Positions 1 through 64,000 of a DNA stretch of 64,000 nucleotides are shown piece after piece. Under the pieces are notes generated by a model, which made no database searches, was not told the DNA's origin, and was given only the letters and a program-made list of their open reading frames with translations. Position 1 is the first letter of the stretch. Each line of letters begins with the position of its first letter. This stretch comes from Prosthecobacter sp. (lineage in GTDB: Bacteria > Verrucomicrobiota > Verrucomicrobiia > Verrucomicrobiales > Verrucomicrobiaceae), in assembly GCF_034366625.1 (NCBI RefSeq), contig NZ_JAXMIH010000030.1:1-64000 (forward strand). The letters are read 5' to 3'. Position numbers and translations under genes: made by a program.

Positions 1-30
1 TCATCTTCAAAGCCCAACCTCGCTCCCCTT

Positions 31-370
31 CGTGAATTCGGAATCCGAATTGGCACCCCGGAGGCTCCGGCACGTCAGTTCGGATTCCGAACTGAGACCT
101 CGGAGCCTCCCCCACGCCAGTTCGGAATCAGGATTGAGAGGTCCGAAGGTGGGAGACGCCAATTCGGATTCCGAAACGGCACCTCGGAGGTTCGGACATG
201 GCAATTCGCAATCCGAACTGACACCACCGAGCTTGGGAGTCACCATTTCGGAATCAGAATTGAGAGGACGGAGCATGGCACCCGCCAGTTCGGATTCCGA
301 ACTGAGGCTCCCGATCTTGCTGTCCGCCGATTCCCAATCCCAATTCCGGCACCTCACCTTCAGGCCCGCA
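31..370. repeat. Tandem array of eight 42-bp units with palindromic cores
   Basis: Eight consecutive units are spaced exactly 42 bp apart (equivalent G/C at 40, 82, 124, 166, 208, 250, 292, 334). Each contains a more or less intact palindrome of the type ATTCGGAATCCGAAT or AGTTCGGATTCCGAACT, followed by a variable arm of about 25 bp, often with a CTCGGAGC-like part. The last unit (328-369) is strongly decayed. 42 bp is four turns of B-DNA and also 14 codons, so both strands stay open and translate into S-(E/D)-S-E-L repeats. I regard those open frames as by-products of the period and palindromy. No associated transposase or cas gene is visible. Confidence 0.85.
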
Positions 371-501
371 ACGCCGGAATTCGGCATGAAGCTCACAGGG
401 CTTGCCGCAGGTGGCCCAGCTTCGGGTTCTGTCTCTTGGCCACCCGGATTTGTCACTACTCCTTGCCAGTTCCGCCGCCAGCCGCTTACATCAGCCGCGC
501 C

Positions 502-1005
502 ATGCCAGCTCCCGCCGCCATCCTCGACCTTGTCGCCCGTTTCGGGGAGCACATCGACGCCTACAAGTCCGGCAGCTACCACGAAAAGCAGCTCCGCACC
601 GACTACATCGACCCCTTGTTCGAAGCCCTCGGCTGGGACATGAACAACAAGCAGGGCTATGCCGAAGCCTATCGCGATGTCATCCACGAGGATCAGGTCA
701 AGGTCGGCGGCGTGGTGAAGGCAAAAGCCCGTCAGAAAAAGAAGATCGGCTCCAACTTGGAAACCACCGTTGCTTTGACGCTTCCTGCCGAGGGCTTCAC
801 CCACTCCGTCTTCAGCGATCCCGCCACCCTCCACGAATTCCTCATCCTCAGCGACCTCCAAATCACCCGCGGCACCGACCTCACCGCCGCCGTGACGGAA
901 TCCAGCCATCACAAATGCGCCCGCTGCTGGAAGCATCTGTCGGATATCGGAACGCATGACGCGCATCCAACGCTCTGCGGACGGTGTGTCGAGGCGGTGG
1001 GATGA
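502..1005 (+). pseudogene. Chimeric remnant: restriction-modification N-terminus fused to isoleucyl-tRNA synthetase C-terminus
   Basis: The 167-residue frame has two unrelated halves. Residues about 1-75 (FGEHIDAYKSGSY, ALGWDMNNKQGY, DVIHED) match the N-terminal domain of Eco57I-like/type IIG restriction-methylase proteins, which normally exceed 900 residues. From about residue 80 (KKKIGSNLE) the rest matches the extreme C-terminus of IleRS, including the zinc-ribbon cysteines in KCARCWKHL and LCGRCVEAV. The join lies around 715-735. Neither half can do the parent's job: no methylase or nuclease domain and no aminoacylation core is present. The start ATG at 502 was chosen because restriction-family similarity begins immediately after it. 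It is most likely a deletion fusion. A small domesticated protein or an assembly chimera is possible. Confidence 0.7.
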
Positions 1006-1041
1006 TGACAGAAGTGACAAACATGCAACGGCGCACAAACC

Positions 1042-2079
1042 ATGAGCGGAAAACACAAATTCTTGATGTTATCTGCACGAGACCTCAATTCTCCGACTCT
1101 CAGAGAGTGTGCTGTTGCAATTCTCAACTTTGAGTTCAACAAAGCTCTTTCCAGGAAGAAGTGGCTCAAACAACCAGCAATGACTCACAGTTGGTGGCGT
1201 GGGAATGATTCTAAGCGCACCGATTTCACATCACTCCCAGTCACTCTGAAAAAAATCGAAGAGTACCTCGGCGCTCATGGCCGTTTTGACTGCAACGCTT
1301 GGAATCTGCGCCCATTACTTTGTCCGTGGCTAGATTCTTCGGTTTCAATTGCGCCCAATTTTCACTTTGCTGATGCAAAAGGAGAGGCTCTAACGATGAA
1401 GTCTCCGCTCAATCTGGGAGCTAAGTTTCCCATTGTTCCCGCAATCGACAGAGAGGGAGCTCTTTACACGTCTTTTCAATTAATTCTTCAACAGCGTGTG
1501 CTTAGAGCTCGCCGTTGGCTTGTAGAGAACAGTGACAGCTTTCAAACTCCAGAATGGATTCATGAATTCCGCACTTATGTTTCCGAGGCAGTATCACTGC
1601 TCGACGCGACGCTACATCAAACCTATCTAAAAGCTGAATACGATCCTCTACCAGGTTGGAAATTCGATGTGGACCGACTTGGCTCAAGGCATGGGCAACG
1701 ATTAATGGATAAGCTGGGATGGATTTTCAAGATTACTGGTCGCCCTTTGGATTTGAGTCCTCACGAAAAAGCGGCATTTGACACCTTCCGTGAATTGCGA
1801 AATCACCTTCAACACTTTGATCCACCTTGTTTCTGTTTTAGCATTGAAGATGTAGCTCAATGGCTAAATCTGATGAAACCATTTGGGAATGTTCTTTGGA
1901 ATATTAGGCGGTCCCTAGGCTCCCCGATTACAGAGCCACTAATTGAGTTACTCCTAGAGCCGAAAGTTGTTTTTAATCCAATCCAGCCAGGTGCGCGTAG
2001 ACTGCCACAAACACCTGCTACTGGATACCAAAGCAGCCGGTGGCCCACAGCTAACCATTACAAAGCAGAGGCGTCGTGA
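1042..2079 (+). CDS. Hypothetical protein with HEPN-like RNxxxH motif
   Basis: A 345-residue protein with no family I can name. Near residue 250 it carries LRNHLQHFDPP, which fits the R-N-x3-H signature of HEPN domains (RNases and related toxins) and sits in a helical context (FDTFRELRNHLQH). No signal peptide or membrane segment is evident. The coding sequence is visibly richer in A/T than its neighbours, with many ttt, aat and caa codons, which suggests horizontal acquisition. It follows the RM/IleRS remnant by 36 bp and precedes a repeat cluster and a toxin-antitoxin pair. A defence-related RNase is a guess resting on one short motif. Confidence 0.6.
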   Translation: MSGKHKFLMLSARDLNSPTLRECAVAILNFEFNKALSRKKWLKQPAMTHSWWRGNDSKRTDFTSLPVTLKKIEEYLGAHGRFDCNAWNLRPLLCPWLDSSVSIAPNFHFADAKGEALTMKSPLNLGAKFPIVPAIDREGALYTSFQLILQQRVLRARRWLVENSDSFQTPEWIHEFRTYVSEAVSLLDATLHQTYLKAEYDPLPGWKFDVDRLGSRHGQRLMDKLGWIFKITGRPLDLSPHEKAAFDTFRELRNHLQHFDPPCFCFSIEDVAQWLNLMKPFGNVLWNIRRSLGSPITEPLIELLLEPKVVFNPIQPGARRLPQTPATGYQSSRWPTANHYKAEAS

Positions 2080-2117
2080 GGGTGCAACCCGTTGACAAGC
2101 GCCCGGCCATCTCCTCT

Positions 2118-2175
2118 CAGCCACGTCCCAATCGCTCCGCCTGTTCGCGCCACCCGCTCCCGACCTCCCGGTGCG
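2118..2175 (+). repeat. 58-bp dispersed repeat, copy 1
   Basis: This stretch begins CAGCCACGTCCCAATCGCTC and continues with GCCTGTTCGCGCCACCCG. It recurs at 3090-3147 in the same orientation with only a handful of substitutions. The two copies bracket the REP-like cluster and the toxin-antitoxin genes. Confidence 0.8.
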
Positions 2176-2200
2176 CTCGTTCCGGCCTCGGGGGAATCCC

Positions 2201-2467
2201 AAGTCCGACGGACTTGCGTCATGCAGCCCAGGGGTGCCGATCCCGCGCAGCGGGAGAGCGCTCCCCTGGGAACCGTGTCCCCGAACCCCATGCCGGATCA
2301 TGAACCGCAACGCGGTTCCGTCACCCGAGCGTACCCCTGACACTCGTTGCTGCCCTGTGACGGGACCGCGTTGCGGTCCGGGAGCATTGAGGGTGGGAGG
2401 CATGTTTCCCAGGAGAGGCCGCTGCGCGTCCACTCCTGGGCTGCATGGCGGAACCGCGTTGCGGTTC
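2201..2467. repeat. Cluster of REP-like palindromes
   Basis: Four short perfect or near-perfect palindromes lie in noncoding DNA: AAGTCCGACGGACTT (2201-2215), GAACCGCAACGCGGTTC (2302-2318), GGACCGCGTTGCGGTCC (2363-2379) and GAACCGCGTTGCGGTTC (2451-2467). The last three are variants of one element in alternating orientation. Between them are longer imperfect hairpins built on CCCAGGGG...CCCCTGGG (about 2228-2271) and CCCAGGAG...CTCCTGGG (about 2408-2440). The structure resembles REP/BIME clusters. No RAYT-type transposase gene is in the window. Confidence 0.75.
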
Positions 2468-2474
2468 ATGCTGC

Positions 2475-2774
2475 TCATAAATCCTCAAACGCGGCGCGAT
2501 ACGTCTCCGGGTGGCGGGCGCTGTGCAGCAAGGCTCCGAAGTAGAGCAGATCGTCCTCCACCAGGTAATAGATGATGTAGGGGAAGCGGTGGACGAGGCA
2601 ACGGCGCACTCGCCCCTCCAACACCCGCCAGCGCAACGGATCAGCGGCAATTTCCAAGCAGGCGCTTTCCACGGTCTGCACGAACCGGCGGCCTAGTTCT
2701 TTGCTTTCGGCAGTGTAGCGTCCGGTGACGCAGCACAGCTCCGCTTGGAAGTGCTCCGAATACACCACCTTCAT
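2475..2774 (-). CDS. ParE/RelE-superfamily toxin
   Basis: A 99-residue basic protein typical in length and layout of ParE-type toxins: an N-terminal strand MKVVYSEHFQAEL, a helical hairpin, then strands with the RRCLVHRFPYIIYYLV segment and a C-terminal HSARHPETY element. RelE-family members cleave mRNA on the ribosome and ParE members poison gyrase; the sequence alone does not decide which. Its start overlaps the stop of the upstream antitoxin gene by 4 bp (ATGA), the usual coupled arrangement. The 3' end abuts a REP-like palindrome. The functional class is well supported; the target is unknown. Confidence 0.88.
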   Translation of the reverse strand: MKVVYSEHFQAELCCVTGRYTAESKELGRRFVQTVESACLEIAADPLRWRVLEGRVRRCLVHRFPYIIYYLVEDDLLYFGALLHSARHPETYRAAFEDL

Positions 2775-3001
2775 GCCACGAGCGCCTTGGCAGCCGCAAA
2801 CACGTCGTCGTGACTCAATCCGCGCTCACGCCCGGCTTTGAACGCCTCAAAGCGCCGCTCCACCTCGGCAGCAATGGTCGAATCGTTTTCCCACTGCGCC
2901 GGCAAATCCGCATCAACGGTCTCCCAGATGATTTCAGCCAGGAAACGTCGCTCCTCGGCAGGAAGGCGGGCGGCTTGAGCAAAGAGTTCTTGGGTGACCA
3001 T
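2771..3001 (-). CDS. Antitoxin of the addiction-module (Unstab_antitox) family
   Basis: A 76-residue protein matching small antitoxins found upstream of RelE/ParE toxins: LPAEERRFLAEIIWETVD followed by an acidic/aromatic helix and a C-terminal GLSHDDVFAAAKALVA tail. I chose the Met at 3001 because family similarity starts at MVTQELFAQAARLP; the frame is open upstream but that part reads through the 58-bp dispersed repeat. It presumably binds and neutralises the toxin at 2475-2774, with which it is translationally coupled, and may autoregulate the pair. Confidence 0.87.
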   Translation of the reverse strand: MVTQELFAQAARLPAEERRFLAEIIWETVDADLPAQWENDSTIAAEVERRFEAFKAGRERGLSHDDVFAAAKALVA

Positions 3002-3089
3002 GATGACGGATGGTAACGGATCGTGCTTGGAATGCCAAGCGTGGAATATGAAGCACTTAAAACGCAAGCCGGCCGCTAGAATCTCCTTG

Positions 3090-3147
3090 CAGCCACGTCC
3101 CAATCGCTCTGCCTGTTCGCGCCACCCGCCCCCGGCCTTCCGGCGCG
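3090..3147 (+). repeat. 58-bp dispersed repeat, copy 2
   Basis: Second copy of the repeat at 2118-2175, beginning CAGCCACGTCCCAATCGCTC. It ends 6 bp before the hrpB stop codon region, so it sits at the 3' side of hrpB and upstream of the antitoxin gene on the same strand. Confidence 0.8.
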
Positions 3148-3153
3148 GGCCTC

Positions 3154-5691
3154 CTACCGCCACTCATGCTTCGGATACCTCCCGCGGAGCTGCGCTTTCA
3201 CGCCCGGATAACCCTCGCGCCAAAACCTGCCAATGTCTCCCGTCGTCTGAATCGGGCGCTGGGCGGGTGACAGCAAATGTACCGTCACGCTGATGCGACC
3301 GGCGGCGACTTTGGGGTTTTCGTTCACGTCGTACATGTGCTGCAGCACGGCGCTGACGCTGGGGGGCTGCTTTTCGTCATAAACGATGCGGGCGGTTTTG
3401 CCGTTTTTGAGGGCGTAGCGTTCGGGGGCGTATTTGTCGAGCAGGTCGCGCTGCGAGTGGCTGAGCCATTGGTGCAGGGCGGGGAAGATGTCTTTGTCCT
3501 TGAGCTGGCGGTAGGCGATGCAGCCGGTGCAGACTTGCTCGATGATCAAATGGCGATCCTCCTCGCCGATGGCGGGGATTTCCAGATCAGGCATCCACTT
3601 GGAAAGGCAGTTCACGCGCGTGATCCACTGCTCCACCTTCTCGTTCCAGTTCGTAAGTTGCAGTCGTCCGGCGATGACTTCGGCGGCGAGCAGACTCGCG
3701 GCGGTGGATTCATCGGGCTCGCCGCGTTCCTTGCTGGTCAGCACGAGGCTGCGGAAGCGGACTTCTTCGAGATTCATCACGCGGCGGTTCACGGCGTCGT
3801 AAGTCGCGCGCTGTGCAGTGGTGAAATCGTCAGGGAACAGCTCGCGCAGCCAGTCTTCCTCAATGCGGGTGCAGTTGTTGAGCTGCACGGTCAGCGCCTT
3901 GCCCTGCACCTCGATGATCTCGGAGGCGACGATGAGACGAGGCGGCTTGATATGCGCGTCTTTGCCCAGATGACCGCTGTAACCGCCTGCGAGCCGATAG
4001 ATCCGGCTGCCAGTACTGGTTTCGACGCCGAGGTGATCGCTGAACGCGGCGAGCAGCATCTTCGCGAGCGCTTCGGGATCGGCGACTTCGTCGTTGATGC
4101 TCAAACCGGCGCGTTTGGCGAGCTGGAGAAATTGATCCGCACTCCGCGCGGCTTCACGTGAGGCCATCGCATGGATGCCGTAACGCGCGCAGGCATCAGG
4201 ATCGAAGTTCATGCCTTCCGCCCGCGCAAAGGCGCGCAGGATGGCCTGGAACTCGGTCACGTCGCCGTGCTCCCACAGGTCTTCGTTCTTGTGCGAGGCG
4301 TTGTTCTTGCCGACGAGCAGAATGTCACGCCCCTGCGATGCCGCCGCACACAGCGTGGCCTCACGCAGGCAACCAAACTGCGCCGCCGCGAGCAGCATGC
4401 GCGCAAAACGCGGATGCAGCGGGAAGCGGCTCATCTGGCGGCCTAGAGCGGTGATATGACCGTGGTGATCGAGTGCGCCTAGATCATGCAGCAGATTTTC
4501 CGCCCGCGTCATCGAGGCCGGTGTCGGCGCTTCAAACCAATCGAACGGCTCACGCGACAACACGCGCAGTGCGAGCAGCGCCTCACTCAAATCGAGACGC
4601 TGAACCTCCGGCAGCTCACATTCAGGCCGCAGCAGGTGCTCGCGCTGCGTCCACAACCGCACGGCGATGCCGGGGCCAAGCCGTCCGGCACGTCCGGCAC
4701 GTTGTTCCGCCGAAGCGCGGCTGATTTTCTGCACGGTGAGCGTGTTGATGCCGCGCCGGGCATCATAAGCCGCCGTGCGCGCCAATCCGCCATCCACCAC
4801 GGCACGCACGCCTTCGATGGTGAGCGAAGTCTCGGCGACGTTCGTGCTGACGATGATCTTGGGCTGCTCGCCGGGCGTGACGGCGGCGTCCTGATCCTGC
4901 GGCGTCAATTCGCCATGCAGCGGCACCACGCGACGACCACGCGCAAAAGCACGGCCTTGGATGGCGGCAATGGTCTTGCGGATTTCGTGCCCGCCGGGCA
5001 TGAAGACGAGCATGTCGCCGCTGAAGCCGGGCGAGAGAGCGAGTTCTTCGCAAGCGCGAGCCGCTTGATCCCAGATCGGCTCTGGAAAACCCGTCTTGAG
5101 CTTCTCCGCCGCTTGATAGCGCACCTCGACTGGAAACGTGCGGCCTTCGGATTCGAGCAGCTTGGACGGCTGCATAAACTCGACGAGCGGACCCGGCACC
5201 AGCGTGGCGGACATGACGATGATCTTCAAATCCGGCCGCCGCGTGCGCTGAAGCTGCCGCGCAAAGGCCAGCACCAGATCGCCATCGAGATGCCGCTCAT
5301 GGAATTCGTCGATGCAGATGCAGCCCACGCGGTCGAGGTTTGGATCTTCGAGCATCTGCCGCAGCATCACGCCCTCCGTCACATAGCTAAGCCGCGTCTC
5401 GCGGCTCGTGACATTGTCAAAGCGCACCTGATAACCGACTTCGCCGCCGAGGCGTGCATTGCGCTCACGCGCGACCCGTTGCGCCAGCATGCGGGCGGCG
5501 ATGCGGCGTGGCTGGAGCACGATGCAGCGCTTGCCTTCGGCCAGAAATCCCGAATCGAGCACGAACTGCGGGATCTGCGTCGATTTGCCTGATCCCGTCG
5601 GCGCTTTGATCAGCAGATTCGGCAGCGCCGGATCGAGCAGAGCGGCGGTGAAGGTCTGGCGGAGTTCAAAGATCGGAAGCGGAGCGGACAT
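3154..5691 (-). CDS. hrpB: ATP-dependent RNA helicase HrpB (DEAH/RHA family)
   Basis: 845 residues, the usual HrpB length. In order: Walker A APTGSGKST (about residues 30-38), motif Ia LQPRRIAARMLAQRVA, the DEFH box IDEFHERH near residue 128, SAT in IIVMSATL, the second RecA domain with STNVAETSLTIEGV and the QRAGRAGRLGPG motif VI, a helicase-associated HA2 region, and the HrpB C-terminal domain ending in GRYPKHEW. Family members are NTP-dependent helicases of poorly defined cellular role. The protein is probably cytosolic. The gene is divergent from the flavoprotein gene at 5903. Long open frames on the opposite strand are shadows of its codon bias. Confidence 0.96.
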   Translation of the reverse strand: MSAPLPIFELRQTFTAALLDPALPNLLIKAPTGSGKSTQIPQFVLDSGFLAEGKRCIVLQPRRIAARMLAQRVARERNARLGGEVGYQVRFDNVTSRETRLSYVTEGVMLRQMLEDPNLDRVGCICIDEFHERHLDGDLVLAFARQLQRTRRPDLKIIVMSATLVPGPLVEFMQPSKLLESEGRTFPVEVRYQAAEKLKTGFPEPIWDQAARACEELALSPGFSGDMLVFMPGGHEIRKTIAAIQGRAFARGRRVVPLHGELTPQDQDAAVTPGEQPKIIVSTNVAETSLTIEGVRAVVDGGLARTAAYDARRGINTLTVQKISRASAEQRAGRAGRLGPGIAVRLWTQREHLLRPECELPEVQRLDLSEALLALRVLSREPFDWFEAPTPASMTRAENLLHDLGALDHHGHITALGRQMSRFPLHPRFARMLLAAAQFGCLREATLCAAASQGRDILLVGKNNASHKNEDLWEHGDVTEFQAILRAFARAEGMNFDPDACARYGIHAMASREAARSADQFLQLAKRAGLSINDEVADPEALAKMLLAAFSDHLGVETSTGSRIYRLAGGYSGHLGKDAHIKPPRLIVASEIIEVQGKALTVQLNNCTRIEEDWLRELFPDDFTTAQRATYDAVNRRVMNLEEVRFRSLVLTSKERGEPDESTAASLLAAEVIAGRLQLTNWNEKVEQWITRVNCLSKWMPDLEIPAIGEEDRHLIIEQVCTGCIAYRQLKDKDIFPALHQWLSHSQRDLLDKYAPERYALKNGKTARIVYDEKQPPSVSAVLQHMYDVNENPKVAAGRISVTVHLLSPAQRPIQTTGDIGRFWREGYPGVKAQLRGRYPKHEWR

Positions 5692-5711
5692 GCGAATGGG
5701 GCGCGATCAAT

Positions 5712-5757
5712 GGCCCGTCATTCCGCATTCGTCATTCGGATTTCGTCATTCAGCACG
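5712..5757. repeat. Short CATTC-rich degenerate intergenic repeat
   Basis: Between hrpB and the flavoprotein gene the sequence carries a degenerate series of CATTC and ATTCGTCATTC words at intervals of about 8-15 bp. The same word family recurs at about 16172-16199 and, on the other strand, at about 30274-30325. It looks like a dispersed intergenic repeat family rather than a gene. Confidence 0.5.
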
Positions 5758-5883
5758 GTGCCAGCCTGTTCCAAATCGTCGGACAGCCAAGGTGCTTGAT
5801 TCCGAAGGCTGTATGCGTCCGTGGCATGGTGACGATGCCGAAATGAGATTTCCCCTGAACCGGCGCCATGTTTAACTGAGAGT

Positions 5884-5898
5884 TGGTCATCATGACCA
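5884..5898. promoter_or_regulatory. Palindrome just upstream of flavoprotein start codon
   Basis: TGGTCATCATGACCA has 7-bp perfect arms around one central base. It ends 4 bp before the ATG at 5903, so it would cover the ribosome-binding region. A repressor operator or an RNA hairpin blocking translation would both fit. No regulator is assigned. Confidence 0.45.
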
Positions 5899-5902
5899 GA
5901 CT

Positions 5903-7150
5903 ATGAACTACGACGCGCTTATCATCGGTGCCGGACCTGCGGGTTCCAGCGCCGCGGCCATTCTGGCTGAATACGGGCACAAGGTGCTCATCCTTGAGCG
6001 GGAGAAGTTCCCCCGCTTCCACATTGGCGAGTCGCTCATTCCATTCACCTATGGACCGCTGGAGCGGCTGGGCATGATCCCGAAGATGAAGCGGTCCCAT
6101 TTCGTGAAAAAGTACAGCGTGGCTTTCGTGCAGCCTGATGGGCGTGCCTCGCAACCGTTCTACTTCTACAACCGCTACGACCGCGAAAGCGTGGCGCAAA
6201 CCTGGCAGGTGCTGCGTTCGGAGTTCGATCTGATGATGCTGGACAATGCGCGAGAGAAGGGGGCCGAGGTCCTGGAGGAAATTTCCGTGCAGGAACTCAT
6301 CAAGGAAGACGGTCATGTCGTGGGAGCGCGTGCGGTGGACAAGGCGGGCAAGGTGACTGAATACCGCGCCCGCATCACCCTAGACTGCACGGGCAAGGAA
6401 GCCTTCACCGCCACACGCAGCGGCTGGCGCATTCGTGATCCTTACCTGAACAAGGTGGCGGTGTGGACGTATTACAAAGGCTCCATGCGTGAGCCGGGCA
6501 TCGACGAAGGACAGACGATGGTGGCCTACATCCCTGACAAAGGCTGGTTCTGGCACATCCCGCAACATAACGACATGGTGAGCGTGGGCGTGGTGGCGGA
6601 GGGCAAATACCTGACCCGCGATGGAGTGAAGGACCTGAAGCAAATCTTTGATCGTGAGGTGGAGCAGAATCAGTGGATCAAGCAGCACCTGAGCACCGGC
6701 GCCTCCAATGGAGAGTATCGCATCCTCAGCGAGTACTCGCATCACTCCAAGCATTGCTCGGCTCCGGGGTTGTTATTGGTCGGTGACGCTTTTGCCTTCC
6801 TCGATCCTGTCTTCAGCAGCGGCGTGATGCTGGCGCTCAAGAGCGGCGTGATGGCGGGTGAGGAGATTCATCGCGGCATTGTGTCGGGTGATCTCTCGCC
6901 CGAGCACTTCGCGACCTATGGAGCCACCATTCGCGAGGGCGTGGAGAACATGCGCAAGCTGGTGTATGCCTTCTACAATCCTGCGTTTTCCTTCCGCGAA
7001 GTGATCAAACGCCACCCCGATGCCGCTGGCGCCATCACCGATTGCTTGTCCGGCGACGTGAACAAGGATTTCAGCACGCTGTGGAGCCAGATTCGTGAGT
7101 TTGTGCCGCTGCCCGACGAACTGCCATATGGCGTGCCGCTGGCGGCGTGA
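5903..7150 (+). CDS. FAD-dependent halogenase-family oxidoreductase (first of pair)
   Basis: A 415-residue flavoprotein: GAGPAG dinucleotide-binding motif at residues 9-14, the halogenase-type RFHIGESLIP at 38-47, a Lys-containing FVKKYSVAF at 67-75 at the place where halogenases keep a catalytic lysine, and GWFWHIP (214-220), the WxWxIP signature of flavin-dependent halogenases. LLLVGDAFAFLDPVFSSG near 290 is the second FAD contact. Known relatives use FADH2, O2 and chloride or bromide to make HOX for aromatic substrates; others in the superfamily are reductases or hydroxylases. The substrate cannot be told. It is followed after 27 bp by a second enzyme of the same superfamily. Confidence 0.82.
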   Translation: MNYDALIIGAGPAGSSAAAILAEYGHKVLILEREKFPRFHIGESLIPFTYGPLERLGMIPKMKRSHFVKKYSVAFVQPDGRASQPFYFYNRYDRESVAQTWQVLRSEFDLMMLDNAREKGAEVLEEISVQELIKEDGHVVGARAVDKAGKVTEYRARITLDCTGKEAFTATRSGWRIRDPYLNKVAVWTYYKGSMREPGIDEGQTMVAYIPDKGWFWHIPQHNDMVSVGVVAEGKYLTRDGVKDLKQIFDREVEQNQWIKQHLSTGASNGEYRILSEYSHHSKHCSAPGLLLVGDAFAFLDPVFSSGVMLALKSGVMAGEEIHRGIVSGDLSPEHFATYGATIREGVENMRKLVYAFYNPAFSFREVIKRHPDAAGAITDCLSGDVNKDFSTLWSQIREFVPLPDELPYGVPLAA

Positions 7151-7177
7151 GTGCCTGTCCTTGAACAGCCTGAATGT

Positions 7178-8728
7178 ATGAAAACGACTGCTTCTGACAA
7201 TCCAGCAACATGGGATGTCATCGTCATGGGCGGTGCTCTTTCTGGTGCCGCCACTGCGACACTGCTGCTGCGGCACAATCCGGGCATTCGAGTGCTGATC
7301 CTGGAAAAATCGGCCCGGCTGGGACGGCGCGTGGGGGAAGCGACGGTCGAGGTCAGCGCCTACTTCATGGGGAAGGTGCTGGGGCTGACGCAGTACTTGA
7401 ACGAATCGCACATCGTGAAGCAGGGCCTGCGCTTCTGGTTTGCCAACGACGAAGTGAAGTCGATCGCCGAGGCGAGCGAGCTGGGTTCCAAGTATCAGGT
7501 CAAGCTGCCTTCCTATCAGCTCGATCGTTCGACGTTTGATGAGGAGGTGTTGCGCCGTGCCTGCGTTGCGGGAGCCACGCTCGTGCGTCCCGTCACGATC
7601 ACCAGCGTGCAGCTTGAAGAGGGCGGGCAGCAGACGGTGGTTTACCGCAATGGCGATGCGACGGAAACGGTGCATGCACGCTGGATCGTGGATGCTTCGG
7701 GCGTTGCTGCACTGATCGCGCGGAAGCAAGGCTGGTGGAAGTCGAACTTTGAGCATCCCACCGCCGCTGCATGGTCACGCTGGAAAGGCGTGAAGGACTG
7801 GGATGGCATCGAACTTGCAACGAAGTACCCAGAATGGGCAGCCGCGCTCTACTGCGTGCGTGGCACGGCCACCAATCACGTCATCGGTGATGGCTGGTGG
7901 AGCTGGTGGATTCCGCTGAAAGGCGGCGACATGAGCGTGGGTGTTGTCTTCGATCAGCGCATCGTCGAATGGCCGCAGGACGGCAAAATCGGTGATCGCC
8001 TGAAGGACTTCCTGATGAAACACCCGGTCGGTCGCGATCTGCTGGCCGACGCGCAGTACGATGAGAGCGATGTGCATTGGCGGAAAAACCTCGCGTATTA
8101 CAGCACCACCTTTGCGGGCGATGGTTTTGTGCTGGTAGGAGATGCGGCTGCGTTCATGGACCCGTTCTACAGTCCTGGCATGGACTGGATTTCCTACACT
8201 ACCAGCAGCGCGGCAAACCTCATCACGGAGCAGCGGCGCGGCGACCCCATGCTGAAGGAGCGTCTGGAACGCTACAATCACACCTTCGCCATCAGTCATC
8301 GTTCGTGGTTTGAAGCCCTGTACAAGGACAAGTATGAATATATGGGCGAGTTTGATTTGATGGACCTGGCCTACCGTCTCGATCTCGGCCTCTACTACTG
8401 GGGCGTGGTGGTGCATCCGTTTCGCGATGGCGCCAAAGCCCTGCTCAAGCCGCCGTTTGCTCCGCCCGATGGCCGGGTGGTCTTCACGCTGATGAGCACC
8501 TACAACCGGCGGTTTGCGCAGATCGCCCGCCGCCGCCGCCGCATGAAGGCGCTGGGCAAAAAAAACCGCAACCACCGCAGCCTGATCTCGGGCTTCAAGC
8601 TTCATGGTAGCGATGCGATTCGTCTGTTTGGCATGTTGGCAGAATGGGCCTGGCTGGAGATCACCGAAGGCTGGCGCAGTTGGGGCGAGTCGGCGGCGGA
8701 TGTCGAGGCATCACACCTCTCTACGTAG
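7178..8728 (+). CDS. FAD-dependent halogenase-family oxidoreductase (second of pair)
   Basis: 516 residues from the ATG at 7178; a GTG at 7151 is in frame but close behind the previous stop. An N-terminal FAD fold (DVIVMGGALSGA, residues 13-24) is followed by RRVGEATVE (50-58), a lysine in HIVKQGLRF (78-86), the halogenase-type WWSWWIP at 240-246, and FVLVGDAAAFMDPFYSPG in the FAD domain. It is about 100 residues longer than its upstream partner, with a basic, Arg-rich C-terminal helical tail (ARRRRRMKALG). The spacing suggests co-transcription with 5903-7150, so the two may act on one natural product or pigment. It could also be a hydroxylase or reductase. Confidence 0.8.
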   Translation: MKTTASDNPATWDVIVMGGALSGAATATLLLRHNPGIRVLILEKSARLGRRVGEATVEVSAYFMGKVLGLTQYLNESHIVKQGLRFWFANDEVKSIAEASELGSKYQVKLPSYQLDRSTFDEEVLRRACVAGATLVRPVTITSVQLEEGGQQTVVYRNGDATETVHARWIVDASGVAALIARKQGWWKSNFEHPTAAAWSRWKGVKDWDGIELATKYPEWAAALYCVRGTATNHVIGDGWWSWWIPLKGGDMSVGVVFDQRIVEWPQDGKIGDRLKDFLMKHPVGRDLLADAQYDESDVHWRKNLAYYSTTFAGDGFVLVGDAAAFMDPFYSPGMDWISYTTSSAANLITEQRRGDPMLKERLERYNHTFAISHRSWFEALYKDKYEYMGEFDLMDLAYRLDLGLYYWGVVVHPFRDGAKALLKPPFAPPDGRVVFTLMSTYNRRFAQIARRRRRMKALGKKNRNHRSLISGFKLHGSDAIRLFGMLAEWAWLEITEGWRSWGESAADVEASHLST

Positions 8729-8782
8729 GCGAAAGTCACCCCGGCAGCAGAGACTGCGACGATTTGAGAGCCAGAACGGGTT

Positions 8783-10066
8783 TCAAATCCCCAATGGTTG
8801 ATCCGGTTCCGGCTTGTAGGTGCCGGAGCCGACTAGGCGCTCGAAGATGGGGGAGGCCATCAGCGTGGTGACGACGGCCATGATGACGAGGGTGGCGAAG
8901 AGGCCTTCCGAGATGATGCCGCGCTGGAGGCCGATGTTGATGATGATGAGTTCCATGAGACCGCGGGCGTTCATCAGGATGCCGATGCCCATCGCCTCAC
9001 GCCCGGAGATGCCGGTGGCCTTCGCAGCGAGAGTGCAGGCCAGCCATTTGCCCAACACCGCTGCGGCTAGCACAGCGAGGCACATGCCCCAGAGGAACCA
9101 GGTGTTGAGCAGGCCGATCTTGGTGTTGAGGCCGGAGTAGGTGAAGAACAGCGGCAGCAGCAGCGCAACGGCGAGCGGTTGGATGCGGGCAACGAGATCG
9201 CGCACCATGATGCCGCGCGGCATCGCTGCGCCCATGACGAAAGCGCCGAAGACGGCGTGCAGACCGATCAAATCGGTGAACCAGGCACCGAGGGACATCA
9301 TGGCGATGCCGATGACGAATCCGGCATCCGTGAGCTTTTCGTCTTTGATGAGAAGCGTTGAGAATCTCGCGAGCAGCGGACGAATGATGAGCAGCGTCAA
9401 TGCCACATAACCCAGCGCGCCGCCGATGTTGTAAAGCGCGCCGCCGACGTTGTCATCAAAGCTGGCGAGCACGACGGCGAGCAGAATCCAGGCCGTGGCA
9501 TCGTCAATGGCACCCGCGCCAATGGCCACGGTCCCCATGGTGGTGCCGGTAAGTCCTTTGAAGTGGATGATGCGGGCGAGCATCGGGAAGGCGGTGATGC
9601 ACATGGAGGCACCGAGGAACAGCATGGCCTCCATGAGCGAGGTTTTTTCCGGGAACAGCTCGGTGTAGTGATAAAACACCCACGCGAGTCCGACGCCGAG
9701 CACAAACGGCGTCGCCATGCCGGCTATGGAGACAGCGACGCTGCTCTTCAGACGCTTGCTGACGATGTCCACGCGGAATTCCATGCCGACGATGAACATG
9801 TAGAGTGCGAGGCCGAGTTGTGAGGCTGGAAACAGATAGCAGGACGTGTCACGAAGCTTCTGCGTCTTGTCCCAGGGGAACAGCCACTGCTGCCACTCGG
9901 GCGCGAGCAGGCCAAACAGCGATGGCCCGAGCAGAACGCCCGTGATCATCTCCGCCACGACCTGCGGCTGGCCGAAGCGCACGGCAATGGCTCCGACGAC
10001 GCGACAGGCGAGCAGGATGACGGCGATTTGGAGGAAAAATTGGACAGCAAGGGAGACGTTGTTCAT
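8783..10066 (-). CDS. Cation:proton antiporter, CPA2 (KefB/NapA-like) family
   Basis: 427 residues, mostly hydrophobic, with about 12 predicted membrane helices. Family signatures seen are QPQVVAEMITGVLLGPSL near the N-terminus, AIDDATAWILLAV in the unwound-helix region (the Asp pair expected for ion exchange), and GAFVMGAAMP plus LFFTYSGLNT in the second half. No C-terminal TrkA-N/RCK domain is present, so it is the short membrane-only type. It would exchange Na+ or K+ for H+ across the inner membrane. The porin gene upstream ends 7 bp before its start, so the two are probably co-transcribed (porin first). Confidence 0.9.
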   Translation of the reverse strand: MNNVSLAVQFFLQIAVILLACRVVGAIAVRFGQPQVVAEMITGVLLGPSLFGLLAPEWQQWLFPWDKTQKLRDTSCYLFPASQLGLALYMFIVGMEFRVDIVSKRLKSSVAVSIAGMATPFVLGVGLAWVFYHYTELFPEKTSLMEAMLFLGASMCITAFPMLARIIHFKGLTGTTMGTVAIGAGAIDDATAWILLAVVLASFDDNVGGALYNIGGALGYVALTLLIIRPLLARFSTLLIKDEKLTDAGFVIGIAMMSLGAWFTDLIGLHAVFGAFVMGAAMPRGIMVRDLVARIQPLAVALLLPLFFTYSGLNTKIGLLNTWFLWGMCLAVLAAAVLGKWLACTLAAKATGISGREAMGIGILMNARGLMELIIINIGLQRGIISEGLFATLVIMAVVTTLMASPIFERLVGSGTYKPEPDQPLGI

Positions 10067-10073
10067 AAAGGGG

Positions 10074-11363
10074 TCAGTAATTGAGGGTAAGCATCAGATA
10101 GGCGAAGTCCGCGTCATCGCTGGCTCCGGTGTCGGCGAGGTAGGCTCCGGCGAAGAAGTGGGAGTAGCCAAACAGCATGTCGAGATGCGGCGTGAGCTTG
10201 GCGTTGATCGTGAAGTCGAGTTCGCAGCCCGCGTGGCTGTTGGCGCTGGGATTGATGTTTCGCACACGCGTGGTGCCATTGGCGCGATACCAAGCGTCGC
10301 CGGTGGTGGTGAGCCAGAAGGAGTGAAAGTCGAGCGAGGTCTTCACCTTGGCATGCGGCTGCGCGGCGAGGCGCAAGACGACGTTGTGCATGTTCTGCCA
10401 CGCGAAGGTGTCCATGAAGCCATAGGGCGGGTGATTCGTGGGAAAGAGGTTCTGGAAGGTGTGAACGCGTCCGTCATTCGGATCGCTGTCGCCGCTGCCC
10501 GCGCTGTATTCGAGCGCTAGGCGCGGTTTCCACGCGCTTTTGAGCCAGTTGTAGCCGCCTTCGAGATGGTAGGCATAGGCGCTCAGCGGGCGGCCATTGA
10601 TCTGACCCGTCTGGCCGGTGAGCTCGACGGTGTAGTCCCAGCCGGCGAGTTTCAGCGGATCGCCTTTGAAGCGTGTGCCCAGCGTGATGAAATCCGTGCC
10701 GCCGGCGAAGGATTCCTCATGCAGATGGAAGGCGTAGAGGTCGGTGGCCTGAAACGGGAGGAACTGACTGCTGAAGTAAAGGCCGCTGAAGAACTGCTGG
10801 CGCACGTCGCTGTTGCCGAGCCAGTCGGAGCGGTTGAACTCGGACTCGTGAAGGCGCACGACGCTGGAGGTGAAGGCGTCGATCCACCACGAAGGCGCCT
10901 GATAGTGCAGCTTCACCGCGTCGAAGGTGCGGCTGAAGTTCAGCCACTCCAGCGGCCCGACGAGCCGTTCATCGCCATAGCTAAGCACCTGACGGCCAAG
11001 TTTGAGGCTGAGATGCTTCGGATCACCGACTTCGATGCTGGCGAGGCGCAGATCAAAGGCGTCATCGCCTTCCGCGCCGTTTTGCAGCGGGATGTCGGCA
11101 CGTTTGGAGAAAGACTCGCGCACATCCTGGCCCTGCAGGGTGAACTTGAGCCATTCGACCGGCTGCCATTCGACACCGAGACGGATGCGATGCAGCAGCC
11201 AGGAGTCATCGGTCACAGCGCTGCGGCTGGAGTCGAAATCATAGGCGTTCTGGCGCATCTCGCCGCGCACACGGGCCTGGAAGTTCCATTTGAGCTGTTC
11301 GGCGAGGCCCGCTCCCATGGCGGGAACGGCGAGAAGACTGAGGAGGGCGATGAAATGGCGCAT
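10074..11363 (-). CDS. Alginate-export-type outer-membrane porin
   Basis: 429 residues with a clear signal peptide (MRHFIALLSLLAVPAMG) and alternating beta-strand pattern ending in an aromatic residue (LMLTLNY), as expected for an outer-membrane barrel. The middle matches the alginate_exp domain: VEWQPVEWLKFTLQGQDVR, LSLKLGRQVLSYGDERLVG and SFDAVKLHY-like strands. In AlgE this barrel secretes alginate; many homologues in other phyla have unknown cargo. No alginate biosynthesis genes are in the window. It lies just upstream of the antiporter gene on the same strand. Confidence 0.85.
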   Translation of the reverse strand: MRHFIALLSLLAVPAMGAGLAEQLKWNFQARVRGEMRQNAYDFDSSRSAVTDDSWLLHRIRLGVEWQPVEWLKFTLQGQDVRESFSKRADIPLQNGAEGDDAFDLRLASIEVGDPKHLSLKLGRQVLSYGDERLVGPLEWLNFSRTFDAVKLHYQAPSWWIDAFTSSVVRLHESEFNRSDWLGNSDVRQQFFSGLYFSSQFLPFQATDLYAFHLHEESFAGGTDFITLGTRFKGDPLKLAGWDYTVELTGQTGQINGRPLSAYAYHLEGGYNWLKSAWKPRLALEYSAGSGDSDPNDGRVHTFQNLFPTNHPPYGFMDTFAWQNMHNVVLRLAAQPHAKVKTSLDFHSFWLTTTGDAWYRANGTTRVRNINPSANSHAGCELDFTINAKLTPHLDMLFGYSHFFAGAYLADTGASDDADFAYLMLTLNY

Positions 11364-11441
11364 GCGAGTATTGATTACTCCGCAGGACCACTGGTAACGA
11401 AAATAGACTTTCGCTATGGCTTCAATGCCGCTGCGGCATGC

Positions 11442-14400
11442 TCAGAGGTCCGCCTTCAGTCGGAAAAACGCAGGCTCGGTTCCCAGCGGGACATCCACAT
11501 GGACCTCGGTGCGACCATCTGGTCGCAGTTCTTCCGTGACGGTGGCGGTGCTGCTCCAGGGAGTGTTTTCAGTCTTGGTGGCGATGGGTTCCCAGGAATC
11601 GGGTGTGAGATCGGGAGAGCCTTCGACGACCAGCACCGTGCCCTCGGCCAGTACGGTGGCGCGGGTGAAGGAGAAGCGCATGACCAGACCGCCGCCACCA
11701 GCCGGTGTGGCGACAGACGGTGCCCAGCCGGGACTTGCATCCGGCGCTTTCGGATCGCGCCCAAAGATGAACTCGAAGGCATTCGGCACGCCATTGCCAT
11801 TCGGGTCGGCATCCGGCGCGCTGATGGCAGAATCAGCAAGTTCGGTGGGAGTGAACCGCGCCTCGCTCCACAGGTTGTGGGGGGATTTGACCTCGATGAT
11901 GACCGGCTCCTGCTTTTGTTTCCAACCATCACTCGTGTCGAGAAACAAGGAGTAGAGAAATCCGCTTTGGCCGGACGGCGGCGTCCAGACGAAGGCATCA
12001 CCGGGAACAAGGTCGGTGCTGGATTCGACTTCGATTCCATTGCGCGTGAGAGTGCCGGCAGACTTGATGAGACGCAGAGGAGTGAGAGTGTCGCCATCTT
12101 CATCGGTGGCCAGACCTTGCACGATCTGCGCGTAAGTGAAGGCGAAAGGCTGGTTGCGCAGCGCTCCAGTCAGCGGGGGCGGTGGGTGAATCACCGGCTC
12201 ATGATTCAGCACGGCCGGCTCCAGGCCATAGGCGTTATACTTTGGCTCTTCCGCCAAAACCAGATGATCGCGATAGAGCCCCATGGCGACATTGGACAGC
12301 TCACGCCGTGCGAGGTCATGGCGGATCAATTCCGTGCCTGCATTGGTGCCGTCGGTGCGCCACAGCTCGGTCCACCCGATATTGTCATTCAGATGGCTGG
12401 CGGTGAAATACAGCCGGCCACCGACTGGAACCATGGGGCAGGGCAGGCTGCCGTCTGAGGTTGTCCAAATATTGGTCGGGCCTTCGGCGAACGTGTGGGA
12501 TAACAAGAGGCAGTCATAGTTGCTGCTCGTGGCCATGAACAACAGCTTGCCTGACAGTGTGCTGAGGGATTCTGGGCGCACCTTGAGGCTGGAGTTGTTG
12601 AAGATCACCTGGAGTCCGATGCCGTCTGTCTCCATGACTCTGCCCGACTGGGTGGTGAAATAGAAGCGCCCAGCCACCTCAATGCCCGCTGGCTTGGCGA
12701 TGAGGCGATGCTTCTCCGGCGTGTCGTAAATGGGACCGGTGTAAAACTTCGCAGGGGCAGCGGAATCCACCTCCCAAACCCAGGCGTCGTAGTCGTTGTT
12801 GTTGCCCGGATCATTCCACAGGACACAGGCGTCCCCCAACGCGCCGAGCAATTGCGGTGAGTCGATGAGAAAGGGCGGCTCAGCAGGAGTGCCTGTTCCA
12901 TCGGTGGCCCAGACGACGCGCTTGTTTGTGGGGTGGCTGCCCTGAAGCGCGGTGAAATACAGGTGCGCGCTGCTGGCGGTGAGCTGGGTGATGCCGATGC
13001 CAGCTGTGTCCTTGTAATAAACCTTGAGGGTCGTCACGGAGAAGCCGGAATCGAGGCAGTTCAGCCGCTCAATGGTGCCGTCGTGCTGCTCGACGAAGAA
13101 CAACCGGCCCGCCGCCGCCTTGAGCGCCGTGGCATTGTAACCTGCGTTCACCAGCGAGGCGCTGGCGTTGCCGTTGTCGATCTCGACCTGGAAGAGCTGC
13201 TTCACCCCCGTGCCACCCGCTGTGGCTCGTGCGAGAAGGAACAGCCGGTCCTGGAACGCCACCAACTGCTCGGGGTCGTAGAGGTTGCCGATGACACTCA
13301 CGCTGTGCGCCTGCCCCGTGGTGGTCAGGAACAGCCGGCGGTTCTGGCCGTCGTGCGCGGTGAAAAACAGGCCTCCATCCGCTTCGGTGAATTCTTCCGG
13401 CAGGCTGGAGGCATTGTTGGAGAACACGTCGTTGGGCGTGGCAAGCGTGACGGAGTTGGCACTGCCGCTGTCCAGGCGGTAAAGCCGCCCCTGGGTGCTA
13501 GAGGTGTCGGCCACGAACAATTGCTCGCTGCTGCCGTATGGAAAAAAATGACGTGGCCGGGCCGAATCGCTGGCGGGTGAGGTGGCGAGGAAAATCGGGT
13601 TCAAACTGCTCCCGTTACGTCGGTAAAGCTCCTCGCCATTTGTGCTGGTCGTACCAATGACATAAAGGGAACTGCCCATTGAGATCGTGGTGCTGCTGTT
13701 CCACATCCTGGCGACGGAGTTGAACAAGGAACCGAGGTTCACCGCAAAATCGTTCACTCCATCCGCGAGTTTGATCTGCCACCATGAAGCCTCAGGCCGC
13801 AAATAGGCGATTTCGCGTGGGCTGACAATCGTGTGCTGTTCGGTGTTCTCCACCCATGAGTCGTACTTTTTGAAGACAGGGTTGGCACCCTGATCGGCAA
13901 AGTAGAGATCGCGATGGCCCCCGCCGCTCTCCACCTGAAAGAACACCCCCGGATTGCCCGGACTCATCATGAGGGCCGTGGGATTGCTGCTGGAGGTGCC
14001 GGGCACCACATCGGCGAGCTGTGTGGTTGTGCCAGGGCCATGAGTGGTCCAGACCTCGCGCCCGCCTGCTGCCGAAGTCGCGGCAAAGCATACGGTGTCG
14101 ATGGCGTTGGAGACGAAGTGAGTCGGCTGGCTGGAGCCGCCCATGATCGTTGCCAAAACACTCGGGCTGCCGCCGGAAAGGTTGCGTATCCATGGCTCCG
14201 TGTTGTTGTCGATGCTGTGGTAGCAGACAAAATCGGTCGTGACGGCATACACGGGTGAGGTTGGCAGCGGCACGGTATTGTTGGTGCGCAGCCGGTCGAT
14301 GCCGGTGGCATTGCCGCTGCCCTGCGCCCAGAACAGGTCGAGGTATCCGGCGGGCGCACCATGCGGACGTGCCAGGAAAAACAGCGCTGGCCGGGTGGTC

Positions 14401-15026
14401 GAGGCGCTGGTGGGTAGGACGGTGACATTCGAGATCGAGTTCTCGGCGAAGAAGCCTTTTTTCACCGGTGGGGAGGTGCCGTTGGTCACCCATAGCTCGG
14501 TGGCAGGGCGCTGTGAGAGACTGGTGCTGGTCGATGGCGTGGTGAACCACAGCCAGCCGTTGCTGGCACCGAGAATGGTCGGCGCGGCATGGGTGGAGCC
14601 GGGCTGGACGTCGCCAAGTAGTCCCGAGGCGCTGATATTGGCCGTGGTGAACAGTTCGGGGCCATGCACACCGTCATCCGCCACATAAACAACATTGTTG
14701 CCGACCGTGGTGAGCTGCGAGGGATTCCCGGATTCCGGTCCAGGACGCGCATCCCGAAACAGAGTCGCGGAAGAGCCTGAGTAGCGCCAAACTTCCGTGC
14801 CGTGCTCGGAGTCTGACGAGGCAAAGTAGGCGATGCTCGACACACTGGCCCCGGGTCCCACGGCTTGTTTTGAAATCTGGGCGGTGTTCAAATCATCCAG
14901 GGAGACGAACTGCGCGGGTTCGAGTCCTTCGCACAGCCCGGCCTGCATGAGCACAACCCCGAGCAGGCAAAGCGTGTGAAAGCTGTTTCGCGAGTTGGGG
15001 ATGAGCATGGCCTGCATCATCAACAA
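11442..15026 (-). CDS. Very large secreted protein with ELWRTDGT repeats
   Basis: 1,194 residues. An N-terminal hydrophobic stretch (FHTLCLLGVVLMQAGLC) acts as signal peptide; several Met codons (15026, 15017, 15008) could be the start. The body contains scattered repeats of the ELWxTDGT/ELWVTNGT type, with REVWTTHGPG and ELFTTAN variants, spaced about 45-70 residues apart, which suggests beta-propeller-like blades. Towards the C-terminus a cadherin-like/Ig-like segment (QIVQGLATDEDGDTLTPL) precedes a Ca-binding-like DADPNGNGVPNAFEFIFGRDP and a final beta domain. Such proteins are common and uncharacterised in Verrucomicrobiota. No catalytic motif was seen; a cell-surface or extracellular structural role is a guess. 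Confidence 0.85.
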   Translation of the reverse strand: MLMMQAMLIPNSRNSFHTLCLLGVVLMQAGLCEGLEPAQFVSLDDLNTAQISKQAVGPGASVSSIAYFASSDSEHGTEVWRYSGSSATLFRDARPGPESGNPSQLTTVGNNVVYVADDGVHGPELFTTANISASGLLGDVQPGSTHAAPTILGASNGWLWFTTPSTSTSLSQRPATELWVTNGTSPPVKKGFFAENSISNVTVLPTSASTTRPALFFLARPHGAPAGYLDLFWAQGSGNATGIDRLRTNNTVPLPTSPVYAVTTDFVCYHSIDNNTEPWIRNLSGGSPSVLATIMGGSSQPTHFVSNAIDTVCFAATSAAGGREVWTTHGPGTTTQLADVVPGTSSSNPTALMMSPGNPGVFFQVESGGGHRDLYFADQGANPVFKKYDSWVENTEQHTIVSPREIAYLRPEASWWQIKLADGVNDFAVNLGSLFNSVARMWNSSTTISMGSSLYVIGTTSTNGEELYRRNGSSLNPIFLATSPASDSARPRHFFPYGSSEQLFVADTSSTQGRLYRLDSGSANSVTLATPNDVFSNNASSLPEEFTEADGGLFFTAHDGQNRRLFLTTTGQAHSVSVIGNLYDPEQLVAFQDRLFLLARATAGGTGVKQLFQVEIDNGNASASLVNAGYNATALKAAAGRLFFVEQHDGTIERLNCLDSGFSVTTLKVYYKDTAGIGITQLTASSAHLYFTALQGSHPTNKRVVWATDGTGTPAEPPFLIDSPQLLGALGDACVLWNDPGNNNDYDAWVWEVDSAAPAKFYTGPIYDTPEKHRLIAKPAGIEVAGRFYFTTQSGRVMETDGIGLQVIFNNSSLKVRPESLSTLSGKLLFMATSSNYDCLLLSHTFAEGPTNIWTTSDGSLPCPMVPVGGRLYFTASHLNDNIGWTELWRTDGTNAGTELIRHDLARRELSNVAMGLYRDHLVLAEEPKYNAYGLEPAVLNHEPVIHPPPPLTGALRNQPFAFTYAQIVQGLATDEDGDTLTPLRLIKSAGTLTRNGIEVESSTDLVPGDAFVWTPPSGQSGFLYSLFLDTSDGWKQKQEPVIIEVKSPHNLWSEARFTPTELADSAISAPDADPNGNGVPNAFEFIFGRDPKAPDASPGWAPSVATPAGGGGLVMRFSFTRATVLAEGTVLVVEGSPDLTPDSWEPIATKTENTPWSSTATVTEELRPDGRTEVHVDVPLGTEPAFFRLKADL

Positions 15027-15108
15027 AACACCACCGGTTCGTCAAGAAAATCACACCGCTGGCTAAGAGTTTGCATCGACAGAGGTCATCGACAGAATGC
15101 CGCCGATC

Positions 15109-16008
15109 ATGGAACTGCGTCATCTGCGTTATTTTCAAGCCGTGGCCGAGGAGTTGAGCTTCTCGCGGGCCGCGCGTCGTCTGCGCATTGCCCAACCAGC
15201 ATTAAGTCGCGCGGTGCAGGAGATGGAGCGGGAACTCGGCACGCAATTGATCGAGCGTGAGCGGCGCTCGCCACGGCTCACACCCGCAGGTGCGGTGCTG
15301 CTGCATGAGACGGGTCTTATCCTCGAACGGCTCGATGAATCGCTGCGGCGCGTGAAGCGCACGGCCAGCGGTGAGGAGGGAGAGCTGCGCCTTGGCTATA
15401 TCGGGCCGCCGACACGGATGTTCATGGCCCGCTTGCTGAAGGAATACGGCAAGCGCTTCCCACGCGTGACGGTGATCCTCGAAGAGCGCACGCCGGAGCG
15501 CGTGTGGGAAATGGTTTCCAAAGGCCGCCTCTCGGTCGGTTTGACACGTCCGGTGCTCGCCCATCAGGCGTTGGGTCTGCAGACGCTGCTGCTGCGCGAG
15601 GAGAAGTTCTGCGCGGCGGTGCCAAAGGATCATGCGTGGGCCAAACTGACCTCGCTGCCATGGAAGAAGCTCGCGGGTGAGCCGCTGATCGTGCTGGCAC
15701 GGCGTGAAGGCGCGGGCTCGCACGATGCGATCCAGGCGGCATGCTCTGAAGCCGGCTTTGCGCCGCGACTGGTGCATACGCCGAGTTTGATCGGCACCAT
15801 TTTGCAATACGTCGAGGCAGGCGCGGGCATCGGCGTGGTGCCGGAGAGCACGATGAGCAAGAACATCGCGCTCATCCCGCTGAAACCGCAGCAGACGATC
15901 CCGCTCGTCATGGTCTGGGCCAAGGAAGGCGATGACCCGGCGGTGGTGGCGTTTCGCGAGCTGGTGAGGGAATGGCTGCGGGACGGGAAGCTCTGGGCGG
16001 CGGGGTAG
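15109..16008 (+). CDS. LysR-family transcriptional regulator
   Basis: 299 residues from the ATG at 15109 (an in-frame ATG at 15097 adds four residues). The N-terminal winged HTH is textbook: MELRHLRYFQAVAEELSFSRAARRLRIAQPALSRAVQEME. The rest is the periplasmic-binding-protein-like effector domain (GELRLGYIGPP, GIGVVPES). LysR regulators usually control the divergent neighbour, here the 1,194-residue secreted protein gene starting at 15026; the 80-bp gap contains the direct repeat CATCGACAG at about 15074 and 15086. The effector is unknown. Confidence 0.93.
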   Translation: MELRHLRYFQAVAEELSFSRAARRLRIAQPALSRAVQEMERELGTQLIERERRSPRLTPAGAVLLHETGLILERLDESLRRVKRTASGEEGELRLGYIGPPTRMFMARLLKEYGKRFPRVTVILEERTPERVWEMVSKGRLSVGLTRPVLAHQALGLQTLLLREEKFCAAVPKDHAWAKLTSLPWKKLAGEPLIVLARREGAGSHDAIQAACSEAGFAPRLVHTPSLIGTILQYVEAGAGIGVVPESTMSKNIALIPLKPQQTIPLVMVWAKEGDDPAVVAFRELVREWLRDGKLWAAG

Positions 16009-16011
16009 AGG

Positions 16012-16092
16012 ATGGAAGAACTGAGAATGGCCTGACGGGATGAGGCAGCGCCATTCTGCCATTTGCAGTTCCTCCATTCTCAGTTCTTCCAT
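16012..16092. repeat. 19-bp perfect inverted repeat between lysR gene and glyQS
   Basis: ATGGAAGAACTGAGAATGG at 16012-16030 is repeated in reverse complement at 16074-16092. The 43-bp centre holds further CCATT/CAGTTC words, so the unit appears to be built from a short repeated module. It lies just after the LysR stop codon and could act as a transcript-end hairpin, though no U-tract follows. A mobile-repeat origin is equally possible. Confidence 0.7.
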
Positions 16093-16208
16093 GTTCGTGA
16101 ATCGCGCTTGCCCGCACGCCTGCGCAGTGCTCCCTTCGCGCCCCCTCTCGCCGGTGGCACTCCAGTCATTCGGCATTCCGCATTCACTCATTCGTCATTC
16201 CAACCGCC

Positions 16209-17990
16209 ATGTCCTCCGACCCCAAAGCATCCCAAGCGCAAATGGAGAAAATCGTCTCTCTCTGCAAGCGCCGCGGCTTCATCTATCAAAGCAGCGAGAT
16301 CTACGGCGGCTGCGGCGGCGTGTGGGACTACGGCCCGCTCGGCGCGGAGCTGAAGCGCAACCTGCGCACCGCCTGGTGGAACACCATGACCCGCGAACGC
16401 GAGGACGTGCTCGGCCTCGATGCGAGCATTTTGATGAATCCCGCCATCTGGAAGGCCAGCGGCCATGTGGATACCTTCGCCGACCTCATGCGCGAGTGCT
16501 CGCTGACGAACAAACGCGTCCGCGCTGATCACGTCGATCCTCAGGACGGCGTCGTCATGAAATACAGCGGTGCCAAGGCCCCGAACGGCTGGCGCTGGGA
16601 CCGCGCCATCTCCGCCTTGCTGAAAAATGGCGAGCACATCGAGAGCTTCCGCAAACGCATCCGTGCCCTCATCGCGCAAAATGCCGGTGAAGCCGCCGGC
16701 AAGCCCGAGGAGATCGAATTGGTCGGCGAGGAGAAAATCGACGCCGTGAATGGCAGCGTCGATTTCCATCCCGAAACCGGCGGCATGCTCGGCGAGGCCC
16801 GCCCCTTCAATCTCATGCTCAAGACCTACCTCGGCCCCACCGCGACCGAGGACGACGTGACCTACCTGCGCCCGGAAACCGCGCAGGCCATCTTTGCGCA
16901 GTTCAAGAACGTCTTCGACTCCAGCCGCGTGAAGGTGCCATTTGGCATCGGCCAGATCGGCAAGGCCTTCCGCAACGAGGTCACGCCCAAGAATTTCACC
17001 TTCCGCAGCCGCGAGTTCGAGCAGATGGAGCTCGAGTTCTTCATCAAGCCCGACGAAGCCGTCGAGATCATCAGCGGCGAAGTCGCGAAGTGGCATGAAG
17101 GCGCTGATTTGAGCGAACCGCAGCCAAATTGGGGCTGGGAGCTGTGGCACCGCTACTGGGTCGATCAGCGCACGAAGTTCTACCAAGGCATCGGCCTTGG
17201 CGACGTGCTCGAGTACTACTGGCAGACGCCCGCCGACCTCGCCCACTACGCCCGCGCCTGCGTGGACATCCTCTGCGAGTTCCCCTTCGGCACCGAGGAG
17301 CTCGAAGGCATCGCCGCGCGTGGCGACTTCGATTTGTCCGCGCACCAGACCGCCAGCACGAAGTCGCAGGAGATCTTCGACGAGGAACTCAAAACCGCCG
17401 CCGCCAAGCTCACTGACGAGCAGAAGGAAGCTCTCATCCAGAAACGCCTCGCCGCCGAAGCCGCGAAAACCAAGGGCGAGCCCATGCCCGAGGCCGCCGT
17501 GCGTGCGTGGTTCGAGCGTCTCTTCAAAGGCAGCTACGTCCCGCACGTCATCGAACCCTCCGCCGGTCTCGACCGCATGGCGCTCGCCGTCATCGCCAAG
17601 GCCTTCAGCGAGACCGAAAAGGTCGATGAGAAGGGCAAGAAGGAAGTCATCACCGTCCTGCGCCTGCATCCACGTGTCGCCCCGATCAAAGTCGGCGTCT
17701 TCCCGCTGCTCAAGAACAAGCCCGAGCTCGTCGCCAAGGCCCGCGAGGTCTATGCGCTGCTCAAGAAGCACATGAACTGCTTCTACGACGAGACCGCGTC
17801 CATCGGTCGCCGCTACGCCCGTCAGGACGAAGTCGGCACGCCCTTCGGCGTCACCATCGACTTCGACTCCCTCGGCGAAAAAGGCCCGGAGTTGCTCGAT
17901 ACGGTGACCTTGCGCCATCGCGACAGCAACGAACAGGAGCGCGTGAAGATCAGCGAGTTGCTGGGCAAGTTGCTGCCGCTGGTGTCTTGA
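16209..17990 (+). CDS. glyQS: Glycyl-tRNA synthetase, single-chain class II
   Basis: 593 residues of the alpha2-type (eukaryote/archaeon/Gram-positive-like) GlyRS rather than the alpha2beta2 form. N-terminal MEKIVSLCKRRGFIYQSSEIYGG and WDYGPLGAELKRN are diagnostic; class II motif 2 is seen in FRNEVTPKNFTFRSREFEQMELEFF, motif 3 in IEPSAGLDRMALAV, and a C-terminal anticodon-binding domain follows (PIKVGVFPLL, GTPFGVTIDFD). It charges tRNA-Gly in the cytosol. An internal Ala/Lys/Glu-rich insertion (about residues 400-430) is longer than in typical members. It stands alone, with a convergent membrane-protein gene downstream. Confidence 0.97.
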   Translation: MSSDPKASQAQMEKIVSLCKRRGFIYQSSEIYGGCGGVWDYGPLGAELKRNLRTAWWNTMTREREDVLGLDASILMNPAIWKASGHVDTFADLMRECSLTNKRVRADHVDPQDGVVMKYSGAKAPNGWRWDRAISALLKNGEHIESFRKRIRALIAQNAGEAAGKPEEIELVGEEKIDAVNGSVDFHPETGGMLGEARPFNLMLKTYLGPTATEDDVTYLRPETAQAIFAQFKNVFDSSRVKVPFGIGQIGKAFRNEVTPKNFTFRSREFEQMELEFFIKPDEAVEIISGEVAKWHEGADLSEPQPNWGWELWHRYWVDQRTKFYQGIGLGDVLEYYWQTPADLAHYARACVDILCEFPFGTEELEGIAARGDFDLSAHQTASTKSQEIFDEELKTAAAKLTDEQKEALIQKRLAAEAAKTKGEPMPEAAVRAWFERLFKGSYVPHVIEPSAGLDRMALAVIAKAFSETEKVDEKGKKEVITVLRLHPRVAPIKVGVFPLLKNKPELVAKAREVYALLKKHMNCFYDETASIGRRYARQDEVGTPFGVTIDFDSLGEKGPELLDTVTLRHRDSNEQERVKISELLGKLLPLVS

Positions 17991-18004
17991 GTCGATTTAA
18001 CGCT

Positions 18005-18079
18005 TCGGATCAGGCGACGACGAGCGGGAAGCGTCGATGACACGACAGATGCCATACGAGCCGTTGCCTGCATCCGTTT
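18005..18079 (-). repeat. 75-bp hairpin repeat, copy A
   Basis: Matches copy B (18542-18616) at 71 of 75 positions in the same orientation. The ends form an imperfect inverted repeat (on the minus strand GGATGCAGGCAACGGC against GCCGTCGTCGCCTGATCC) with a bulged base. It lies about 90 bp after the stop of the gene at 18168-18512, when read on that gene's strand. Confidence 0.8.
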
Positions 18080-18167
18080 GGTTCGCCCTCGTTTGGCCAT
18101 GCGACTGCTGTCTTCGGTTGCTCGCTATATGTAGCCTCAGTCATAAAGTGTCGTCGAACGTGCCAAG

Positions 18168-18512
18168 CTAGTTAGGAATATGCTTAAACATGGCAAGAGC
18201 GCAGAGCGGCCAGCCAATAAAGCCGAGCAAACTCAGGGCAAACAATCCGAGTAGGCGCTCAACGAAAACGCCCACAATCGTGAACAATATACCAACAACG
18301 AAGATCAGGATCGGTGCCCACCACACAACCGTCCAGCCGTAATAGATCAGATATGCTAGTCCCGTAATCATGCCAGCAATGGCCGAGAGCGTCAAAATAG
18401 CCTCGAATCCCTTGCTCGACCCACGGAAGGAACGCACATGAAGCTGCTGGTAAAAAACAAACATACCGAACAGGCAGTAGAAAAGGACTGAGAGCCAAGA
18501 GATGGATTGCAT
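18168..18512 (-). CDS. Small multi-pass membrane protein, unknown
   Basis: 114 residues from the Met at 18512 (MQSISWLSVLFYCLFGMF). The upstream open frame reads through hairpin repeat B and is unlikely to be translated. At least three hydrophobic segments are visible: SWLSVLFYCLFGMFVFYQ, AGMITGLAYLIYYGWTVVWW and APILIFVVGILFTIVGVFV, with a further one near the C-terminus. No family was recognised. Flanked on both sides by copies of the 75-bp repeat, which hints that this gene-plus-repeat unit may have been inserted or duplicated together. Confidence 0.65.
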   Translation of the reverse strand: MQSISWLSVLFYCLFGMFVFYQQLHVRSFRGSSKGFEAILTLSAIAGMITGLAYLIYYGWTVVWWAPILIFVVGILFTIVGVFVERLLGLFALSLLGFIGWPLCALAMFKHIPN

Positions 18513-18541
18513 GTCTCTGGAGGATTGGGTTCTTGGGCGTC

Positions 18542-18616
18542 TCGGATCAGGCGACGGCGAGCGGAAAGATTCGATGACACGACAGATGCCATACGAGCCG
18601 TTGCCTGCATCCGTTT
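18542..18616 (-). repeat. 75-bp hairpin repeat, copy B
   Basis: Second copy of the element at 18005-18079, differing at four positions. On the minus strand it starts 2 bp after the stop codon of the 18619-19263 gene and ends 29 bp before the start of the 18512 gene. The imperfect terminal inverted repeat is CGGATGCAGGCAACGGC / GCCGTCGCCTGATCCG. Confidence 0.8.
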
Positions 18617-18618
18617 TT

Positions 18619-19263
18619 TTAGGCCGGTTCGTCCGTCGGTTTTGGTTCATGAAGGTCTTTGCTGACATCGGTGGTCAAGAGTGTGCGGTCGTAATATTGG
18701 GCGATGTAATCCTGAAATAACGCGCCTAGCAGAGACAGAAGCGAAACAAGAACCAAGAGGTAGAAGGTCGCTCGGCCCTCGACTGCAAAAAGCAAATAAT
18801 GCCAGTCGTGACCGCGAATGGCCGGAGACAGAAGGCGCCCGATGACGGCACCTGCGCCGATGGCCCAGGCACACCCGTAAAGGAAATGAATCTGTGATGA
18901 CCACAGATCCATGTTCCGTTGGAAGTTCGGATGTTTAGAGCGGCGGACCCAACGCACGTAATCCCGCTTGTAAGTATTGATGAGGAACGAATCCGACTTG
19001 GGCAAGGCGGGCGTTGGATACTGATGGTCGAGACACCACCTGATAAACTGTACGATAGGACGATGAAGAAGAGCGCGGTGTAGAGTATAAATGAAGCTGC
19101 CAGCTACCATGGCGACGAGAGCGAGGCCGGTACCCTCAGACAACCCGACGCCGCCAGAAAGTGCAGCGTCGAAACCAGTGCGAGTCAGCGCCAATGCGAG
19201 CAAGAGCGCGCCGCCGCTAAATCCGTAGCGAAGGAGGTCGGAAAAGTTGAGCTTCTCTAGCAT
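18619..19263 (-). CDS. Predicted membrane protein, unknown
   Basis: 214 residues with about four hydrophobic segments: YGFSGGALLLALALTRTG, GTGLALVAMVAGSFIYTL, LYGCAWAIGAGAVIGRLL and FYLLVLVSLLSLLGALF, separated by a charged loop (INTYKRDYVRWVRRSKHPNF). The C-terminal tail is hydrophilic. No family was recognised. Its stop codon almost touches hairpin repeat B, which may serve as its transcript end. It begins at MLEKLNFSDLLRYG; no stronger start is visible. Confidence 0.72.
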   Translation of the reverse strand: MLEKLNFSDLLRYGFSGGALLLALALTRTGFDAALSGGVGLSEGTGLALVAMVAGSFIYTLHRALLHRPIVQFIRWCLDHQYPTPALPKSDSFLINTYKRDYVRWVRRSKHPNFQRNMDLWSSQIHFLYGCAWAIGAGAVIGRLLSPAIRGHDWHYLLFAVEGRATFYLLVLVSLLSLLGALFQDYIAQYYDRTLLTTDVSKDLHEPKPTDEPA

Positions 19264-19479
19264 GAGAGCGTATAAGTGGCCGAACAGTGAAGATGGTTAA
19301 CAGATCGTGAGGTTTGTCAGCAGCTTTATAGCCAACGGTTTTGTCGGAAAAGTACGGGCTGTGGCACCCATGGGTGTCGTTTTACACTCCTATGCCGTTG
19401 CTGGGCAACAAAAATGTCGGTTTACGCGCTGTGGGCGGATATTGAAGGGCGAAAAATATCCACAAGAGGACGCCTCAGC
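19264..19479. promoter_or_regulatory. Noncoding stretch with a palindrome upstream of the membrane-protein gene
   Basis: No convincing gene. It holds GGCACCCATGGGTGTC (19363-19378), a palindrome with 8-bp arms and one mismatch, about 100 bp upstream of the 19263 start, a plausible operator. A short plus-strand open frame here has no family resemblance. Confidence 0.35.
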
Positions 19480-19755
19480 TCAGCAGCGCACCAAACAATA
19501 CCCGAAGTCCATCTCCCAGCCGGTGGCGGTCTTGGTCACGGGGATGGCGGGAGCGAGGCGGTAGAGGAGACGGCGGCCGTCTTGCGGGTTCTCCGCCGTC
19601 ACCACCAGACCGGCACCGCGCAAATTGACAAGGTGCTTGAGCGTGGCGTCCAAGCGCTTGCTCACGCTGCCTGCCAAAGCGGTGGTGGTGAGGCCTTGGC
19701 CGGGGGCGAGGATCTGGAGAAGCCGCCGACGGGTGGGATCGCCGAGATGCGGCAT
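19480..19755 (-). CDS. ArsR-like winged-helix regulator
   Basis: 91 residues with an ArsR-type winged HTH: GDPTRRRLLQILAPGQGLT (helix 1), TTALAGSVSKRLDATLKHLVNLRGAGLV (helix-turn-helix) and a wing with NPQDGRRLLYRLAP. It may repress its own operon; no metal-binding CxC motif was seen. The Met at 19755 starts abruptly inside the usual helix 1 context. Directly upstream, in another frame, VIPADTVYAA looks like the missing N-terminal lead-in, so the gene may carry a small frameshift or use an unrecognised start. The 42-bp array at 19867-19992 lies about 110 bp upstream. Confidence 0.7.
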   Translation of the reverse strand: MPHLGDPTRRRLLQILAPGQGLTTTALAGSVSKRLDATLKHLVNLRGAGLVVTAENPQDGRRLLYRLAPAIPVTKTATGWEMDFGYCLVRC

Positions 19756-19866
19756 AGACGGTATCCGCCGGAATCACCTGAGGTGGCGGCGCGGGCAGGG
19801 TGGGAGGCGCGGCTGGCGTGCTCATGGTGAGATTCTGCCCGCTCCGAGCCTGTTGACAAGCCCCAC

Positions 19867-19992
19867 GGCTCCGCAATCGGCGTGCCCGAGGCTCCCAACA
19901 AGCAGGATGGCTCCGCAATCGACGCGTCCGAGTCTCCCGACAAGCGGGACGGCTCCGCAATTGGGCTGCCGGAGCGGCCTCAGGCTGGAATC
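19867..19992. repeat. Second 42-bp-period tandem array (three units)
   Basis: GGCTCCGCAAT recurs at 19867, 19909 and 19951, exactly 42 bp apart, each followed by a CG..CCCGAG and CTCCC-ACAAGC-GGA segment with substitutions; the third unit diverges after about 25 bp. The consensus is unrelated to the array at 31-370, but the period is identical. It occupies the intergenic gap between the 20010-20432 gene and the ArsR-like gene. Confidence 0.8.
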
Positions 19993-20009
19993 GGCCCTCC
20001 TTTTGAGGG

Positions 20010-20432
20010 TTATGCGGCCCCAACAGGCTGCGGGAGCGGGGCGAGATCGGGCGGGAGGAAGGTGGTCTTGGCCTCGGGCGACATGATGCGGTCGCGGGAG
20101 TAGAAGAGGAGCAGGGTGCGCTTGTCGCGGAGCTGGGTCTGGGCGTCGAAGAAGGCGTCGGCGGATGCCGCCGGGCCGAACTGGCGGAGGGTGGTGTGGA
20201 CGAGATGGAGCCAGGCCTGCGTCATCGTCTCGTGATAACCGCCGGTGGGCGTGTCCTGGATGCCATGCGTGGCATTGTAGGCCTTGATGCCGCTGCTCAG
20301 TCGCTCCAGCGCCTCAGCATGAGAAAAACGGTTCAGGTAGAGATAGGCGACCTTGAGGTGGGCGCGGTGATTCCACTGCTCGTGCGGGAAGGAGTGATCT
20401 TCGAAGCGGCGGAGGTGTTCTGCGTCAGTCAT
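20010..20432 (-). CDS. Conserved hypothetical protein (FEDHSFPHEQWNH type)
   Basis: 140 residues, predicted soluble and mostly helical. The N-terminal FEDHSFPHEQWNHRAHLKVAYLYL contains four histidines in a pattern common to a widespread small family of unknown function; TGGYHETMTQAWLHLV adds another His/Glu cluster that could bind a metal. LLFYSRDRIMSPEAK is a conserved C-terminal piece. No signal peptide. It is 9 bp downstream of the 20442 gene and upstream of the ArsR-like gene on the same strand, so the three could be co-transcribed despite the repeat array between the last two. Confidence 0.78.
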   Translation of the reverse strand: MTDAEHLRRFEDHSFPHEQWNHRAHLKVAYLYLNRFSHAEALERLSSGIKAYNATHGIQDTPTGGYHETMTQAWLHLVHTTLRQFGPAASADAFFDAQTQLRDKRTLLLFYSRDRIMSPEAKTTFLPPDLAPLPQPVGAA

Positions 20433-20441
20433 GGAGCCGAT

Positions 20442-21068
20442 TTAGTGCCCGTCTGGTCCAGCATCATGGCCCTTTTTGAAACGTGCCACCTCATCTTCAG
20501 GAATAGGCATGAGGCGCATGAGAAGTGTCTTCAAATCACGAAAACCATCGGTGTGGTTCTCCCAAGCAGCTCCTCTGCCGTATTCCATTATGAAATTGCT
20601 GCAATACCAACAGATGCTCGTCTCAAAGGCGATCTCTGGGCCGATCCAGACGCGGAGGCCGTGGATCGGGAAATGACATGCGGCACCACCTATGTGCGGC
20701 TGACCACCGATGGCATTCGAGAGCACTGGAAGCAATTCTTCACGTTCTTTGGGGGTGCAAAAATGACTGGCGAGAACGGGAGTGTTCTTCGAGTAGGGTT
20801 TGATCTCGAACACTTGGAGGGCTGGCTTGGCGCGCTTTTCTTCACCAAACGAAAAATCCAGCAGCAGCACTTCCACGCGTGTGGCGCTGGTAATCAGTTG
20901 GGCCATGCGCCTTCGATACATCCCATGGAGAACTTCCAAGCCGGTGTTGAATTCATCTTGAGCCCGTTCCTTGGCTCTGGCGACTGGACCACTCTCTTCT
21001 GCATGAGCTGTGGAAATGCCCAGCACAGCAACCATTAAAGCGAGGAGGAGGTTTGATGCAGAGGGCAT
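20442..21068 (-). CDS. Secreted hypothetical protein
   Basis: 208 residues with a clear signal peptide (NLLLALMVAVLGISTAHA, cleavage after AHA). The mature part starts with a helical segment (VARAKERAQDEF) and contains five cysteines, two in a CWYC motif (about residue 155) that resembles a redox CxxC but lacks thioredoxin context. No family was recognised. Expected in the periplasm or outside. Confidence 0.7.
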   Translation of the reverse strand: MPSASNLLLALMVAVLGISTAHAEESGPVARAKERAQDEFNTGLEVLHGMYRRRMAQLITSATRVEVLLLDFSFGEEKRAKPALQVFEIKPYSKNTPVLASHFCTPKEREELLPVLSNAIGGQPHIGGAACHFPIHGLRVWIGPEIAFETSICWYCSNFIMEYGRGAAWENHTDGFRDLKTLLMRLMPIPEDEVARFKKGHDAGPDGH

Positions 21069-21086
21069 GGCCTTGGTTGCTAGGAA

Positions 21087-21656
21087 TCACATCTCCAGGA
21101 AGTTCTTCAGCAGATGCTTGCCGTCCTGGGTGAGGATGGACTCGGGATGGAACTGGACGCCGTGGATGGGGAGTTCTTTGTGGCGGAGGCCCATGATCTC
21201 GGAGTCGTCATCGCTGGCGGTGGCGGTGATTTCGAGGCAGGCGGGCAAGGTGTCGCGTTTGACGAGGAGGGAATGGTAGCGCGTGGCCTCGAAGGGTTCC
21301 GGCATGTTTTTGAAGACCGATTTGCCCGTGTGATGAATCATGGAGGTCTTGCCGTGCATGAGGCGTCCGGCGCGGACGACATCGCCGCCGAAGACGTGGC
21401 CGATGGCCTGATGGCCGAGACAGACACCGAGGAGCGGGGTGGTTTTACCGAAGCGCTCGATCACCGCGCAACTGATGCCGGCTTCCTTGGGCGTGCAGGG
21501 GCCGGGGGAGATGCAGATGTGGTCGGGCTTGAGCTTTTCGATCTCATCGAGCGTGATCTGGTCGTTGCGGCGGATTTCCATGACGGCTCCCATCTCGCCG
21601 AAGTATTGGACGAGGTTGTAGGTGAAGGAGTCGTAGTTGTCGATGATGAGGAGCAT
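21087..21656 (-). CDS. trpG/pabA: Anthranilate/aminodeoxychorismate synthase glutaminase subunit
   Basis: 189 residues, the normal size for a free-standing class I glutamine amidotransferase. [19 protein letters not shown] is the classic N-terminus; [11 protein letters not shown] forms the oxyanion region, [10 protein letters not shown] carries the nucleophile Cys (about residue 79), and the catalytic His/Glu are in [11 protein letters not shown]. It hydrolyses glutamine to feed NH3 to TrpE or PabB, for tryptophan or folate synthesis. No partner subunit is adjacent, so TrpG and PabA cannot be separated, and it may serve both. Confidence 0.95.
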
Positions 21657-21700
21657 GGGGGAACGTCAAGAGGTCAACAGTCAAGGCGTCAAGAGCCGCG

Positions 21701-22192
21701 CTAGAAGCCGCGAAGCTGGAGGAGGGTGTCGAGCTCGCGCTGGAAGACGGGGATGTCTGCGGCGGGCGGCTTGTAGTCCTCAGTGGGTCCGCGCATGCCG
21801 AAGCGGCCCATCTGGTCCAAGAACCACATGATGGTGGTGCCGTCGCTGAAGGTGGCTTTGCCGCTGATGAGAGCGCCGGGCGGCGGGACTTCATCGACGA
21901 TGATGTTCAGATCGACTCCGCCTGCCGGGGCTACGGCGGACGGTTCTCCGTCGGGGAGTTCGCCGTCTGCACCGGGAGCGGGCGCTGGAGGGACGGGCTT
22001 TTCCGCCGGCGGAACTTCACGCGGCTTGTCTTGAATCTTGACGCCCAGCTCCATGAGCAGAAGACGCGTCTCCATATAGGTGAGCGTGGTGCTGCATTCG
22101 CTGCGGAGGCGGTCCTGGATTTGATTGAGAGTGGCGCCTTCAGCGGCCCATTGTTCGACGAGTTGACGCTGTTGCGGGGAGAGGTTTGCCAT
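21701..22192 (-). CDS. Conserved hypothetical, HTH-like N-terminus and proline-rich linker
   Basis: 163 residues. The N-terminal 60 residues (SPQQRQLVEQWAAEGATLNQIQDRL) read like a small helical DNA-binding-like domain; a Pro/Ala-rich linker follows (VPPAEKPVPPAPAPGADG), then a short C-terminal domain with SGKATFSDGTTIMWFLDQMGRFGM. The layout is seen in proteins apparently restricted to Verrucomicrobiota; function unknown. It lies 44 bp upstream of the pabA/trpG gene on the same strand. Confidence 0.75.
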   Translation of the reverse strand: MANLSPQQRQLVEQWAAEGATLNQIQDRLRSECSTTLTYMETRLLLMELGVKIQDKPREVPPAEKPVPPAPAPGADGELPDGEPSAVAPAGGVDLNIIVDEVPPPGALISGKATFSDGTTIMWFLDQMGRFGMRGPTEDYKPPAADIPVFQRELDTLLQLRGF

Positions 22193-22220
22193 GAGGTGGG
22201 GTTGCGAAGCTGAAATGAGA

Positions 22221-23075
22221 TCAGCCGTTCATCTTGTCGGTGATGACATGAGCCAAGGAAGAGGCCTTTTGATAGAGCACCTTCACTTCTTCCTGGCTCA
22301 GCGCCTTGCCTTCAGGGACATCCACGAGCGGGATCATTTCCTCCAGGCCTTTGCGCAGGGTCTGCAGCGAGGGATTCTTCATGATGCTGGGATGCAGGCT
22401 GTCGAGGCTCATCAGGTAATACTCGGCGATGTCTCGACGGGTGAGCTGGCGCGTTTTTTCCTCGGCGTAGTTGTCGTTGATGCTCTTGGTGGCGATCTCG
22501 AGCGCGCGCAGCCAGCCGCCGAGGCTGATGAGGTGCGCGATATCGACATCGCGGAGCTGGACCATCTCCGCCTCGACATCGGCCTGGGTTTTGGCGAGTT
22601 CGACGCGCAGGTCCTGCCAGTTGCCCTTGAGGCTGTATTCAAACAGACTCTGCTGGTGCTTGGAAAGGCGGCCGCCTGCACCGAGCGCCTTGCCGTATTT
22701 GATCATGGCGCGGCCCACGTTCTCCATCTCCTCGACCTTCTCGCATTGCACGATGAGGAAACCATCCGCGATGAGTGTGCCAAGCCCCATGGAGACCAAA
22801 ACACGATCGGCGGGGGTTTTCTCGGTGAACGGACGCTTGAGGTCGTCGTAGCGGAGCTTGCCCACCTTGTTGAGCATGTCGAAGAGCTTGCGGATCGAGG
22901 GCGTGGTGAACTCGTTCACGCCGAACTCCTCGCGTACGTGCTCATCCCCGATGACATCCTCAGGGATGGGGTTTTTCTGCGGGGTGCGCTCAGGCGCATC
23001 CTGGGCATTGAGCGCGGCGATGCCTGCGGCTCCGAGCAGGGGCAGCAGCAGGCGGGCGATGAAACGGCGAATCAT
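22221..23075 (-). CDS. Secreted hypothetical protein, helical
   Basis: 284 residues with an N-terminal signal (RRFIARLLLPLLGAAGIAALNAQ). The mature part is predicted nearly all alpha-helical, with charged segments such as SIRKLFDMLNKVGKLRYDDL and VAEMENVGRAMIKYGKALG-like repeats. No catalytic motif was found. It starts the minus-strand run 23075 to 21087 and is divergent from the methyltransferase gene across about 110 bp. Confidence 0.75.
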   Translation of the reverse strand: MIRRFIARLLLPLLGAAGIAALNAQDAPERTPQKNPIPEDVIGDEHVREEFGVNEFTTPSIRKLFDMLNKVGKLRYDDLKRPFTEKTPADRVLVSMGLGTLIADGFLIVQCEKVEEMENVGRAMIKYGKALGAGGRLSKHQQSLFEYSLKGNWQDLRVELAKTQADVEAEMVQLRDVDIAHLISLGGWLRALEIATKSINDNYAEEKTRQLTRRDIAEYYLMSLDSLHPSIMKNPSLQTLRKGLEEMIPLVDVPEGKALSQEEVKVLYQKASSLAHVITDKMNG

Positions 23076-23186
23076 GGCGGCGATGATACGGTGCCCCCCC
23101 GGGATTTCCAGCGCGAGTCTGGAAAAGTCTTTCGAGCGGCCAATTCGCTACATTTCCACGGATTCTGGCGTTTGATGCTCACCATC

Positions 23187-23864
23187 ATGCGCCTGCCCAC
23201 CTGTTTGCTCTTCATCGCCGCCCTCCACCTGCCAGCCCAGGAGGCACCGCCAGCGCTGACGGAATACATGGGCCGCCAGATCGCGCAGACGATGCACTGG
23301 AAAGGCGCGGAGTGGCTGATGCGCCGCGTGCGTGAACGCGAAGAGGCCACGACGAAAATGCGCGAGGAGCTTGAGGTGAAGCCGGGCATGGTCGTGTGTG
23401 ACATGGGCTGCGGCAACGGCTACCACACGCTGCCGCTGGCCGAAATGGTCGGGGCGAAGGGCAAGGTCTTCGCGGTGGATGTGCAGCCGGAGATGATCGA
23501 GATGCTGCGCCAGAACATCACGAGGAAGGAATTGAAAAATATCGAGCCGATCGTCGGCCTTTACTACGACCCGAAGCTGCCGCCGAACACCTGCGACATG
23601 ATCCTGCTCGTGGATGTGTATCACGAGTTCTCGCATCCCGTGCAGATGCTCGCGGGAATGCGCGCTGCCTTGAAGCCGGACGGGCTGCTCGTACTGGTTG
23701 AATTCCGCGCCGAGGACGACACGGTGCCGATCAAACCCGAGCACAAGATGAGCAAGGCGCAGATCCACAAGGAGATGAACGCGAATGGCTTCGAGATGAA
23801 ACGCGAGTTTGACGGCCTGCCGTGGCAGCACCTGATGTTCTTCGGCAAAGCGGAGAAAAAATAG
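23187..23864 (+). CDS. Exported class I SAM-dependent methyltransferase-like protein
   Basis: 225 residues from the ATG at 23187; an in-frame ATG at 23175 adds four. The N-terminus MRLPTCLLFIAALHLPAQ is a convincing signal peptide. The rest is a Rossmann methyltransferase: motif I VVCDMGCGNGYHTLPLA, an acidic residue ending strand 2 in VFAVDVQPEMIEML, and strand 4 in CDMILLVDVYHEFSHP. It resembles Methyltransf_11/25 proteins. Export is odd because SAM is cytosolic; either the leader is a membrane anchor or the protein has another role. It is followed convergently by the SDR gene 9 bp on. Confidence 0.82.
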   Translation: MRLPTCLLFIAALHLPAQEAPPALTEYMGRQIAQTMHWKGAEWLMRRVREREEATTKMREELEVKPGMVVCDMGCGNGYHTLPLAEMVGAKGKVFAVDVQPEMIEMLRQNITRKELKNIEPIVGLYYDPKLPPNTCDMILLVDVYHEFSHPVQMLAGMRAALKPDGLLVLVEFRAEDDTVPIKPEHKMSKAQIHKEMNANGFEMKREFDGLPWQHLMFFGKAEKK

Positions 23865-23873
23865 CGTGCCGGA

Positions 23874-24644
23874 TCACAGCACGTTCACCGCAGCGCCGCC
23901 ATCGACGACGATGCCCTGGCCGGTGATGTAACTGCCGGCTTCGCTGGCGAGCATCAAGGCGGGGCCTGCGAGTTCGCGGGGAGCGGCCCAGCGTTTCACA
24001 GCGGTGCGGTCGGCGAAGTATTTCTTTTCCTCGTCGTTGAGCAGCTTGCCGGGCATGTCGGTGAGGAAGGGGCCGGGGCAGAGGCAGTTCACGGTGATGC
24101 CGTAGGGGCCGAGATCGAGAGCACTGGCACGGGCGAGGCCGATGAGCGCGGCTTTGCAGGCGCAATACACGTTGCGCTTCAAGCGACCGCCGACACCGAG
24201 CACGCTGGAGATGTGGATGACGCGGCCCCACTTGCGCGCCTTCATGCCGGGCACGATGGCGCGGGTCAAAGACATGACGGCGGTGAGATCGACCTCGACG
24301 TTGCGGTCCCAGACTTCGTCGGTGATCTCGTCGATGGCTTGTGGGTTGTTGATGCCAGCGTTGTTGACGAGGATGTCGATCTTGCCGAGGCGCTGCTCGG
24401 CTTCAGCGGCCAATGCTTTGACGGCGGCACGATCCGCCATGTCGGCGACCATCCATTCGACGCGCACCTTCAAGCCCTCGCCGATTTCAGCGGCGGCGGC
24501 TTTCAGTTCCTCGGCGTTGCGGCTGGAGATGAAGACATCAGCACCTGCTTCAGCGAAGCCGCGTGCCATGGCCTTGCCAAGACCTTTGCTGCCACCAGTG
24601 ACGAGTGCTGCTTTGCCGGAGAGATTGAAGAGTGGGGAGGACAT
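23874..24644 (-). CDS. Short-chain dehydrogenase/reductase
   Basis: 256 residues of classical SDR: nucleotide-binding TGGSKGLGKAMA (residues about 16-27), NNAGINNP, catalytic Ser in HISSVLGVGGR, the YxxxK variant NVYCACKAAL (Tyr/Lys both present as Y-C-A-C-K), and CPGPFLTDM. It resembles gluconate 5-dehydrogenase/3-oxoacyl reductase types, which use NAD(P)H. Substrate not determinable. Its promoter side faces the IS element 77 bp away. Confidence 0.92.
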   Translation of the reverse strand: MSSPLFNLSGKAALVTGGSKGLGKAMARGFAEAGADVFISSRNAEELKAAAAEIGEGLKVRVEWMVADMADRAAVKALAAEAEQRLGKIDILVNNAGINNPQAIDEITDEVWDRNVEVDLTAVMSLTRAIVPGMKARKWGRVIHISSVLGVGGRLKRNVYCACKAALIGLARASALDLGPYGITVNCLCPGPFLTDMPGKLLNDEEKKYFADRTAVKRWAAPRELAGPALMLASEAGSYITGQGIVVDGGAAVNVL

Positions 24645-24721
24645 GCGCGCGGTTTAGCATGCGTGCATGAACTGCGCGAGCAGGAAAGCGGCTCATCTGC
24701 GGAAACCAAGGTCGGCGGTTA

Positions 24722-24739
24722 GAGCCTGTTATTAACTTT
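24722..24739 (+). repeat. Left terminal inverted repeat of the IS5 element
   Basis: GAGCCTGTTATTAACTTT, perfect complement of 25589-25606. Confidence 0.9.
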
Positions 24740-24783
24740 AAAAAGTGCTGTACACCGGTGAGGGTCCAAGCAACAAGCTTGGG

Positions 24784-25596
24784 ATGGAACCTTCGAGCAA
24801 CAAGCCAAGAACCGCCTACACCAGTGACGTCAGCGATGCAGAATGGGACTTTTGCCGTCCCTACTTGGTGCTGATGAAGGAAGATGCGCCCCAGCGGGAC
24901 TATCCGCTGCGCGAGCTTTTCAACGCGCTGCGCTACATCGTGCGTTGCGGCTGCCAGTGGCGCATGATGCCCCATGACCTGCCGCCCTGGCAGAACGTTT
25001 ATCAGCAGGCGCAGCGCTGGATGAAGGCGTGCTGCTTTGAGGCCATGGCCCATGATCTGCGCGAACTCTCACGTCTGGCCAAAGGACGCAAGGCCCAGCC
25101 CACGGCGGCCATCATGGACGGCCGCACCTTGCAGTCCTCGCCAGAGAGCGGCGGCCGGGCGGGCTATGATGGCTACAAGCGCCGCAAAGGCAGCAAGGTG
25201 CACATTGCTGTGGACACTCTGGGGCATCTGCTGGCGGTGAAAGTGACGGCGGCTGACGAGCAGGAGCGCGCGCAGGTCGGTGAGCTTGCAGAACAGATCC
25301 AGCAGGCCACCGGAGAGAATGTGCAACTGGCCTATGTGGATCAAGGTTACACCGGTGAGGAACCTGCACGCCAAGCGCAACAGCACGGCATCAAGCTGGA
25401 GGTGGTTAAACTCTCGGAGGCCAAGAAGGGTTTTGTTCTGCTGCCAAAGCGTTGGGTGGTGGAACGCAGTTTTGGCTGGGCGGCGCGCTTCAAGCGCCTC
25501 TCAAGGGACTACGAGCGTCTGGCTTCGACTCTGACTGGCATGCACTGGCTGGCCTTCGCGACCCTCATGCTCTCTTCTCTATTCGGCAAAAGTTAA
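24784..25596 (+). CDS. IS5-family transposase (DDE)
   Basis: 270 residues from the ATG at 24784; a GTG at 24745 is in frame and could give a longer form. Order of features: N-terminal DUF4096-like domain (SDAEWDFCRPYLVL, YPLRELFNALRYIVRCGCQWRMMPHD), then the DDE core with the first Asp in AIMDGRTLQS, the second in AYVDQGYTGE, and the Glu in WVVERSFGWAARFKRL. It catalyses cut-and-paste movement of the surrounding element. No frameshift is seen. Confidence 0.95.
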   Translation: MEPSSNKPRTAYTSDVSDAEWDFCRPYLVLMKEDAPQRDYPLRELFNALRYIVRCGCQWRMMPHDLPPWQNVYQQAQRWMKACCFEAMAHDLRELSRLAKGRKAQPTAAIMDGRTLQSSPESGGRAGYDGYKRRKGSKVHIAVDTLGHLLAVKVTAADEQERAQVGELAEQIQQATGENVQLAYVDQGYTGEEPARQAQQHGIKLEVVKLSEAKKGFVLLPKRWVVERSFGWAARFKRLSRDYERLASTLTGMHWLAFATLMLSSLFGKS

Positions 25597-25606
25597 TAAC
25601 AGGCTC
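25589..25606 (-). repeat. Right terminal inverted repeat of the IS5 element
   Basis: AAAGTTAATAACAGGCTC, perfect complement of 24722-24739. The transposase stop codon lies inside it. Confidence 0.9.
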
Positions 25607-25792
25607 TAGTTTGAGGCAGTCGTTGGCGGACAAGCAGCCAGGAGATCGAAGCTGGGAAAAGGACGGACCGCTGGCCTGCACGGCAGAGGAAGCCGGCTCG
25701 ACGGGCTGGAGTTTCAGACGTGGGAGGCGGAGGTGCTGCGGGCTCAACGCACGCTTCATTGACGGCATGGCAGCTTCACGACATCTTTTGTC

Positions 25793-26158
25793 ATGGTCTC
25801 GCATCTTCCGCCCCCTGACACGACACCCTACGGCATCGCGCTGGCGGAATGCGTGGCCGGCAAGCTCGAACGGGGCCGCTGCGTGACTGATCATCATCGC
25901 GACTTCTGCGGGATGGGTCTGTGGTTCATCGACGGGCATTACTGCTATGATGAATCATGGGACGGACAGCCGCCGCCGCTTGCGGACATGCTCAAGCCAA
26001 ACAGCCGCGGTGGGTGCGTCTTCACCACGCGGCACGAGTTTGTGGAATGGTTCGCGGCGCAATCCGACCACAGCCTGGCGGGCTTTGAAAAGGAGGCGTG
26101 GTTTCACCAGAACAGCACCATCACACGCGCACGGCTGCGCCGGGAGATGGGCTGCTAG
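25793..26158 (+). CDS. Hypothetical protein
   Basis: 121 residues, soluble, with an unusual number of Trp, His and Cys residues (CVTDHHRDFCGMGLWFIDGHYCYDE near the middle, in which Cys/His spacing could hold a metal). No family recognised and no signal peptide. It begins 185 bp after the IS element; that gap carries nothing I can name. Confidence 0.6.
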   Translation: MVSHLPPPDTTPYGIALAECVAGKLERGRCVTDHHRDFCGMGLWFIDGHYCYDESWDGQPPPLADMLKPNSRGGCVFTTRHEFVEWFAAQSDHSLAGFEKEAWFHQNSTITRARLRREMGC

Positions 26159-26186
26159 TAGAAAAGGAGGCTGTCAGTCGATGGCT

Positions 26187-27194
26187 TCAGCGAAAACCAA
26201 GCTCGGTGGCGAGTTCCAGACATTCGGCGACGGGTTTGAGCCCCAGCGATGGAGTCGGATGCGTGAGGCACATGGCGGCGGTGCAGACGGCGAGCTTGAG
26301 GCGGTCGGGGATGGACCCGTTTTCGTGGGTGCCGTGGAGATAACCGGCGGCGAAGGCATCGCCAGCACCGGTGGCACCGGCGATGAAACCTGCGGGGAGT
26401 TTGAGCGAGGACTGGTGATGAACAGCGCCGTTTTTTTCGGCCACGATGGCCCCGGCTTCAAAGTGAATGATGACTTCGCGACGGACGCCCTGGCTGAGCA
26501 GTTTCTGAGCGGCGGTTTTGATTTTTGCGAGATCTACCGGCGTTGACTTAATGTCGAGTCCGGCGGCTTTGCCGGCTTCGATTTCGTTGAGGATGAGAAA
26601 ATCGGTGAAGGGCAGGGCGGCGGCGGTGATCTGGCTGAATTGAGGATTGTCGGCGCTGACGAGATCGACGCTGGTGAGGAGTCCAGCGGTTTGCGCGGCC
26701 TCCAGCACGCGGCTGGCGATGGTGCGGCCATCATCAAGCAACTGATCCATCTCGCTGAGGAGCATGAGGTAGCCGAGGTGGAAGATTTTGGCCTGCGTGC
26801 GGGTGAAATCGAAGTGCGATTCACCGAGGAGGGCGTTGGCGCCGAGTTGGTGAAAAAACGTGCGGCGTCCGGTGCCGGAGACAGTCATGGCATCGGTGTA
26901 ACTTGTCGGTGCTTGGTTGGTTTGGCGGAGTTGGGTGATGTCGATGCCGGTGGACTGGCAGTCGCGCAGAATCCAGTCGCCATTGGCGTCTTTACCGACG
27001 AGTCCGGCGGCGGCGAGCGGGTAGCTGACGCGCATGGCGGCGAGGTCTTTGAGTACATTATAAGGACCGCCGCCATTGGAAGAGGTCTCACTGCGGATGA
27101 AGGTGAGCATGTCCTGCTCCGGCCAAGCGTCGATGAGCTTGACGTGGTCGATGATGAAATTGCCGCCGGCCAAAATTCCGCTGCGCGAGGTCAT
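26187..27194 (-). CDS. PfkB-family carbohydrate kinase
   Basis: 335 residues from the Met at 27194 (MTSRSGILAGGNFIIDH); the frame is open upstream but similarity starts here. Ribokinase-fold marks: GGGPYNVLKDLAAM near residue 40, SYTDAMTVSGTGRRTFFH, and the C-terminal PfkB signature with the anion hole and catalytic base AGATGAGDAFAAGYL. The family phosphorylates sugars or nucleosides with ATP; the substrate is not evident. It lies 7 bp downstream of the 27202 gene on the same strand. Confidence 0.92.
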   Translation of the reverse strand: MTSRSGILAGGNFIIDHVKLIDAWPEQDMLTFIRSETSSNGGGPYNVLKDLAAMRVSYPLAAAGLVGKDANGDWILRDCQSTGIDITQLRQTNQAPTSYTDAMTVSGTGRRTFFHQLGANALLGESHFDFTRTQAKIFHLGYLMLLSEMDQLLDDGRTIASRVLEAAQTAGLLTSVDLVSADNPQFSQITAAALPFTDFLILNEIEAGKAAGLDIKSTPVDLAKIKTAAQKLLSQGVRREVIIHFEAGAIVAEKNGAVHHQSSLKLPAGFIAGATGAGDAFAAGYLHGTHENGSIPDRLKLAVCTAAMCLTHPTPSLGLKPVAECLELATELGFR

Positions 27195-27201
27195 GGGGAG
27201 G

Positions 27202-28314
27202 TCAAGGTTTGATGCGGGTGTAGCGGCCTTGGTATTCTTCGATGAACTTGCCTTCCTTGCTGGTGACGGTGGTTTTCCAGTCGATGCGGTCGTCAGTTTT
27301 GAAGGTAGTGATGGTGGTGTGTTTGCGCTCACTGCCGGGATATTTGATGTAGTTGATGCTGCTGAGGGTGCGGGTGGCGGCGTCCCAGGTCTTTTCCAGC
27401 GGCGGCAGCGATGTGCTGCGGGTCAGGGTTTCCACATAGCGCCCGGTGGTACTGTCGTGAGTGATCAACGCCGCGTTGGCCATGCGGTAGTCATCGTTGC
27501 CTTCCTGTTTGGCAGAGTGTTCGCGCCAGAGGCCGGAACCATTGATCTTCCAGTGGTAGCGCACGCGGATTTTTTGATCGGGCTTGTCGAGGCTGGAGAC
27601 GTCCCATTCGCCAATGAACGGTTCGAGGGCCTTCATCGCAGGTGTGGGCGGAGTTGGCTCGTCCTGATGGGGCGGGAGGACGCTCATGGGGAATTCGTAA
27701 AAGCGTCCTTCCTCCAGCGGCTTGGCGATGCGGAGTGCTTCGTCGAGGTTGGCATTGCCGCTGTGCTGCAAGGTGAGCGTGCGGCCATCGGTGCAGGCGA
27801 TGGTGAGCGAAATCGAGTCGGGGGTGATTTTTTTGCCGGTGATTTTGGCGCGGAAGGGCGGGCAGCGGTTGAGATCGAGCAGGGAGAGCTTCTGAGTGGA
27901 AAAGGAGAAATCCTGCTGGGTGAAAAAGTGAGGGGAGGTTGAGATTGAAGTAGAGGAGATCGGGGAAATGCGGGGGGAAGAAACGGGGGCGTCCTTGCCG
28001 AGTACGTCGTCAAAGACCTGGGGGAACTTGTATTCGGAGCCGAGAGTGAAGTGGGCGAACATTTTGCGCTCGGCCTCGCCGCCACCGACCAAGGTGAAGG
28101 AGGTCTTGGTGCCGTCCGCATGTTGAAGGGCGAGGGTGAAGCTGCCGGGCGTGCCTTTTTTCTCGGTGACTTTGGCGCTGAAGGGTGGCCGATCTCGCAG
28201 GGACATGAGGCCGGAGGATTGAAACCAGCCGGGGGTGAACGGTGAAGGCTGCTGCGCATGCAGTGGGACTGCGAGGGTGAGAATGACGAGTGTTGCGGCT
28301 TTCAAGAAAGGCAT
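27202..28314 (-). CDS. Secreted protein with two related N-terminal domains and a lipocalin-like C-terminus
   Basis: 370 residues from the Met at 28314 (an earlier ATG at 28338 is possible). The signal peptide is PFLKAATLVILTLAVPLHAQ. The first half holds two similar 70-residue blocks: SLRDRPPFSAKVTEKKGTP...TLGSEYKFP and SLLDLNRCPPFRAKITGKK...LEEGRFYEFP. The C-terminal 130 residues (LEPFIGEWDVSSLDKPDQKI, MANAALITHDSTTGRYV) resemble DUF1579/lipocalin-like barrels. Function unknown; expected in periplasm or outside. Confidence 0.78.
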   Translation of the reverse strand: MPFLKAATLVILTLAVPLHAQQPSPFTPGWFQSSGLMSLRDRPPFSAKVTEKKGTPGSFTLALQHADGTKTSFTLVGGGEAERKMFAHFTLGSEYKFPQVFDDVLGKDAPVSSPRISPISSTSISTSPHFFTQQDFSFSTQKLSLLDLNRCPPFRAKITGKKITPDSISLTIACTDGRTLTLQHSGNANLDEALRIAKPLEEGRFYEFPMSVLPPHQDEPTPPTPAMKALEPFIGEWDVSSLDKPDQKIRVRYHWKINGSGLWREHSAKQEGNDDYRMANAALITHDSTTGRYVETLTRSTSLPPLEKTWDAATRTLSSINYIKYPGSERKHTTITTFKTDDRIDWKTTVTSKEGKFIEEYQGRYTRIKP

Positions 28315-28338
28315 GACGCGGCAGATGGTGAGTTCCAT

Positions 28339-29442
28339 TCAATAGAGAATCACGAAGCGATCACCTTCGGCATACGCGGCGGTGAAGCCCCAGACGGGGA
28401 CGCCGGGTTTGAGGCCGCGATTGGAGGTGGGTTTGCCGCCGGAATCGAGCACGAGCCAGGCGAGCTGGCCGCCTTTCTGCCAGCCGGTGCCGACGCTCCA
28501 CGAGACGAGGGTTTCGCCGCGTGAATTGATGGCGAGCGCCGGATGACGTGCCTTGTCAGGAGAAACCGCGACGGCGTCGGAAGTGGTGTCGAGCAGCGAG
28601 GTGAAGACCCTGCCTTCGGATTCCCAGGCGGCGCGGGTGTTCTTACCGGTGGTGATGACGCTGGCGCTGCTCATGGGGCACATGTTGACGACCCAGAGAC
28701 CGACGTCGCGATGCTGGAAGGTTTCTCCGCCGTCGCGGGAGGTCATGAGGGTGATGTCGCGCTGGGTCATGCTGCGGGCGGCACGGTAGAGCGTGAGCAG
28801 TTCGCCAGATGGCGTGACGAAGGCTTTGAGCGAGCAGCAGGCGCAGACACCGGGATCGTCGGCGTTGGCGATCTTCGGGGCGGCGAAGGTTTGGCCGTTG
28901 TTGGTGGACTTGAGGATGAAGACGCGGCGATTGATTTCGCCGGGACCAGAATCGGCAGGAGCGCCATGCCAGACGACGAAGACCTCGCCTTTCGCGCTGG
29001 CGGCGACGGAGGCGCCGCCGTCGAGGGCTTGTGTGTCGGCTCGTAAATCGCGCTGGGGCTCGAAGGTGACACCATGAGTGAGCGAGCGCGAGTAGAGCAA
29101 CGGAGCAGGCTGCTGTTTACCGCCGGGGCCGTTCCAGACGATGTGCAGCGAGTCGTCTTTGCCGACGGCGATCTGGGCGCCGCGGATCGTGCCGGCGGCG
29201 ACGGCTGAGCCGAGGGTGCTGTTGACGGTGTGCGGGGTGCTCCAGGCTGTGGCACCGGGTTTCTTCGTGACGTGGCGGACATTGCAGCCACGAGGCTCGC
29301 CCTTGAGATAGACGAGATGCAGGGTGCCATCGCTCGTGGTGACGATCTGGGGCTGCACACCGGATTCAGGGACGCGTTCAAGGAGAACATCGGTGCCGGA
29401 GGCGAAGATCGGCAGCAGGAGAATGATCAAAAATCTTTTCAT
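28339..29442 (-). CDS. Secreted BNR/sialidase-like beta-propeller protein
   Basis: 367 residues with a signal peptide (MKRFLIILLLPIFASG). The body shows Asp-box-like repeats (SxDxGxTF type): SLTHGVTFEPQ, STNNGQTFAAP, SRDGGETFQH, the hallmark of six-bladed sialidase-fold proteins. The full set of catalytic arginines and Tyr/Glu of sialidases was not identified, so enzymatic activity is uncertain. It begins a minus-strand series with the 27202 and PfkB genes. Confidence 0.83.
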   Translation of the reverse strand: MKRFLIILLLPIFASGTDVLLERVPESGVQPQIVTTSDGTLHLVYLKGEPRGCNVRHVTKKPGATAWSTPHTVNSTLGSAVAAGTIRGAQIAVGKDDSLHIVWNGPGGKQQPAPLLYSRSLTHGVTFEPQRDLRADTQALDGGASVAASAKGEVFVVWHGAPADSGPGEINRRVFILKSTNNGQTFAAPKIANADDPGVCACCSLKAFVTPSGELLTLYRAARSMTQRDITLMTSRDGGETFQHRDVGLWVVNMCPMSSASVITTGKNTRAAWESEGRVFTSLLDTTSDAVAVSPDKARHPALAINSRGETLVSWSVGTGWQKGGQLAWLVLDSGGKPTSNRGLKPGVPVWGFTAAYAEGDRFVILY

Positions 29443-29478
29443 GGCCGGTGTGGTGTGGGTTGGATTCAGGAGTCATCA

Positions 29479-30258
29479 TCAGACAAGACGGAGGGAATAA
29501 CGGTCTCCATGGCGTGAGAGCTTCACGGAAGCGCCATAAATCTGGCTGAGATGGCTGCTGTGAAGCATTTCCATCTTGGGGCCTGCGGCGTGAACACGTC
29601 CATCGCGCAGCATGAGGACGTGGGTGATGCAGGGGAGGATTTCCTCCACATGATGCGTGACCATGACGAGGGAAGGGGCGCGCGGCTTGACGGCGAGGTT
29701 TTGCATCCATTGCAGAAAGTGCTCGCGGGCGACGGGATCGAGACCGGCGCAGGGTTCATCGAGGATGAGGACTTTGAATTTCGCCATGAGGGCGCGGCAG
29801 ATGAGCACCTTTTGCTTTTCACCCTGCGAAAGCGGACCCCAGAGGGCGTCGCGAAGATAAGCGCAGCCGACTTGCTTGAGGAGGCGGGCAGCGTCGCGGC
29901 GGACGGCGGGGGAGGGGAGTTCGATGAGGTTGAGCTTGGCCTCGCGTCCGCTGGCGATGACATCAAGCACGGGCTCGCTGCTTTCGAGATAAGTGGCGAG
30001 GGTGTTCGTGACGAGACCGACCCGGCGGCGGACCTCGCGCCAGTCGTCGTCGCCAAAGACGCTGCGGCCGATGCGCAGGGTGCCGCTGGTGGCGCTGTCG
30101 TAACCGGTGATGAGGTTGATGAGGGAGGTCTTGCCACAGCCGTTCGGGCCGAGGATGCACCAGTGCTGGCCGGGATCGACACGCCAGGTGATGCCCTTGA
30201 GAATGGGACGGCCGCGGCGGAAGGTGAGATCAGTGACTTCGAGGACGGGAGGGAGCAT
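29479..30258 (-). CDS. ABC transporter ATP-binding protein (ModF/YlmA-like)
   Basis: 259 residues, a complete nucleotide-binding domain: Walker A GPNGCGKTSL (residues about 36-45), Q-loop region RVGLVTN, signature LSQGEKQKVLICRAL, Walker B FKVLILDEPCAGLDP and switch His in MVTHHVEEI. No membrane subunit is next to it, and stand-alone proteins of this kind (ModF/YlmA) lack a known permease. Its role is therefore open: transport with a distant permease, or a non-transport ATPase function. Confidence 0.92.
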   Translation of the reverse strand: MLPPVLEVTDLTFRRGRPILKGITWRVDPGQHWCILGPNGCGKTSLINLITGYDSATSGTLRIGRSVFGDDDWREVRRRVGLVTNTLATYLESSEPVLDVIASGREAKLNLIELPSPAVRRDAARLLKQVGCAYLRDALWGPLSQGEKQKVLICRALMAKFKVLILDEPCAGLDPVAREHFLQWMQNLAVKPRAPSLVMVTHHVEEILPCITHVLMLRDGRVHAAGPKMEMLHSSHLSQIYGASVKLSRHGDRYSLRLV

Positions 30259-30616
30259 GGAGGGCGACTGTCGAATGACGAAGGTGGAATGTCGAATGGG
30301 GAGTGGCGAATGGGGAGTGGCGGCTGAACACCGGACATCAGAAATTGGGCATGGATTTGACTGGCAGACGGATGCCTGACGAGCTTTTCAAGCCGAAGGT
30401 CCGTCTTCGCGGATGGAATTTGTCCTTTTGTTTTTTCTCCCGTGACAAAAATGACCATCCTGCTAGTCTCGGCACTCTTTCCCGAAAAAAATGTCAGTCA
30501 CTCAAGCAGCCCAGCCACCCTGCACAATAATTCGCGATGCAGCGCGCAATTCCAAGCTTGCACGCCGCCATTCTTTTTTCGTATGCTGCCATGAAGTGGA
30601 ACGCACCCTGCAACTC
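30259..30616. other. Intergenic region ahead of the TPR/Exb operon
   Basis: About 360 bp without a credible gene. 30274-30325 carries GAATG-word degenerate repeats of the same family as those near 5712 and 16172. Around 30435-30470 lies a promoter-like arrangement, GTGACA, a gap of 16 bp, then TAGTCT, preceded by a T-rich run. The assignment is weak. Confidence 0.35.
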
Positions 30617-33559
30617 ATGAGACCGATTTTCTGCGCCGCTCTGGCCCTGGCCGCCAGCACGCCTGTTTTTTCCCAAGCTCCGCCTCCTGCGCCGGGGACA
30701 CCGCCTGCCGCACCGGGTGCCCCCGCAGCTCCCGGAGCACCTGCCGCACCTGCCTCTCCGGCGGCGTTAAATATTCAGCAGGAAACTGAGGCGCTGGTCA
30801 ATGCCGCCGGCGGCCTTTTTGCCGAGGCGAAGTATCAGGAGGCGCTGTCCAAACTTGAGCAGGCCAAGAAGAACCTGAACAACAAGCCCTTCGAAGGCAT
30901 CATGTTCATTGAAGGCGCCTGCCATTACAACATGAGCAACTATCCGAAGGCGATCGAGACGCTGGAGGCCTTCATCAAGGAGTTTCCTCAAGGCGCGGCG
31001 ATCATCGATGTGCGCATGGCGCTGGGCCGCTCGTACATCGCCAGCAAGCAGGAGGACAAGGGGATTACGGTGCTGAAGGAGGTGGTGACAAGCTCGCCAG
31101 ACAAGAAGGCCGAGGCAGGATTGATCATCGCAGACGCTCTGAGCAAGCAGGATAAAAAAGACGAGGCTCTTGCCATTCTGTCTTCGGTGCTCACGGACGG
31201 CATCCGTAGCGCTGAGTCCATTCAGGCGGCGATGATGGCGGCCAATCTTTATGTCAGCAGCGGCAAGCTCGACGAGGCCGGCGCGCTGATGGACAAGGTG
31301 CGCAACTTTGCCTCCGGTGGCGACAGCATCGCTCAGATGAACAACATCTACCTGAAGCTGGGCGATGAGATGATGGAGAAGAAGGCTTTCAAGGAAGCTC
31401 TCGGCGCCTACCAGCTCGTGCGCAAGAAGACCGAAATCTCCCGCATCCAGAAGGAGCAGGTGGCCAAGCTGGAGGGCCAGCTCAAAACCGCCAAGGGCGT
31501 GCGCAAGGACGAAATCGAAACCAAGCTCAAGGCGAACACGGAAATCATGGCGGAGATCGAGAAGCGCACGGATTACGACGCCTCGCTCTACTACCGCCTG
31601 GGCCGCTGCTATTATGAGATGGGAGCGCCGAAGGAGGACGGCACCGTGGGCGATGCCTCACGGCTGTGGCAGGCAACCCTGGCGTTTGACGTCATCGTCG
31701 ATGGCTTCAAGGAGTTCCCGCAGCGGGACAAGTGCATGTTTGGCCTGATCATGGTGAATGCCGCCCTGAAGCGCATCAAGGAGGCCCGCGAGCTGTGCCA
31801 GGAATTCATCGACAACTTCCCTGATAGTGAGCAGATCGGCCAGGTCTCCGAGATGTATGGCATGCTGGCCTACCAGAACAAGCAGTTGAAGGAGGCGGTG
31901 GACGCGTTCGCGAAAGCCGAAAGCTTCCCGAAAGCCGACAAGCCGCGTCTGCGCTTCCTGCGTGGCAGCGTGCTGTTTGAAATGCAGAAGTTTGACGAGG
32001 CACGCACGGCTTTTGAGCTGCTCATTTCGGAATTCCCCAATGAGGAGGCCTACAAGGACGACGCCCTTTACCGCATCGCGCTAAGCTACTTCTACCAGAA
32101 CGATTACAAGAGCGTGATGAAGGCCCTCAAGACCTACATCAAGGAGAACCCGAAGGGGCAGTATGTTGTCGATGCGCGCTACCGCATGGCCTTCATCAAC
32201 TTCCAAGGGGGTGACAAGGAGGACGCTCAGGAAGAATTGATGGGCATCGTGAAGGATGCGCCGAATGACCAAAACATCGGCCAGGTGCATGCTTTGCTGG
32301 GGGACATTTACAATCAAAAGGCGGATTATGAGAATGCGACGATCAATTTCGCCGCCGCCGTGGACAAGGCCAAGACCGACGATGTGCTCAATTACGCCAT
32401 GGACCAGGTCACCGATCTCTATGTGGGTGGCAACAAGTGGAAGGAGCTGGCCGAGATGTGGCAGAAGTACTACAACACGCACAAGGACAATGACGACCTC
32501 GCGCTCAAGGCCATTCTCTGGATCAGCCGTGCCAGCATCAAGGACGGCAAACTTGAAGAGGCCAAGAAGCTGCTCTCTGAACACATCAAGACGCGCATCG
32601 CCAACCCGGCGAACCAGCAGGTGGAAGGCTTGATCCAGCAGCTTGTGAGCATCAGCGCCCCGAAACGTCGTCGTGTCAGCACCGCAGCAGCTCCCGCACC
32701 CTCGGCAGATGCGACGAAGCCTGCCGATGGAGCCGCTACCCCTGCGCCTGCACCGGCTCCAGCCCCGGAACTCACCTTCGAAGATGTCGAAAAACAGCTC
32801 GAAACATTGCTCACGCCGCCCCAGGAGGCGATGAACGGCACGGCGCAGATGCGCATTCTCTTTGCGAAGACTTGGCTGGCCAAAACGATGAAGATCGCTG
32901 ACAAGGCCGAGAAGTTCTTCAACATCATCATCGAGGTGGCCAAACCTGACGACCTCAGCCCGATGCTGCTGGCCACCGTGGGCGACAGCGCTCGCAAGAA
33001 GGGTGATCTGGACAAGGCAAACGCCTGTTATATGCGCCTGAAGGATCTCTTCAAAGACAGCGAGTATGCCGATGGCGCACCGGTCGGCCTGGCCGAGATC
33101 GCTTATGAAAAGGGCGAGTTCGACAAGGCGCTGGAGCTGTTCCGCGAGGCACAAACCTTCCCTGGCAGTTCCCGTGTGCTCGAATCCACGCAGGGTGAGG
33201 CCAAGACGCTTGCCAAACTCAAAAAACCTGATGAGGCAAAGAAAATTTTCGAGCAGATCGCCAACACCAAGGAATGGCGCGGTCAGGCTACCGCGAATGC
33301 ATTGCGCATGCTCGGCGAGATCGAAGCCAGCAACGGCAAGCACGAGGCGGCCATCGCCTACTTCCAGCGTGTGTTTATCGCCCATCAAAAATGGAAGGAT
33401 GAAATGGCCAAGGCCTATCTTCAGTGCGCGAAGTCCTTCATCGCCCTCGGCAAACGTGATGAGGCCAAGAAGACGCTGGATGAGATGATCGCCCGCAAAG
33501 ACCTCGAAACTCAGCCCGAGATGAAAGACGCCAAGGCTCTTCGTGCCACACTGCCCTAA
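30617..33559 (+). CDS. Large periplasmic TPR protein (operon gene 1)
   Basis: 980 residues from the ATG at 30617, chosen because it gives a clean signal peptide (RPIFCAALALAASTPVFSQ); the open frame begins earlier at 30491. A Pro/Ala linker (residues 20-55) precedes many tetratricopeptide repeats (e.g. KYQEALSKLEQAKKNL, NYPKAIETLEAFIKEFP, YENATINFAAAVDKA, EFDKALELFREAQTFP), interrupted near residue 690-720 by a second Pro/Ala segment. Similar to YbgF/CpoB- and BamD-like TPR scaffolds, which bind cell-envelope partners. It overlaps the next frame's upstream region and starts the TPR-TPR-ExbB-ExbD-ExbD-toroid series, so it is probably the periplasmic scaffold of that machine. Confidence 0.9.
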   Translation: MRPIFCAALALAASTPVFSQAPPPAPGTPPAAPGAPAAPGAPAAPASPAALNIQQETEALVNAAGGLFAEAKYQEALSKLEQAKKNLNNKPFEGIMFIEGACHYNMSNYPKAIETLEAFIKEFPQGAAIIDVRMALGRSYIASKQEDKGITVLKEVVTSSPDKKAEAGLIIADALSKQDKKDEALAILSSVLTDGIRSAESIQAAMMAANLYVSSGKLDEAGALMDKVRNFASGGDSIAQMNNIYLKLGDEMMEKKAFKEALGAYQLVRKKTEISRIQKEQVAKLEGQLKTAKGVRKDEIETKLKANTEIMAEIEKRTDYDASLYYRLGRCYYEMGAPKEDGTVGDASRLWQATLAFDVIVDGFKEFPQRDKCMFGLIMVNAALKRIKEARELCQEFIDNFPDSEQIGQVSEMYGMLAYQNKQLKEAVDAFAKAESFPKADKPRLRFLRGSVLFEMQKFDEARTAFELLISEFPNEEAYKDDALYRIALSYFYQNDYKSVMKALKTYIKENPKGQYVVDARYRMAFINFQGGDKEDAQEELMGIVKDAPNDQNIGQVHALLGDIYNQKADYENATINFAAAVDKAKTDDVLNYAMDQVTDLYVGGNKWKELAEMWQKYYNTHKDNDDLALKAILWISRASIKDGKLEEAKKLLSEHIKTRIANPANQQVEGLIQQLVSISAPKRRRVSTAAAPAPSADATKPADGAATPAPAPAPAPELTFEDVEKQLETLLTPPQEAMNGTAQMRILFAKTWLAKTMKIADKAEKFFNIIIEVAKPDDLSPMLLATVGDSARKKGDLDKANACYMRLKDLFKDSEYADGAPVGLAEIAYEKGEFDKALELFREAQTFPGSSRVLESTQGEAKTLAKLKKPDEAKKIFEQIANTKEWRGQATANALRMLGEIEASNGKHEAAIAYFQRVFIAHQKWKDEMAKAYLQCAKSFIALGKRDEAKKTLDEMIARKDLETQPEMKDAKALRATLP

Positions 33560-33578
33560 TCTCGAACTCTCCTATTTC

Positions 33579-34499
33579 ATGCGCACGTTCGCTCTGCTTC
33601 TCTCCTTCTTCGCCGCCATCGCAGGCTCTGCTTTTGGGCAGGCCATTGTGCTCAAAGACGGCAATCGCATCTTCTCCTCCGAATTTTCGCTCCAGGACGG
33701 CAAGATCGTCCGCACCATCCAGATCGGCGAGCAGAAGGCCACCAGCGTGGTGGACAAAAAGAACATCGACTCGCTGGAGTGGCCCTATCCCGCCGAACTG
33801 ACCGAGTCGGCCGATCTGCTTGCCAAAGGCAAGACGGAGGAGGCCATCGTCGTCCTGAAGAAAGGCCGTGACTTCTTCGAGAATTTTGAAGGCATTGAAG
33901 GCAACTGGTATGTGGACATCTACTTCGCCTATATCGAAGCCCTGAACCAGGGCGGCAAATTCGATGACGTGGTAAAATCGCTCCCCGCCCTGCGTGCCCT
34001 GAAGCTTACCGAAGCCCAGAAGATGCGCCTGCGCATCATCCAGCTCGACATCGAGCGACAGACGACTTCGGACTATGCGGCCATCATTGCTGAGGCTCAG
34101 GGCATCCTGAAGGAGACGGATGATTCCGCCATTGGCGCCTCACTGTGGGCCATCATCGCCGATGTGCACACTCGGAAGAAGGAGTGGGAGAAGGCGCTGC
34201 TGGCCTACCTGCGCATTCCGGTCTTTTATGGTACCCAAATGCAGCGCGTGCCGGAGGCGGAACTGAATGCGGCGAAGACGCTCATCAAAATGAAGCGCTA
34301 CGAGGACGCCAGCGCCTTCCTGGCGCGCATCGTCGATTCTTATCCCGGGTCGCAGGTCGCTGATACCGCCACGAAGGAAAAAGCGGCGATTGCCGGAATG
34401 AAAAATGTCGCCGAGGAAGAAACTGCTGCCACGGATGGCGAACAGAAGCCGAAGGAAGGCGAAACCGCCCCACCCACCGATTCCAAACCGAAAGCCTAA
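33579..34499 (+). CDS. Secreted TPR-like protein (operon gene 2)
   Basis: 306 residues from the ATG at 33579, which gives a signal peptide (FALLLSFFAAIAGSAFG). The N-terminal AIVLKDGNRIFSSEFSLQDG is a small beta domain seen in envelope proteins; the rest is helical TPR-like (AKGKTEEAIVVLKKGRDFFENF, WEKALLAYLRIPVFYGT). The C-terminus is an acidic/Pro tail (EEETAATDGEQKPKEGE). It lies 19 bp after the first gene and 14 bp before exbB, consistent with one transcript. Confidence 0.85.
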   Translation: MRTFALLLSFFAAIAGSAFGQAIVLKDGNRIFSSEFSLQDGKIVRTIQIGEQKATSVVDKKNIDSLEWPYPAELTESADLLAKGKTEEAIVVLKKGRDFFENFEGIEGNWYVDIYFAYIEALNQGGKFDDVVKSLPALRALKLTEAQKMRLRIIQLDIERQTTSDYAAIIAEAQGILKETDDSAIGASLWAIIADVHTRKKEWEKALLAYLRIPVFYGTQMQRVPEAELNAAKTLIKMKRYEDASAFLARIVDSYPGSQVADTATKEKAAIAGMKNVAEEETAATDGEQKPKEGETAPPTDSKPKA

Positions 34500-34513
34500 A
34501 TTCCCCCAACTCC

Positions 34514-35365
34514 ATGCAAACCAACACCGCCACCACCATGACCCGCCATCTCCCCAACGGCCCCGCCCGCGCGTTCCTCTGCGTCCTGCTGGCGTTCGGC
34601 CTATTCGCTTCCGTCAATCTTTTCGCTCAAGAGCCTGCTCCAGCGGAAGGTGCACCTGCCGTGGAAGAACATCACACTATGATTGACCGCTTCATCGAAG
34701 GCGGCTGGGTGATGTATCCCATCACCGCCTGTTCCATCGCCCTCGTCTGGCTCACGGTCGATCTCTGGATGCGCACCAGCATCAAGAGGCTGGCTCCTCC
34801 AGCCCAAGTCGCCCAGGTGCAGGATCTGTTCCGCGCTGGCGACTACGTCGGGGCCTACCAGTTCTGCAAAGGCAATCCGTCCCCCTTCACCAATACCAGC
34901 CGCGTCGCCCTCAGTTTCCTCGGTGACGGGCACGAAGCCACGGAGGCGGCCCTGTTCACCGAACTCAACAAGGCGAACTCCGCCATCCAGACGCGCATCA
35001 ATTACCTTTCCGTGATCGGGGTCTGCACGCCGATGATCGGTCTGACCGGCACGGTGACCGGGATGATGAGCGCCTTCTCCACCCTGAAGACCAGCGGTGC
35101 TGGCGATCCTGCCAAGCTTTCCGGCGCCATCGGCGAAGTGCTCATCGCGACGGCTTCCGGTCTGTTCATCGCCGTGCCGGCCTTCATGTTCTTTTACTTC
35201 CTGCGCAACCGTTTGCAGGTTTCCATCACCGATCTTCAGGAGGTCGTCATGGGATTGTTCCGCAAGATGCCCTACCAGCACCTCAAGGACGCGCATGTCG
35301 GCGAGGAAGAGTTTTACGCCGCCATTCCGAACTGGGTGGCTGGTGATGCGGCCCATGCGGCGTAA
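34514..35365 (+). CDS. exbB: ExbB/TolQ/MotA-family proton channel subunit
   Basis: 283 residues: an N-terminal signal-like helix (FLCVLLAFGLFASVNLFA) not present in all family members, a membrane helix (VMYPITACSIALVWLTVDLW), a long cytosolic domain, then two helices, YLSVIGVCTPMIGLTGTVTGMM and GEVLIATASGLFIAVPAFMFFYFL, which carry the TLGLLGTVxGM-type signature. With ExbD it forms an inner-membrane stator that turns proton flow into movement of a TonB/TolA-like partner. The start could also be the ATG at 34538. Confidence 0.95.
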   Translation: MQTNTATTMTRHLPNGPARAFLCVLLAFGLFASVNLFAQEPAPAEGAPAVEEHHTMIDRFIEGGWVMYPITACSIALVWLTVDLWMRTSIKRLAPPAQVAQVQDLFRAGDYVGAYQFCKGNPSPFTNTSRVALSFLGDGHEATEAALFTELNKANSAIQTRINYLSVIGVCTPMIGLTGTVTGMMSAFSTLKTSGAGDPAKLSGAIGEVLIATASGLFIAVPAFMFFYFLRNRLQVSITDLQEVVMGLFRKMPYQHLKDAHVGEEEFYAAIPNWVAGDAAHAA

Positions 35366-35421
35366 CTGCCCCGGTTTGCTCATGATTCCTTTCAAATATC
35401 AACCCTTGACCTTCTAACACT

Positions 35422-35847
35422 ATGGGCGGCGGCGGTGGCGGTGATGGTGAACCGGAGTTTCAAATCGCTCCGATGATTGACGTGCTGTTGGTGCTGCTCA
35501 TTTTCTTCATGAGCATCACCTCGGCGCAGGTGTTGCGCATCGACAAGGAGATTCAACTCCCTGTCGCTGGCGATGCTAAAAAAAAGGAAAAGAACATGAT
35601 GAACGAGGCCGCGCTCAATGTGCGCTGGACCAACGGCAAGTCGCTCATCACCTTCGAGGACACGAAATACGAGATCGTGGAGCCCTTGGTGGAACTGCTG
35701 CGCCAGCGCAAGGAGAGCAACACCAAGTACCGCGTCGTCATTCGTGGCGACAAGCGCCTTCCCGCCATCGAAATCCAAAGGGTGATGAGTGTCGTGGCCC
35801 AGGCGGGCATTGATGACATCTCCTTCTCGGCTTTGAACAAAGAATAA
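35422..35847 (+). CDS. exbD: ExbD/TolR-family protein, first copy
   Basis: 141 residues: a short glycine-rich N-terminus (MGGGGGGDGEPEFQ), one membrane helix with the essential proton-carrying Asp (IAPMIDVLLVLLIFFMSIT), and a periplasmic C-terminal domain (IEIQRVMSVVAQAGIDDISFS). It differs clearly from the second copy, so the stator may be heteromeric. It sits 56 bp after exbB and 12 bp before the second exbD. Confidence 0.94.
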   Translation: MGGGGGGDGEPEFQIAPMIDVLLVLLIFFMSITSAQVLRIDKEIQLPVAGDAKKKEKNMMNEAALNVRWTNGKSLITFEDTKYEIVEPLVELLRQRKESNTKYRVVIRGDKRLPAIEIQRVMSVVAQAGIDDISFSALNKE

Positions 35848-35859
35848 CCGTTCCACCTC

Positions 35860-36336
35860 ATGTCAGCCCCAGGCAAAAAAAAGCACCGCGAAATCGAGAC
35901 CGAACAGATGCAGGTCGGCTTCCAGATCGCTCCCATGATCGACGTGGTGTTCGTCATCATGCTCTTCTTCATGGTCATGGTCGGTTCCGTGAAGGTCGAG
36001 CGTGAGCTCAAGAGCCAGCTCCCCGGCCTCGCGCCGCCTTCTGCGGATGCGCCGCAGGAAATGCCGGATGAAATCATTGTGGGTGTTGAGGAAACCGGTG
36101 CGGTGACGCTCAACGAGGAAGAATTCGACGGCCCTACGGACAAAAAACTGCCCAATTTCACTTCCACGCTCATGCGTCTCAAGCAGGAGGCCGACAATCG
36201 CAACGCCAAGGTCATCGTCACCATTCAAGCTGAGGAACAGGCCACCTATGAGCGCGTGATCGACGTGCTCAACGCCCTCGCGGTTGCCAAGGTGGCGAAC
36301 GTGACCTTTACCGTTGGCAGCGACGTGGGCTTCTGA
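35860..36336 (+). CDS. exbD: ExbD/TolR-family protein, second copy
   Basis: 158 residues: charged N-terminus (GKKKHREIETEQ), membrane helix with Asp (IAPMIDVVFVIMLFFMVMVG), then an acidic periplasmic domain (PGLAPPSADAPQEMPDEI) and the conserved terminal fold (YERVIDVLNALAVAKVANVTF). Pairs of ExbD proteins next to one ExbB occur in several envelope machines of Planctomycetes and Verrucomicrobiota. Confidence 0.94.
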   Translation: MSAPGKKKHREIETEQMQVGFQIAPMIDVVFVIMLFFMVMVGSVKVERELKSQLPGLAPPSADAPQEMPDEIIVGVEETGAVTLNEEEFDGPTDKKLPNFTSTLMRLKQEADNRNAKVIVTIQAEEQATYERVIDVLNALAVAKVANVTFTVGSDVGF

Positions 36337-36358
36337 TGCCTGCATTTTTCAATTTTTG

Positions 36359-36425
36359 ACCGCTGCCCCCAAGAAAAGGGGCGGCGGGACGTCCTGTTAA
36401 TTGGATCATTCTTTTCTTTTGATCC
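36359..36425 (+). promoter_or_regulatory. Two hairpins between exbD and the toroid gene
   Basis: CCGCTGCCCC / GGGGCGGCGG (36359-36388, one wobble pair) and GGATCA / TGATCC (36403-36425) can fold in the transcript. The first is not followed by a U-tract, so it looks more like a processing or attenuating hairpin than a full terminator. Confidence 0.4.
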
Positions 36426-36450
36426 GTTCATCCCAAAAAGCCCCCTCGCC

Positions 36451-38526
36451 ATGAATCCGCAGCAGCCCGGCAATCCCGCCAATCCACCGCATCCTGGGGC
36501 CACGCAGCCGCTGCCACCGGGCTACGCGCCGCCTCCTGGCTACCCGCCGCAGATGCCGGGCTATCCGCAGGGTTATCCGATGCCACAGGGCTATCCGCCG
36601 CAGATGCCGGGTTATCCGCAGGGTTATCCGATGCCGCAGGGCTATCCGCCGCAGATGCCGGGTTATCCGCAGGGTTATCCGATGCCGCAGGGCTATCCTC
36701 CTCAGATGCCGGGCTACCCGCCCGGGTACATGCCCACCATGCCGATGCCGGCGATGATGCCGCCGCCCGCGCCCTCCCCTTCCACCGGCACGGTGGCTCC
36801 AGCCGTGCCCAGACCAGCCAGCGCCGCAGTGCCCGTGGCGATGCCCGCGCCTGCTGCGGTGGCACCGTCGATGCCCGCGCCGAGCACGCCGATGGCCATG
36901 GCGACACCGACGGATGATGGCGAGCCTGTCTTGGTGGCCGAACATCACGAGGGCGAGGTGTTTCATCCGCCGGCGCTCACCCACATTGAAGTGGGGCCGC
37001 CGCCCAACAGGTTCGTGCAGATGTGGCGCAAGGCGGGCGGCAGCGCCTTGATGATGAGCATCCTGGTGCACGCGGGGCTCGGTGTGCTGGCGCTGTTCAT
37101 CGTGTTCAGCACCGGGGTGATGGACAAGCAGGTCGATTTCCTGCCCGGTGGCGGCACGCAGCAGGGGGCGCAGGCCAGCGCGGACTTGCAGCACAAGGTG
37201 CAGCAGAAGAAGCGCAGCTCGATCAACAAGACGATGCCGATGAAGAAGCTGGTGAGCACCAGCATGAACTCGGCGATCACCCTGCCGGAGGCGCCGCCGG
37301 ACGCGTTGGACATGCCCGACGTGAGCGCGATGATGGGCGGAGGAGCGCTGGGAGCGAGCGGTGGATTTGGCACGGGCGGAGCGGGCGGCGGCTTTGGCAA
37401 AGGGATGGGGATGGGCGGCGCGGCAGGCTTTGTGACGCTGCCGCCGTCGATGCGTGCGCGTTGTTCGACGCAGGAGCGCTTGGAGAAGCTGCGGCAGAAC
37501 GGCGGGACGCCGGAGTGCGAGGCGGCGGTGAGCGCGTCGCTGGAATGGCTCAAGGGCAAGCAGAACCCCGACGGCTCCTGGGGCCGCACCAACAAGTGTG
37601 CGATGACCGGCTTGGCCTTGCTGTGCTATCTGGGCCGCTGTGAGACGCCGGAATCGCCGTTCTACGGCGACAATGTGATGAAGGGCATCATGTTCCTCAT
37701 CGAGACCCAAAAAGCGAACAAGAACAAACTCTTCAGCCAAGGACTCAAGGGAAACGCGCCAGTCTATGAGCACGGCATCGCGACTTACGCCCTCGGCGAG
37801 ATGTACACACTGGCACGACTGGGCAGCAAATCCCTGCCTGGCATGCGTGAAGCTTTCGAACAGGGCGTGAAGATCATCATCGACAACCAGCAGGACAGCG
37901 GAAGCTGGGTGTATGATGGCGAAACGGGCTTCTACGCGGGCAAAAAGAGCCGCGAAGACCTTTCCGTGGCCGGCTGGCAGTTTCAGGCTCTCAAGGCGGC
38001 CAAGAACACCAGTTTGAAAATCGATGGCCTGCACAGCTCCATTACAAAGATGACCAAGTATCTCGAAGACAAGCAGACAAAGGACGGTGGCTTCGGTGGC
38101 ACCAGCCGTGACGCTCACTACAATCAGTGGAGTCTCTCCGGCGTGGGAATTCTCGGCCTGCAAACCATGGCGAAAGGCAACAAGACCACCCCGATCAAGA
38201 AAGGCATCGCCTTCCTGCGTGATTTCCTCACCGCTGAGCCGCTGGACTGGAACAAGAACTGCAATCTCTACTGCTGGTACTACTACACCCAGGCGTTCTT
38301 CCAACAGGGCGGCGACGACTGGAAGTTCTACAATCAGCAATTCCTCCCCCAGATCCTCAGTGCCCAGCAGTCCGATGGTTCGTTCAAGCGCGGCCGGCCG
38401 AACTGGCCCGCTGGAGATGCTGCGGATGAAATCTATCGCCAGTGCCTCTGCACGCTGCAACTCGAAGTGTTCTACCGCTACCTCAAGGTCGGCGATCGTG
38501 AGGAAGACTCGTTCTTCGACAAGTGA
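36451..38526 (+). CDS. TonB-like transducer with periplasmic terpene-cyclase-fold toroid
   Basis: 691 residues in four parts. Residues 1-110 are Pro/Gly/Tyr-rich, with three and a half 17-residue repeats (YPPQMPGYPQGYPMPQG) at 31-92. A Pro/Ala linker follows. One membrane helix (about 199-220, ALMMSILVHAGLGVLALFIVF) contains S203-x3-H207, the SxxxH pattern of the TonB transmembrane segment that couples to ExbB/ExbD. A Gly/Met-rich linker (about 285-340) leads to an alpha/alpha-toroid of the prenyltransferase/squalene-cyclase type (about 350-685) with QW-like motifs KQNPDGSWG, QQDSGSWVY, KQTKDGGFGG and QQSDGSFK. No cyclase DxDD motif was seen, so it is probably a binding module. Its place after exbB-exbD-exbD fits the transducer role. 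Confidence 0.85.
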   Translation: MNPQQPGNPANPPHPGATQPLPPGYAPPPGYPPQMPGYPQGYPMPQGYPPQMPGYPQGYPMPQGYPPQMPGYPQGYPMPQGYPPQMPGYPPGYMPTMPMPAMMPPPAPSPSTGTVAPAVPRPASAAVPVAMPAPAAVAPSMPAPSTPMAMATPTDDGEPVLVAEHHEGEVFHPPALTHIEVGPPPNRFVQMWRKAGGSALMMSILVHAGLGVLALFIVFSTGVMDKQVDFLPGGGTQQGAQASADLQHKVQQKKRSSINKTMPMKKLVSTSMNSAITLPEAPPDALDMPDVSAMMGGGALGASGGFGTGGAGGGFGKGMGMGGAAGFVTLPPSMRARCSTQERLEKLRQNGGTPECEAAVSASLEWLKGKQNPDGSWGRTNKCAMTGLALLCYLGRCETPESPFYGDNVMKGIMFLIETQKANKNKLFSQGLKGNAPVYEHGIATYALGEMYTLARLGSKSLPGMREAFEQGVKIIIDNQQDSGSWVYDGETGFYAGKKSREDLSVAGWQFQALKAAKNTSLKIDGLHSSITKMTKYLEDKQTKDGGFGGTSRDAHYNQWSLSGVGILGLQTMAKGNKTTPIKKGIAFLRDFLTAEPLDWNKNCNLYCWYYYTQAFFQQGGDDWKFYNQQFLPQILSAQQSDGSFKRGRPNWPAGDAADEIYRQCLCTLQLEVFYRYLKVGDREEDSFFDK
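36541..36726 (+). repeat. 51-bp in-frame tandem repeat
   Basis: Three full copies (36541-36591, 36592-36642, 36643-36693) and a partial fourth of a 51-bp unit encode the 17-residue PGYPQG repeat. The copies are almost identical at nucleotide level, implying recent expansion or frequent exchange. Confidence 0.9.
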
Positions 38527-38547
38527 GTCGATTGATCGCTGAGCAGT

Positions 38548-39438
38548 TCAAACTTCGCGCGGCCTGCCCACGATGATGCCTGCGTGGCTTTTGATCGCGT
38601 CCAGGTACTCATGGATGGTTTTGTCCACCACGACCTTCTTGTAGGTCGCCGAAGCGTGCATGAAGCGGCATGCCCCGTCGCCGGTTCGCAACGCCAAGCC
38701 GACATGGGAGCAGAAAACATGCGGGCGGTTCGTCACAATGCCGATGATGTCACCACTTTGAAGGCGTGGTTCACAGGTCGCGACGTGCTGCTTCGGGATG
38801 AAATCGAACGGCACCTGTTCCAGCCGTGATTCGATTTGCCGCATCGCCGGAACCAACGCAGGATTCGCACGCAGGTAGCGGTATAATTTCGGATTCAGCG
38901 ACATCTCGTCGTTGCCACGTCCTGTGAGCCGCACCACCGGCCCTGCTTGACGCGTGACGTTGCGGATGGTGCCTCGTGCTACGTTGTCTGTGAACCATTC
39001 GTCCAAGTAATGAATGCGGTCCAGATAGTGTCCGTGACAAACACCACCGCGATAGCGCGTCCATTCGATCTGACGTAGCAAATCCGAAGTCGAGTAGTCG
39101 CGCTGCCGTTTTGCGATCATGCGCGCCAGGCCGAGCGCGATCTCAAAAAACGTCCAGCAGTCCAGCCCGTTGAAGTTCGCCGAGGGCGATTCGATGCGGT
39201 CGTCAATCTCCAGCGTCCATGCGACATACTTCGTGCCACGCAGCGCCTGCCCGAACTGCGCCACGCGTGCACCCATCGGCAGCGCCGCCCAGTTTTCTGC
39301 CACCGCACGTGCCACAACCTGCTGGAACTTCGCCACGCCAATGAAAGTCACGTTTTGCGGCAAAAACTCCGCCGCACGAAGCAGTGTAGAACTTCCGCTC
39401 AACAGACCCAGGTGAAGAAAATGGCGGCGGTTCATCAT
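38548..39438 (-). CDS. DUF1460 (NlpC/P60-like amidase) protein
   Basis: 296 residues from the double Met at 39438/39435 (MMNRRHFLHLGLLSGSSTLLRA, a Tat/Sec-type leader with RR). The core matches DUF1460/N-acetylmuramoyl-L-alanine amidase-like proteins: FNGLDCWTFFE carries the nucleophile Cys, SRLEQVPFDFIPK, and CSHVGLAL the His, with HASATYKKVVV at the end. Members are envelope-located cysteine hydrolases acting on peptidoglycan peptides. It converges on the toroid gene with a 21-bp gap, and follows the TPM gene by 8 bp on the same strand. Confidence 0.88.
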   Translation of the reverse strand: MMNRRHFLHLGLLSGSSTLLRAAEFLPQNVTFIGVAKFQQVVARAVAENWAALPMGARVAQFGQALRGTKYVAWTLEIDDRIESPSANFNGLDCWTFFEIALGLARMIAKRQRDYSTSDLLRQIEWTRYRGGVCHGHYLDRIHYLDEWFTDNVARGTIRNVTRQAGPVVRLTGRGNDEMSLNPKLYRYLRANPALVPAMRQIESRLEQVPFDFIPKQHVATCEPRLQSGDIIGIVTNRPHVFCSHVGLALRTGDGACRFMHASATYKKVVVDKTIHEYLDAIKSHAGIIVGRPREV

Positions 39439-39446
39439 GAGCGTGT

Positions 39447-40106
39447 TCAATACAGGCTTTCCGCCATTCCCACGGCTTCGTCCCCGGGAGCGCTGGCATC
39501 CAGCCACTGGGTTTCCTGCGCCAGCCCAAATTGTTTGGGCACCAGCCGGCACAGCTCGCGGAGCTGACGGTCCAGCTCGCGTGTGAACGACTCAATGGCC
39601 TGTGCGAAATGCCCGCGCTGCAACGGTTGCTGCGCCGCCTGCAGGCAGGTTTGCAAATGTATTTCCTGGATGAATGGTTCCAGCCCGTAGCCCACCATCG
39701 CGATGGCCCGGTCGGTGTTCGTGTCGATGAGCAGCATCACCAGCCGGTTTTCGCCACCTTTCTCCACCGCACTGGACAGACGCCCCCGGTTGAAGATCCA
39801 GAATGCATACGCCGTCAGCGGTGCTTGCTGCGGCACTTCCATGAGCACCGCGGCGATCGCAAGCTGCGGAAACCGCCGTTCCACCTGCGTGATCACGTGC
39901 GCCGCGCGCTTTTGCGCAAACGCACCCAACTGGCCGGTGGTGTCGGCAACCGGGCGCTGGAGCGCCGGGGCGATGCCGAAGGTGCGGTCCGCCACCTCCA
40001 ATGAAAAGCCGCACTGCCGGCAGGCAGCATCGTTTTCAATCGCGGGAGTTCGGCAGGCAGGACAACGCACAGGGCGATTGTACAGCCTGCCGCACCCGGC
40101 ATGCAA
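39447..40106 (-). CDS. TPM-domain protein with N-terminal zinc ribbon
   Basis: 219 residues; a GTG at 40070 would give a start right before RCPACRTP and may be the true one. The N-terminus is a zinc ribbon, CPACRTPAIENDAACRQCGF (two CxxC pairs). The rest resembles the TPM_phosphatase fold: AIAAVLMEVPQQAPLTAYAFWIFNRG, VMLLIDTNTDRAIAMVGYGLEPFI and a helical C-terminus. No membrane segment is evident. Role unknown; similar proteins are linked to membrane-protein repair, but that does not establish it here. Confidence 0.75.
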   Translation of the reverse strand: MHAGCGRLYNRPVRCPACRTPAIENDAACRQCGFSLEVADRTFGIAPALQRPVADTTGQLGAFAQKRAAHVITQVERRFPQLAIAAVLMEVPQQAPLTAYAFWIFNRGRLSSAVEKGGENRLVMLLIDTNTDRAIAMVGYGLEPFIQEIHLQTCLQAAQQPLQRGHFAQAIESFTRELDRQLRELCRLVPKQFGLAQETQWLDASAPGDEAVGMAESLY

Positions 40107-40109
40107 GTC

Positions 40110-41651
40110 TTACGCTTCTTCCCCCAGCAGTTCCTTTGAGGCTCGGTTGCCGCTCTCGACACCGCCGTTCATGAAGCCGGGCGATTCGCCGCTGGTGTGC
40201 TCACCCGCGAAGATGAGGCGTCCCTCAAGCTCTGGCGTTGCTGCTGCTCCGTAAACCCAGCAGTACTGGCCCACTAGCGGGCTGGAATAGCTGCCGCGCA
40301 TCGTCTTCATGCTCGGCCAGTTGAGCATCGTCTTGTTGCCATCAGCCTTGGCTTTGAGGCCGGGGAAGATGGTGTCGAGCTCGGCGATGTATTTCTCGAT
40401 GTTCTCCGGGCCGTACTGCGCGCCGATGCTGCCGCCCATGAAGTTGGTGATGATCCCGCTTTCGCCAGCCTGTCCGCGGCTGGTTTCCCACACGGACTGG
40501 AAGCTCTTGTCGGCATACACAGCACCGTTGCAGAACTCCGTGCGCCCGCCGAAGGGCTTGCGCCAGAGCCTCTCGGTGAAGCCGTACATGACTTTGAGGT
40601 TGGTGCCGTAGCCCATCTCTTGAATGCAGCGCTGCTTCTCCTCGCTGAGCTTGAGTTCCTTCACGCCGTCGATGTTGCGCAAAATGGTGAATGGCAGCGC
40701 CATGATGACGTTGGCATAGCTTGGCGTGAGCAATTTCGAGCCGGTGGTGAAGCTGAGCTTGATTTTTTCGCGCTCCTCCTGAATGCGCACGAGCCGGTGA
40801 CCGCTGTTGAGCTTCACCTTGCTCTGGATGGCGCGCTGCACCGCCGTGGGCAGTGTGTCGTTGCCGCCGCGCACGCGCCAGGCTTCATCACTGTCGCCGA
40901 AGACCTGGAAGCCGTCGCTGGTGTCCGGATTGATGAAGTCGATGAGGTTCAGCGCGGACTGCTTCTCCGCGTCGATGCCATACTCAGGCACATAGGCCAC
41001 CTCGAGCATCTGCACAATCCAGCGGTCGGCGCCCGCGCCGATCTGCTTGAGATAGTCCTTCAGGCTCACGTTATCGAGCTGCCTCGCCTTCGCGGTGTAT
41101 TCCTCCTTGTCGTCGTAAAGCCCCTCCGCATCTGCGGCGATCTTCTTCGCCAGCGGCTCGAAGGCGGCGATGACATCCTTGTCCGTGTAAAACTTCCCGC
41201 CGAAGTGGTAGAAATCCACGCCCTCATCGCCCTCCTTCAAGTTTTGCAGGTCAACGCCGAGTTCTTTCGCCAGGTCGATGAGATCTGTGTGGTTCGAGTC
41301 CACCAGTTCACCTCCCAACTCAACGAACATGCCATCCTTGTTGAAATCGCGCTTCGTCCACATGCGTCCGCCGAAGCGCTCCTGCGCCTCGTAGAGATGC
41401 ACTTCCACGCCCGCCTGCATCAGGCGGTAGGCCGCAGTCAGCCCGCCGATGCCACCACCGACCACTGCCACCGGCCCTTCGATTTTCTTTGAGGGTTTTT
41501 TCTCCACATCCTGGGCACGCAGGCCGAGGGCGGCGGAGATACCGGCAGCACCGGTGAGACGAATGAAGTCACGCCGCGTGCGGTAGGGCATGGAGGCTTC
41601 GCGCATCGCGCGCATGACGGAGCGGAACAGAGGAGTGCGGCCTGGATTCAT
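40110..41651 (-). CDS. FAD-dependent amine oxidase, Tat-exported
   Basis: 513 residues. The leader contains a twin-arginine motif TRRDFIRLTG followed by AAGISAALGLRA; the start may be 41651 or the Met at the MPYRTRRDF position. The flavin domain begins VAVVGGGIGGLTAAYRLMQAG with VHLYEAQERFGGRM, and ends with GRLIFAGEHTSGESPGFMNGGVESG, typical of monoamine-oxidase/phytoene-desaturase-like flavoproteins. It would oxidise an amine in the periplasm, producing H2O2; substrate unknown. The gene at 41729 is upstream on the same strand and may be its partner. Confidence 0.9.
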   Translation of the reverse strand: MNPGRTPLFRSVMRAMREASMPYRTRRDFIRLTGAAGISAALGLRAQDVEKKPSKKIEGPVAVVGGGIGGLTAAYRLMQAGVEVHLYEAQERFGGRMWTKRDFNKDGMFVELGGELVDSNHTDLIDLAKELGVDLQNLKEGDEGVDFYHFGGKFYTDKDVIAAFEPLAKKIAADAEGLYDDKEEYTAKARQLDNVSLKDYLKQIGAGADRWIVQMLEVAYVPEYGIDAEKQSALNLIDFINPDTSDGFQVFGDSDEAWRVRGGNDTLPTAVQRAIQSKVKLNSGHRLVRIQEEREKIKLSFTTGSKLLTPSYANVIMALPFTILRNIDGVKELKLSEEKQRCIQEMGYGTNLKVMYGFTERLWRKPFGGRTEFCNGAVYADKSFQSVWETSRGQAGESGIITNFMGGSIGAQYGPENIEKYIAELDTIFPGLKAKADGNKTMLNWPSMKTMRGSYSSPLVGQYCWVYGAAATPELEGRLIFAGEHTSGESPGFMNGGVESGNRASKELLGEEA

Positions 41652-41683
41652 GGCTTTGAGTGGGTGTGGAGTTCAACAAGAAG

Positions 41684-41708
41684 GGCGTGGCCCGGTGTGG
41701 ACCACGCC
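41684..41708 (-). terminator. Possible weak terminator/attenuator between two minus-strand genes
   Basis: GGCGTGG (41684-41690) pairs with CCACGCC (41702-41708), with an 11-nt loop. On the minus strand it follows the 41729 stop by about 20 bp and is trailed by CTTCTTGTTG, a poor U-tract. It probably attenuates rather than fully stops transcription into the amine oxidase gene. Confidence 0.4.
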
Positions 41709-41728
41709 GCAAAATTGGCACATTCAAA

Positions 41729-42814
41729 TTACTCGTCGTTCGTCGGGCCGATGCCGATGAGCCACAGCTTGATGAAGTTCATGATCTGCTGCTTTGTGAG
41801 CTGATTCGCATCGAGCTGATAGGTGATCTTGCTCGCGGTGCAGGAGTCCTCGCCGCCGACTTTCGCCATCGTATCCTGATACGTCACCACACCAGTGAGC
41901 GAGGGCACGCTATTATCCACGGCGAAGAACGCTTCTTCGTCATTCGCGCTCTTGAACGCATCCGCCTCGGTGCTGGACGGCTTGTTCTTGTCCTCGTTCC
42001 AGCGCAGGTTGAACTCATACTGGCCTTTGCCATTGGAGGCGCGGTTTGGATCCTCCACCCACTTGATGGAGCCAGTCACCACGTCGTCATATTCCTTGCC
42101 GTTGAGCGCGTAGTGAAAGCGTACGCCGTTGGTCAGCCAGTTGCCTGTTTCATAGTCGAAGTCGAGATTGCCCGTCACCGTGCATTTCGGGTAGCTCTGC
42201 GCCGGGCCCATCGCGAGCTGGACGTTTTCAAAGCGCATTGGGTCCACGTTCTTCACCTCGAGCTTCACTTCCTTGCCCTGGAGCTTGCGCACGTAGGACA
42301 TCACGCCGTCGGTCTTCTTGCCTTTACCGTAGAGCCGGCCGCCAAAATTGTCGGTGAAGGCAGGGGCGCGACCGATGGCATCAATGCTCACGCGGTGCTT
42401 ACTCTCACCCGCGCCTGCCAGCTCATACATGCCCTGGTTGTCGATCGGCACGGTGCCGACCCATTTGCCCACGGTCTTTTTCTGCGTCATGTTCACCGGA
42501 TTGAGCACGGCGAGATCCAGCGAGTAAAAAAGCTGGCCCGGCTGCTCCACGCTGCCGAGAATCTTGCTCGTGAGCAGCGGCTGGCGTTCGACCTTGCCCT
42601 TAAACTCCGTGGTCTTGCCCACGTTGAGCGCGACCTCATAGATGTCCTTCGCGCCTTTCTCAGGCTTGCCTTGGTCGTTTAGGCGTGTGCGGGTGTTGAA
42701 GGCGATGTTCACCGTGCCGGACACCGCGCCGGGCTGGGTGATTTTTTCCAGCTCTTCACCGTGAAGAACCGTGAGGGAGAAAACAAACAGGGAGAGGAGA
42801 CGAAGTGTTTTCAT
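41729..42814 (-). CDS. Secreted hypothetical protein next to amine oxidase
   Basis: 361 residues from the Met at 42814, which gives a signal peptide (MKTLRLLSLFVFSLTVLHG). The mature protein is predicted beta-rich with a repeated VxNPxN/VKNVDP style and conserved-looking blocks FNTRTRLNDQGKPEKGAKDIY and LTKQQIMNFIKLWLIG at the very end. No cysteines pair up obviously and no catalytic motif was seen. Family not recognised. Position suggests a link with the exported amine oxidase downstream. Confidence 0.75.
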   Translation of the reverse strand: MKTLRLLSLFVFSLTVLHGEELEKITQPGAVSGTVNIAFNTRTRLNDQGKPEKGAKDIYEVALNVGKTTEFKGKVERQPLLTSKILGSVEQPGQLFYSLDLAVLNPVNMTQKKTVGKWVGTVPIDNQGMYELAGAGESKHRVSIDAIGRAPAFTDNFGGRLYGKGKKTDGVMSYVRKLQGKEVKLEVKNVDPMRFENVQLAMGPAQSYPKCTVTGNLDFDYETGNWLTNGVRFHYALNGKEYDDVVTGSIKWVEDPNRASNGKGQYEFNLRWNEDKNKPSSTEADAFKSANDEEAFFAVDNSVPSLTGVVTYQDTMAKVGGEDSCTASKITYQLDANQLTKQQIMNFIKLWLIGIGPTNDE

Positions 42815-42890
42815 GATGGGTGTGTGATTTATCAGGCGTGCTGACGGACATCTTTTACGTCCCGCCTGTTCGAAAAGCTGTTCCAAAAGC

Positions 42891-43694
42891 TTAGCTTGTT
42901 TCCATTCTTCTTTTGAGAAGAACCCTCATCAGCCTCCGCGGCATCAGCCGGAACAGCTTTCCCGCCACCGATACGCCCAGTCCTGGAAATACACACGCCT
43001 CGGCCTGCCTGAGTGCTCGCAACGCCCGGCTTACCACCTGTTCCGGTGGAATGCGCAGCAGCGACTGGCCTTCGCGGTTCGTGTCCGTCCCGTCCTCACG
43101 CTTCGCTGTTTTGCTGAAATTCGTCGGTGTCGGACCCGGGCACACGCAACTCACCGTAATGTTCTGCGGAGCCAGCTCCACCGCCAGCGCCTCGGAAAAG
43201 CTCGTCACATAGGCTTTCGACGCCGCATACACTGCCAGATCCGGCATCGGCAGTGTGCTGGCGAGCGAACTCACGTTCAGAATACCCGCAGGCCTGCCCA
43301 GCTTTGGCAGCAGCGAGTGCGTCAGCATCGTCAGCGCCGTGATGTTCAGTTCGATCTGCGTGCGGGTCTTTTCCGTCGAAGAACTCGCAAAACTGCCGTA
43401 ATCGCCCAGCCCGGCGTTATTAATGAGCAGGTTGGGCTGCACGCCATTCTCTTCCAAGAACGCTACCACCTCCTTGCGGCCCTCATCTGTCGCCAGATCG
43501 GCCACACAGCAGAAAATCTTCGCGCTAGAGGCCGAAAGTTCGCGTTTCACCGCCTCCAGCGCGTCGGCACGTCTGGCGACCAACACCAGTGTGTCAGCCA
43601 GCGGGGCCAGTTGTCGTGCAAACTCGGCCCCGAGGCCCGATGACGCACCGGTGATCACTGCGCGACATTGGCCGAGGGCAAATCCTTTAGACAT
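42891..43694 (-). CDS. Short-chain dehydrogenase/reductase (YqjQ/DltE-like)
   Basis: 267 residues of classical SDR: AVITGASSGLGAEFARQLA (nucleotide site), NNAGLGDYG, catalytic Ser in LNVSSLASTLP, YxxxK in AVYAASKAYVTSF, and CPGPTPTNF. The C-terminal region with PEQVVSRALRALRQ and basic MPRRLMRVLLKRRME resembles the DltE/YqjQ group of oxidoreductases. Substrate unknown. It is divergent from the histidine kinase gene, with about 170-245 bp between. Confidence 0.9.
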   Translation of the reverse strand: MSKGFALGQCRAVITGASSGLGAEFARQLAPLADTLVLVARRADALEAVKRELSASSAKIFCCVADLATDEGRKEVVAFLEENGVQPNLLINNAGLGDYGSFASSSTEKTRTQIELNITALTMLTHSLLPKLGRPAGILNVSSLASTLPMPDLAVYAASKAYVTSFSEALAVELAPQNITVSCVCPGPTPTNFSKTAKREDGTDTNREGQSLLRIPPEQVVSRALRALRQAEACVFPGLGVSVAGKLFRLMPRRLMRVLLKRRMETS

Positions 43695-43939
43695 GTGCCA
43701 GCAGTAGCCAACGCGCGCTTGGCCAGCAACTAGCTTTCCAAGTCAGTTCGACGTGGGCGGGGGAGCAAAAGAGGGCGAATGAGGGTGTTTCCGGTCAGCG
43801 AAGGGGAATAGATAGATGTTTATTGAATTTACAGTTGTTATAACGGGTGCAAAATTAGTGACGTACCATGATGATCTCGGCTGGCTACGTGACTCAAGAT
43901 GTGTCCTTTACGGAGAAAAGCCGTCAAGGGGGAGTTCGC

Positions 43940-45490
43940 ATGTGTTCCTCTGCTTCCCCAAAAGGCGCGATCATGCCTGGTTTAGAGGAAAGTGAACGGA
44001 CAGCGCGGCTTTATCGCATCTCGCAGCGGCGCAATCACATCCAGACGGACCGGCTGTTTGCCAAATTGATGGTCATGCAGTGGTTGGGCGGGATCGTCAT
44101 CGCCGTGTGGCTATCGCCCATGGCTTGGAGCGGTTCTTCCATCCAACCTCTGTGGCACATATGGGCGGCGACATGCCTCGGAGGGGTGATCAGCGCTGCT
44201 CCGGTCCTGCTGGCGTGGAGACGGCCTGGGCGTGTGGTGACCCGCCATGTCATAGCTGTGGCGCAGATTCTGACATCCGCGCTCTTGATCCATCTGACCG
44301 GCGGCCGCTTTGAAACGCATTTCCATATCTTCGGCTCGTTGACTTTCCTCGCGTTTTATCGGGATTGGCGTGTGCTCGTGACGGCCACGGTGGTGGTGGT
44401 GGTGGATCACTTTGTACGCGGGGTCTTTTGGCCGCAGTCCATCTTTGGAGAGCTTGCAGCCGGTCAATGGAGGTGGATGGAACACGTCGGTTGGGTGCTG
44501 ATTGAAAATGTCTTCCTGACGATTTCGATTCAGCAAAACCTGACGGAAACGCTGGAGGTCGCCAAACGCCGCAGCCGGCTTGAAAGCATCAATGCGGAAA
44601 TCGAAAGCCAGGTCATCGAACGCACGGCTGAATTGACGGAGGCACACCAACAATTGCTGGTGACATCGCGGCAGGCCGGCATGGCGGAAGTGGCCACGAA
44701 TGTCCTGCACAATGTGGGCAACGTGCTCAACAGCGTGAACGTGTCGGCGGAGACCGTGGCTGGCAAAATCCGCCACTTCAGGATCGCCAGCCTGAAAAAC
44801 GTGGCCCAATTGCTCCGCGAACACGAACACCATCTGTCTGAGTTCTTTACGCAGGACTCCCGAGGCAAAGAACTGCCAGCCTACATGGTGCAGTTGGCGG
44901 AAAGCCTCGCGGAACCTCAGAAGGTGATTTTGCAGGAGATGAAGTCTCTTCAGAACAACATCGAACACATCAAGCAGATCGTGGCCATGCAGCAGGGGCA
45001 CGCCCGCACCTCGAGTGTGCTGGAAACCCTTCCCGTCGTCGAGATTGTCGAAGGGGCCATCAACATCAATAGTGCCAGCCTCACCCGCCATGGCGTGACA
45101 TTGGTGCGTGAGTTCGAGAAAGTGCCGCCGGTTCTGGTGGACCGGCACAAGGTGCTGCCGATTTTGGTGAACTTGCTCAGCAATGCCAAGCATGCGCTCG
45201 ACCAGGCCGGTGAAGACAAGCGGCTGACGGTGCGGGTTGCCATGGGTGGCAAGGACAGTGTTCAGATCAAGGTCATCGACAACGGTGCCGGCATTGCGCC
45301 GGAAAATTTGACCCGGGTTTTCCAACACGGCTTCACGACCAAGAAAGACGGCCACGGCTTCGGCCTTCACAGCGGCGCCCTGGCAGCGCGTGAAATGGGC
45401 GGAAAGCTCATTGCGGAGAGCGACGGCGTGGGCCGGGGCGCTGTCTTTACCCTGGAACTTCCATTGCAGACCACACAACCAAGCTCATGA
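43940..45490 (+). CDS. Membrane sensor histidine kinase
   Basis: 516 residues from the ATG at 43940, picked for the GGGGGAG ribosome-binding sequence 6 bp before it; ATGs at 43868 and 43973 are in frame. Five or six membrane helices (LMVMQWLGGIVIAVWL, HVIAVAQILTSALLIHL and others) form an integral sensor with the motif GGRFETHFHIFGSL. Then comes a coiled coil (ESINAEIESQVIERTAEL) and a non-standard H-box ATNVLHNVGNVLNSV, whose His is in HNVGN. The HATPase shows N-box NLLSNAKHAL, G1 DNGAGI and G2 GHGFGLH. The 4-bp overlap with the next gene points to one signalling pair. Confidence 0.9.
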   Translation: MCSSASPKGAIMPGLEESERTARLYRISQRRNHIQTDRLFAKLMVMQWLGGIVIAVWLSPMAWSGSSIQPLWHIWAATCLGGVISAAPVLLAWRRPGRVVTRHVIAVAQILTSALLIHLTGGRFETHFHIFGSLTFLAFYRDWRVLVTATVVVVVDHFVRGVFWPQSIFGELAAGQWRWMEHVGWVLIENVFLTISIQQNLTETLEVAKRRSRLESINAEIESQVIERTAELTEAHQQLLVTSRQAGMAEVATNVLHNVGNVLNSVNVSAETVAGKIRHFRIASLKNVAQLLREHEHHLSEFFTQDSRGKELPAYMVQLAESLAEPQKVILQEMKSLQNNIEHIKQIVAMQQGHARTSSVLETLPVVEIVEGAININSASLTRHGVTLVREFEKVPPVLVDRHKVLPILVNLLSNAKHALDQAGEDKRLTVRVAMGGKDSVQIKVIDNGAGIAPENLTRVFQHGFTTKKDGHGFGLHSGALAAREMGGKLIAESDGVGRGAVFTLELPLQTTQPSS

Positions 45491-48087
45491 ACAACGCAAT
45501 CGACAACCTCAACCGCCGCATCCTTGTCATTGATGACAATCACGCGATTCATGAAGATTTTCGGAAAATTCTCGGTGAGCCCGACGCTGAAGACGCGGCG
45601 CTGCAGGCGGCCGAGGCGCGCATCTTCGGCACCCGGCATGAGATGCTCTTTGAGATCGACACCGCCTCCCAAGGTGAGGAAGGATTGAAAATGGTGGAGC
45701 AGGCACTGGCGGAAGGCCGGCCTTACGCCATGGCCTTTGTGGATGTTCGCATGCCTCCAGGCTGGGACGGCATCGAAACGACGCAGCGGATCTGGAAAAT
45801 CTGCCCCGATCTTCAAGTGGTGATCTGCACGGCGTTTGCAGACTGTTCTTGGAACGAAATGCGGGAGCAAATCGATCCGCTGGACCGGCTGCTGATCCTG
45901 AAGAAGCCCTTTGACACCATCGAGATTCTCCAGATGGCCAATGCGCTGACGCAGAAATGGCTCCTGCTGCGGGAATCGAAAAGTGCGCTTGGCGATCTGC
46001 AGCAGATGGTGGGGGAGAGGACGCGGGAACTGGAGGCGTCCCAGGCCGCCGCCGTGAGCATGATGGCGGATGCCGTGCGCAATCGCGAAAAAGCAGAGCA
46101 GGCCTACGAGGATCTCAAGCGCGAGATGAGCGAGCGCCGCATGCTGGAGGAAAAATTTCGCGAGCAGGCCTCCCTCCTCGACAAAGCACAGGACGCCATC
46201 CTCGTGCATGACCTGCAGCACCACGTCACTTACTGGAACAAGGGCGCGGAAAGATTGTACGGCTGGAGTTCGGCGGAGGCGGTCGGCCGTTCGGTGGCGC
46301 AGGTTCTCTACAAAGATGAGGCCGCCTTCCAACATGCAAACGAACAGGTCATTCTGACTGGTGAGTGGGTAGGGGAGCTGCATCAGATCAGCAAGGACGG
46401 GCGGCATTTGATGATCGAGGGCCACTGGACCCTGGTGCGCGACGCTGCGGGGCAGCCCAAGTCTGTCCTCGCCATCAACACCGACATCACCGGACGCAGA
46501 AAGACGGATGAAGCCCTCAGGATGCAGGGGCGTGTGCTCGAAAGCATGGCGGAAGGCGTCGCTGTATGCGATGAGAACGGGCTCATTGTTTTCAGCAATG
46601 CCGCATGCAATGCCATGTTCGGTTATGACAGCGGCGAGCTGATTGCCCAGCACTTCTCCATCATCAAAAACACCCCGCCCGAGGAAAGCCACCTCGCCAT
46701 GGACGAGCTGTTCAGCTACTTGAGGGAGAAGGGGGCCTGGATGGGCGAGATGAGCAGCCGCAAAAAAGACGGCACTGCATTCGTCACGCGTTCACGCATC
46801 AGCGTGCTGGAAATCGCGGGCGTCAGATCCTTTGTCGCCGTGGTCGAGGACATCACGGAGAAGAAAAGCATGGAGGCGCAGTTCCTGCGCTCCCAGCGCA
46901 TGGAAAGCGTGGGGCGGCTCTCCAGCGGCATCGCGCATGACATGAACAACATCCTCACTCCCATCTTCCTCTCTGCCTTCATGTTACGCCGCGAGCTGTC
47001 CCCGGAAGATTATGAAAAAATGCTCGGCAACATCGAGACCAACGCCCAGCGCGGGGCGGACCTCATCAAGCAGTTGCTCACCTTCGGCTGTGACGCCGGT
47101 GGTCAGCGGCAGGTCGTACAGACGAACCGCCTCGTCAGTGACATGATGAAGATCATGACGGGAACCTTCCCCAAGAGCATCAACATGTCCTCCCGGACTT
47201 CCGACGAAGTCTGGCCTGTCCTCGGCGATGCCACCCAGCTCCATCAGGTGCTGCTCAACCTGTGCGTCAACGCACGTGACGCCATGCCTCTCGGCGGAGC
47301 GCTCGCCCTCACCACGGAAAACATCCGGCTGGATGAAAATTTCGCCGCCATGAATGTGGACGCTGCGCCGGGTCCCTACGTGCTGCTGCGCGTCACCGAC
47401 ACCGGAGAAGGCATTCCGCCCGAAGTCATCGACAAGATCTTCGATCCTTTCTTCACCACGAAGGAGACCGGCAAAGGCACCGGCCTGGGGCTCTCCACCG
47501 TCATGGGCATCGTCAAAAGCCACCAGGGTTTCGTCAATCTGCGCAGCCGCGTGGGTGTGGGCAGCACCTTCGAGATTTACCTGCCTGCCGCGCCGGATGC
47601 CGTGGTGGCCACCATCGCCGCTCCCGCCCCGGAAGCACCGCGAGGGCAGGGGGAGATGATCCTCATTGTCGATGACGAGGTAGCCATCCGTGATGTCGTT
47701 CAGAAAACGCTCATGGGTCATGGTTATCGGGTGCTCACCGCAGGAGACGGCACCGAGGCCATCGCCCAGTTCTCCGTGCATCGTGGCGAGATCAAAGCCG
47801 TGCTCACCGACATCATGATGCCGTTCATGGATGGCGTCACCCTCTCCCGCACCTTGAAAAAGATGGATCCGACCATCCCCATCATCGCCTCCAGCGGCAT
47901 GGGCAGTGCGAAGGGCCGGCAGGACAAGGCCGCCGCGCTCCATTCCCTGCAGATCAACACGTTTTTGCACAAGCCCTACACGGCAGGTGAAATTCTGACC
48001 GCCATCGGCGAGCTGTTCTCGAATAATAGAAGCACCTCCGGTTCCGAGATTGAAACGGGCGAAGGCACCCTCGGCCTCGGAGCTTGA
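45487..48087 (+). CDS. Hybrid sensor kinase: REC-PAS-PAS-HisKA-HATPase-REC
   Basis: 866 residues. Receiver 1 (ILVIDDNHAIHEDF, phospho-Asp in AFVDVRMPPGWDG, Lys in ILKKPF) covers about 1-150; a coiled coil; two PAS domains (DAILVHDLQHHVTYWNKGAERLYGW and VCDENGLIVFSNAACNAMFGY); HisKA with GRLSSGIAHDMNNILTP; HATPase with NLCVNARDAM, DTGEGIP and GTGLGLST; and a C-terminal receiver (ILIVDDEVAIRD, VLTDIMMPFMDG, LHKPY). It starts 4 bp inside the preceding kinase gene. The leading receiver is probably the target of that kinase. No DNA-binding output domain is visible, so the final acceptor is elsewhere. Confidence 0.93.
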   Translation: MNNAIDNLNRRILVIDDNHAIHEDFRKILGEPDAEDAALQAAEARIFGTRHEMLFEIDTASQGEEGLKMVEQALAEGRPYAMAFVDVRMPPGWDGIETTQRIWKICPDLQVVICTAFADCSWNEMREQIDPLDRLLILKKPFDTIEILQMANALTQKWLLLRESKSALGDLQQMVGERTRELEASQAAAVSMMADAVRNREKAEQAYEDLKREMSERRMLEEKFREQASLLDKAQDAILVHDLQHHVTYWNKGAERLYGWSSAEAVGRSVAQVLYKDEAAFQHANEQVILTGEWVGELHQISKDGRHLMIEGHWTLVRDAAGQPKSVLAINTDITGRRKTDEALRMQGRVLESMAEGVAVCDENGLIVFSNAACNAMFGYDSGELIAQHFSIIKNTPPEESHLAMDELFSYLREKGAWMGEMSSRKKDGTAFVTRSRISVLEIAGVRSFVAVVEDITEKKSMEAQFLRSQRMESVGRLSSGIAHDMNNILTPIFLSAFMLRRELSPEDYEKMLGNIETNAQRGADLIKQLLTFGCDAGGQRQVVQTNRLVSDMMKIMTGTFPKSINMSSRTSDEVWPVLGDATQLHQVLLNLCVNARDAMPLGGALALTTENIRLDENFAAMNVDAAPGPYVLLRVTDTGEGIPPEVIDKIFDPFFTTKETGKGTGLGLSTVMGIVKSHQGFVNLRSRVGVGSTFEIYLPAAPDAVVATIAAPAPEAPRGQGEMILIVDDEVAIRDVVQKTLMGHGYRVLTAGDGTEAIAQFSVHRGEIKAVLTDIMMPFMDGVTLSRTLKKMDPTIPIIASSGMGSAKGRQDKAAALHSLQINTFLHKPYTAGEILTAIGELFSNNRSTSGSEIETGEGTLGLGA

Positions 48088-48161
48088 ACCAGTGTCCGTG
48101 TTCACCTCGCGGTTTTTTGAGTGGAACTCTTGCTGCCATCGTTGAGCCTGAGCCGCAGCCC

Positions 48162-48512
48162 ATGACCATCAATCAGCTTTCCACACAGAATCCTTTCACC
48201 ACCAAGGACGGCAGCACCATCCGCAGCATTCTCGACAAGACGAATGCGCCCGTGCGGAATCAATCCCTCGCCGAAGCCCTTGTCCCCGTCGGCCAGCCGA
48301 CGGAGCGCCACTACCACAAGCTCAGCGAGGAGTTCTACTTCATCCTCGAAGGCCGGGGCAGCATGGAGATCGATGGTGAAACCCGCGACGTGAGTCCTGG
48401 CGATGCGATCCTCATTCCGCCAAATGCCTGGCATCAGATCACCGCATCCCAAACGCTGCGCTTCCTCTGCTGCTGCGCGCCACCTTACTCACACGAGGAC
48501 GTTTTTTTCTAA
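48162..48512 (+). CDS. Small cupin-domain protein
   Basis: 116 residues, a single cupin barrel. Motif 1 is TERHYHKLSEEFYFILEGRG (metal-binding His-x-His and Glu) and motif 2 is DVSPGDAILIPPNAWHQI (third His). Members bind a metal and act as isomerases, dioxygenases or sugar binders; the substrate is unknown. I chose the ATG at 48162 because the fold begins there. It lies 74 bp after the hybrid kinase. Confidence 0.9.
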   Translation: MTINQLSTQNPFTTKDGSTIRSILDKTNAPVRNQSLAEALVPVGQPTERHYHKLSEEFYFILEGRGSMEIDGETRDVSPGDAILIPPNAWHQITASQTLRFLCCCAPPYSHEDVFF

Positions 48513-48959
48513 AATTCATCTCAATGGCAACGAGACTCCACACCTCATGACAATCTGTGCGCTCTGGACAAGATTGCCGCCTATCAAACCATGAGCGCCC
48601 CCAGAAAGTCGAAGCAACTCGTGTATGAACTTCAGCCCTCGGGCGGATCGCCGAACGCAGCCTTCGTCACGATCACGGCCACATGGCGCGGCCTGCGAGG
48701 TCCGAGGCTAGCGAGATTCCAGCTCAAACACTCTGACAGTTCGGCCACGTCCCGCTGTATCTGACAACTTATTATTGTTCCGCTTGCGATAGCCTCGCGT
48801 ACCATGCTCCCATTGCCATTATATCAGCTTCGTCGCGCGGCCAAAATTTCTTGCGATTGATCCCTTGTGCCGACGTGATGACTGGCCTTGCCAAATCCAA
48901 TGTTACAGCTAGCTGTGGAGCGATACGTTGTAGAAGCACACCGCTAATGATTAATAGCC
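48513..48959. other. Intergenic region before the peptidase/MBL island
   Basis: About 450 bp. A plus-strand frame at 48591-48764 (57 residues, MSAPRKSKQLVYEL...) is open but has no recognised relatives; it could be a small protein or a remnant. From about 48765 the DNA is A/T-richer (ACAACTTATTATTG), a likely promoter zone for the gene at 48960, and the base composition change may mark the island's left edge. A minus-strand frame here looks spurious. Confidence 0.4.
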
Positions 48960-50825
48960 ATGAATGGGCATTCACCAAAACCTTCATTTCGGCGCTTGCG
49001 CATCTATTCAATCAACCCGGATTTGGGACTGGTGCTCGGCAGTGGGGTGAACCAGATCGCCATGAAGGTGCCTTGGGAAGATTTGCAACCTGGGCCCGTC
49101 GGAGAATGCATCGAGGTGATTGATATCGACCCCGGAAGCGAATGTTGCTATGAACCTGTGAATCTCAATGCGTGCGGGATTCTGGCGCAGGATGGCCTCA
49201 CACCCGCGCAAGGTATCCCCCAGTTTCACCAGCAATCAGTCTACGCGCTGGCGATGGTTACGATCCGCGTGTTTGAGCAGGGATTGGGCCGGTCCATCCT
49301 ATGGTCTCCGCATCGGGACGAGGAGAGCGGGGAAACCTTTGTGCAACGGTTGCGCATCCATCCTCATGCACTGCGCGAACCCAATGCCTATTACAGTCCT
49401 GCCAAAAAAGCCCTGCTGTTGGGGTACTACTCAATCGGCGCGACAGGACTCATGGACTTGCGGCGACAGAGGACCGCCTTTACCTGTCTCTCCCATGACA
49501 TGGTGATCCATGAAACCAGCCATGCGATCTTGGATGGGCTGTGCCGTGGTGCCGGTGCGGGTGACAGCAGTCCGCACACGATGGCGACTCATGAGGCGCT
49601 CTGCGATCTGGCCGGTCTTCTTCTGCATTTTTCACTGCCGGGTATTTTGCGTTCGCAGGCAAACTTCAGCTCTGATCCGCAAGCGAATGAGAACCGGTTG
49701 ATGGAACTGGCCAGGAATCTGGCAAAATCCTCCGGACGCTATGCGGAGTTGAGAGACTGCATCGGCAAGCCGGAACTGCCAGTCGATTTGCAGACGTCCG
49801 GCATGCCTCGGAGAGCGGCAATCCTGGTGGCAGCCGTGTTTGATGTGTTTCTGACTTTGTTGAGGCAGCGCAGTATGGAGCTGCTGGGGCTGACGAGGCA
49901 CGAATCGATGCCAGGGGAAAAGCTGCCCCCCCACCTGATTGACGCCCTTTCATCAGTGGCCGCCAAAAGTGCATCCCATGTGCTGCGCATGTGCATCCGG
50001 GCGATCGACTATTGCCCGCCGGTCGATGTGAATTTCGGTGACTTTCTCAGGGCCATGGTGACAGCGGACAAGGACGTGGTGCCGGACGATGAAAGAAACT
50101 ACCGGATCGCAATCGTGGAATCTTTTCGGCGATATGGAGTCTATCCTATGGACTTAAGTTCGCTGTCCGCCGAGAGCCTGCTGTGGCGGATGCCAACGAC
50201 AGAGATCGCGTTTCCTGGAATGCTCAACTGGAGACCTGCCAGGACCAGGCAAGAAGAGTATGATCAGGGTAAAAAGTGGTGCCTCAGGTTGTCTCAGTGG
50301 TTCTCTCAAGGGGCGAACAAACTGCCCGAGAATGTCGTTCGGGAGATGGGACTCGCCATTAGACCACATGCAACGAAGACCCTTGAAGGTGGAGCCGATG
50401 AAATGGCTCTGATTGAGGTGACATCGGCGCGTCTGTCGCGGAAAACAGGGACTGACGGAGAGCAGGCAGTCCACTGGATCATCACCGTGTCGCAGAGGAG
50501 GCGTGGTTATTTCGATCCAGCAGTCCAGGCCGCGCAAGATCGAGGTGCCGAAAGGGGGGATCCAGATTTTTATTTTTTGGGTGGATGCACCCTTCTGGTT
50601 GATCCAGCGACGCGGAAAGCAAAACTGTGTGTCGCGAAGGACATCCTTTCTGAGGAGCGCCTCGTTCGAGCCCGCAGCTTCAACCTGGAATTCGCATCTC
50701 CAGACCCGACATTCCGCGAGCGGGCAACCCTCACGGATGAAGAGCCTTTTTCCGCTTTGCGCATCGATGCATCCCTCCGAACCACTCTTGACGCGAGGAG
50801 CTGGATTTATGAAGAAGACATCTAA
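48960..50825 (+). CDS. Gluzincin-like metallopeptidase, cassette 1
   Basis: 621 residues, no signal peptide, predicted cytosolic. The zinc site is HETSH at 184-188 (SHDMVIHETSHAILDGL), with a downstream ExxxD at 212-216 (THEALCDLAG) 28 residues later, as in thermolysin-like gluzincins. Other blocks shared with the protein at 54018-55877 are the NAYYS segment (142-146), AIDYCPPVDVNFGDFLRA and ADKDVVPDDERNYR, so the two are distant paralogues. The C-terminal third differs from the paralogue. The stop overlaps the following MBL gene by 17 bp, indicating coupled synthesis. The substrate is unknown. Confidence 0.85.
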   Translation: MNGHSPKPSFRRLRIYSINPDLGLVLGSGVNQIAMKVPWEDLQPGPVGECIEVIDIDPGSECCYEPVNLNACGILAQDGLTPAQGIPQFHQQSVYALAMVTIRVFEQGLGRSILWSPHRDEESGETFVQRLRIHPHALREPNAYYSPAKKALLLGYYSIGATGLMDLRRQRTAFTCLSHDMVIHETSHAILDGLCRGAGAGDSSPHTMATHEALCDLAGLLLHFSLPGILRSQANFSSDPQANENRLMELARNLAKSSGRYAELRDCIGKPELPVDLQTSGMPRRAAILVAAVFDVFLTLLRQRSMELLGLTRHESMPGEKLPPHLIDALSSVAAKSASHVLRMCIRAIDYCPPVDVNFGDFLRAMVTADKDVVPDDERNYRIAIVESFRRYGVYPMDLSSLSAESLLWRMPTTEIAFPGMLNWRPARTRQEEYDQGKKWCLRLSQWFSQGANKLPENVVREMGLAIRPHATKTLEGGADEMALIEVTSARLSRKTGTDGEQAVHWIITVSQRRRGYFDPAVQAAQDRGAERGDPDFYFLGGCTLLVDPATRKAKLCVAKDILSEERLVRARSFNLEFASPDPTFRERATLTDEEPFSALRIDASLRTTLDARSWIYEEDI

Positions 50826-52374
50826 ACTTCCCGCTGCGCCACGTAAGCGCAGAAAGCCGGACTCAAAGGCAGCGACAAGGAAGACCAGGGTCGATCCCGA
50901 ACTCACGACGTCCGTGCGAGTCCGCATGTATCGCCACGGTTTGGGCCACTGCACCCTGCTGAGCTTTCCCAGGCTGGGACGGCCGTTTTACATGCTGATT
51001 GACTGCGGGGTTGTTCTTGGAGAGGGCGCGCTTCAGGCAATGAAGACAGTTGTCAAAGACATTCACAAGGCAACAGAGGGCCATCTGGACGTGGTGGTGG
51101 TGACGCACTCGCATTGGGATTGCGTTTCCGGCTTCAAACAAGCTCGCGCTACCTTCGACAAAATTGAAATTGACCAGCTTTGGCTTGGATGGACGGAGGA
51201 TCCCATGGATGAGAATGCCCGTCGAATGCGGGAGACCACATTCTTTCGTCCCCTGGTGAAAGGTGACGGCTCGAAGAGGAGGTCATCCTCCGAGGAGGCT
51301 GTGGACTACCTCCAAGGTCGGGCCTCACGCGTGCGCTACTTCCGGGGCGGGGATGGTCCGGTCGCGCTCCCGGGAGTTGCCGGCGTGCGGGTCTTTGTCC
51401 TGGGTCCTCCCAAGCTGGGCGCGGACTTGAAGGCCATCGTGGCCAGGAACGCAGCCGCGGAAGAGAGCATGGCATGTCCCTTTGATGACCGCGATCAAAT
51501 CAGTTTCAGCGTGGCGAGAGAAAATCCCGCGTTTGATGGCTATTTCAGCGCCGACAACTCGGGCTGGCGGCGGATCGACAAAAGAACTGACCGACCCCCC
51601 TCGAGAGTGAAGCTGGACTATGATTCGAGACGGAATGATACGAGCCTCGCCACGGCCATTGAACTCAGCGGACCGCGCAGCGTGAGCAAGGTGCTGCTGT
51701 TCCCTGGCGATGCGCAACTGCAGAGCTGGCTTTCCTGGCATGAATATCGATGGCCGACGGATGTGGGACTGGACGATCCTAAGGCGGTCACCTGTCGGCA
51801 GCTTCTGGAGCGGACGGTGCTTTACAATGCGTCCCATCACGGCAGCCGTCAGGGTACACCGAGGCGTTACGGATTGGAAATGATGACCAGTCCGGATTTA
51901 GTTGCGATGGTCTCCATCGATGAGGCAGCGGCCAGACGGAAGATGTGGAAGCTGCCGCATCCAGGGGTCATGGCCGCGCTCCAGCACAAGACCCACGGCA
52001 GAATTCTGCGCTCAGACCAAGGCATCATGATTCCGCCTGGCGGTGCAAAGGCATCGTCGGATGCCCGGTGGCAGGAGTTCGAGAAGGCGGTCACTGTGAG
52101 CGCGCTATACATCGACTACTTTGTTGAGATCCCGCAATTGACGGCTCAGGAGAAGCAGAGCTCAGCGAAGAACTGGACGGCCGCCAATGAAAGGCGCATT
52201 TATCTGGTGGACAAGAAACTGGCCAAAGTCATCAAGCCTGAAGAGGAGGCTGAACTGCGTGAGCTCGAACAATTGATGGATGAATATCTCAGCATGACTG
52301 CCCCCACCGGCTTCGGCCTGCTGGCGGAACTGCGGCAGACTGTCGAGGATACCAAGAGCCAAAGAAAGGGATAG
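50809..52374 (+). CDS. MBL-fold hydrolase (ComEC-like), cassette 1
   Basis: 521 residues from the ATG at 50809. A Lys/Arg-rich N-terminal 30 residues precede the metallo-beta-lactamase fold: FYMLIDCGV, then THSHWDCVSGF at 99-109, where the second motif His of HxHxDH is replaced by Cys105. LLFPGDAQLQSW and LYNASHHGSRQGTP are the later metal-site strands, as in the ComEC/Rec2 C-terminal nuclease-like domain. The C-terminal about 100 residues are helical and Glu-rich. Substitution of a metal ligand may change or abolish hydrolysis. It is 4 bp from the HNH gene. Confidence 0.85.
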   Translation: MKKTSKLPAAPRKRRKPDSKAATRKTRVDPELTTSVRVRMYRHGLGHCTLLSFPRLGRPFYMLIDCGVVLGEGALQAMKTVVKDIHKATEGHLDVVVVTHSHWDCVSGFKQARATFDKIEIDQLWLGWTEDPMDENARRMRETTFFRPLVKGDGSKRRSSSEEAVDYLQGRASRVRYFRGGDGPVALPGVAGVRVFVLGPPKLGADLKAIVARNAAAEESMACPFDDRDQISFSVARENPAFDGYFSADNSGWRRIDKRTDRPPSRVKLDYDSRRNDTSLATAIELSGPRSVSKVLLFPGDAQLQSWLSWHEYRWPTDVGLDDPKAVTCRQLLERTVLYNASHHGSRQGTPRRYGLEMMTSPDLVAMVSIDEAAARRKMWKLPHPGVMAALQHKTHGRILRSDQGIMIPPGGAKASSDARWQEFEKAVTVSALYIDYFVEIPQLTAQEKQSSAKNWTAANERRIYLVDKKLAKVIKPEEEAELRELEQLMDEYLSMTAPTGFGLLAELRQTVEDTKSQRKG

Positions 52375-52378
52375 GCCT

Positions 52379-53068
52379 ATGCCCAAAACCGCGAAGCGTC
52401 CCCGGCCCAAGATCGGCAAGGCCGGTGCGAAGGCCAAAGCAAAACCGAAGTCCAAGACTCCGCATCCTTTCAGCTTTCCCGCGAAGCCTTACCGCCGGAT
52501 CCACGGGCCCCAGGGCCACAGTGACTACGTTGCGTACAAGCCGTGGCTGCGGGATGAATTTGAGTTCCGCTGCGTGTACTGCCTGACGCGCGAACGATGG
52601 GGTCCGGAAGCCCACAACCGGTTCAGCATCGATCATGTGAAGCCCAAGAGCCTGCACCAGGACCTGACCTGTGACTACGACAACCTGATTTACGCCTGCA
52701 TCCGATGCAACACGCTCAAGTCAACCATGCTGGGGCTGCCAGATCCCTGCAAGGTCAGCCTTGCCTCCCACTTGAAACTGAACCTGCGCTCAGGGCGTTT
52801 CCTGGCTCTAACAGGCCAAGGAGAACAACTGATCGAGTACCTTAGACTAAACGCGCAGGATCGAGTCGATGACCGTTGCTTCCATCTTCTCATCTTTCAA
52901 AGCATCGACCCGAGAATACGGAAGGCCCTGCCCTTGAAGTTTGGTTATCCACCGGACCTGCCGGACCTTTCCAAGCTCAGACCACCCCAGGGAAATTCAC
53001 GTCCTGAAGGTGTCATGATGAGCCATTTCGCCCGTTACCACCGAAAGGAACTTCCGCTCTATTATTGA
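52379..53068 (+). CDS. HNH endonuclease, cassette 1 effector candidate
   Basis: 229 residues. A Lys/Pro-rich N-terminal tail (residues 1-30) probably contacts nucleic acid. The HNH core is complete: C65-VY-C68, the catalytic D85-H86 in SIDHVKPKS, Asn102 in DYDNLIYACIRCN, and C107/C110 forming the second half of the zinc knuckle. The C-terminal half is unassigned. It begins 4 bp after the MBL stop, so it is part of the same transcript. It is a plausible DNA-cleaving effector, or a homing-type nuclease. Confidence 0.88.
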   Translation: MPKTAKRPRPKIGKAGAKAKAKPKSKTPHPFSFPAKPYRRIHGPQGHSDYVAYKPWLRDEFEFRCVYCLTRERWGPEAHNRFSIDHVKPKSLHQDLTCDYDNLIYACIRCNTLKSTMLGLPDPCKVSLASHLKLNLRSGRFLALTGQGEQLIEYLRLNAQDRVDDRCFHLLIFQSIDPRIRKALPLKFGYPPDLPDLSKLRPPQGNSRPEGVMMSHFARYHRKELPLYY

Positions 53069-53104
53069 GGATTGTTCCCAGCCATTCGCACCTCCTCAAG
53101 AAGG

Positions 53105-53308
53105 CTAGGGCGTTAAGGTGTTCTTATCCGGGGGTTCTGCGGCACAGGGACCTTGGAAGGTGGCGGCGAGCTTGCGCAGCAGGAGAACTTTGAGCCAAGC
53201 GCCCAGATGCGACAGTGTGGTACCATGCATAAGATGCGCCCAGTAGTTGGCCGCCAATGAAATGAAAGCGATCTGAGAAAGGGTGCGCTGGCCCTTAACT
53301 TTTGAATC
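53105..53308 (-). pseudogene. C-terminal fragment of an unidentified gene
   Basis: A 67-codon minus-strand frame with no start codon ends at a stop in 53105-53107. It has coding-like composition (GQRTLSQIAFISLAANYWAH, LSHLGAWLKVLLLRKL) and is bounded upstream by an in-frame stop. It looks like the tail of a longer protein, possibly of a mobile element, left by deletion. Confidence 0.4.
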
Positions 53309-53339
53309 TTAGAAATTGCCATGGATGCGCCGTCAGGGC

Positions 53340-53701
53340 GGGCGGCGGTTCGAGAGCAGCGAGACTTACTACCTCACGCTGTTCCATGGACTGATTCATG
53401 CGACAGGGCACGAGTCACGGCTTAACCGCAAGACTCTTGTCGAGCACGATGAGTTCGGCGGGAAGGTGTATTCGCAGGAAGAACTCGTCGTCGAAATGGG
53501 CTCCACGTTCCTGGGTCTCGAAGCCGACATCGTACTGGCTCATCACGAGCAGGCCGCCGCCTACATCCAGAGCTGGCTCGATGTTCTCCGCGAACCGGAT
53601 CACCAACGCTGGCTGGTGAAGGCAAGCAACTAGGCGCGAGAGTTGCGGACTTCGTCCTCGGCATCAAGCAGCCGGCGTTTACGAACCCTCCAAACTCATG
53701 A
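53340..53701 (+). pseudogene. Broken ArdC-like antirestriction/zincin protein, C-terminal remnant
   Basis: About 120 codons match the C-terminus of ArdC/DUF1738 proteins (ESSETYYLTLFH, IHATGHESRLNRKTL, FGGKVYSQEELVVEMG, AAYIQSWLDVL). The active-site HExxH is HGLIH here (catalytic Glu to Gly), the N-terminal ssDNA-binding part is missing, and near 53632 the frame stops; the expected continuation RVADFVLGIKQPAF resumes in another frame and ends at 53699-53701. Three independent lesions make function very unlikely. Such genes are normally carried by plasmids or conjugative elements. Confidence 0.85.
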
Positions 53702-53707
53702 CATCAC

Positions 53708-53746
53708 AATCCTCGCAAAGAATTTCTTCGCGAGGATTTTTGTTTT
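53708..53746 (+). terminator. Intrinsic terminator after the ArdC remnant
   Basis: AATCCTCGC (53708-53716) pairs with GCGAGGATT (53730-53738), with a 13-nt loop, followed directly by TTTTGTTTT. It is a good Rho-independent terminator on the plus strand and would insulate cassette 2 from cassette 1. Confidence 0.8.
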
Positions 53747-54017
53747 GCGTGCGGAGGAGGAAACTCATGTGAGCTGAGCTTCAGCAACGACATGTGAACG
53801 GCGTCTGCGCGTTTCTTTCTTCCCTATGCCAAAACTTTTTTCGTCCGGCTGGAATGGCCGCAGAATCAGGCTTTTATCAACAGTTACCTAAGTTCGAGCA
53901 CCCGTCCCGCCACCATAAGAATTGACGTCAGATTCCGAATTTGGAAAGATATGCGGTAATTTGGAGCGAAATTCGCGAACGAATTCAATCAACGGCTTCC
54001 CACCTTTCTCCTGCCCC

Positions 54018-55877
54018 ATGAAATCAAGAGTCTTGCCCCGACAGACCTGGATGACGATCATTGCCCAGGATCCCTTTGTGCGCACCGGGCCGAAAGGCAA
54101 GGAGCGCATCCTCACCGTGAAGGTGCCAGTGGCCGCGGAGCAGCTGGGTGCCGGTCCGTGGGGACATCGGGTGCAGGTGGTGGACTACGACGCCACATCG
54201 AAAGTGCTCTACCATCCGCTGGAGTGCAAACAGGACGCGGAGGGAAACATCAAGGATGCGTTTGATGGCAAGACGGACGCAGAGATTCTGGCGAACCCTC
54301 AGGTCCACGCCCAGAATGTGTATGCCATCGTTATGCGTGTGCTGGCGCGCTTCGAAATGGCGTTGGGAAGGCGTGTGAGCTGGAGCTTCCGGCGCCACCA
54401 GTTGAAGGTTGCGCCCCATGCATTTGCGGAGGCCAACGCCTACTACTCGAAGGACGATGAGGGGCTATTCTTCGGCTATTTCACCGGGAGCAGCAACAAG
54501 CCGGTCTTCAGCTGCCTGTCGCATGATGTCGTGGCTCACGAGACCACTCACGCACTTTTGGATGGGCTGCGCGAGCGCTATACCGACCCTTCCTCGCCTG
54601 ACCAGGCGGCCTTCCATGAAGGCTTTTCAGACGTGGTGGCCCTGCTTTCGGTGTTCTCCCTGCCGAAGATAGTGGACGTGATCCTTGAACTCAAAAGGTC
54701 TGGTCAGCGAACTCCGGGCTCAATAGGAAAGGTGGACAAAAAATCCCTGTCAGTGGAGGCCCTCAAGAAGTCGATGCTGGTAACGCTGGCGGAGGAAATG
54801 GGCTCCGAGCTGAGTGGCATCCGGGGAGAGGCGTTGCGGCGGTCGGCGGAGATCCCGCCATCGCCGGACCTTTACGACTCGGAGGAATACAGCGAGGCCC
54901 ACCGGCGCGGCGAGCTGCTCGTTGCGGCGATGATGAACGCCTTCATCGGTATCTGGTCGACGCGGGTGGAGGGACTCTATGAGAACTCGGACGGGCAACT
55001 GGACACCTCACGCGTGGCCGAGGAAGGTCGTGAGGCGGCGGACCGCCTGCTGACCATGAGCATTCGCGCGCTGGACTACTGCCCGCCGGTCCACCTGGTC
55101 TTCGGCGACTACCTTAGCGCCCTGCTCACGGCAGACCACGAACTCCATCCGGACGATTCCAAATACTGCTTCCGCAAGCACCTGCTCGACAGCTTCGCAT
55201 CCTACGGAATCAAGCCCCGGTCCAAGGGCACGGTGAAGGAACCGGGAATCTGGCGGACCGCGGATAGCGAAGCCGGGGTAGCGATCCGCTACGAGCGGAC
55301 GCACTTTGAGCCCATGCAGCGTGACCCTGACGAAGTGTTCCACTTCATATGGGAAAACCGGGAGGCGCTCGGCCTCTATGAGGGAACCTTCACGCAGGTG
55401 CTGTCCGTGCGGCCCTGCCAGCGGATCAGCGAGGATGGTTTCTCGCTGCGTGAAACCGTCGCGGAATACATGCAGATCCTCACGGTAAAGGCATCAGAGC
55501 TCAAGGAGTTGGGCATCAGCAGGCTGCCGGATGCGGAATGGCTGCCGCGGAAGGAAGTCGTGGACGACGAGGGCAATGCCTCCGGTGACGTGGATGTGCG
55601 TCTCTTTGGTGGAGGCGTGCTGGTGTTCGACGAATTCGGACGGCTGAAGTTTCACATCCACAACCACCTCGACAACTGGAAGGAGCAGGGCCGGCGCCTC
55701 AAGCACCTCGCCGAGGCCGGTTACTACCTGCCCACCACGAACCGGTCGAGACTCTTCGCGAGGATGCACCTGAGCCGCGCGCTGGATGTGCCTTTGCAGA
55801 AGGTGGAGGGCTGGGTCACCGCGCCCGCCCACTGTTTTCATACTCCCGGATCCAAGCACAAGCATAACCATGACTAA
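54018..55877 (+). CDS. Gluzincin-like metallopeptidase, cassette 2
   Basis: 619 residues from the ATG at 54018 (an in-frame open stretch begins at 53922). Zinc site HETTH at 174-178 (SHDVVAHETTHALLDGL), downstream E201-xxx-D205 in FHEGFSDVVALL, 27 residues on. Shares PHAFAEANAYYS, ALDYCPPVHLVFGDYLSALLTADHELHPDD and the overall order with the cassette 1 peptidase, but is longer in the middle (GSIGKVDKKSLSVEALKKS) and has a His-rich C-terminus (HTPGSKHKHNHD). No signal peptide. Overlaps the MBL gene by 8 bp. The 260-bp upstream gap contains the palindrome TGACGTCA at 53923-53930 and no gene. Confidence 0.88.
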   Translation: MKSRVLPRQTWMTIIAQDPFVRTGPKGKERILTVKVPVAAEQLGAGPWGHRVQVVDYDATSKVLYHPLECKQDAEGNIKDAFDGKTDAEILANPQVHAQNVYAIVMRVLARFEMALGRRVSWSFRRHQLKVAPHAFAEANAYYSKDDEGLFFGYFTGSSNKPVFSCLSHDVVAHETTHALLDGLRERYTDPSSPDQAAFHEGFSDVVALLSVFSLPKIVDVILELKRSGQRTPGSIGKVDKKSLSVEALKKSMLVTLAEEMGSELSGIRGEALRRSAEIPPSPDLYDSEEYSEAHRRGELLVAAMMNAFIGIWSTRVEGLYENSDGQLDTSRVAEEGREAADRLLTMSIRALDYCPPVHLVFGDYLSALLTADHELHPDDSKYCFRKHLLDSFASYGIKPRSKGTVKEPGIWRTADSEAGVAIRYERTHFEPMQRDPDEVFHFIWENREALGLYEGTFTQVLSVRPCQRISEDGFSLRETVAEYMQILTVKASELKELGISRLPDAEWLPRKEVVDDEGNASGDVDVRLFGGGVLVFDEFGRLKFHIHNHLDNWKEQGRRLKHLAEAGYYLPTTNRSRLFARMHLSRALDVPLQKVEGWVTAPAHCFHTPGSKHKHNHD

Positions 55878-57240
55878 GCCTGACAAACTCACCATCCGGA
55901 CCTACCAGGTCGGTTTCGGAGACTGCTTCCTGCTCACCTTCCACTACCCGAAGTCGGGCACCAAGAAGGAGGCGAACAAGCATGTGCTGATCGACTTCGG
56001 CAGCACGGGCGCGCCTGCGGGCTCCCCCCCCAATCTGATGCGGCTAATCGCCGAGGACATCGCCACGACGACCGGAGGAAAGCTCACCGCCGTGGTCGCG
56101 ACCCACCGCCACAAGGACCACATCAGTGGTTTCGCTACGGCGGCGAAAGCGAAGGGGCCCGGTGATGTCATTCGCAAGCTGAAGCCTGATGTGGTCATGC
56201 AGCCCTGGACAGAAGATCCGCGTGCCAAGAAGGATGCCGAAGAGGCCACGAAGGCACTCGCAAGCAACAAGCCGCTCACCGGCGCCAAGAAGCTCGCCGG
56301 CAATGTGAGTTTTGTCGGAGCGCTGTCCGCCATGCAGAGCTTCTCAGATACTTCGCTGCGTGAAATGAAAGGCCTGCGCCTGGGGCCGCGCTCGCGCTTG
56401 CGCAAGGAGCTGGCTTTCATCGGCGATGACAACTTAGCCAACTTGGCGGCTGTCGAGAATCTCATGACCATGGGCGGAAAAAAAGGGAAGCAGGAGTATC
56501 TTGCATTCGGCGACTCCACGAAGCTGCAGAAACTTCTGCCGGGCGTGAAGGTGCTGGTGATTGGTCCTCCCACGATCAAGCAGTCGGACACGATCAAGAA
56601 GCAGCGCTCCAAGGACCCGGATGAATTCTGGCATCTTATGGGCCTGTCCAGCCACAGTTTCCAGGGTGGCAGCGCGAGTCCCTTCGGAGACAGGCATGCG
56701 AACAATGGTGCCATGCCGCCGTGGGCCCGATGGCTGGTTCCCAAGATGCTGCGCAATCGCGCGAGCGGGCTGCTGGAACTGGTGCGCATCCTCGATGACG
56801 CGATGAACAATACCAGCCTCATTCTCCTGTTCGAGGTGGGTGGGAAGCGGTTCCTCTTCCCGGGCGATGCTCAGATCGAGAACTGGAACTACGTGCTTAA
56901 GGGCACGACGAAGAAGCACGAGGCCATCCGCAAGATGCTGGAGAAGGTGGATTTCTACAAGGTAGGGCACCACGGCAGCCTCAATGCTACGCCGAAAACC
57001 TTGTGGGGATTGTTCACCAAGAAGGGCAAGGCCGGCGCCGCCGGACGCCTGAAGACCGTGGTCTCCACCATGCCGGGCAAGCACGGCAGCACGACCGCAG
57101 GCACCGAAGTGCCTCGCCGGCCCCTCGTGGAGGCCTTGTCAAAGAACAGCGACTACTTCAGCACGACGCAACTCGAACGCGGCAAGAAAAAGGCCGACAA
57201 GATGAAGGTGTTGTCGAAGGACTTCGTCACTGCCGTGTGA
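55870..57240 (+). CDS. MBL-fold hydrolase (ComEC-like), cassette 2
   Basis: 456 residues from the ATG at 55870. The MBL fold is intact: HVLIDFGSTG, the canonical THRHKDHISGF at 78-88 (H79, H81, D83, H84), RFLFPGDAQIENWNY and VGHHGSLNATPKTLW, the last two the ComEC/Rec2-type HHGS signature. An insertion of about 170 residues lies between the first and second metal motifs and is helical and basic. The likely activity is phosphodiester or other ester hydrolysis. It is the paralogue of the protein at 50809-52374. Confidence 0.9.
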   Translation: MTKPDKLTIRTYQVGFGDCFLLTFHYPKSGTKKEANKHVLIDFGSTGAPAGSPPNLMRLIAEDIATTTGGKLTAVVATHRHKDHISGFATAAKAKGPGDVIRKLKPDVVMQPWTEDPRAKKDAEEATKALASNKPLTGAKKLAGNVSFVGALSAMQSFSDTSLREMKGLRLGPRSRLRKELAFIGDDNLANLAAVENLMTMGGKKGKQEYLAFGDSTKLQKLLPGVKVLVIGPPTIKQSDTIKKQRSKDPDEFWHLMGLSSHSFQGGSASPFGDRHANNGAMPPWARWLVPKMLRNRASGLLELVRILDDAMNNTSLILLFEVGGKRFLFPGDAQIENWNYVLKGTTKKHEAIRKMLEKVDFYKVGHHGSLNATPKTLWGLFTKKGKAGAAGRLKTVVSTMPGKHGSTTAGTEVPRRPLVEALSKNSDYFSTTQLERGKKKADKMKVLSKDFVTAV

Positions 57241-57381
57241 CGGACCCACCACTGATTAGAACCATGGATAATCCGCCGGGTATTCTCGCCGCTCGCCTCG
57301 GCGGTCGCATTCAGGAGACCGATCTCTGAGTGGACTATTTCCTCGTTTGATTCGCAACCAACTCCCTCATCCCACACCGAT

Positions 57382-58536
57382 ATGCCCGCTAACCTTGATC
57401 CTCTCGAAAAAGAATCCCAAATCGAAGAAACCACTGGCCTTTGCCTGTCCGGCGGAGGCTACCGCGCCACGATCTTCCATCTGGGCACACTTATCCGCCT
57501 TAATGAAACCGGCCATCTCCGTCAGCTTGCGCGAGTCTCCAGCGTCTCAGGCGGATCTATCACATCCGCAGTGCTTGGCCTCCATTGGAAGGATCTGAAG
57601 TGGGATTCCCAAGGGCGCGCTGAGAACCTTATCGAAAAGGTCGTTGATCCAGTCAGGGCGCTGGCCCGCACCACTATCGACGAGGGTGCCGTCATCGGGG
57701 GATTGTTCGATCCGTTTCACTCCGTCGGCGACAAGGTCGCCTCCGCCTACAACAAGGCGCTCTTTTCCGGTGCCACTCTCCAAGCTCTGCCGAATGACAG
57801 CAAGGGCGAAGGCCCGCGCTTTATCATCAATGCCACCAACATTCAGAGCGGTGTCCTGTGGCGCTTCTCGCGACCCTACATGGGTGACTACAAAGTGGGG
57901 CTGGTCAAAGATCCAACGGTGCCACTTGCCGTCGCCGTGGCTGCCTCATCCGCCTTTCCTCCCATCCTCTCGCCAGTTCGGCTCGACGCCAGTCACTTCA
58001 CCTTTGAGCCCGGCACGGGCAGCTCGCTCCAGCGAACGCCATTCATCGAGAAAGTCATGCTCAGCGACGGCGGGGTCTATGACAACATGGGCATGGAAAC
58101 AGTCTGGAAGCGTTGCCGCACGGTGCTGGTCAGCGATGCCGGCGCGGCGCTCCCGGCGGAGGAAGAGCCTGCCTCCGACTGGGCCCGCCATTCTATTCGT
58201 GTGCTCAACATTGTCGACAATCAGGTGCGCAGTCTGAGAAAGCGCGAACTCATCGCTGCGTTCAAGGCTGGCACGGAGCACAAGGGCGCATACTGGTCCA
58301 TCCGGAATGTCCCCGCCGACTATCCAGCAGTCGCATCGGTGGCCGCCTTGGGCTTTGATCCCGCACGCGCAGCCGCCTTGGCTGCCACACCCACCCGGCT
58401 CAAGGCCATGGATGATTCATGGCAAGAAGGACTCATCAATCTTGGCTACGTCACCACTGCCGTGGCACTCGCCAGCCACAGTCCAGGCCCCCTAGCATCG
58501 GCTTCAGTCGCGTGGCCGTATGCCCGTGGAATCTGA
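57382..58536 (+). CDS. Patatin-like phospholipase, cassette 2 effector candidate
   Basis: 384 residues, no signal peptide. The oxyanion loop is CLSGGGYRA (21-29), the nucleophile elbow SVSGGS with Ser56 (SxSxG form), and the catalytic Asp in SDGGVYDNMG near residue 231, completing a Ser-Asp dyad. Patatin lipases hydrolyse membrane phospholipids and are frequent effectors in bacterial antiphage systems. It begins 141 bp after the MBL stop, so co-transcription is plausible but not certain. It converges on the STAND gene. Confidence 0.88.
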   Translation: MPANLDPLEKESQIEETTGLCLSGGGYRATIFHLGTLIRLNETGHLRQLARVSSVSGGSITSAVLGLHWKDLKWDSQGRAENLIEKVVDPVRALARTTIDEGAVIGGLFDPFHSVGDKVASAYNKALFSGATLQALPNDSKGEGPRFIINATNIQSGVLWRFSRPYMGDYKVGLVKDPTVPLAVAVAASSAFPPILSPVRLDASHFTFEPGTGSSLQRTPFIEKVMLSDGGVYDNMGMETVWKRCRTVLVSDAGAALPAEEEPASDWARHSIRVLNIVDNQVRSLRKRELIAAFKAGTEHKGAYWSIRNVPADYPAVASVAALGFDPARAAALAATPTRLKAMDDSWQEGLINLGYVTTAVALASHSPGPLASASVAWPYARGI

Positions 58537-58559
58537 GGCTGTAAGTACCCACAGCGTAG

Positions 58560-61500
58560 TTACGGAAGGATTGCTTTCTTCGCATCGGCGAGTTCCTCGT
58601 CGCGACGGTGATAGCCGCACTCGTTGATGAGTTTCTCGGCGGCAGCGAGATCGGCCTGCGGCGACTCCCACGGATACTGCGTTTCGCGAAAGAAAAGCCG
58701 GGCGCGGTGGAGGTGGATGTCGGCCATGTCGAGCCGCATCGGGCCGCGCTCGGCAATTTCCCAGGCTTCGTCGAGGTCGGCCTGCGCGCCCTCTGGGCCG
58801 CTAAGCGCTCCGGTGAGAAACCGGAGCCAGGCGCGGGTCAGGAGGCCGCTAGGAATCTGGTCCTGAGAGTTCGCGTGGCGAAGACCGTTCACGGCGACAT
58901 TCAGTTCGGCTATTGCCCTCTCCCTGGCGGCTTTCTGCGTCCCCCTTTCGGACTTCTCCAATACGGACTCGTAGAGCGCAGCGCGTCCTAGAGTGAGGTG
59001 ATCGAGGGCATAGTCGAGGAGCGACGCCCAGTTACCTCGTTCGTAGTATTGGAGAGTTTGTGTCGCACGCTGTGAGACTGTGCCGCAGCATTCGAGCAAG
59101 GGGGCAATCACAGCCCGCATGGGAACCTTCAGTGTAGCTTGCCACGCAGTTTGCTCTGGGGCTCGAAGGAGAAGGTCGCAATAGCGGTGTCCTTGTAGAG
59201 AGTATAGCAGGGGGGAGTCCGGATGTTCCTCGGCTTGGATATCTTCAGCCTCGCGGAAGAGTGCATCCGCTTCGGCTCGGCGGCCTGATTGATGTTGGGC
59301 GTTGGCGTGGGTCGTGCGAAAACCCATCCGCGAAAACGCATCGCCAGTTCGATCTGCATAGGTCACGGACTCCTCCCCGTCGATAAGCGCTCGGCTAACT
59401 AGGCCGAGCGACAGTTCTAGCTCACTCAGATTGCTAGCTTCGATCGCCGCATTTTTCCAGTCGCCAAGTCGAGTTGTGGCCTGATTCGCGGCCCGCATCG
59501 GCTCGAGGGCCTCAGTTAGTCGGCCTAGTGCGCGCAGATCGAAAGCTGCGACGGAGTATAACCAAGCGTGGTATGGTGGCGGAAGCGATATTGCAGGCTG
59601 ACTCAGCGGATGCTCGAAGAAACAAGCGACGGCTCCCAACTCAGAACCGAAAGCACCTAACTTTCTCGATGCGTAATCTTCGCTCTGGCGGCGAATCCGG
59701 GGGAAATAAACCCTCTCAAGTGCCTGTCGTTGCATACCCGCCTGGCAGCCGTGGGCCACGGCTTGGTAAAGCGGTTGGAGATCTTCGAGCGTGGGCTGGT
59801 CGCCTTCATGCGTACTCGCGCAAAGGTGTTCGTAGAGCCGCCGGTGAGCTGCGCGCCAAGCGTCGGGTTGTTGCTCGCGCAGTTGCCGGGCGAAGTATTC
59901 CCGGAGCAGCGGGTGCTCATCGAGCGTATCGAGTGCGCCCGAGGCGTCGCGATTCACAGTGAGCAGTCTGGCATCTTCCAGCCTCTTGAACGCCATGTTT
60001 CGTTGCGCTTCGGTCAGATTGATCAGTGGCTCGGTGAGTCCAGCAATGGCGGGGGCTTGGAGCAGCGGGCCGAGGCAGTCGGATGTGAGCGGCCGGTCGA
60101 ACAGGCCGAGCAGCCGGAGCACAGCGAGGGCACGCCGGCCTTTGTCGCCTTCACGCTCGAACTCGCGTTCGTAGGCCTCCATGACGCGGAAGGCGTGGCC
60201 GCCCTGTTCCTCGGCGTCGGCTTCCTCTAGCTTCACGAGGTCGCGTTTGCGGATGTCGCCGGCGTGGGCGTCGCGCAGGTAGGTGCCGAGCAGGTTCAAG
60301 GTGAGCGCGTGGCCTTGCACGTCTTCCACCAGTTTCTCGAACTCGTTCACCTGCTCCCGGTGGAACGGAATGTTGCGGAACAGGCTGCCCTTCACGCCGA
60401 AGGACTGGAGCAGATGCACGCCGGCGGCGCGGGAGAGGCGCAACAGCTTCACCTCCGACGCGGTGGTCTGCCAGAACGCCCGCAAGTCCGGGAGCGAATA
60501 CCGGGTGGTGACGACGCACAGGCCGTAGCTGGCGGCGGCCAGGCCCTTTAACAGCGCGCCGACGCCTTGGTCCTTGAGTTCGCCCGGCGTGGGCACGGTG
60601 GGCGCGTATTGCAGCGGCTCGAGGCCGTCGAGGATGAGAAGGCTGCGCCGCTGGCCAACGATGCGGGCGAGGCGCTGTCCTTTTTCAAACGCGCCGGCGG
60701 GGCTGGCGGCGAAGGCTTTGTCCGCATCGTCTCCGAAGAAGGTGAGGGCTTCCTTGAGGAACAGGTCGGAGGAAGCGGCCACCTGCTCGCGCGTGCCTTG
60801 ACTGTAAAAGGACCACGCAAAGGCGGCGTCGCAGCCGGGCCAGTCCTGCGCCGCGAGGTCGGCGGCCCATTTGGCGATGAGCGAGGTCTTCCCCTCGCCG
60901 CCGAGGGCGACGAGAGTGAGGACGTGCGGACGTTTGGTTTCATGCGCTTGGACTTTGCCCCAGGCGTCGTTGAGGAGGGCGGTCTCGGTCTCGCGTCCGA
61001 TGAGGTCGGCGGGGGCGCATTTGATGATGCGAGAGATGTCCACCTTCAACTCCTGGGTGGGAGCCTTGCTTACCCACTGGCTCAGCAGGGCGATGAGGTC
61101 CGCGCGGTCAAGCGTCCTCTGCTCGATGGAGAAAAGCTCGAGTTCCAGCACAAGGGCTTTGGCGGCCTCGCGGTTTTCAGAAGCTGGCAGCGGCGGCAGG
61201 CCTGCGGTTTCACGGAGCGTGCCTACGCCGTGCGCAGCCTCATTCAGAAGACCATTTGTATCAAGATTCTTCAGATTCAGCGCGACTTTACCGATGCGGT
61301 CACCGGGAATCTTGCCATTCACGCAGCCGATTAGCAGGAGCGTGCAATCCTCCTCCGTTCGCGCCTTTTCCATCTCGGCGGCCCATTCTTTGACCTGAGC
61401 GGGCATGAAGGTTCCTTCGGTGGACTTCACCTGCACAGCATGGGTGCCGTCGCGGTCTTTCCAGATGTAGTCGAACTTGTCGTTTCCAGCCTCAAGTGGC

Positions 61501-61622
61501 TCCAGCGTGATCTCGGTGAAGGTGGATCCCGGCTTGGCAACATCCAGCAGGGCAACAAGTGTCTGGACCACAAAGCCGCGGATGGCGATGGCACCGCCTC
61601 TGGAGCCGGATAACGTGCTCAT
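58560..61622 (-). CDS. STAND NTPase with N-terminal nuclease-like domain and C-terminal TPR-like repeats
   Basis: 1,020 residues. N-terminal 1-110 resembles DUF4297/Cap4-type PD-(D/E)xK domains: GGAIAIRGFVVQTLVALL, an acidic FDYIWKDRDG and the QVK motif (64-66). The NTPase follows: Walker A GGEGKTSL (241-248), Walker B SLLILDGLEP (about 327-336), and a winged-helix/ARC region (ALAVLRLLGLFDRPLTSDCLG). From about 600 it is helical repeats with TPR-like units (LTEALEPMRAANQATTRLGDW). This is the layout of Avs-like and other STAND immune sensors: the repeats bind a trigger, the NTPase oligomerises and the nuclease acts. It converges with the patatin gene (23-bp gap). Confidence 0.85.
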   Translation of the reverse strand: MSTLSGSRGGAIAIRGFVVQTLVALLDVAKPGSTFTEITLEPLEAGNDKFDYIWKDRDGTHAVQVKSTEGTFMPAQVKEWAAEMEKARTEEDCTLLLIGCVNGKIPGDRIGKVALNLKNLDTNGLLNEAAHGVGTLRETAGLPPLPASENREAAKALVLELELFSIEQRTLDRADLIALLSQWVSKAPTQELKVDISRIIKCAPADLIGRETETALLNDAWGKVQAHETKRPHVLTLVALGGEGKTSLIAKWAADLAAQDWPGCDAAFAWSFYSQGTREQVAASSDLFLKEALTFFGDDADKAFAASPAGAFEKGQRLARIVGQRRSLLILDGLEPLQYAPTVPTPGELKDQGVGALLKGLAAASYGLCVVTTRYSLPDLRAFWQTTASEVKLLRLSRAAGVHLLQSFGVKGSLFRNIPFHREQVNEFEKLVEDVQGHALTLNLLGTYLRDAHAGDIRKRDLVKLEEADAEEQGGHAFRVMEAYEREFEREGDKGRRALAVLRLLGLFDRPLTSDCLGPLLQAPAIAGLTEPLINLTEAQRNMAFKRLEDARLLTVNRDASGALDTLDEHPLLREYFARQLREQQPDAWRAAHRRLYEHLCASTHEGDQPTLEDLQPLYQAVAHGCQAGMQRQALERVYFPRIRRQSEDYASRKLGAFGSELGAVACFFEHPLSQPAISLPPPYHAWLYSVAAFDLRALGRLTEALEPMRAANQATTRLGDWKNAAIEASNLSELELSLGLVSRALIDGEESVTYADRTGDAFSRMGFRTTHANAQHQSGRRAEADALFREAEDIQAEEHPDSPLLYSLQGHRYCDLLLRAPEQTAWQATLKVPMRAVIAPLLECCGTVSQRATQTLQYYERGNWASLLDYALDHLTLGRAALYESVLEKSERGTQKAARERAIAELNVAVNGLRHANSQDQIPSGLLTRAWLRFLTGALSGPEGAQADLDEAWEIAERGPMRLDMADIHLHRARLFFRETQYPWESPQADLAAAEKLINECGYHRRDEELADAKKAILP

Positions 61623-61982
61623 TGTGCCTCCTCCTCGCGGCGGCGAAAGCGGATGAAGATGCTGTGATGAGGTGCGCTCATGGAGTGAGTTTTCGTGAAA
61701 AAAAGCTGCAAAGCCGCCATGTCTGATTGTCGCGGTGGATTACATCCTTGCGGCGACTATAGTGATCTAAAGCGCGAATGTCGCTGCTGACCGCCGGTTC
61801 ATCCAACGCATCAGAACTCCGTTTCTTGGTCGCATTGGTCTTCAAGACGAGACCCCCACCCTTCAATTACAAGGCGCTTGCCACACAGGATGGCGGTAGT
61901 GTTCGCAAGCCAGTCGTCAGTGCGTCGACACCGCCCTTCTGATCCAGCAGCATCGTATCGCGAAACAAGCCGGGGGAAGGGA
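61623..61982. other. 360 bp without a recognisable gene
   Basis: Sits upstream of the STAND gene on its strand and downstream of the HTH gene. It presumably contains the STAND promoter; no repeat, hairpin or convincing open frame was found. Confidence 0.4.
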
Positions 61983-62351
61983 CTAAAGGCACGCGAGAGA
62001 TTGAAGATGTTTGAGATCATTGGACGTGGGGATCTCCTCCCCATGTTCCCAGCGGCGGAGCCTCTGATGAATGACCCCGACTACCTGCGCGAATCCCTTT
62101 TGGTCCATACCCTGATACCGCCGTGCCTTCAGCACGAGGTCCGCAGCGGTCTTTTCAGACTCAGGGTAATGGCCAAGGAACGAAAGAATGCCCGGCCACT
62201 CCGACACGACAGGCTGTCGTTCGTCACGCTCCCAACGCTCATAAACCTCGCGCAGAGTGCTCAATTGTTTGGCCACGTCCTCTTGCCGTAACCCTAGAAC
62301 CAGCCTTCGATTGCGAAGATGTTCGCCAAGGCTTTTTGGCTGAGCGATCAT
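61983..62351 (-). CDS. Regulator with two XRE-like HTH domains
   Basis: 122 residues from the Met at 62351. The frame is open upstream to 62486, but that part lacks family character. First HTH: SLGEHLRNRRLVLGLRQEDVAKQLSTLREVYERWERDERQP. Second: YQGMDQKGFAQVVGVIHQRLRRWEHGEEIP, with the same turn and Arg-Trp-Glu pattern, so it appears to be an internal duplication. Likely a DNA-binding regulator of the island, perhaps of the STAND gene 360 bp downstream. Confidence 0.85.
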   Translation of the reverse strand: MIAQPKSLGEHLRNRRLVLGLRQEDVAKQLSTLREVYERWERDERQPVVSEWPGILSFLGHYPESEKTAADLVLKARRYQGMDQKGFAQVVGVIHQRLRRWEHGEEIPTSNDLKHLQSLACL

Positions 62352-62586
62352 GCCTTTCTTTCTCAGAATGAATGTTTTAAACGTTTGTTTGCCGACTCGA
62401 ATCGTAAAAAAAGCAAAATGGCAAAATAGGACGACGTACATTTCAAGTGAGGTTGACAGCAGATTTCCTGCGCAGTTCATGTTCATCGTCGCAATGAATC
62501 CATGTCACCACGTTGCCTAATTTCAGCCTCTTGAAGGTCGTCTTCCAATTCTGTTTCTATGCCGCGCATCCATGCGAGCTGCGGCT

Positions 62587-63999
62587 TCAAAAGCTGTCTA
62601 TCGCGCGAGTCACTTTCTCTCGCCGATGAGGCCCGAGCAGTGGTTGGTCTTTTAGCCATTTTCCCGACTCGGAGAGACTCTTTGTGATCCTTCTCCAATG
62701 CGAGGAACTTCGGCTGGACATGTTGGCCAGAATTTGCCAGTGCGCGTATTTTGCCATCGCATGAGGATAACGATGAGCCTTTCCTTTGAAGTCGGTGCAA
62801 AGGCTCGCGAGAGCCGCAGTTTCTCTGCGACTCCATTGACGACGGCGATAGAATAGCGGGCGGCCAGCGAGGCGCAGCGCCTTGCAAAGATCGCGATCTT
62901 TGGAAGAAAGCCTGAGCCAAGGACGGACGCTGATCTCGATCGTGTTGGAAGAAATCACCACTCTCTTGGAGAGACGCCAGGTGATCCACACACGATGCAC
63001 GCCGGCGTGGCGGAAGGTATAGCCTCCTGACTGGCCGAAGAGGGTCAGATCACGTTCGAACGGTTGTTCCGGCGTGACCGGGCACGGAGCCGCGTTTTCA
63101 CAACAGTGGTTGATGGACTTGTAGCGACGTCGCTCACCCAGCGGATTTTCAATCCATACGGCGAAGCTGGAATAAGATGGATCCATCTCATTGCGCAGGC
63201 CTCGGGGCACCCTGCAACCGGGAACGACCGAGAGCTTCATGTCGAGCTCCACAGGCTCAAAAGGAAGAAACTCGTCACAGATGGCTTTGATTTTGAGTTT
63301 GAGAGGCGCGATGCCGAGAGCTTTTGTCACTCGTTCGTCCCCGCCGCCGACATAGGAGTGGTCGCCAAACTCATGACCGCCCGGGTACACGGATGGCTGG
63401 CGGCAGTCGGTCAGGTAGGCCTCGTTTTCGGCATTGAAGCGATACCAGGTGCGCGGCGGCGCGCTTGCAGCCGGGCTCTGACGGAGGAAGCACTGTTGAT
63501 CCTCGACATGCAGGAGGTTGAACACATGGGCAAGCTCATGCACGCTCGTGTAAGCCGCCTGATCCACCCGCTCGTTTGCCGGGCGGGTGTTATGAATGGT
63601 CTGGAGGAAGACCGCGCAGGCTTCACGGCAGCAGTGCTTCCACTGGGTCCAGTCGTAGCTTGGATTGTGGGTTTCGTCGTCGAAATCGGTGTGAAAACCG
63701 GTGTCAAACATGAGGCCGCGGAGTCCAGGGTGACCATCCAAAGCGGGCGCGTAAATGACGGCGATGTTTTCCAGCGGACCAGCAGGAGTGGCCGTGGAGT
63801 TCCCGGTCACCTGCGAGGCAAAATGGTGCAGGTCCGCCACGGTGACGGCCTGCCGGGTGGGATCGGGATTCTGGGCCGCGGTCATGCGCGTGGTATCGAG
63901 CGCCAGGCGCAATCGATGATTGGACGTCGCCAGAAAGAGTTCTGGTAGCGTGTAGGCAACTCCGTTGCTGCACAATACATCGGGACCATCGGACGGCAC
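62587..63999 (-). CDS. Putative zinc metallopeptidase (HELAH), 5' end cut by window
   Basis: At least 470 residues; the frame is open to the window edge and the GTG at 63999 is probably not the true start. The active-site motif is HELAH in TSVHELAHVFNLLHV (around 63526-63540). Around it lie FHTDFDDETHNPSYDW and a Cys-rich stretch (CCREACAV). C-terminal parts (VVPGCRVPRGLRNEMDP, FRHAGVHRVWITWRL) are beta-rich and may be an Ig-like domain, followed by a basic helical tail. It is not closely similar to the gluzincins at 48960 and 54018. Exact family unknown. Confidence 0.7.
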   Translation of the reverse strand: MPSDGPDVLCSNGVAYTLPELFLATSNHRLRLALDTTRMTAAQNPDPTRQAVTVADLHHFASQVTGNSTATPAGPLENIAVIYAPALDGHPGLRGLMFDTGFHTDFDDETHNPSYDWTQWKHCCREACAVFLQTIHNTRPANERVDQAAYTSVHELAHVFNLLHVEDQQCFLRQSPAASAPPRTWYRFNAENEAYLTDCRQPSVYPGGHEFGDHSYVGGGDERVTKALGIAPLKLKIKAICDEFLPFEPVELDMKLSVVPGCRVPRGLRNEMDPSYSSFAVWIENPLGERRRYKSINHCCENAAPCPVTPEQPFERDLTLFGQSGGYTFRHAGVHRVWITWRLSKRVVISSNTIEISVRPWLRLSSKDRDLCKALRLAGRPLFYRRRQWSRRETAALASLCTDFKGKAHRYPHAMAKYAHWQILANMSSRSSSHWRRITKSLSESGKWLKDQPLLGPHRREKVTRAIDSF

Positions 64000-64000
64000 C

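Follow-up and report, generated by a model that had tools for sequence, protein, structure and literature searches.

A toroid-headed transducer beside an ExbB/ExbD motor in Prosthecobacter sp.: a candidate proton-driven machine with exchangeable heads

The window analyzed here is a 64,000-nucleotide stretch of Prosthecobacter sp. DNA. Its + strand encodes, between positions 30617 and 38526, two TPR proteins (TPR1 and TPR2), an ExbB-like protein, two ExbD-like proteins (ExbDa and ExbDb) and a 691-residue toroid protein. This order, proposed in an earlier sequence-only reading, was confirmed by open reading frames, their translations and Pfam. The features are as follows.

30617..33559, + strand: TPR1 (980 aa), a long TPR protein whose start resembles a signal peptide; its position is kept in related operons
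33579..34499, + strand: TPR2 (306 aa), with a signal-peptide-like start, a small N-terminal domain and TPR
34538..35365, + strand: ExbB/TolQ-like proton channel subunit (Pfam and residues); an alternative start at 34514 is possible
35422..35847, + strand: ExbD/TolR-like a (ExbDa; Pfam), with PMIDV in its helix
35860..36336, + strand: ExbD/TolR-like b (ExbDb; Pfam), a second ExbD unlike ExbDa, also with PMIDV
36451..38526, + strand: toroid-headed transducer, 691 aa (Pfam, AF2 model and structure match)
36451..37002, + strand: N-terminal tail of the transducer, Pro/Gly/Tyr/Gln/Met-rich, probably cytoplasmic; tandem repeats of 51 bp lie at 36538-36721
37003..37440, + strand: N-module, comprising coupling helix, VDFLPGGG motif and Gly-rich linker, common to vWA-like and PA14-like heads
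37057..37071, + strand: S203-x3-H207, by sequence comparison the counterpart of TonB Ser16/His20
37459..38490, + strand: alpha/alpha toroid head, probably periplasmic (AF2 model and structure match)
37693..37770, + strand: variable loop 1 (aa 415-440), up to the invariant Y439
37873..37965, + strand: variable loop 2 (aa 475-505), up to the invariant D503 and S505

The same TPR-TPR2-ExbB-ExbD-ExbD-head order was found again in operons of relatives from several Verrucomicrobiota families. One contig profile scan covered the best 80 of 565 relatives, none of them titled Planctomycetes. Since the gene order recurs across families and the histidine of the transducer helix is invariant, the design of this locus exceeds what chance would produce. 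An Rfam scan gave no match at the gathering threshold, promoter matches were near chance level, and terminator matches numbered 14 against 8.7 expected.

Pfam identified the motor proteins of the window as MotA_ExbB (2.7e-24) and ExbD (3.9e-19 and 4.9e-18). In this ExbB, the first membrane helix contains Ser66 and Trp71, and Pro214 is also present. According to a cryo-EM account (PMC12215075), Ser16/His20 of TonB and Ser18/His22 of TolA touch a Ser and a Trp of ExbB/TolQ. Ser66 occurs in all 27 window-type ExbB sequences, with Trp (25) or Tyr (2) at position 71, and in all 44 when a further set is included. Among 13 other ExbB proteins Ser66 is found in 7, and position 71 is never Trp (T, G, A, F, C, I or K instead). 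A strict pairing of the ExbB Trp with the His helix failed as a general rule: Trp or Tyr is present in 11 of 17 further ExbB sequences, and 5 of the 6 without an aromatic residue at position 71 adjoin a His-helix head. TolQ Trp32 aligns one residue off Trp71, and the alignment as such lacks significance (-1.5 bits). The ExbB/ExbD genes beside the window-type operon of genome G107 are part of a TonB-ExbB-ExbD operon.

A hydropathy scan located a single membrane helix in the 691-residue protein, and this helix holds S203-I-L-V-H207. Together with its conservation in relatives, this supports the earlier proposal that the sole membrane helix bears a TonB-like coupling signature. The histidine is kept in 116/116 distinct N-modules that cover the helix, under toroid, vWA-like and PA14-like heads alike, and the serine is present in 110 of these. 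The count is based on 171 ORFs (135 distinct), after exclusion of 19 that break off ahead of the helix, and does not include toroid-domain proteins having no N-module match (L022, L023, L024, L036, L040 and the second L193 gene); the helix of L023 has A-x3-H, and no such histidine was seen in the other five. Both L197 rows carry S-I-C-V-H. Across 26 divergent rows the sole invariant residues are H207 and the Phe of VDFLPGGG. The full SHLS motif is given as His-x6-Leu-x3-Ser, with Leu and Ser less conserved in Ton, in PMC12215075; the window transducer departs from it, with Ala214 and Val218 at the Leu and Ser places.

For the head, Pfam returned SQHop_cyclase_C (9.4e-7, over its cut-off), and the same scan of the 691-residue protein found neither a TonB_C nor a TolA domain. 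An AF2 model of residues 185-691 reached a mean pLDDT of 72.2 and a pTM of 0.67, with toroid blocks mostly at 80-97 and a disordered linker. The modeled toroid aligned with squalene-hopene cyclase over 290 residues (VIA-align: Z 24.7, rmsd 3.2, 17% identity). Two QW-like motifs are present; DxDD is absent from the window protein and from 24 of 25 aligned rows, L078 having DGDD. Pfam, model and alignment thus bear out the view that a toroid with QW-like motifs and without DxDD replaces the TonB C-terminal domain. That the fold matches both terpene cyclases and sugar epimerases was counted against a glycan role. The toroid could instead be an enzyme acting on a terpenoid, glycan or lipid and merely tethered beside the motor, as might be suggested by the proximity of its predicted fold to squalene-hopene cyclase, cellobiose 2-epimerases and GH76, and by the invariance of Y439, H441, W486 and D503. 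The near-complete absence of DxDD speaks against this (though toroid enzymes without DxDD exist), as do the invariant N-module histidine and the occurrence of differently folded heads on this N-module, and we consider an enzymatic function improbable.

In Verrucomicrobiota the N-module carries at least three heads: the toroid, a vWA-like domain and a PA14-like lectin fold. For one PA14-like head, the structural model was matched to sugar-binding domains of the PA14 type (6m8m, E 3.9e-6, TM 0.55 by target); the folds of two heads are predictions. In a phylum sample of 383 genomes, where window-type ExbB was defined by at least 210 bits and the N-module by E 1e-4 or 1e-18, the N-module at 1e-4 was found in 37 of 39 genomes with window-type ExbB, and window-type ExbB in each of the 30 genomes whose N-module reached 1e-18 (raw counts, kinship ignored). 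The strict window-type ExbB is absent from 66 of 103 genomes having an N-module at 1e-4; nine such genomes were opened, and a more distant ExbB lay within the stretch examined in eight but not in one (L193). Operons L074, L077, L080, L195 and L196 contain no head. Two single-contig genomes of the family encode 5 (G071) and 9 (G065) N-modules. Since the same N-module supports several heads, encoded near the motor or elsewhere, one motor probably serves several heads.

The toroid itself also occurs away from the motor. The Prosthecobacter genome encodes a copy on contig C24, away from ExbB/ExbD, and in G047 neither toroid gene is on the contig that bears the motor. The sequence-only reading would have been refuted by toroid proteins occurring commonly without ExbB/ExbD, and this holds by half: toroids are found apart from motor genes, but those genomes still keep the motor. 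Toroid domains without the His helix occur in L024, L040 and two putative Ser/Thr protein kinases (L022, from the same genome as the window, and L036), which carry the toroid C-terminally with 60% identity to the window head. These kinases raise the idea of signaling rather than pulling, with the toroid as a ligand sensor that gates the ExbB/ExbD proton channel or passes its signal to the inside via the long N-terminal tail. About 185 residues precede the helix in the window protein, and E. coli TonB is not known to have such a tail before its helix. However, the helix signature and motor operon are typical of force transducers, the tail is less similar between copies than the N-module, and vWA heads on this chassis are read as force transducers in PMC12204202. 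Signaling is therefore rather unlikely.

Two toroid copies were compared within each of 14 genomes. In these, the N-module finds its best match within the same genome for 28/28 genes, and the two head loops for 0/28. N-module identity within genomes is 98.6% (amino acids), 95.0% (nucleotides) and 83% (4-fold sites), compared to 71%, 71% and 47% between genomes. A quick N-module DNA tree places same-genome copies as sisters in 14/14 pairs. In a quick head tree the short-loop heads from 6 genomes group as a single clade with support 100, and this clade is rejected by the N-module data (AU p 7e-5). At the level of sequence, the N-modules are thus homogenized within genomes and the loops divergent; this implies that the coupling part undergoes gene conversion while the binding part diversifies. 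Recent lineage-specific duplication is an unlikely explanation, since loop types cross species and second loci share neighbors in six species (L021, L050, L101, L103, L109 and L117 (= L169)); L055 (G015) and L098 (G084) have none of these common neighbors, so that in both genomes the second copy has another location. Nor is purifying selection alone a likely explanation, given that identity at 4-fold sites is higher in the N-module than in the head in 13/14 pairs (equal in G039, 0.65 and 0.65); the G023 pair is near background (0.53 and 0.43). Assembly collapse is unlikely, since N-module DNA differs in 13/14 pairs (identical in G015). The pattern is not universal: in G071 and G079 the N-module of the second toroid gene has diverged.

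TPR1 scores as YbgF (TIGR02795: 141.8 bits, cut-off 90.1, five stretches), a match that can be explained by its TPR repeats. The earlier suggestion that the TPR proteins recall CpoB/YbgF hence reduces to generic TPR similarity. This score would fit an envelope-stability machine of the Tol-Pal kind, and so would the top named NCBIfam profiles for ExbB and ExbD, which are TolQ and TolR (none reaching its cut-off). Since the transducer contains no TolA domain and neither TolB nor Pal was detected among the five window neighbors scanned, we give this assignment little credence. TPR2 matches the Mul1B profile NF052542 distantly (E 0.001, 18.3 bits, cut-off 75); its relatives L060 (9e-8) and L043 (5e-7) also remain below cut-off.

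The best explanation for these observations, to which we assign a probability of about 0.68, is a proton-motive-force motor with exchangeable heads. ExbB and two different ExbD subunits would form the inner-membrane motor, on which the transducer helix would dock through Ser203/His207 as in TonB and TolA. The linker would span the periplasm, the toroid would bind a ligand, directly or through a partner loaded with it, and the motor would pull on the toroid, with TPR1 and TPR2 as putative periplasmic scaffolds or adaptors. The outer-membrane or peptidoglycan partner named in the sequence-only reading is a conjecture. Toroid, vWA-like and PA14-like lectin heads, encoded next to the motor or elsewhere, share the N-module. 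The most likely job might be to move or remodel glycans bound to the envelope, for instance during the uptake of polysaccharides; that the ligand is a glycan and that the machine serves uptake is our guess. We see an even chance that one proton-driven motor works toroid, PA14-like lectin and vWA tools, with gene conversion matching the module inside each genome while loops diversify for different glycans or other envelope ligands. TonB and TolA are the classic drivers of outer-membrane work in Gram-negative bacteria. A multi-head motor, in which recombination keeps coupling uniform and leaves binding free to vary, would widen this picture across much of the phylum. Several envelope functions may depend on the N-module in genomes that encode many of them, and the two loop types offer a direct handle for comparing binding by both toroid copies of one strain.

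Among known systems, the Akkermansia MUL1 locus reportedly consists of ExbB, two ExbD and two TPR-type proteins (Davey et al. 2023), components that the window operon also has. This locus is mentioned in PMC13174399 and PMC11790493. MUL1-type operons L069 and L085 are ordered ExbB-ExbD-ExbD-TPR-Mul1B with no His-helix head seen, whereas the window operon begins with both TPR genes and ends in a head. We rejected the possibility that the window operon is MUL1 itself, since the same genome contains a closer MUL1-like operon at C26 (Mul1B match 9.8e-11, below cut-off). In G120, a divergent TPR and Mul1B pair lies within ~2 kb of the window-type operon. The main text of a paper on V. spinosum essential genes (PMC12283558) contains no occurrence of ExbB, ExbD, TolQ, Tol-Pal, TonB or TPR. 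With squalene-hopene cyclase and other alpha/alpha toroids the window head shares QW-like motifs and, by the predicted model, the fold; unlike the cyclase, it lacks DxDD and sits on an N-module anchored in the membrane, with a proton motor encoded alongside.

Williams-Jones et al. 2025 (PMC12204202) describe vWA-headed SHLS transducers of the PVC group, with a TPR gene, a TolQ-like gene, two different TolR-like genes and a helix with conserved His. The window shares the upstream genes but has an alpha/alpha toroid in place of the vWA head, while relatives put a vWA-like head on the same N-module, in loci with the published gene order. The main text of that paper has no occurrence of PA14, toroid or squalene, and its section 8 describes neither a module common to several head types nor gene conversion. 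Since the vWA-headed chassis is already published there, the claim that this machine is uncharacterized stands only for toroid and PA14 heads on ExbB/ExbD motors, for which no paper is among the literature matches listed. Finally, TonB-ExbB-ExbD and TolA-TolQ-TolR resemble the window system in motor subunits, N-terminal Ser-x3-His helix, linker and C-terminal head, but the window transducer lacks their C-terminal domains and is accompanied by two different ExbD proteins. The same genome also encodes a separate TonB-ExbB-ExbD set beside a plug-domain receptor. We conclude that the window system is probably TonB-like in its working but no member of the TonB family.

The six genes that the sequence-only reading had assigned to one operon were confirmed by open reading frames, translations and a Pfam scan. 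The genome comprises 6.65 Mb in 30 contigs. By the Pfam scan, ExbB and both ExbD proteins are clear family members, and the last protein gives a squalene-hopene-cyclase match that is weak yet over threshold, and no TonB_C match. The features of this region are:

30617-38526, + strand: TPR1, TPR2, ExbB, ExbDa, ExbDb and the toroid-headed transducer
36325-36343: terminator-like match
36451-38526, + strand: toroid gene (691 residues)
36538-36721: tandem 51-bp repeats encoding the Pro-rich tail of the toroid protein
38548-39552, convergent with and adjoining the toroid gene: gene with an AmiA-like amidase domain

Since 114 bases separate ExbDb from the toroid gene and a terminator-like match is present, co-transcription of the two is not certain. 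The toroid gene of many related contigs is broken off where the contig ends.

A search with the toroid protein against 37 genomes (own included) gave matches in 36, many spanning only residues 180-334 (approximately) in frames with different C-termini. Common to these proteins is an N-terminal module (N-module) consisting of the coupling helix, a VDFLPGGG motif and a Gly-rich linker. The alternative heads on this module are either vWA-like with a DxSxS motif or PA14-like. Pfam partially supports the vWA assignment (E 7.9e-7 for locus L056, over the cut-off; 7.5e-5 for L042, below it; 0.085-0.099 for L032 and L041). Pfam matches to PA14 are weak (E 0.0019-0.003, below the cut-off), with none for L058. 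One PA14-like head, modelled with AF2 (pTM 0.82), resembles adhesin domains that bind sugars, at modest TM-scores; the best E is 1.9e-6, and the match to the PA14 domain 6m8m has E 3.9e-6 and TM 0.37 (query) or 0.55 (target). Just two residues, the helix His and the Phe in VDFLPGGG, stay the same throughout 26 divergent N-modules. The 171 N-module reading frames from all loci represent 135 distinct modules, 19 of which are truncated short of the helix and were set aside. The helix His is present in 116 of the 116 that remain, and the residue four positions before it is Ser in 110, Ala in four (L039, L057, L073, L203) and Thr in two (L200, L201). Of the SxxxH signature proposed from sequence, the His is conserved among the Verrucomicrobiota relatives.

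The order TPR1-TPR2-ExbB-ExbDa-ExbDb followed by a head, whose conservation was also in question, recurs in several families of this phylum. In the window's family these five genes precede the toroid (among others in L043, L046, L051, L054, L079, L088, L092, L094, L095, L114 and L165-L168). The same is true of family f2 (L057, L070, L073, L078), and in L057 a PA14-like head comes after the toroid. In family f4 (L060, L075) a vWA-like head occupies this place. Further vWA-like heads (13-44 bits) occur in other families (L187-L191, L197, L198, L200, L201, L204, L206); DxSxS is degenerate in L200, L201 and L206, and TPR2 was undetected in several of these loci. A PA14-like head occurs in L199 and as second head of L197. 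The window's own family also includes L203, a second operon of the same kind that is more distant and has a vWA-like head. Within the stretches of L074, L077, L080, L195 and L196 we saw no head; the contig of L202 stops directly behind ExbDb and is uninformative on this point. In L076 (4518-9280) TPR1, TPR2 and a vWA-like head are consecutive, with no ExbB or ExbD detected between them. Some related operons contain a third ExbD (L077, 12112-12555; L167; L168).

An order-level search found the N-module in 54 of 113 genomes, including, judging by listing order, 36/36 of the window's family. Among 383 genomes of the phylum, window-type ExbB (cut-off 210 bits; next best match 182 bits) occurs in 39, of which 37 contain the N-module at 1e-4. 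At this threshold the N-module is found in 103 genomes, 66 of them without window-type ExbB; at 1e-18 all 30 genomes contain both. The Fisher test for co-occurrence over the 383 genomes takes no account of kinship. Genus g2, with small genomes, is taken here for Akkermansia because of strong Mul1B matches; among the rows listed it showed neither window-type ExbB nor N-module. One g2 genome without a window-type ExbB match (G031) encodes toroid proteins in tandem (L040, 6091-11030); their membrane helix is without the His. Toroid genes 82-99% like that of the window also occur in metagenome records labelled Akkermansia muciniphila (L090, L104, L105), probably wrongly.

In E. coli structures, as described in PMC12215075, TonB Ser16/His20 and TolA Ser18/His22 contact a Ser and a Trp in the first helix of ExbB/TolQ, and via these reach a Pro of the third helix. 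Window-type ExbB proteins contain Ser66 in 27/27 cases and Trp (25) or Tyr (2) at residue 71; 13 other ExbB proteins from the same loci have Trp at that site in 0/13 and Ser in 7/13. Among 17 further ExbB proteins Ser66 is again invariant (17/17), and five of the six without an aromatic residue at 71 adjoin a head with the helix His. Sequence comparison therefore supports the Ser side of docking, and the Trp side only partly, because TolQ Trp32 aligns one residue away from Trp71, in an insignificant stretch of the alignment, and Trp or Tyr occupies position 71 in only 11/17. Unlike E. coli TonB, the canonical TonB of this genome (L028, 6955-7860, contig C28) lacks a His in the helix predicted to cross the membrane. 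For this reason, and because that TonB gene lies close to an ExbB, an ExbD and a plug-domain receptor of its own system, the window system is separate from the TonB system.

The AF2 model of residues 185-691, built on an alignment of 25 rows (pTM 0.67, mean pLDDT 72.2), shows a confidently modelled toroid, joined to the helix by a disordered linker. VIA-align matched squalene-hopene cyclase (Z 24.7, 290 aligned, rmsd 3.2), and Foldseek/VIA-align neighbours also include cellobiose 2-epimerases, GH76 and others. This fold is so widespread that function cannot be read from it. The cyclase DxDD is missing, as first noted from sequence, and is absent from 24 of the 25 aligned rows. Polar and aromatic positions that never or hardly ever vary include Y439, H441, E450, W486, Y488, D503 and Y607. 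In the model, the variable loops 415-440 and 475-505 would sit just before helices beginning near Y439/H441 and D503, and helix order suggests that both lie at one mouth of the ring. Toroid domains also terminate Ser/Thr protein kinase-like proteins (L022, 9316-12111, own-genome contig C12; L036, 3654-7406), where they may act as ligand sensors; the L022 domain shares 60% identity with the window head.

The comparison of toroid gene pairs covered 14 genomes (28 genes). In ten, one copy lies inside the motor operon and the other outside; in G023, G047, G092 and G094 ExbD was found in neither toroid stretch, some of which end at contig ends. Within genomes the N-modules are 96.6-100% identical as protein (mean DNA identity 95.0%; 4-fold sites 83%), against between-genome means of 71%, 71% and 47% (364 comparisons), and the helix varies from genome to genome (SILVH, SIAIH, SIFVH, SVAIH and others). 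For 28/28 genes the closest N-module in DNA was that of the own-genome partner; for the loops the best match was the partner in 0/28. In quick trees of N-module DNA same-genome pairs are sisters in 14/14, and in those of the loop region the short-loop heads of six genomes form one clade (support 100), which the N-module data reject (AU p 7e-5; a single identical pair was unconstrained, and the groups were named after the loops were inspected). Short-loop heads lie in the operon in four genomes and outside in two (G015, G084). The neighbours of the second copy are common to six species, not including G015 and G084. Because N-modules pair within genomes, loops pair across genomes and second-locus neighbours are common to six species, we read these sequences as two old gene copies that would swap the coupling part by gene conversion and keep distinct binding loops. 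Exceptions are G039 and G023, with little or no silent-site excess in the N-module, and the second toroid genes of G071 and G079, with diverged N-modules.

The sequences show the parts, their order and conservation, a module common to several heads and the pattern of exchange; from these we infer coupling, force and several heads on one motor. ExbB and two ExbD proteins would form a motor driven by proton-motive force, on which any of several transducers could dock through its Ser/His helix. The linker would stretch across the periplasm, the head would grip a ligand or partner, and the TPR proteins would organise the machine. That the ligand is a glycan is a guess, prompted by the PA14-like fold, the toroids of sugar enzymes that the fold search brought up and a distant likeness of TPR2 to MUL1. 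MUL1 and MUL2 are said to mediate mucin transport and processing (PMC13174399). This genome also contains a MUL1-like operon outside Akkermansia (L085, 2398-8036, contig C26: ExbB-ExbD-ExbD-TPR-Mul1B-like, the Mul1B match below cut-off), whereas PMC13174399 reports MUL1 synteny to be absent in aquatic Akkermansiaceae.

The sequence-only reading knew of no characterisation of this machine. For the toroid head the literature agrees as far as the matches listed go: they contained neither toroid nor PA14 heads, nor a module common to head types, nor the pattern of exchange. The chassis itself is in print: Williams-Jones et al. 2025 (PMC12204202) report transducers that join this chassis to a vWA head, in Planctomycetes, Verrucomicrobia and other groups, and state that further such systems still await discovery. 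On these grounds we place the window system as a variant of the vWA-type chassis, with a toroid in place of the vWA head, and not as a member of the TonB family.
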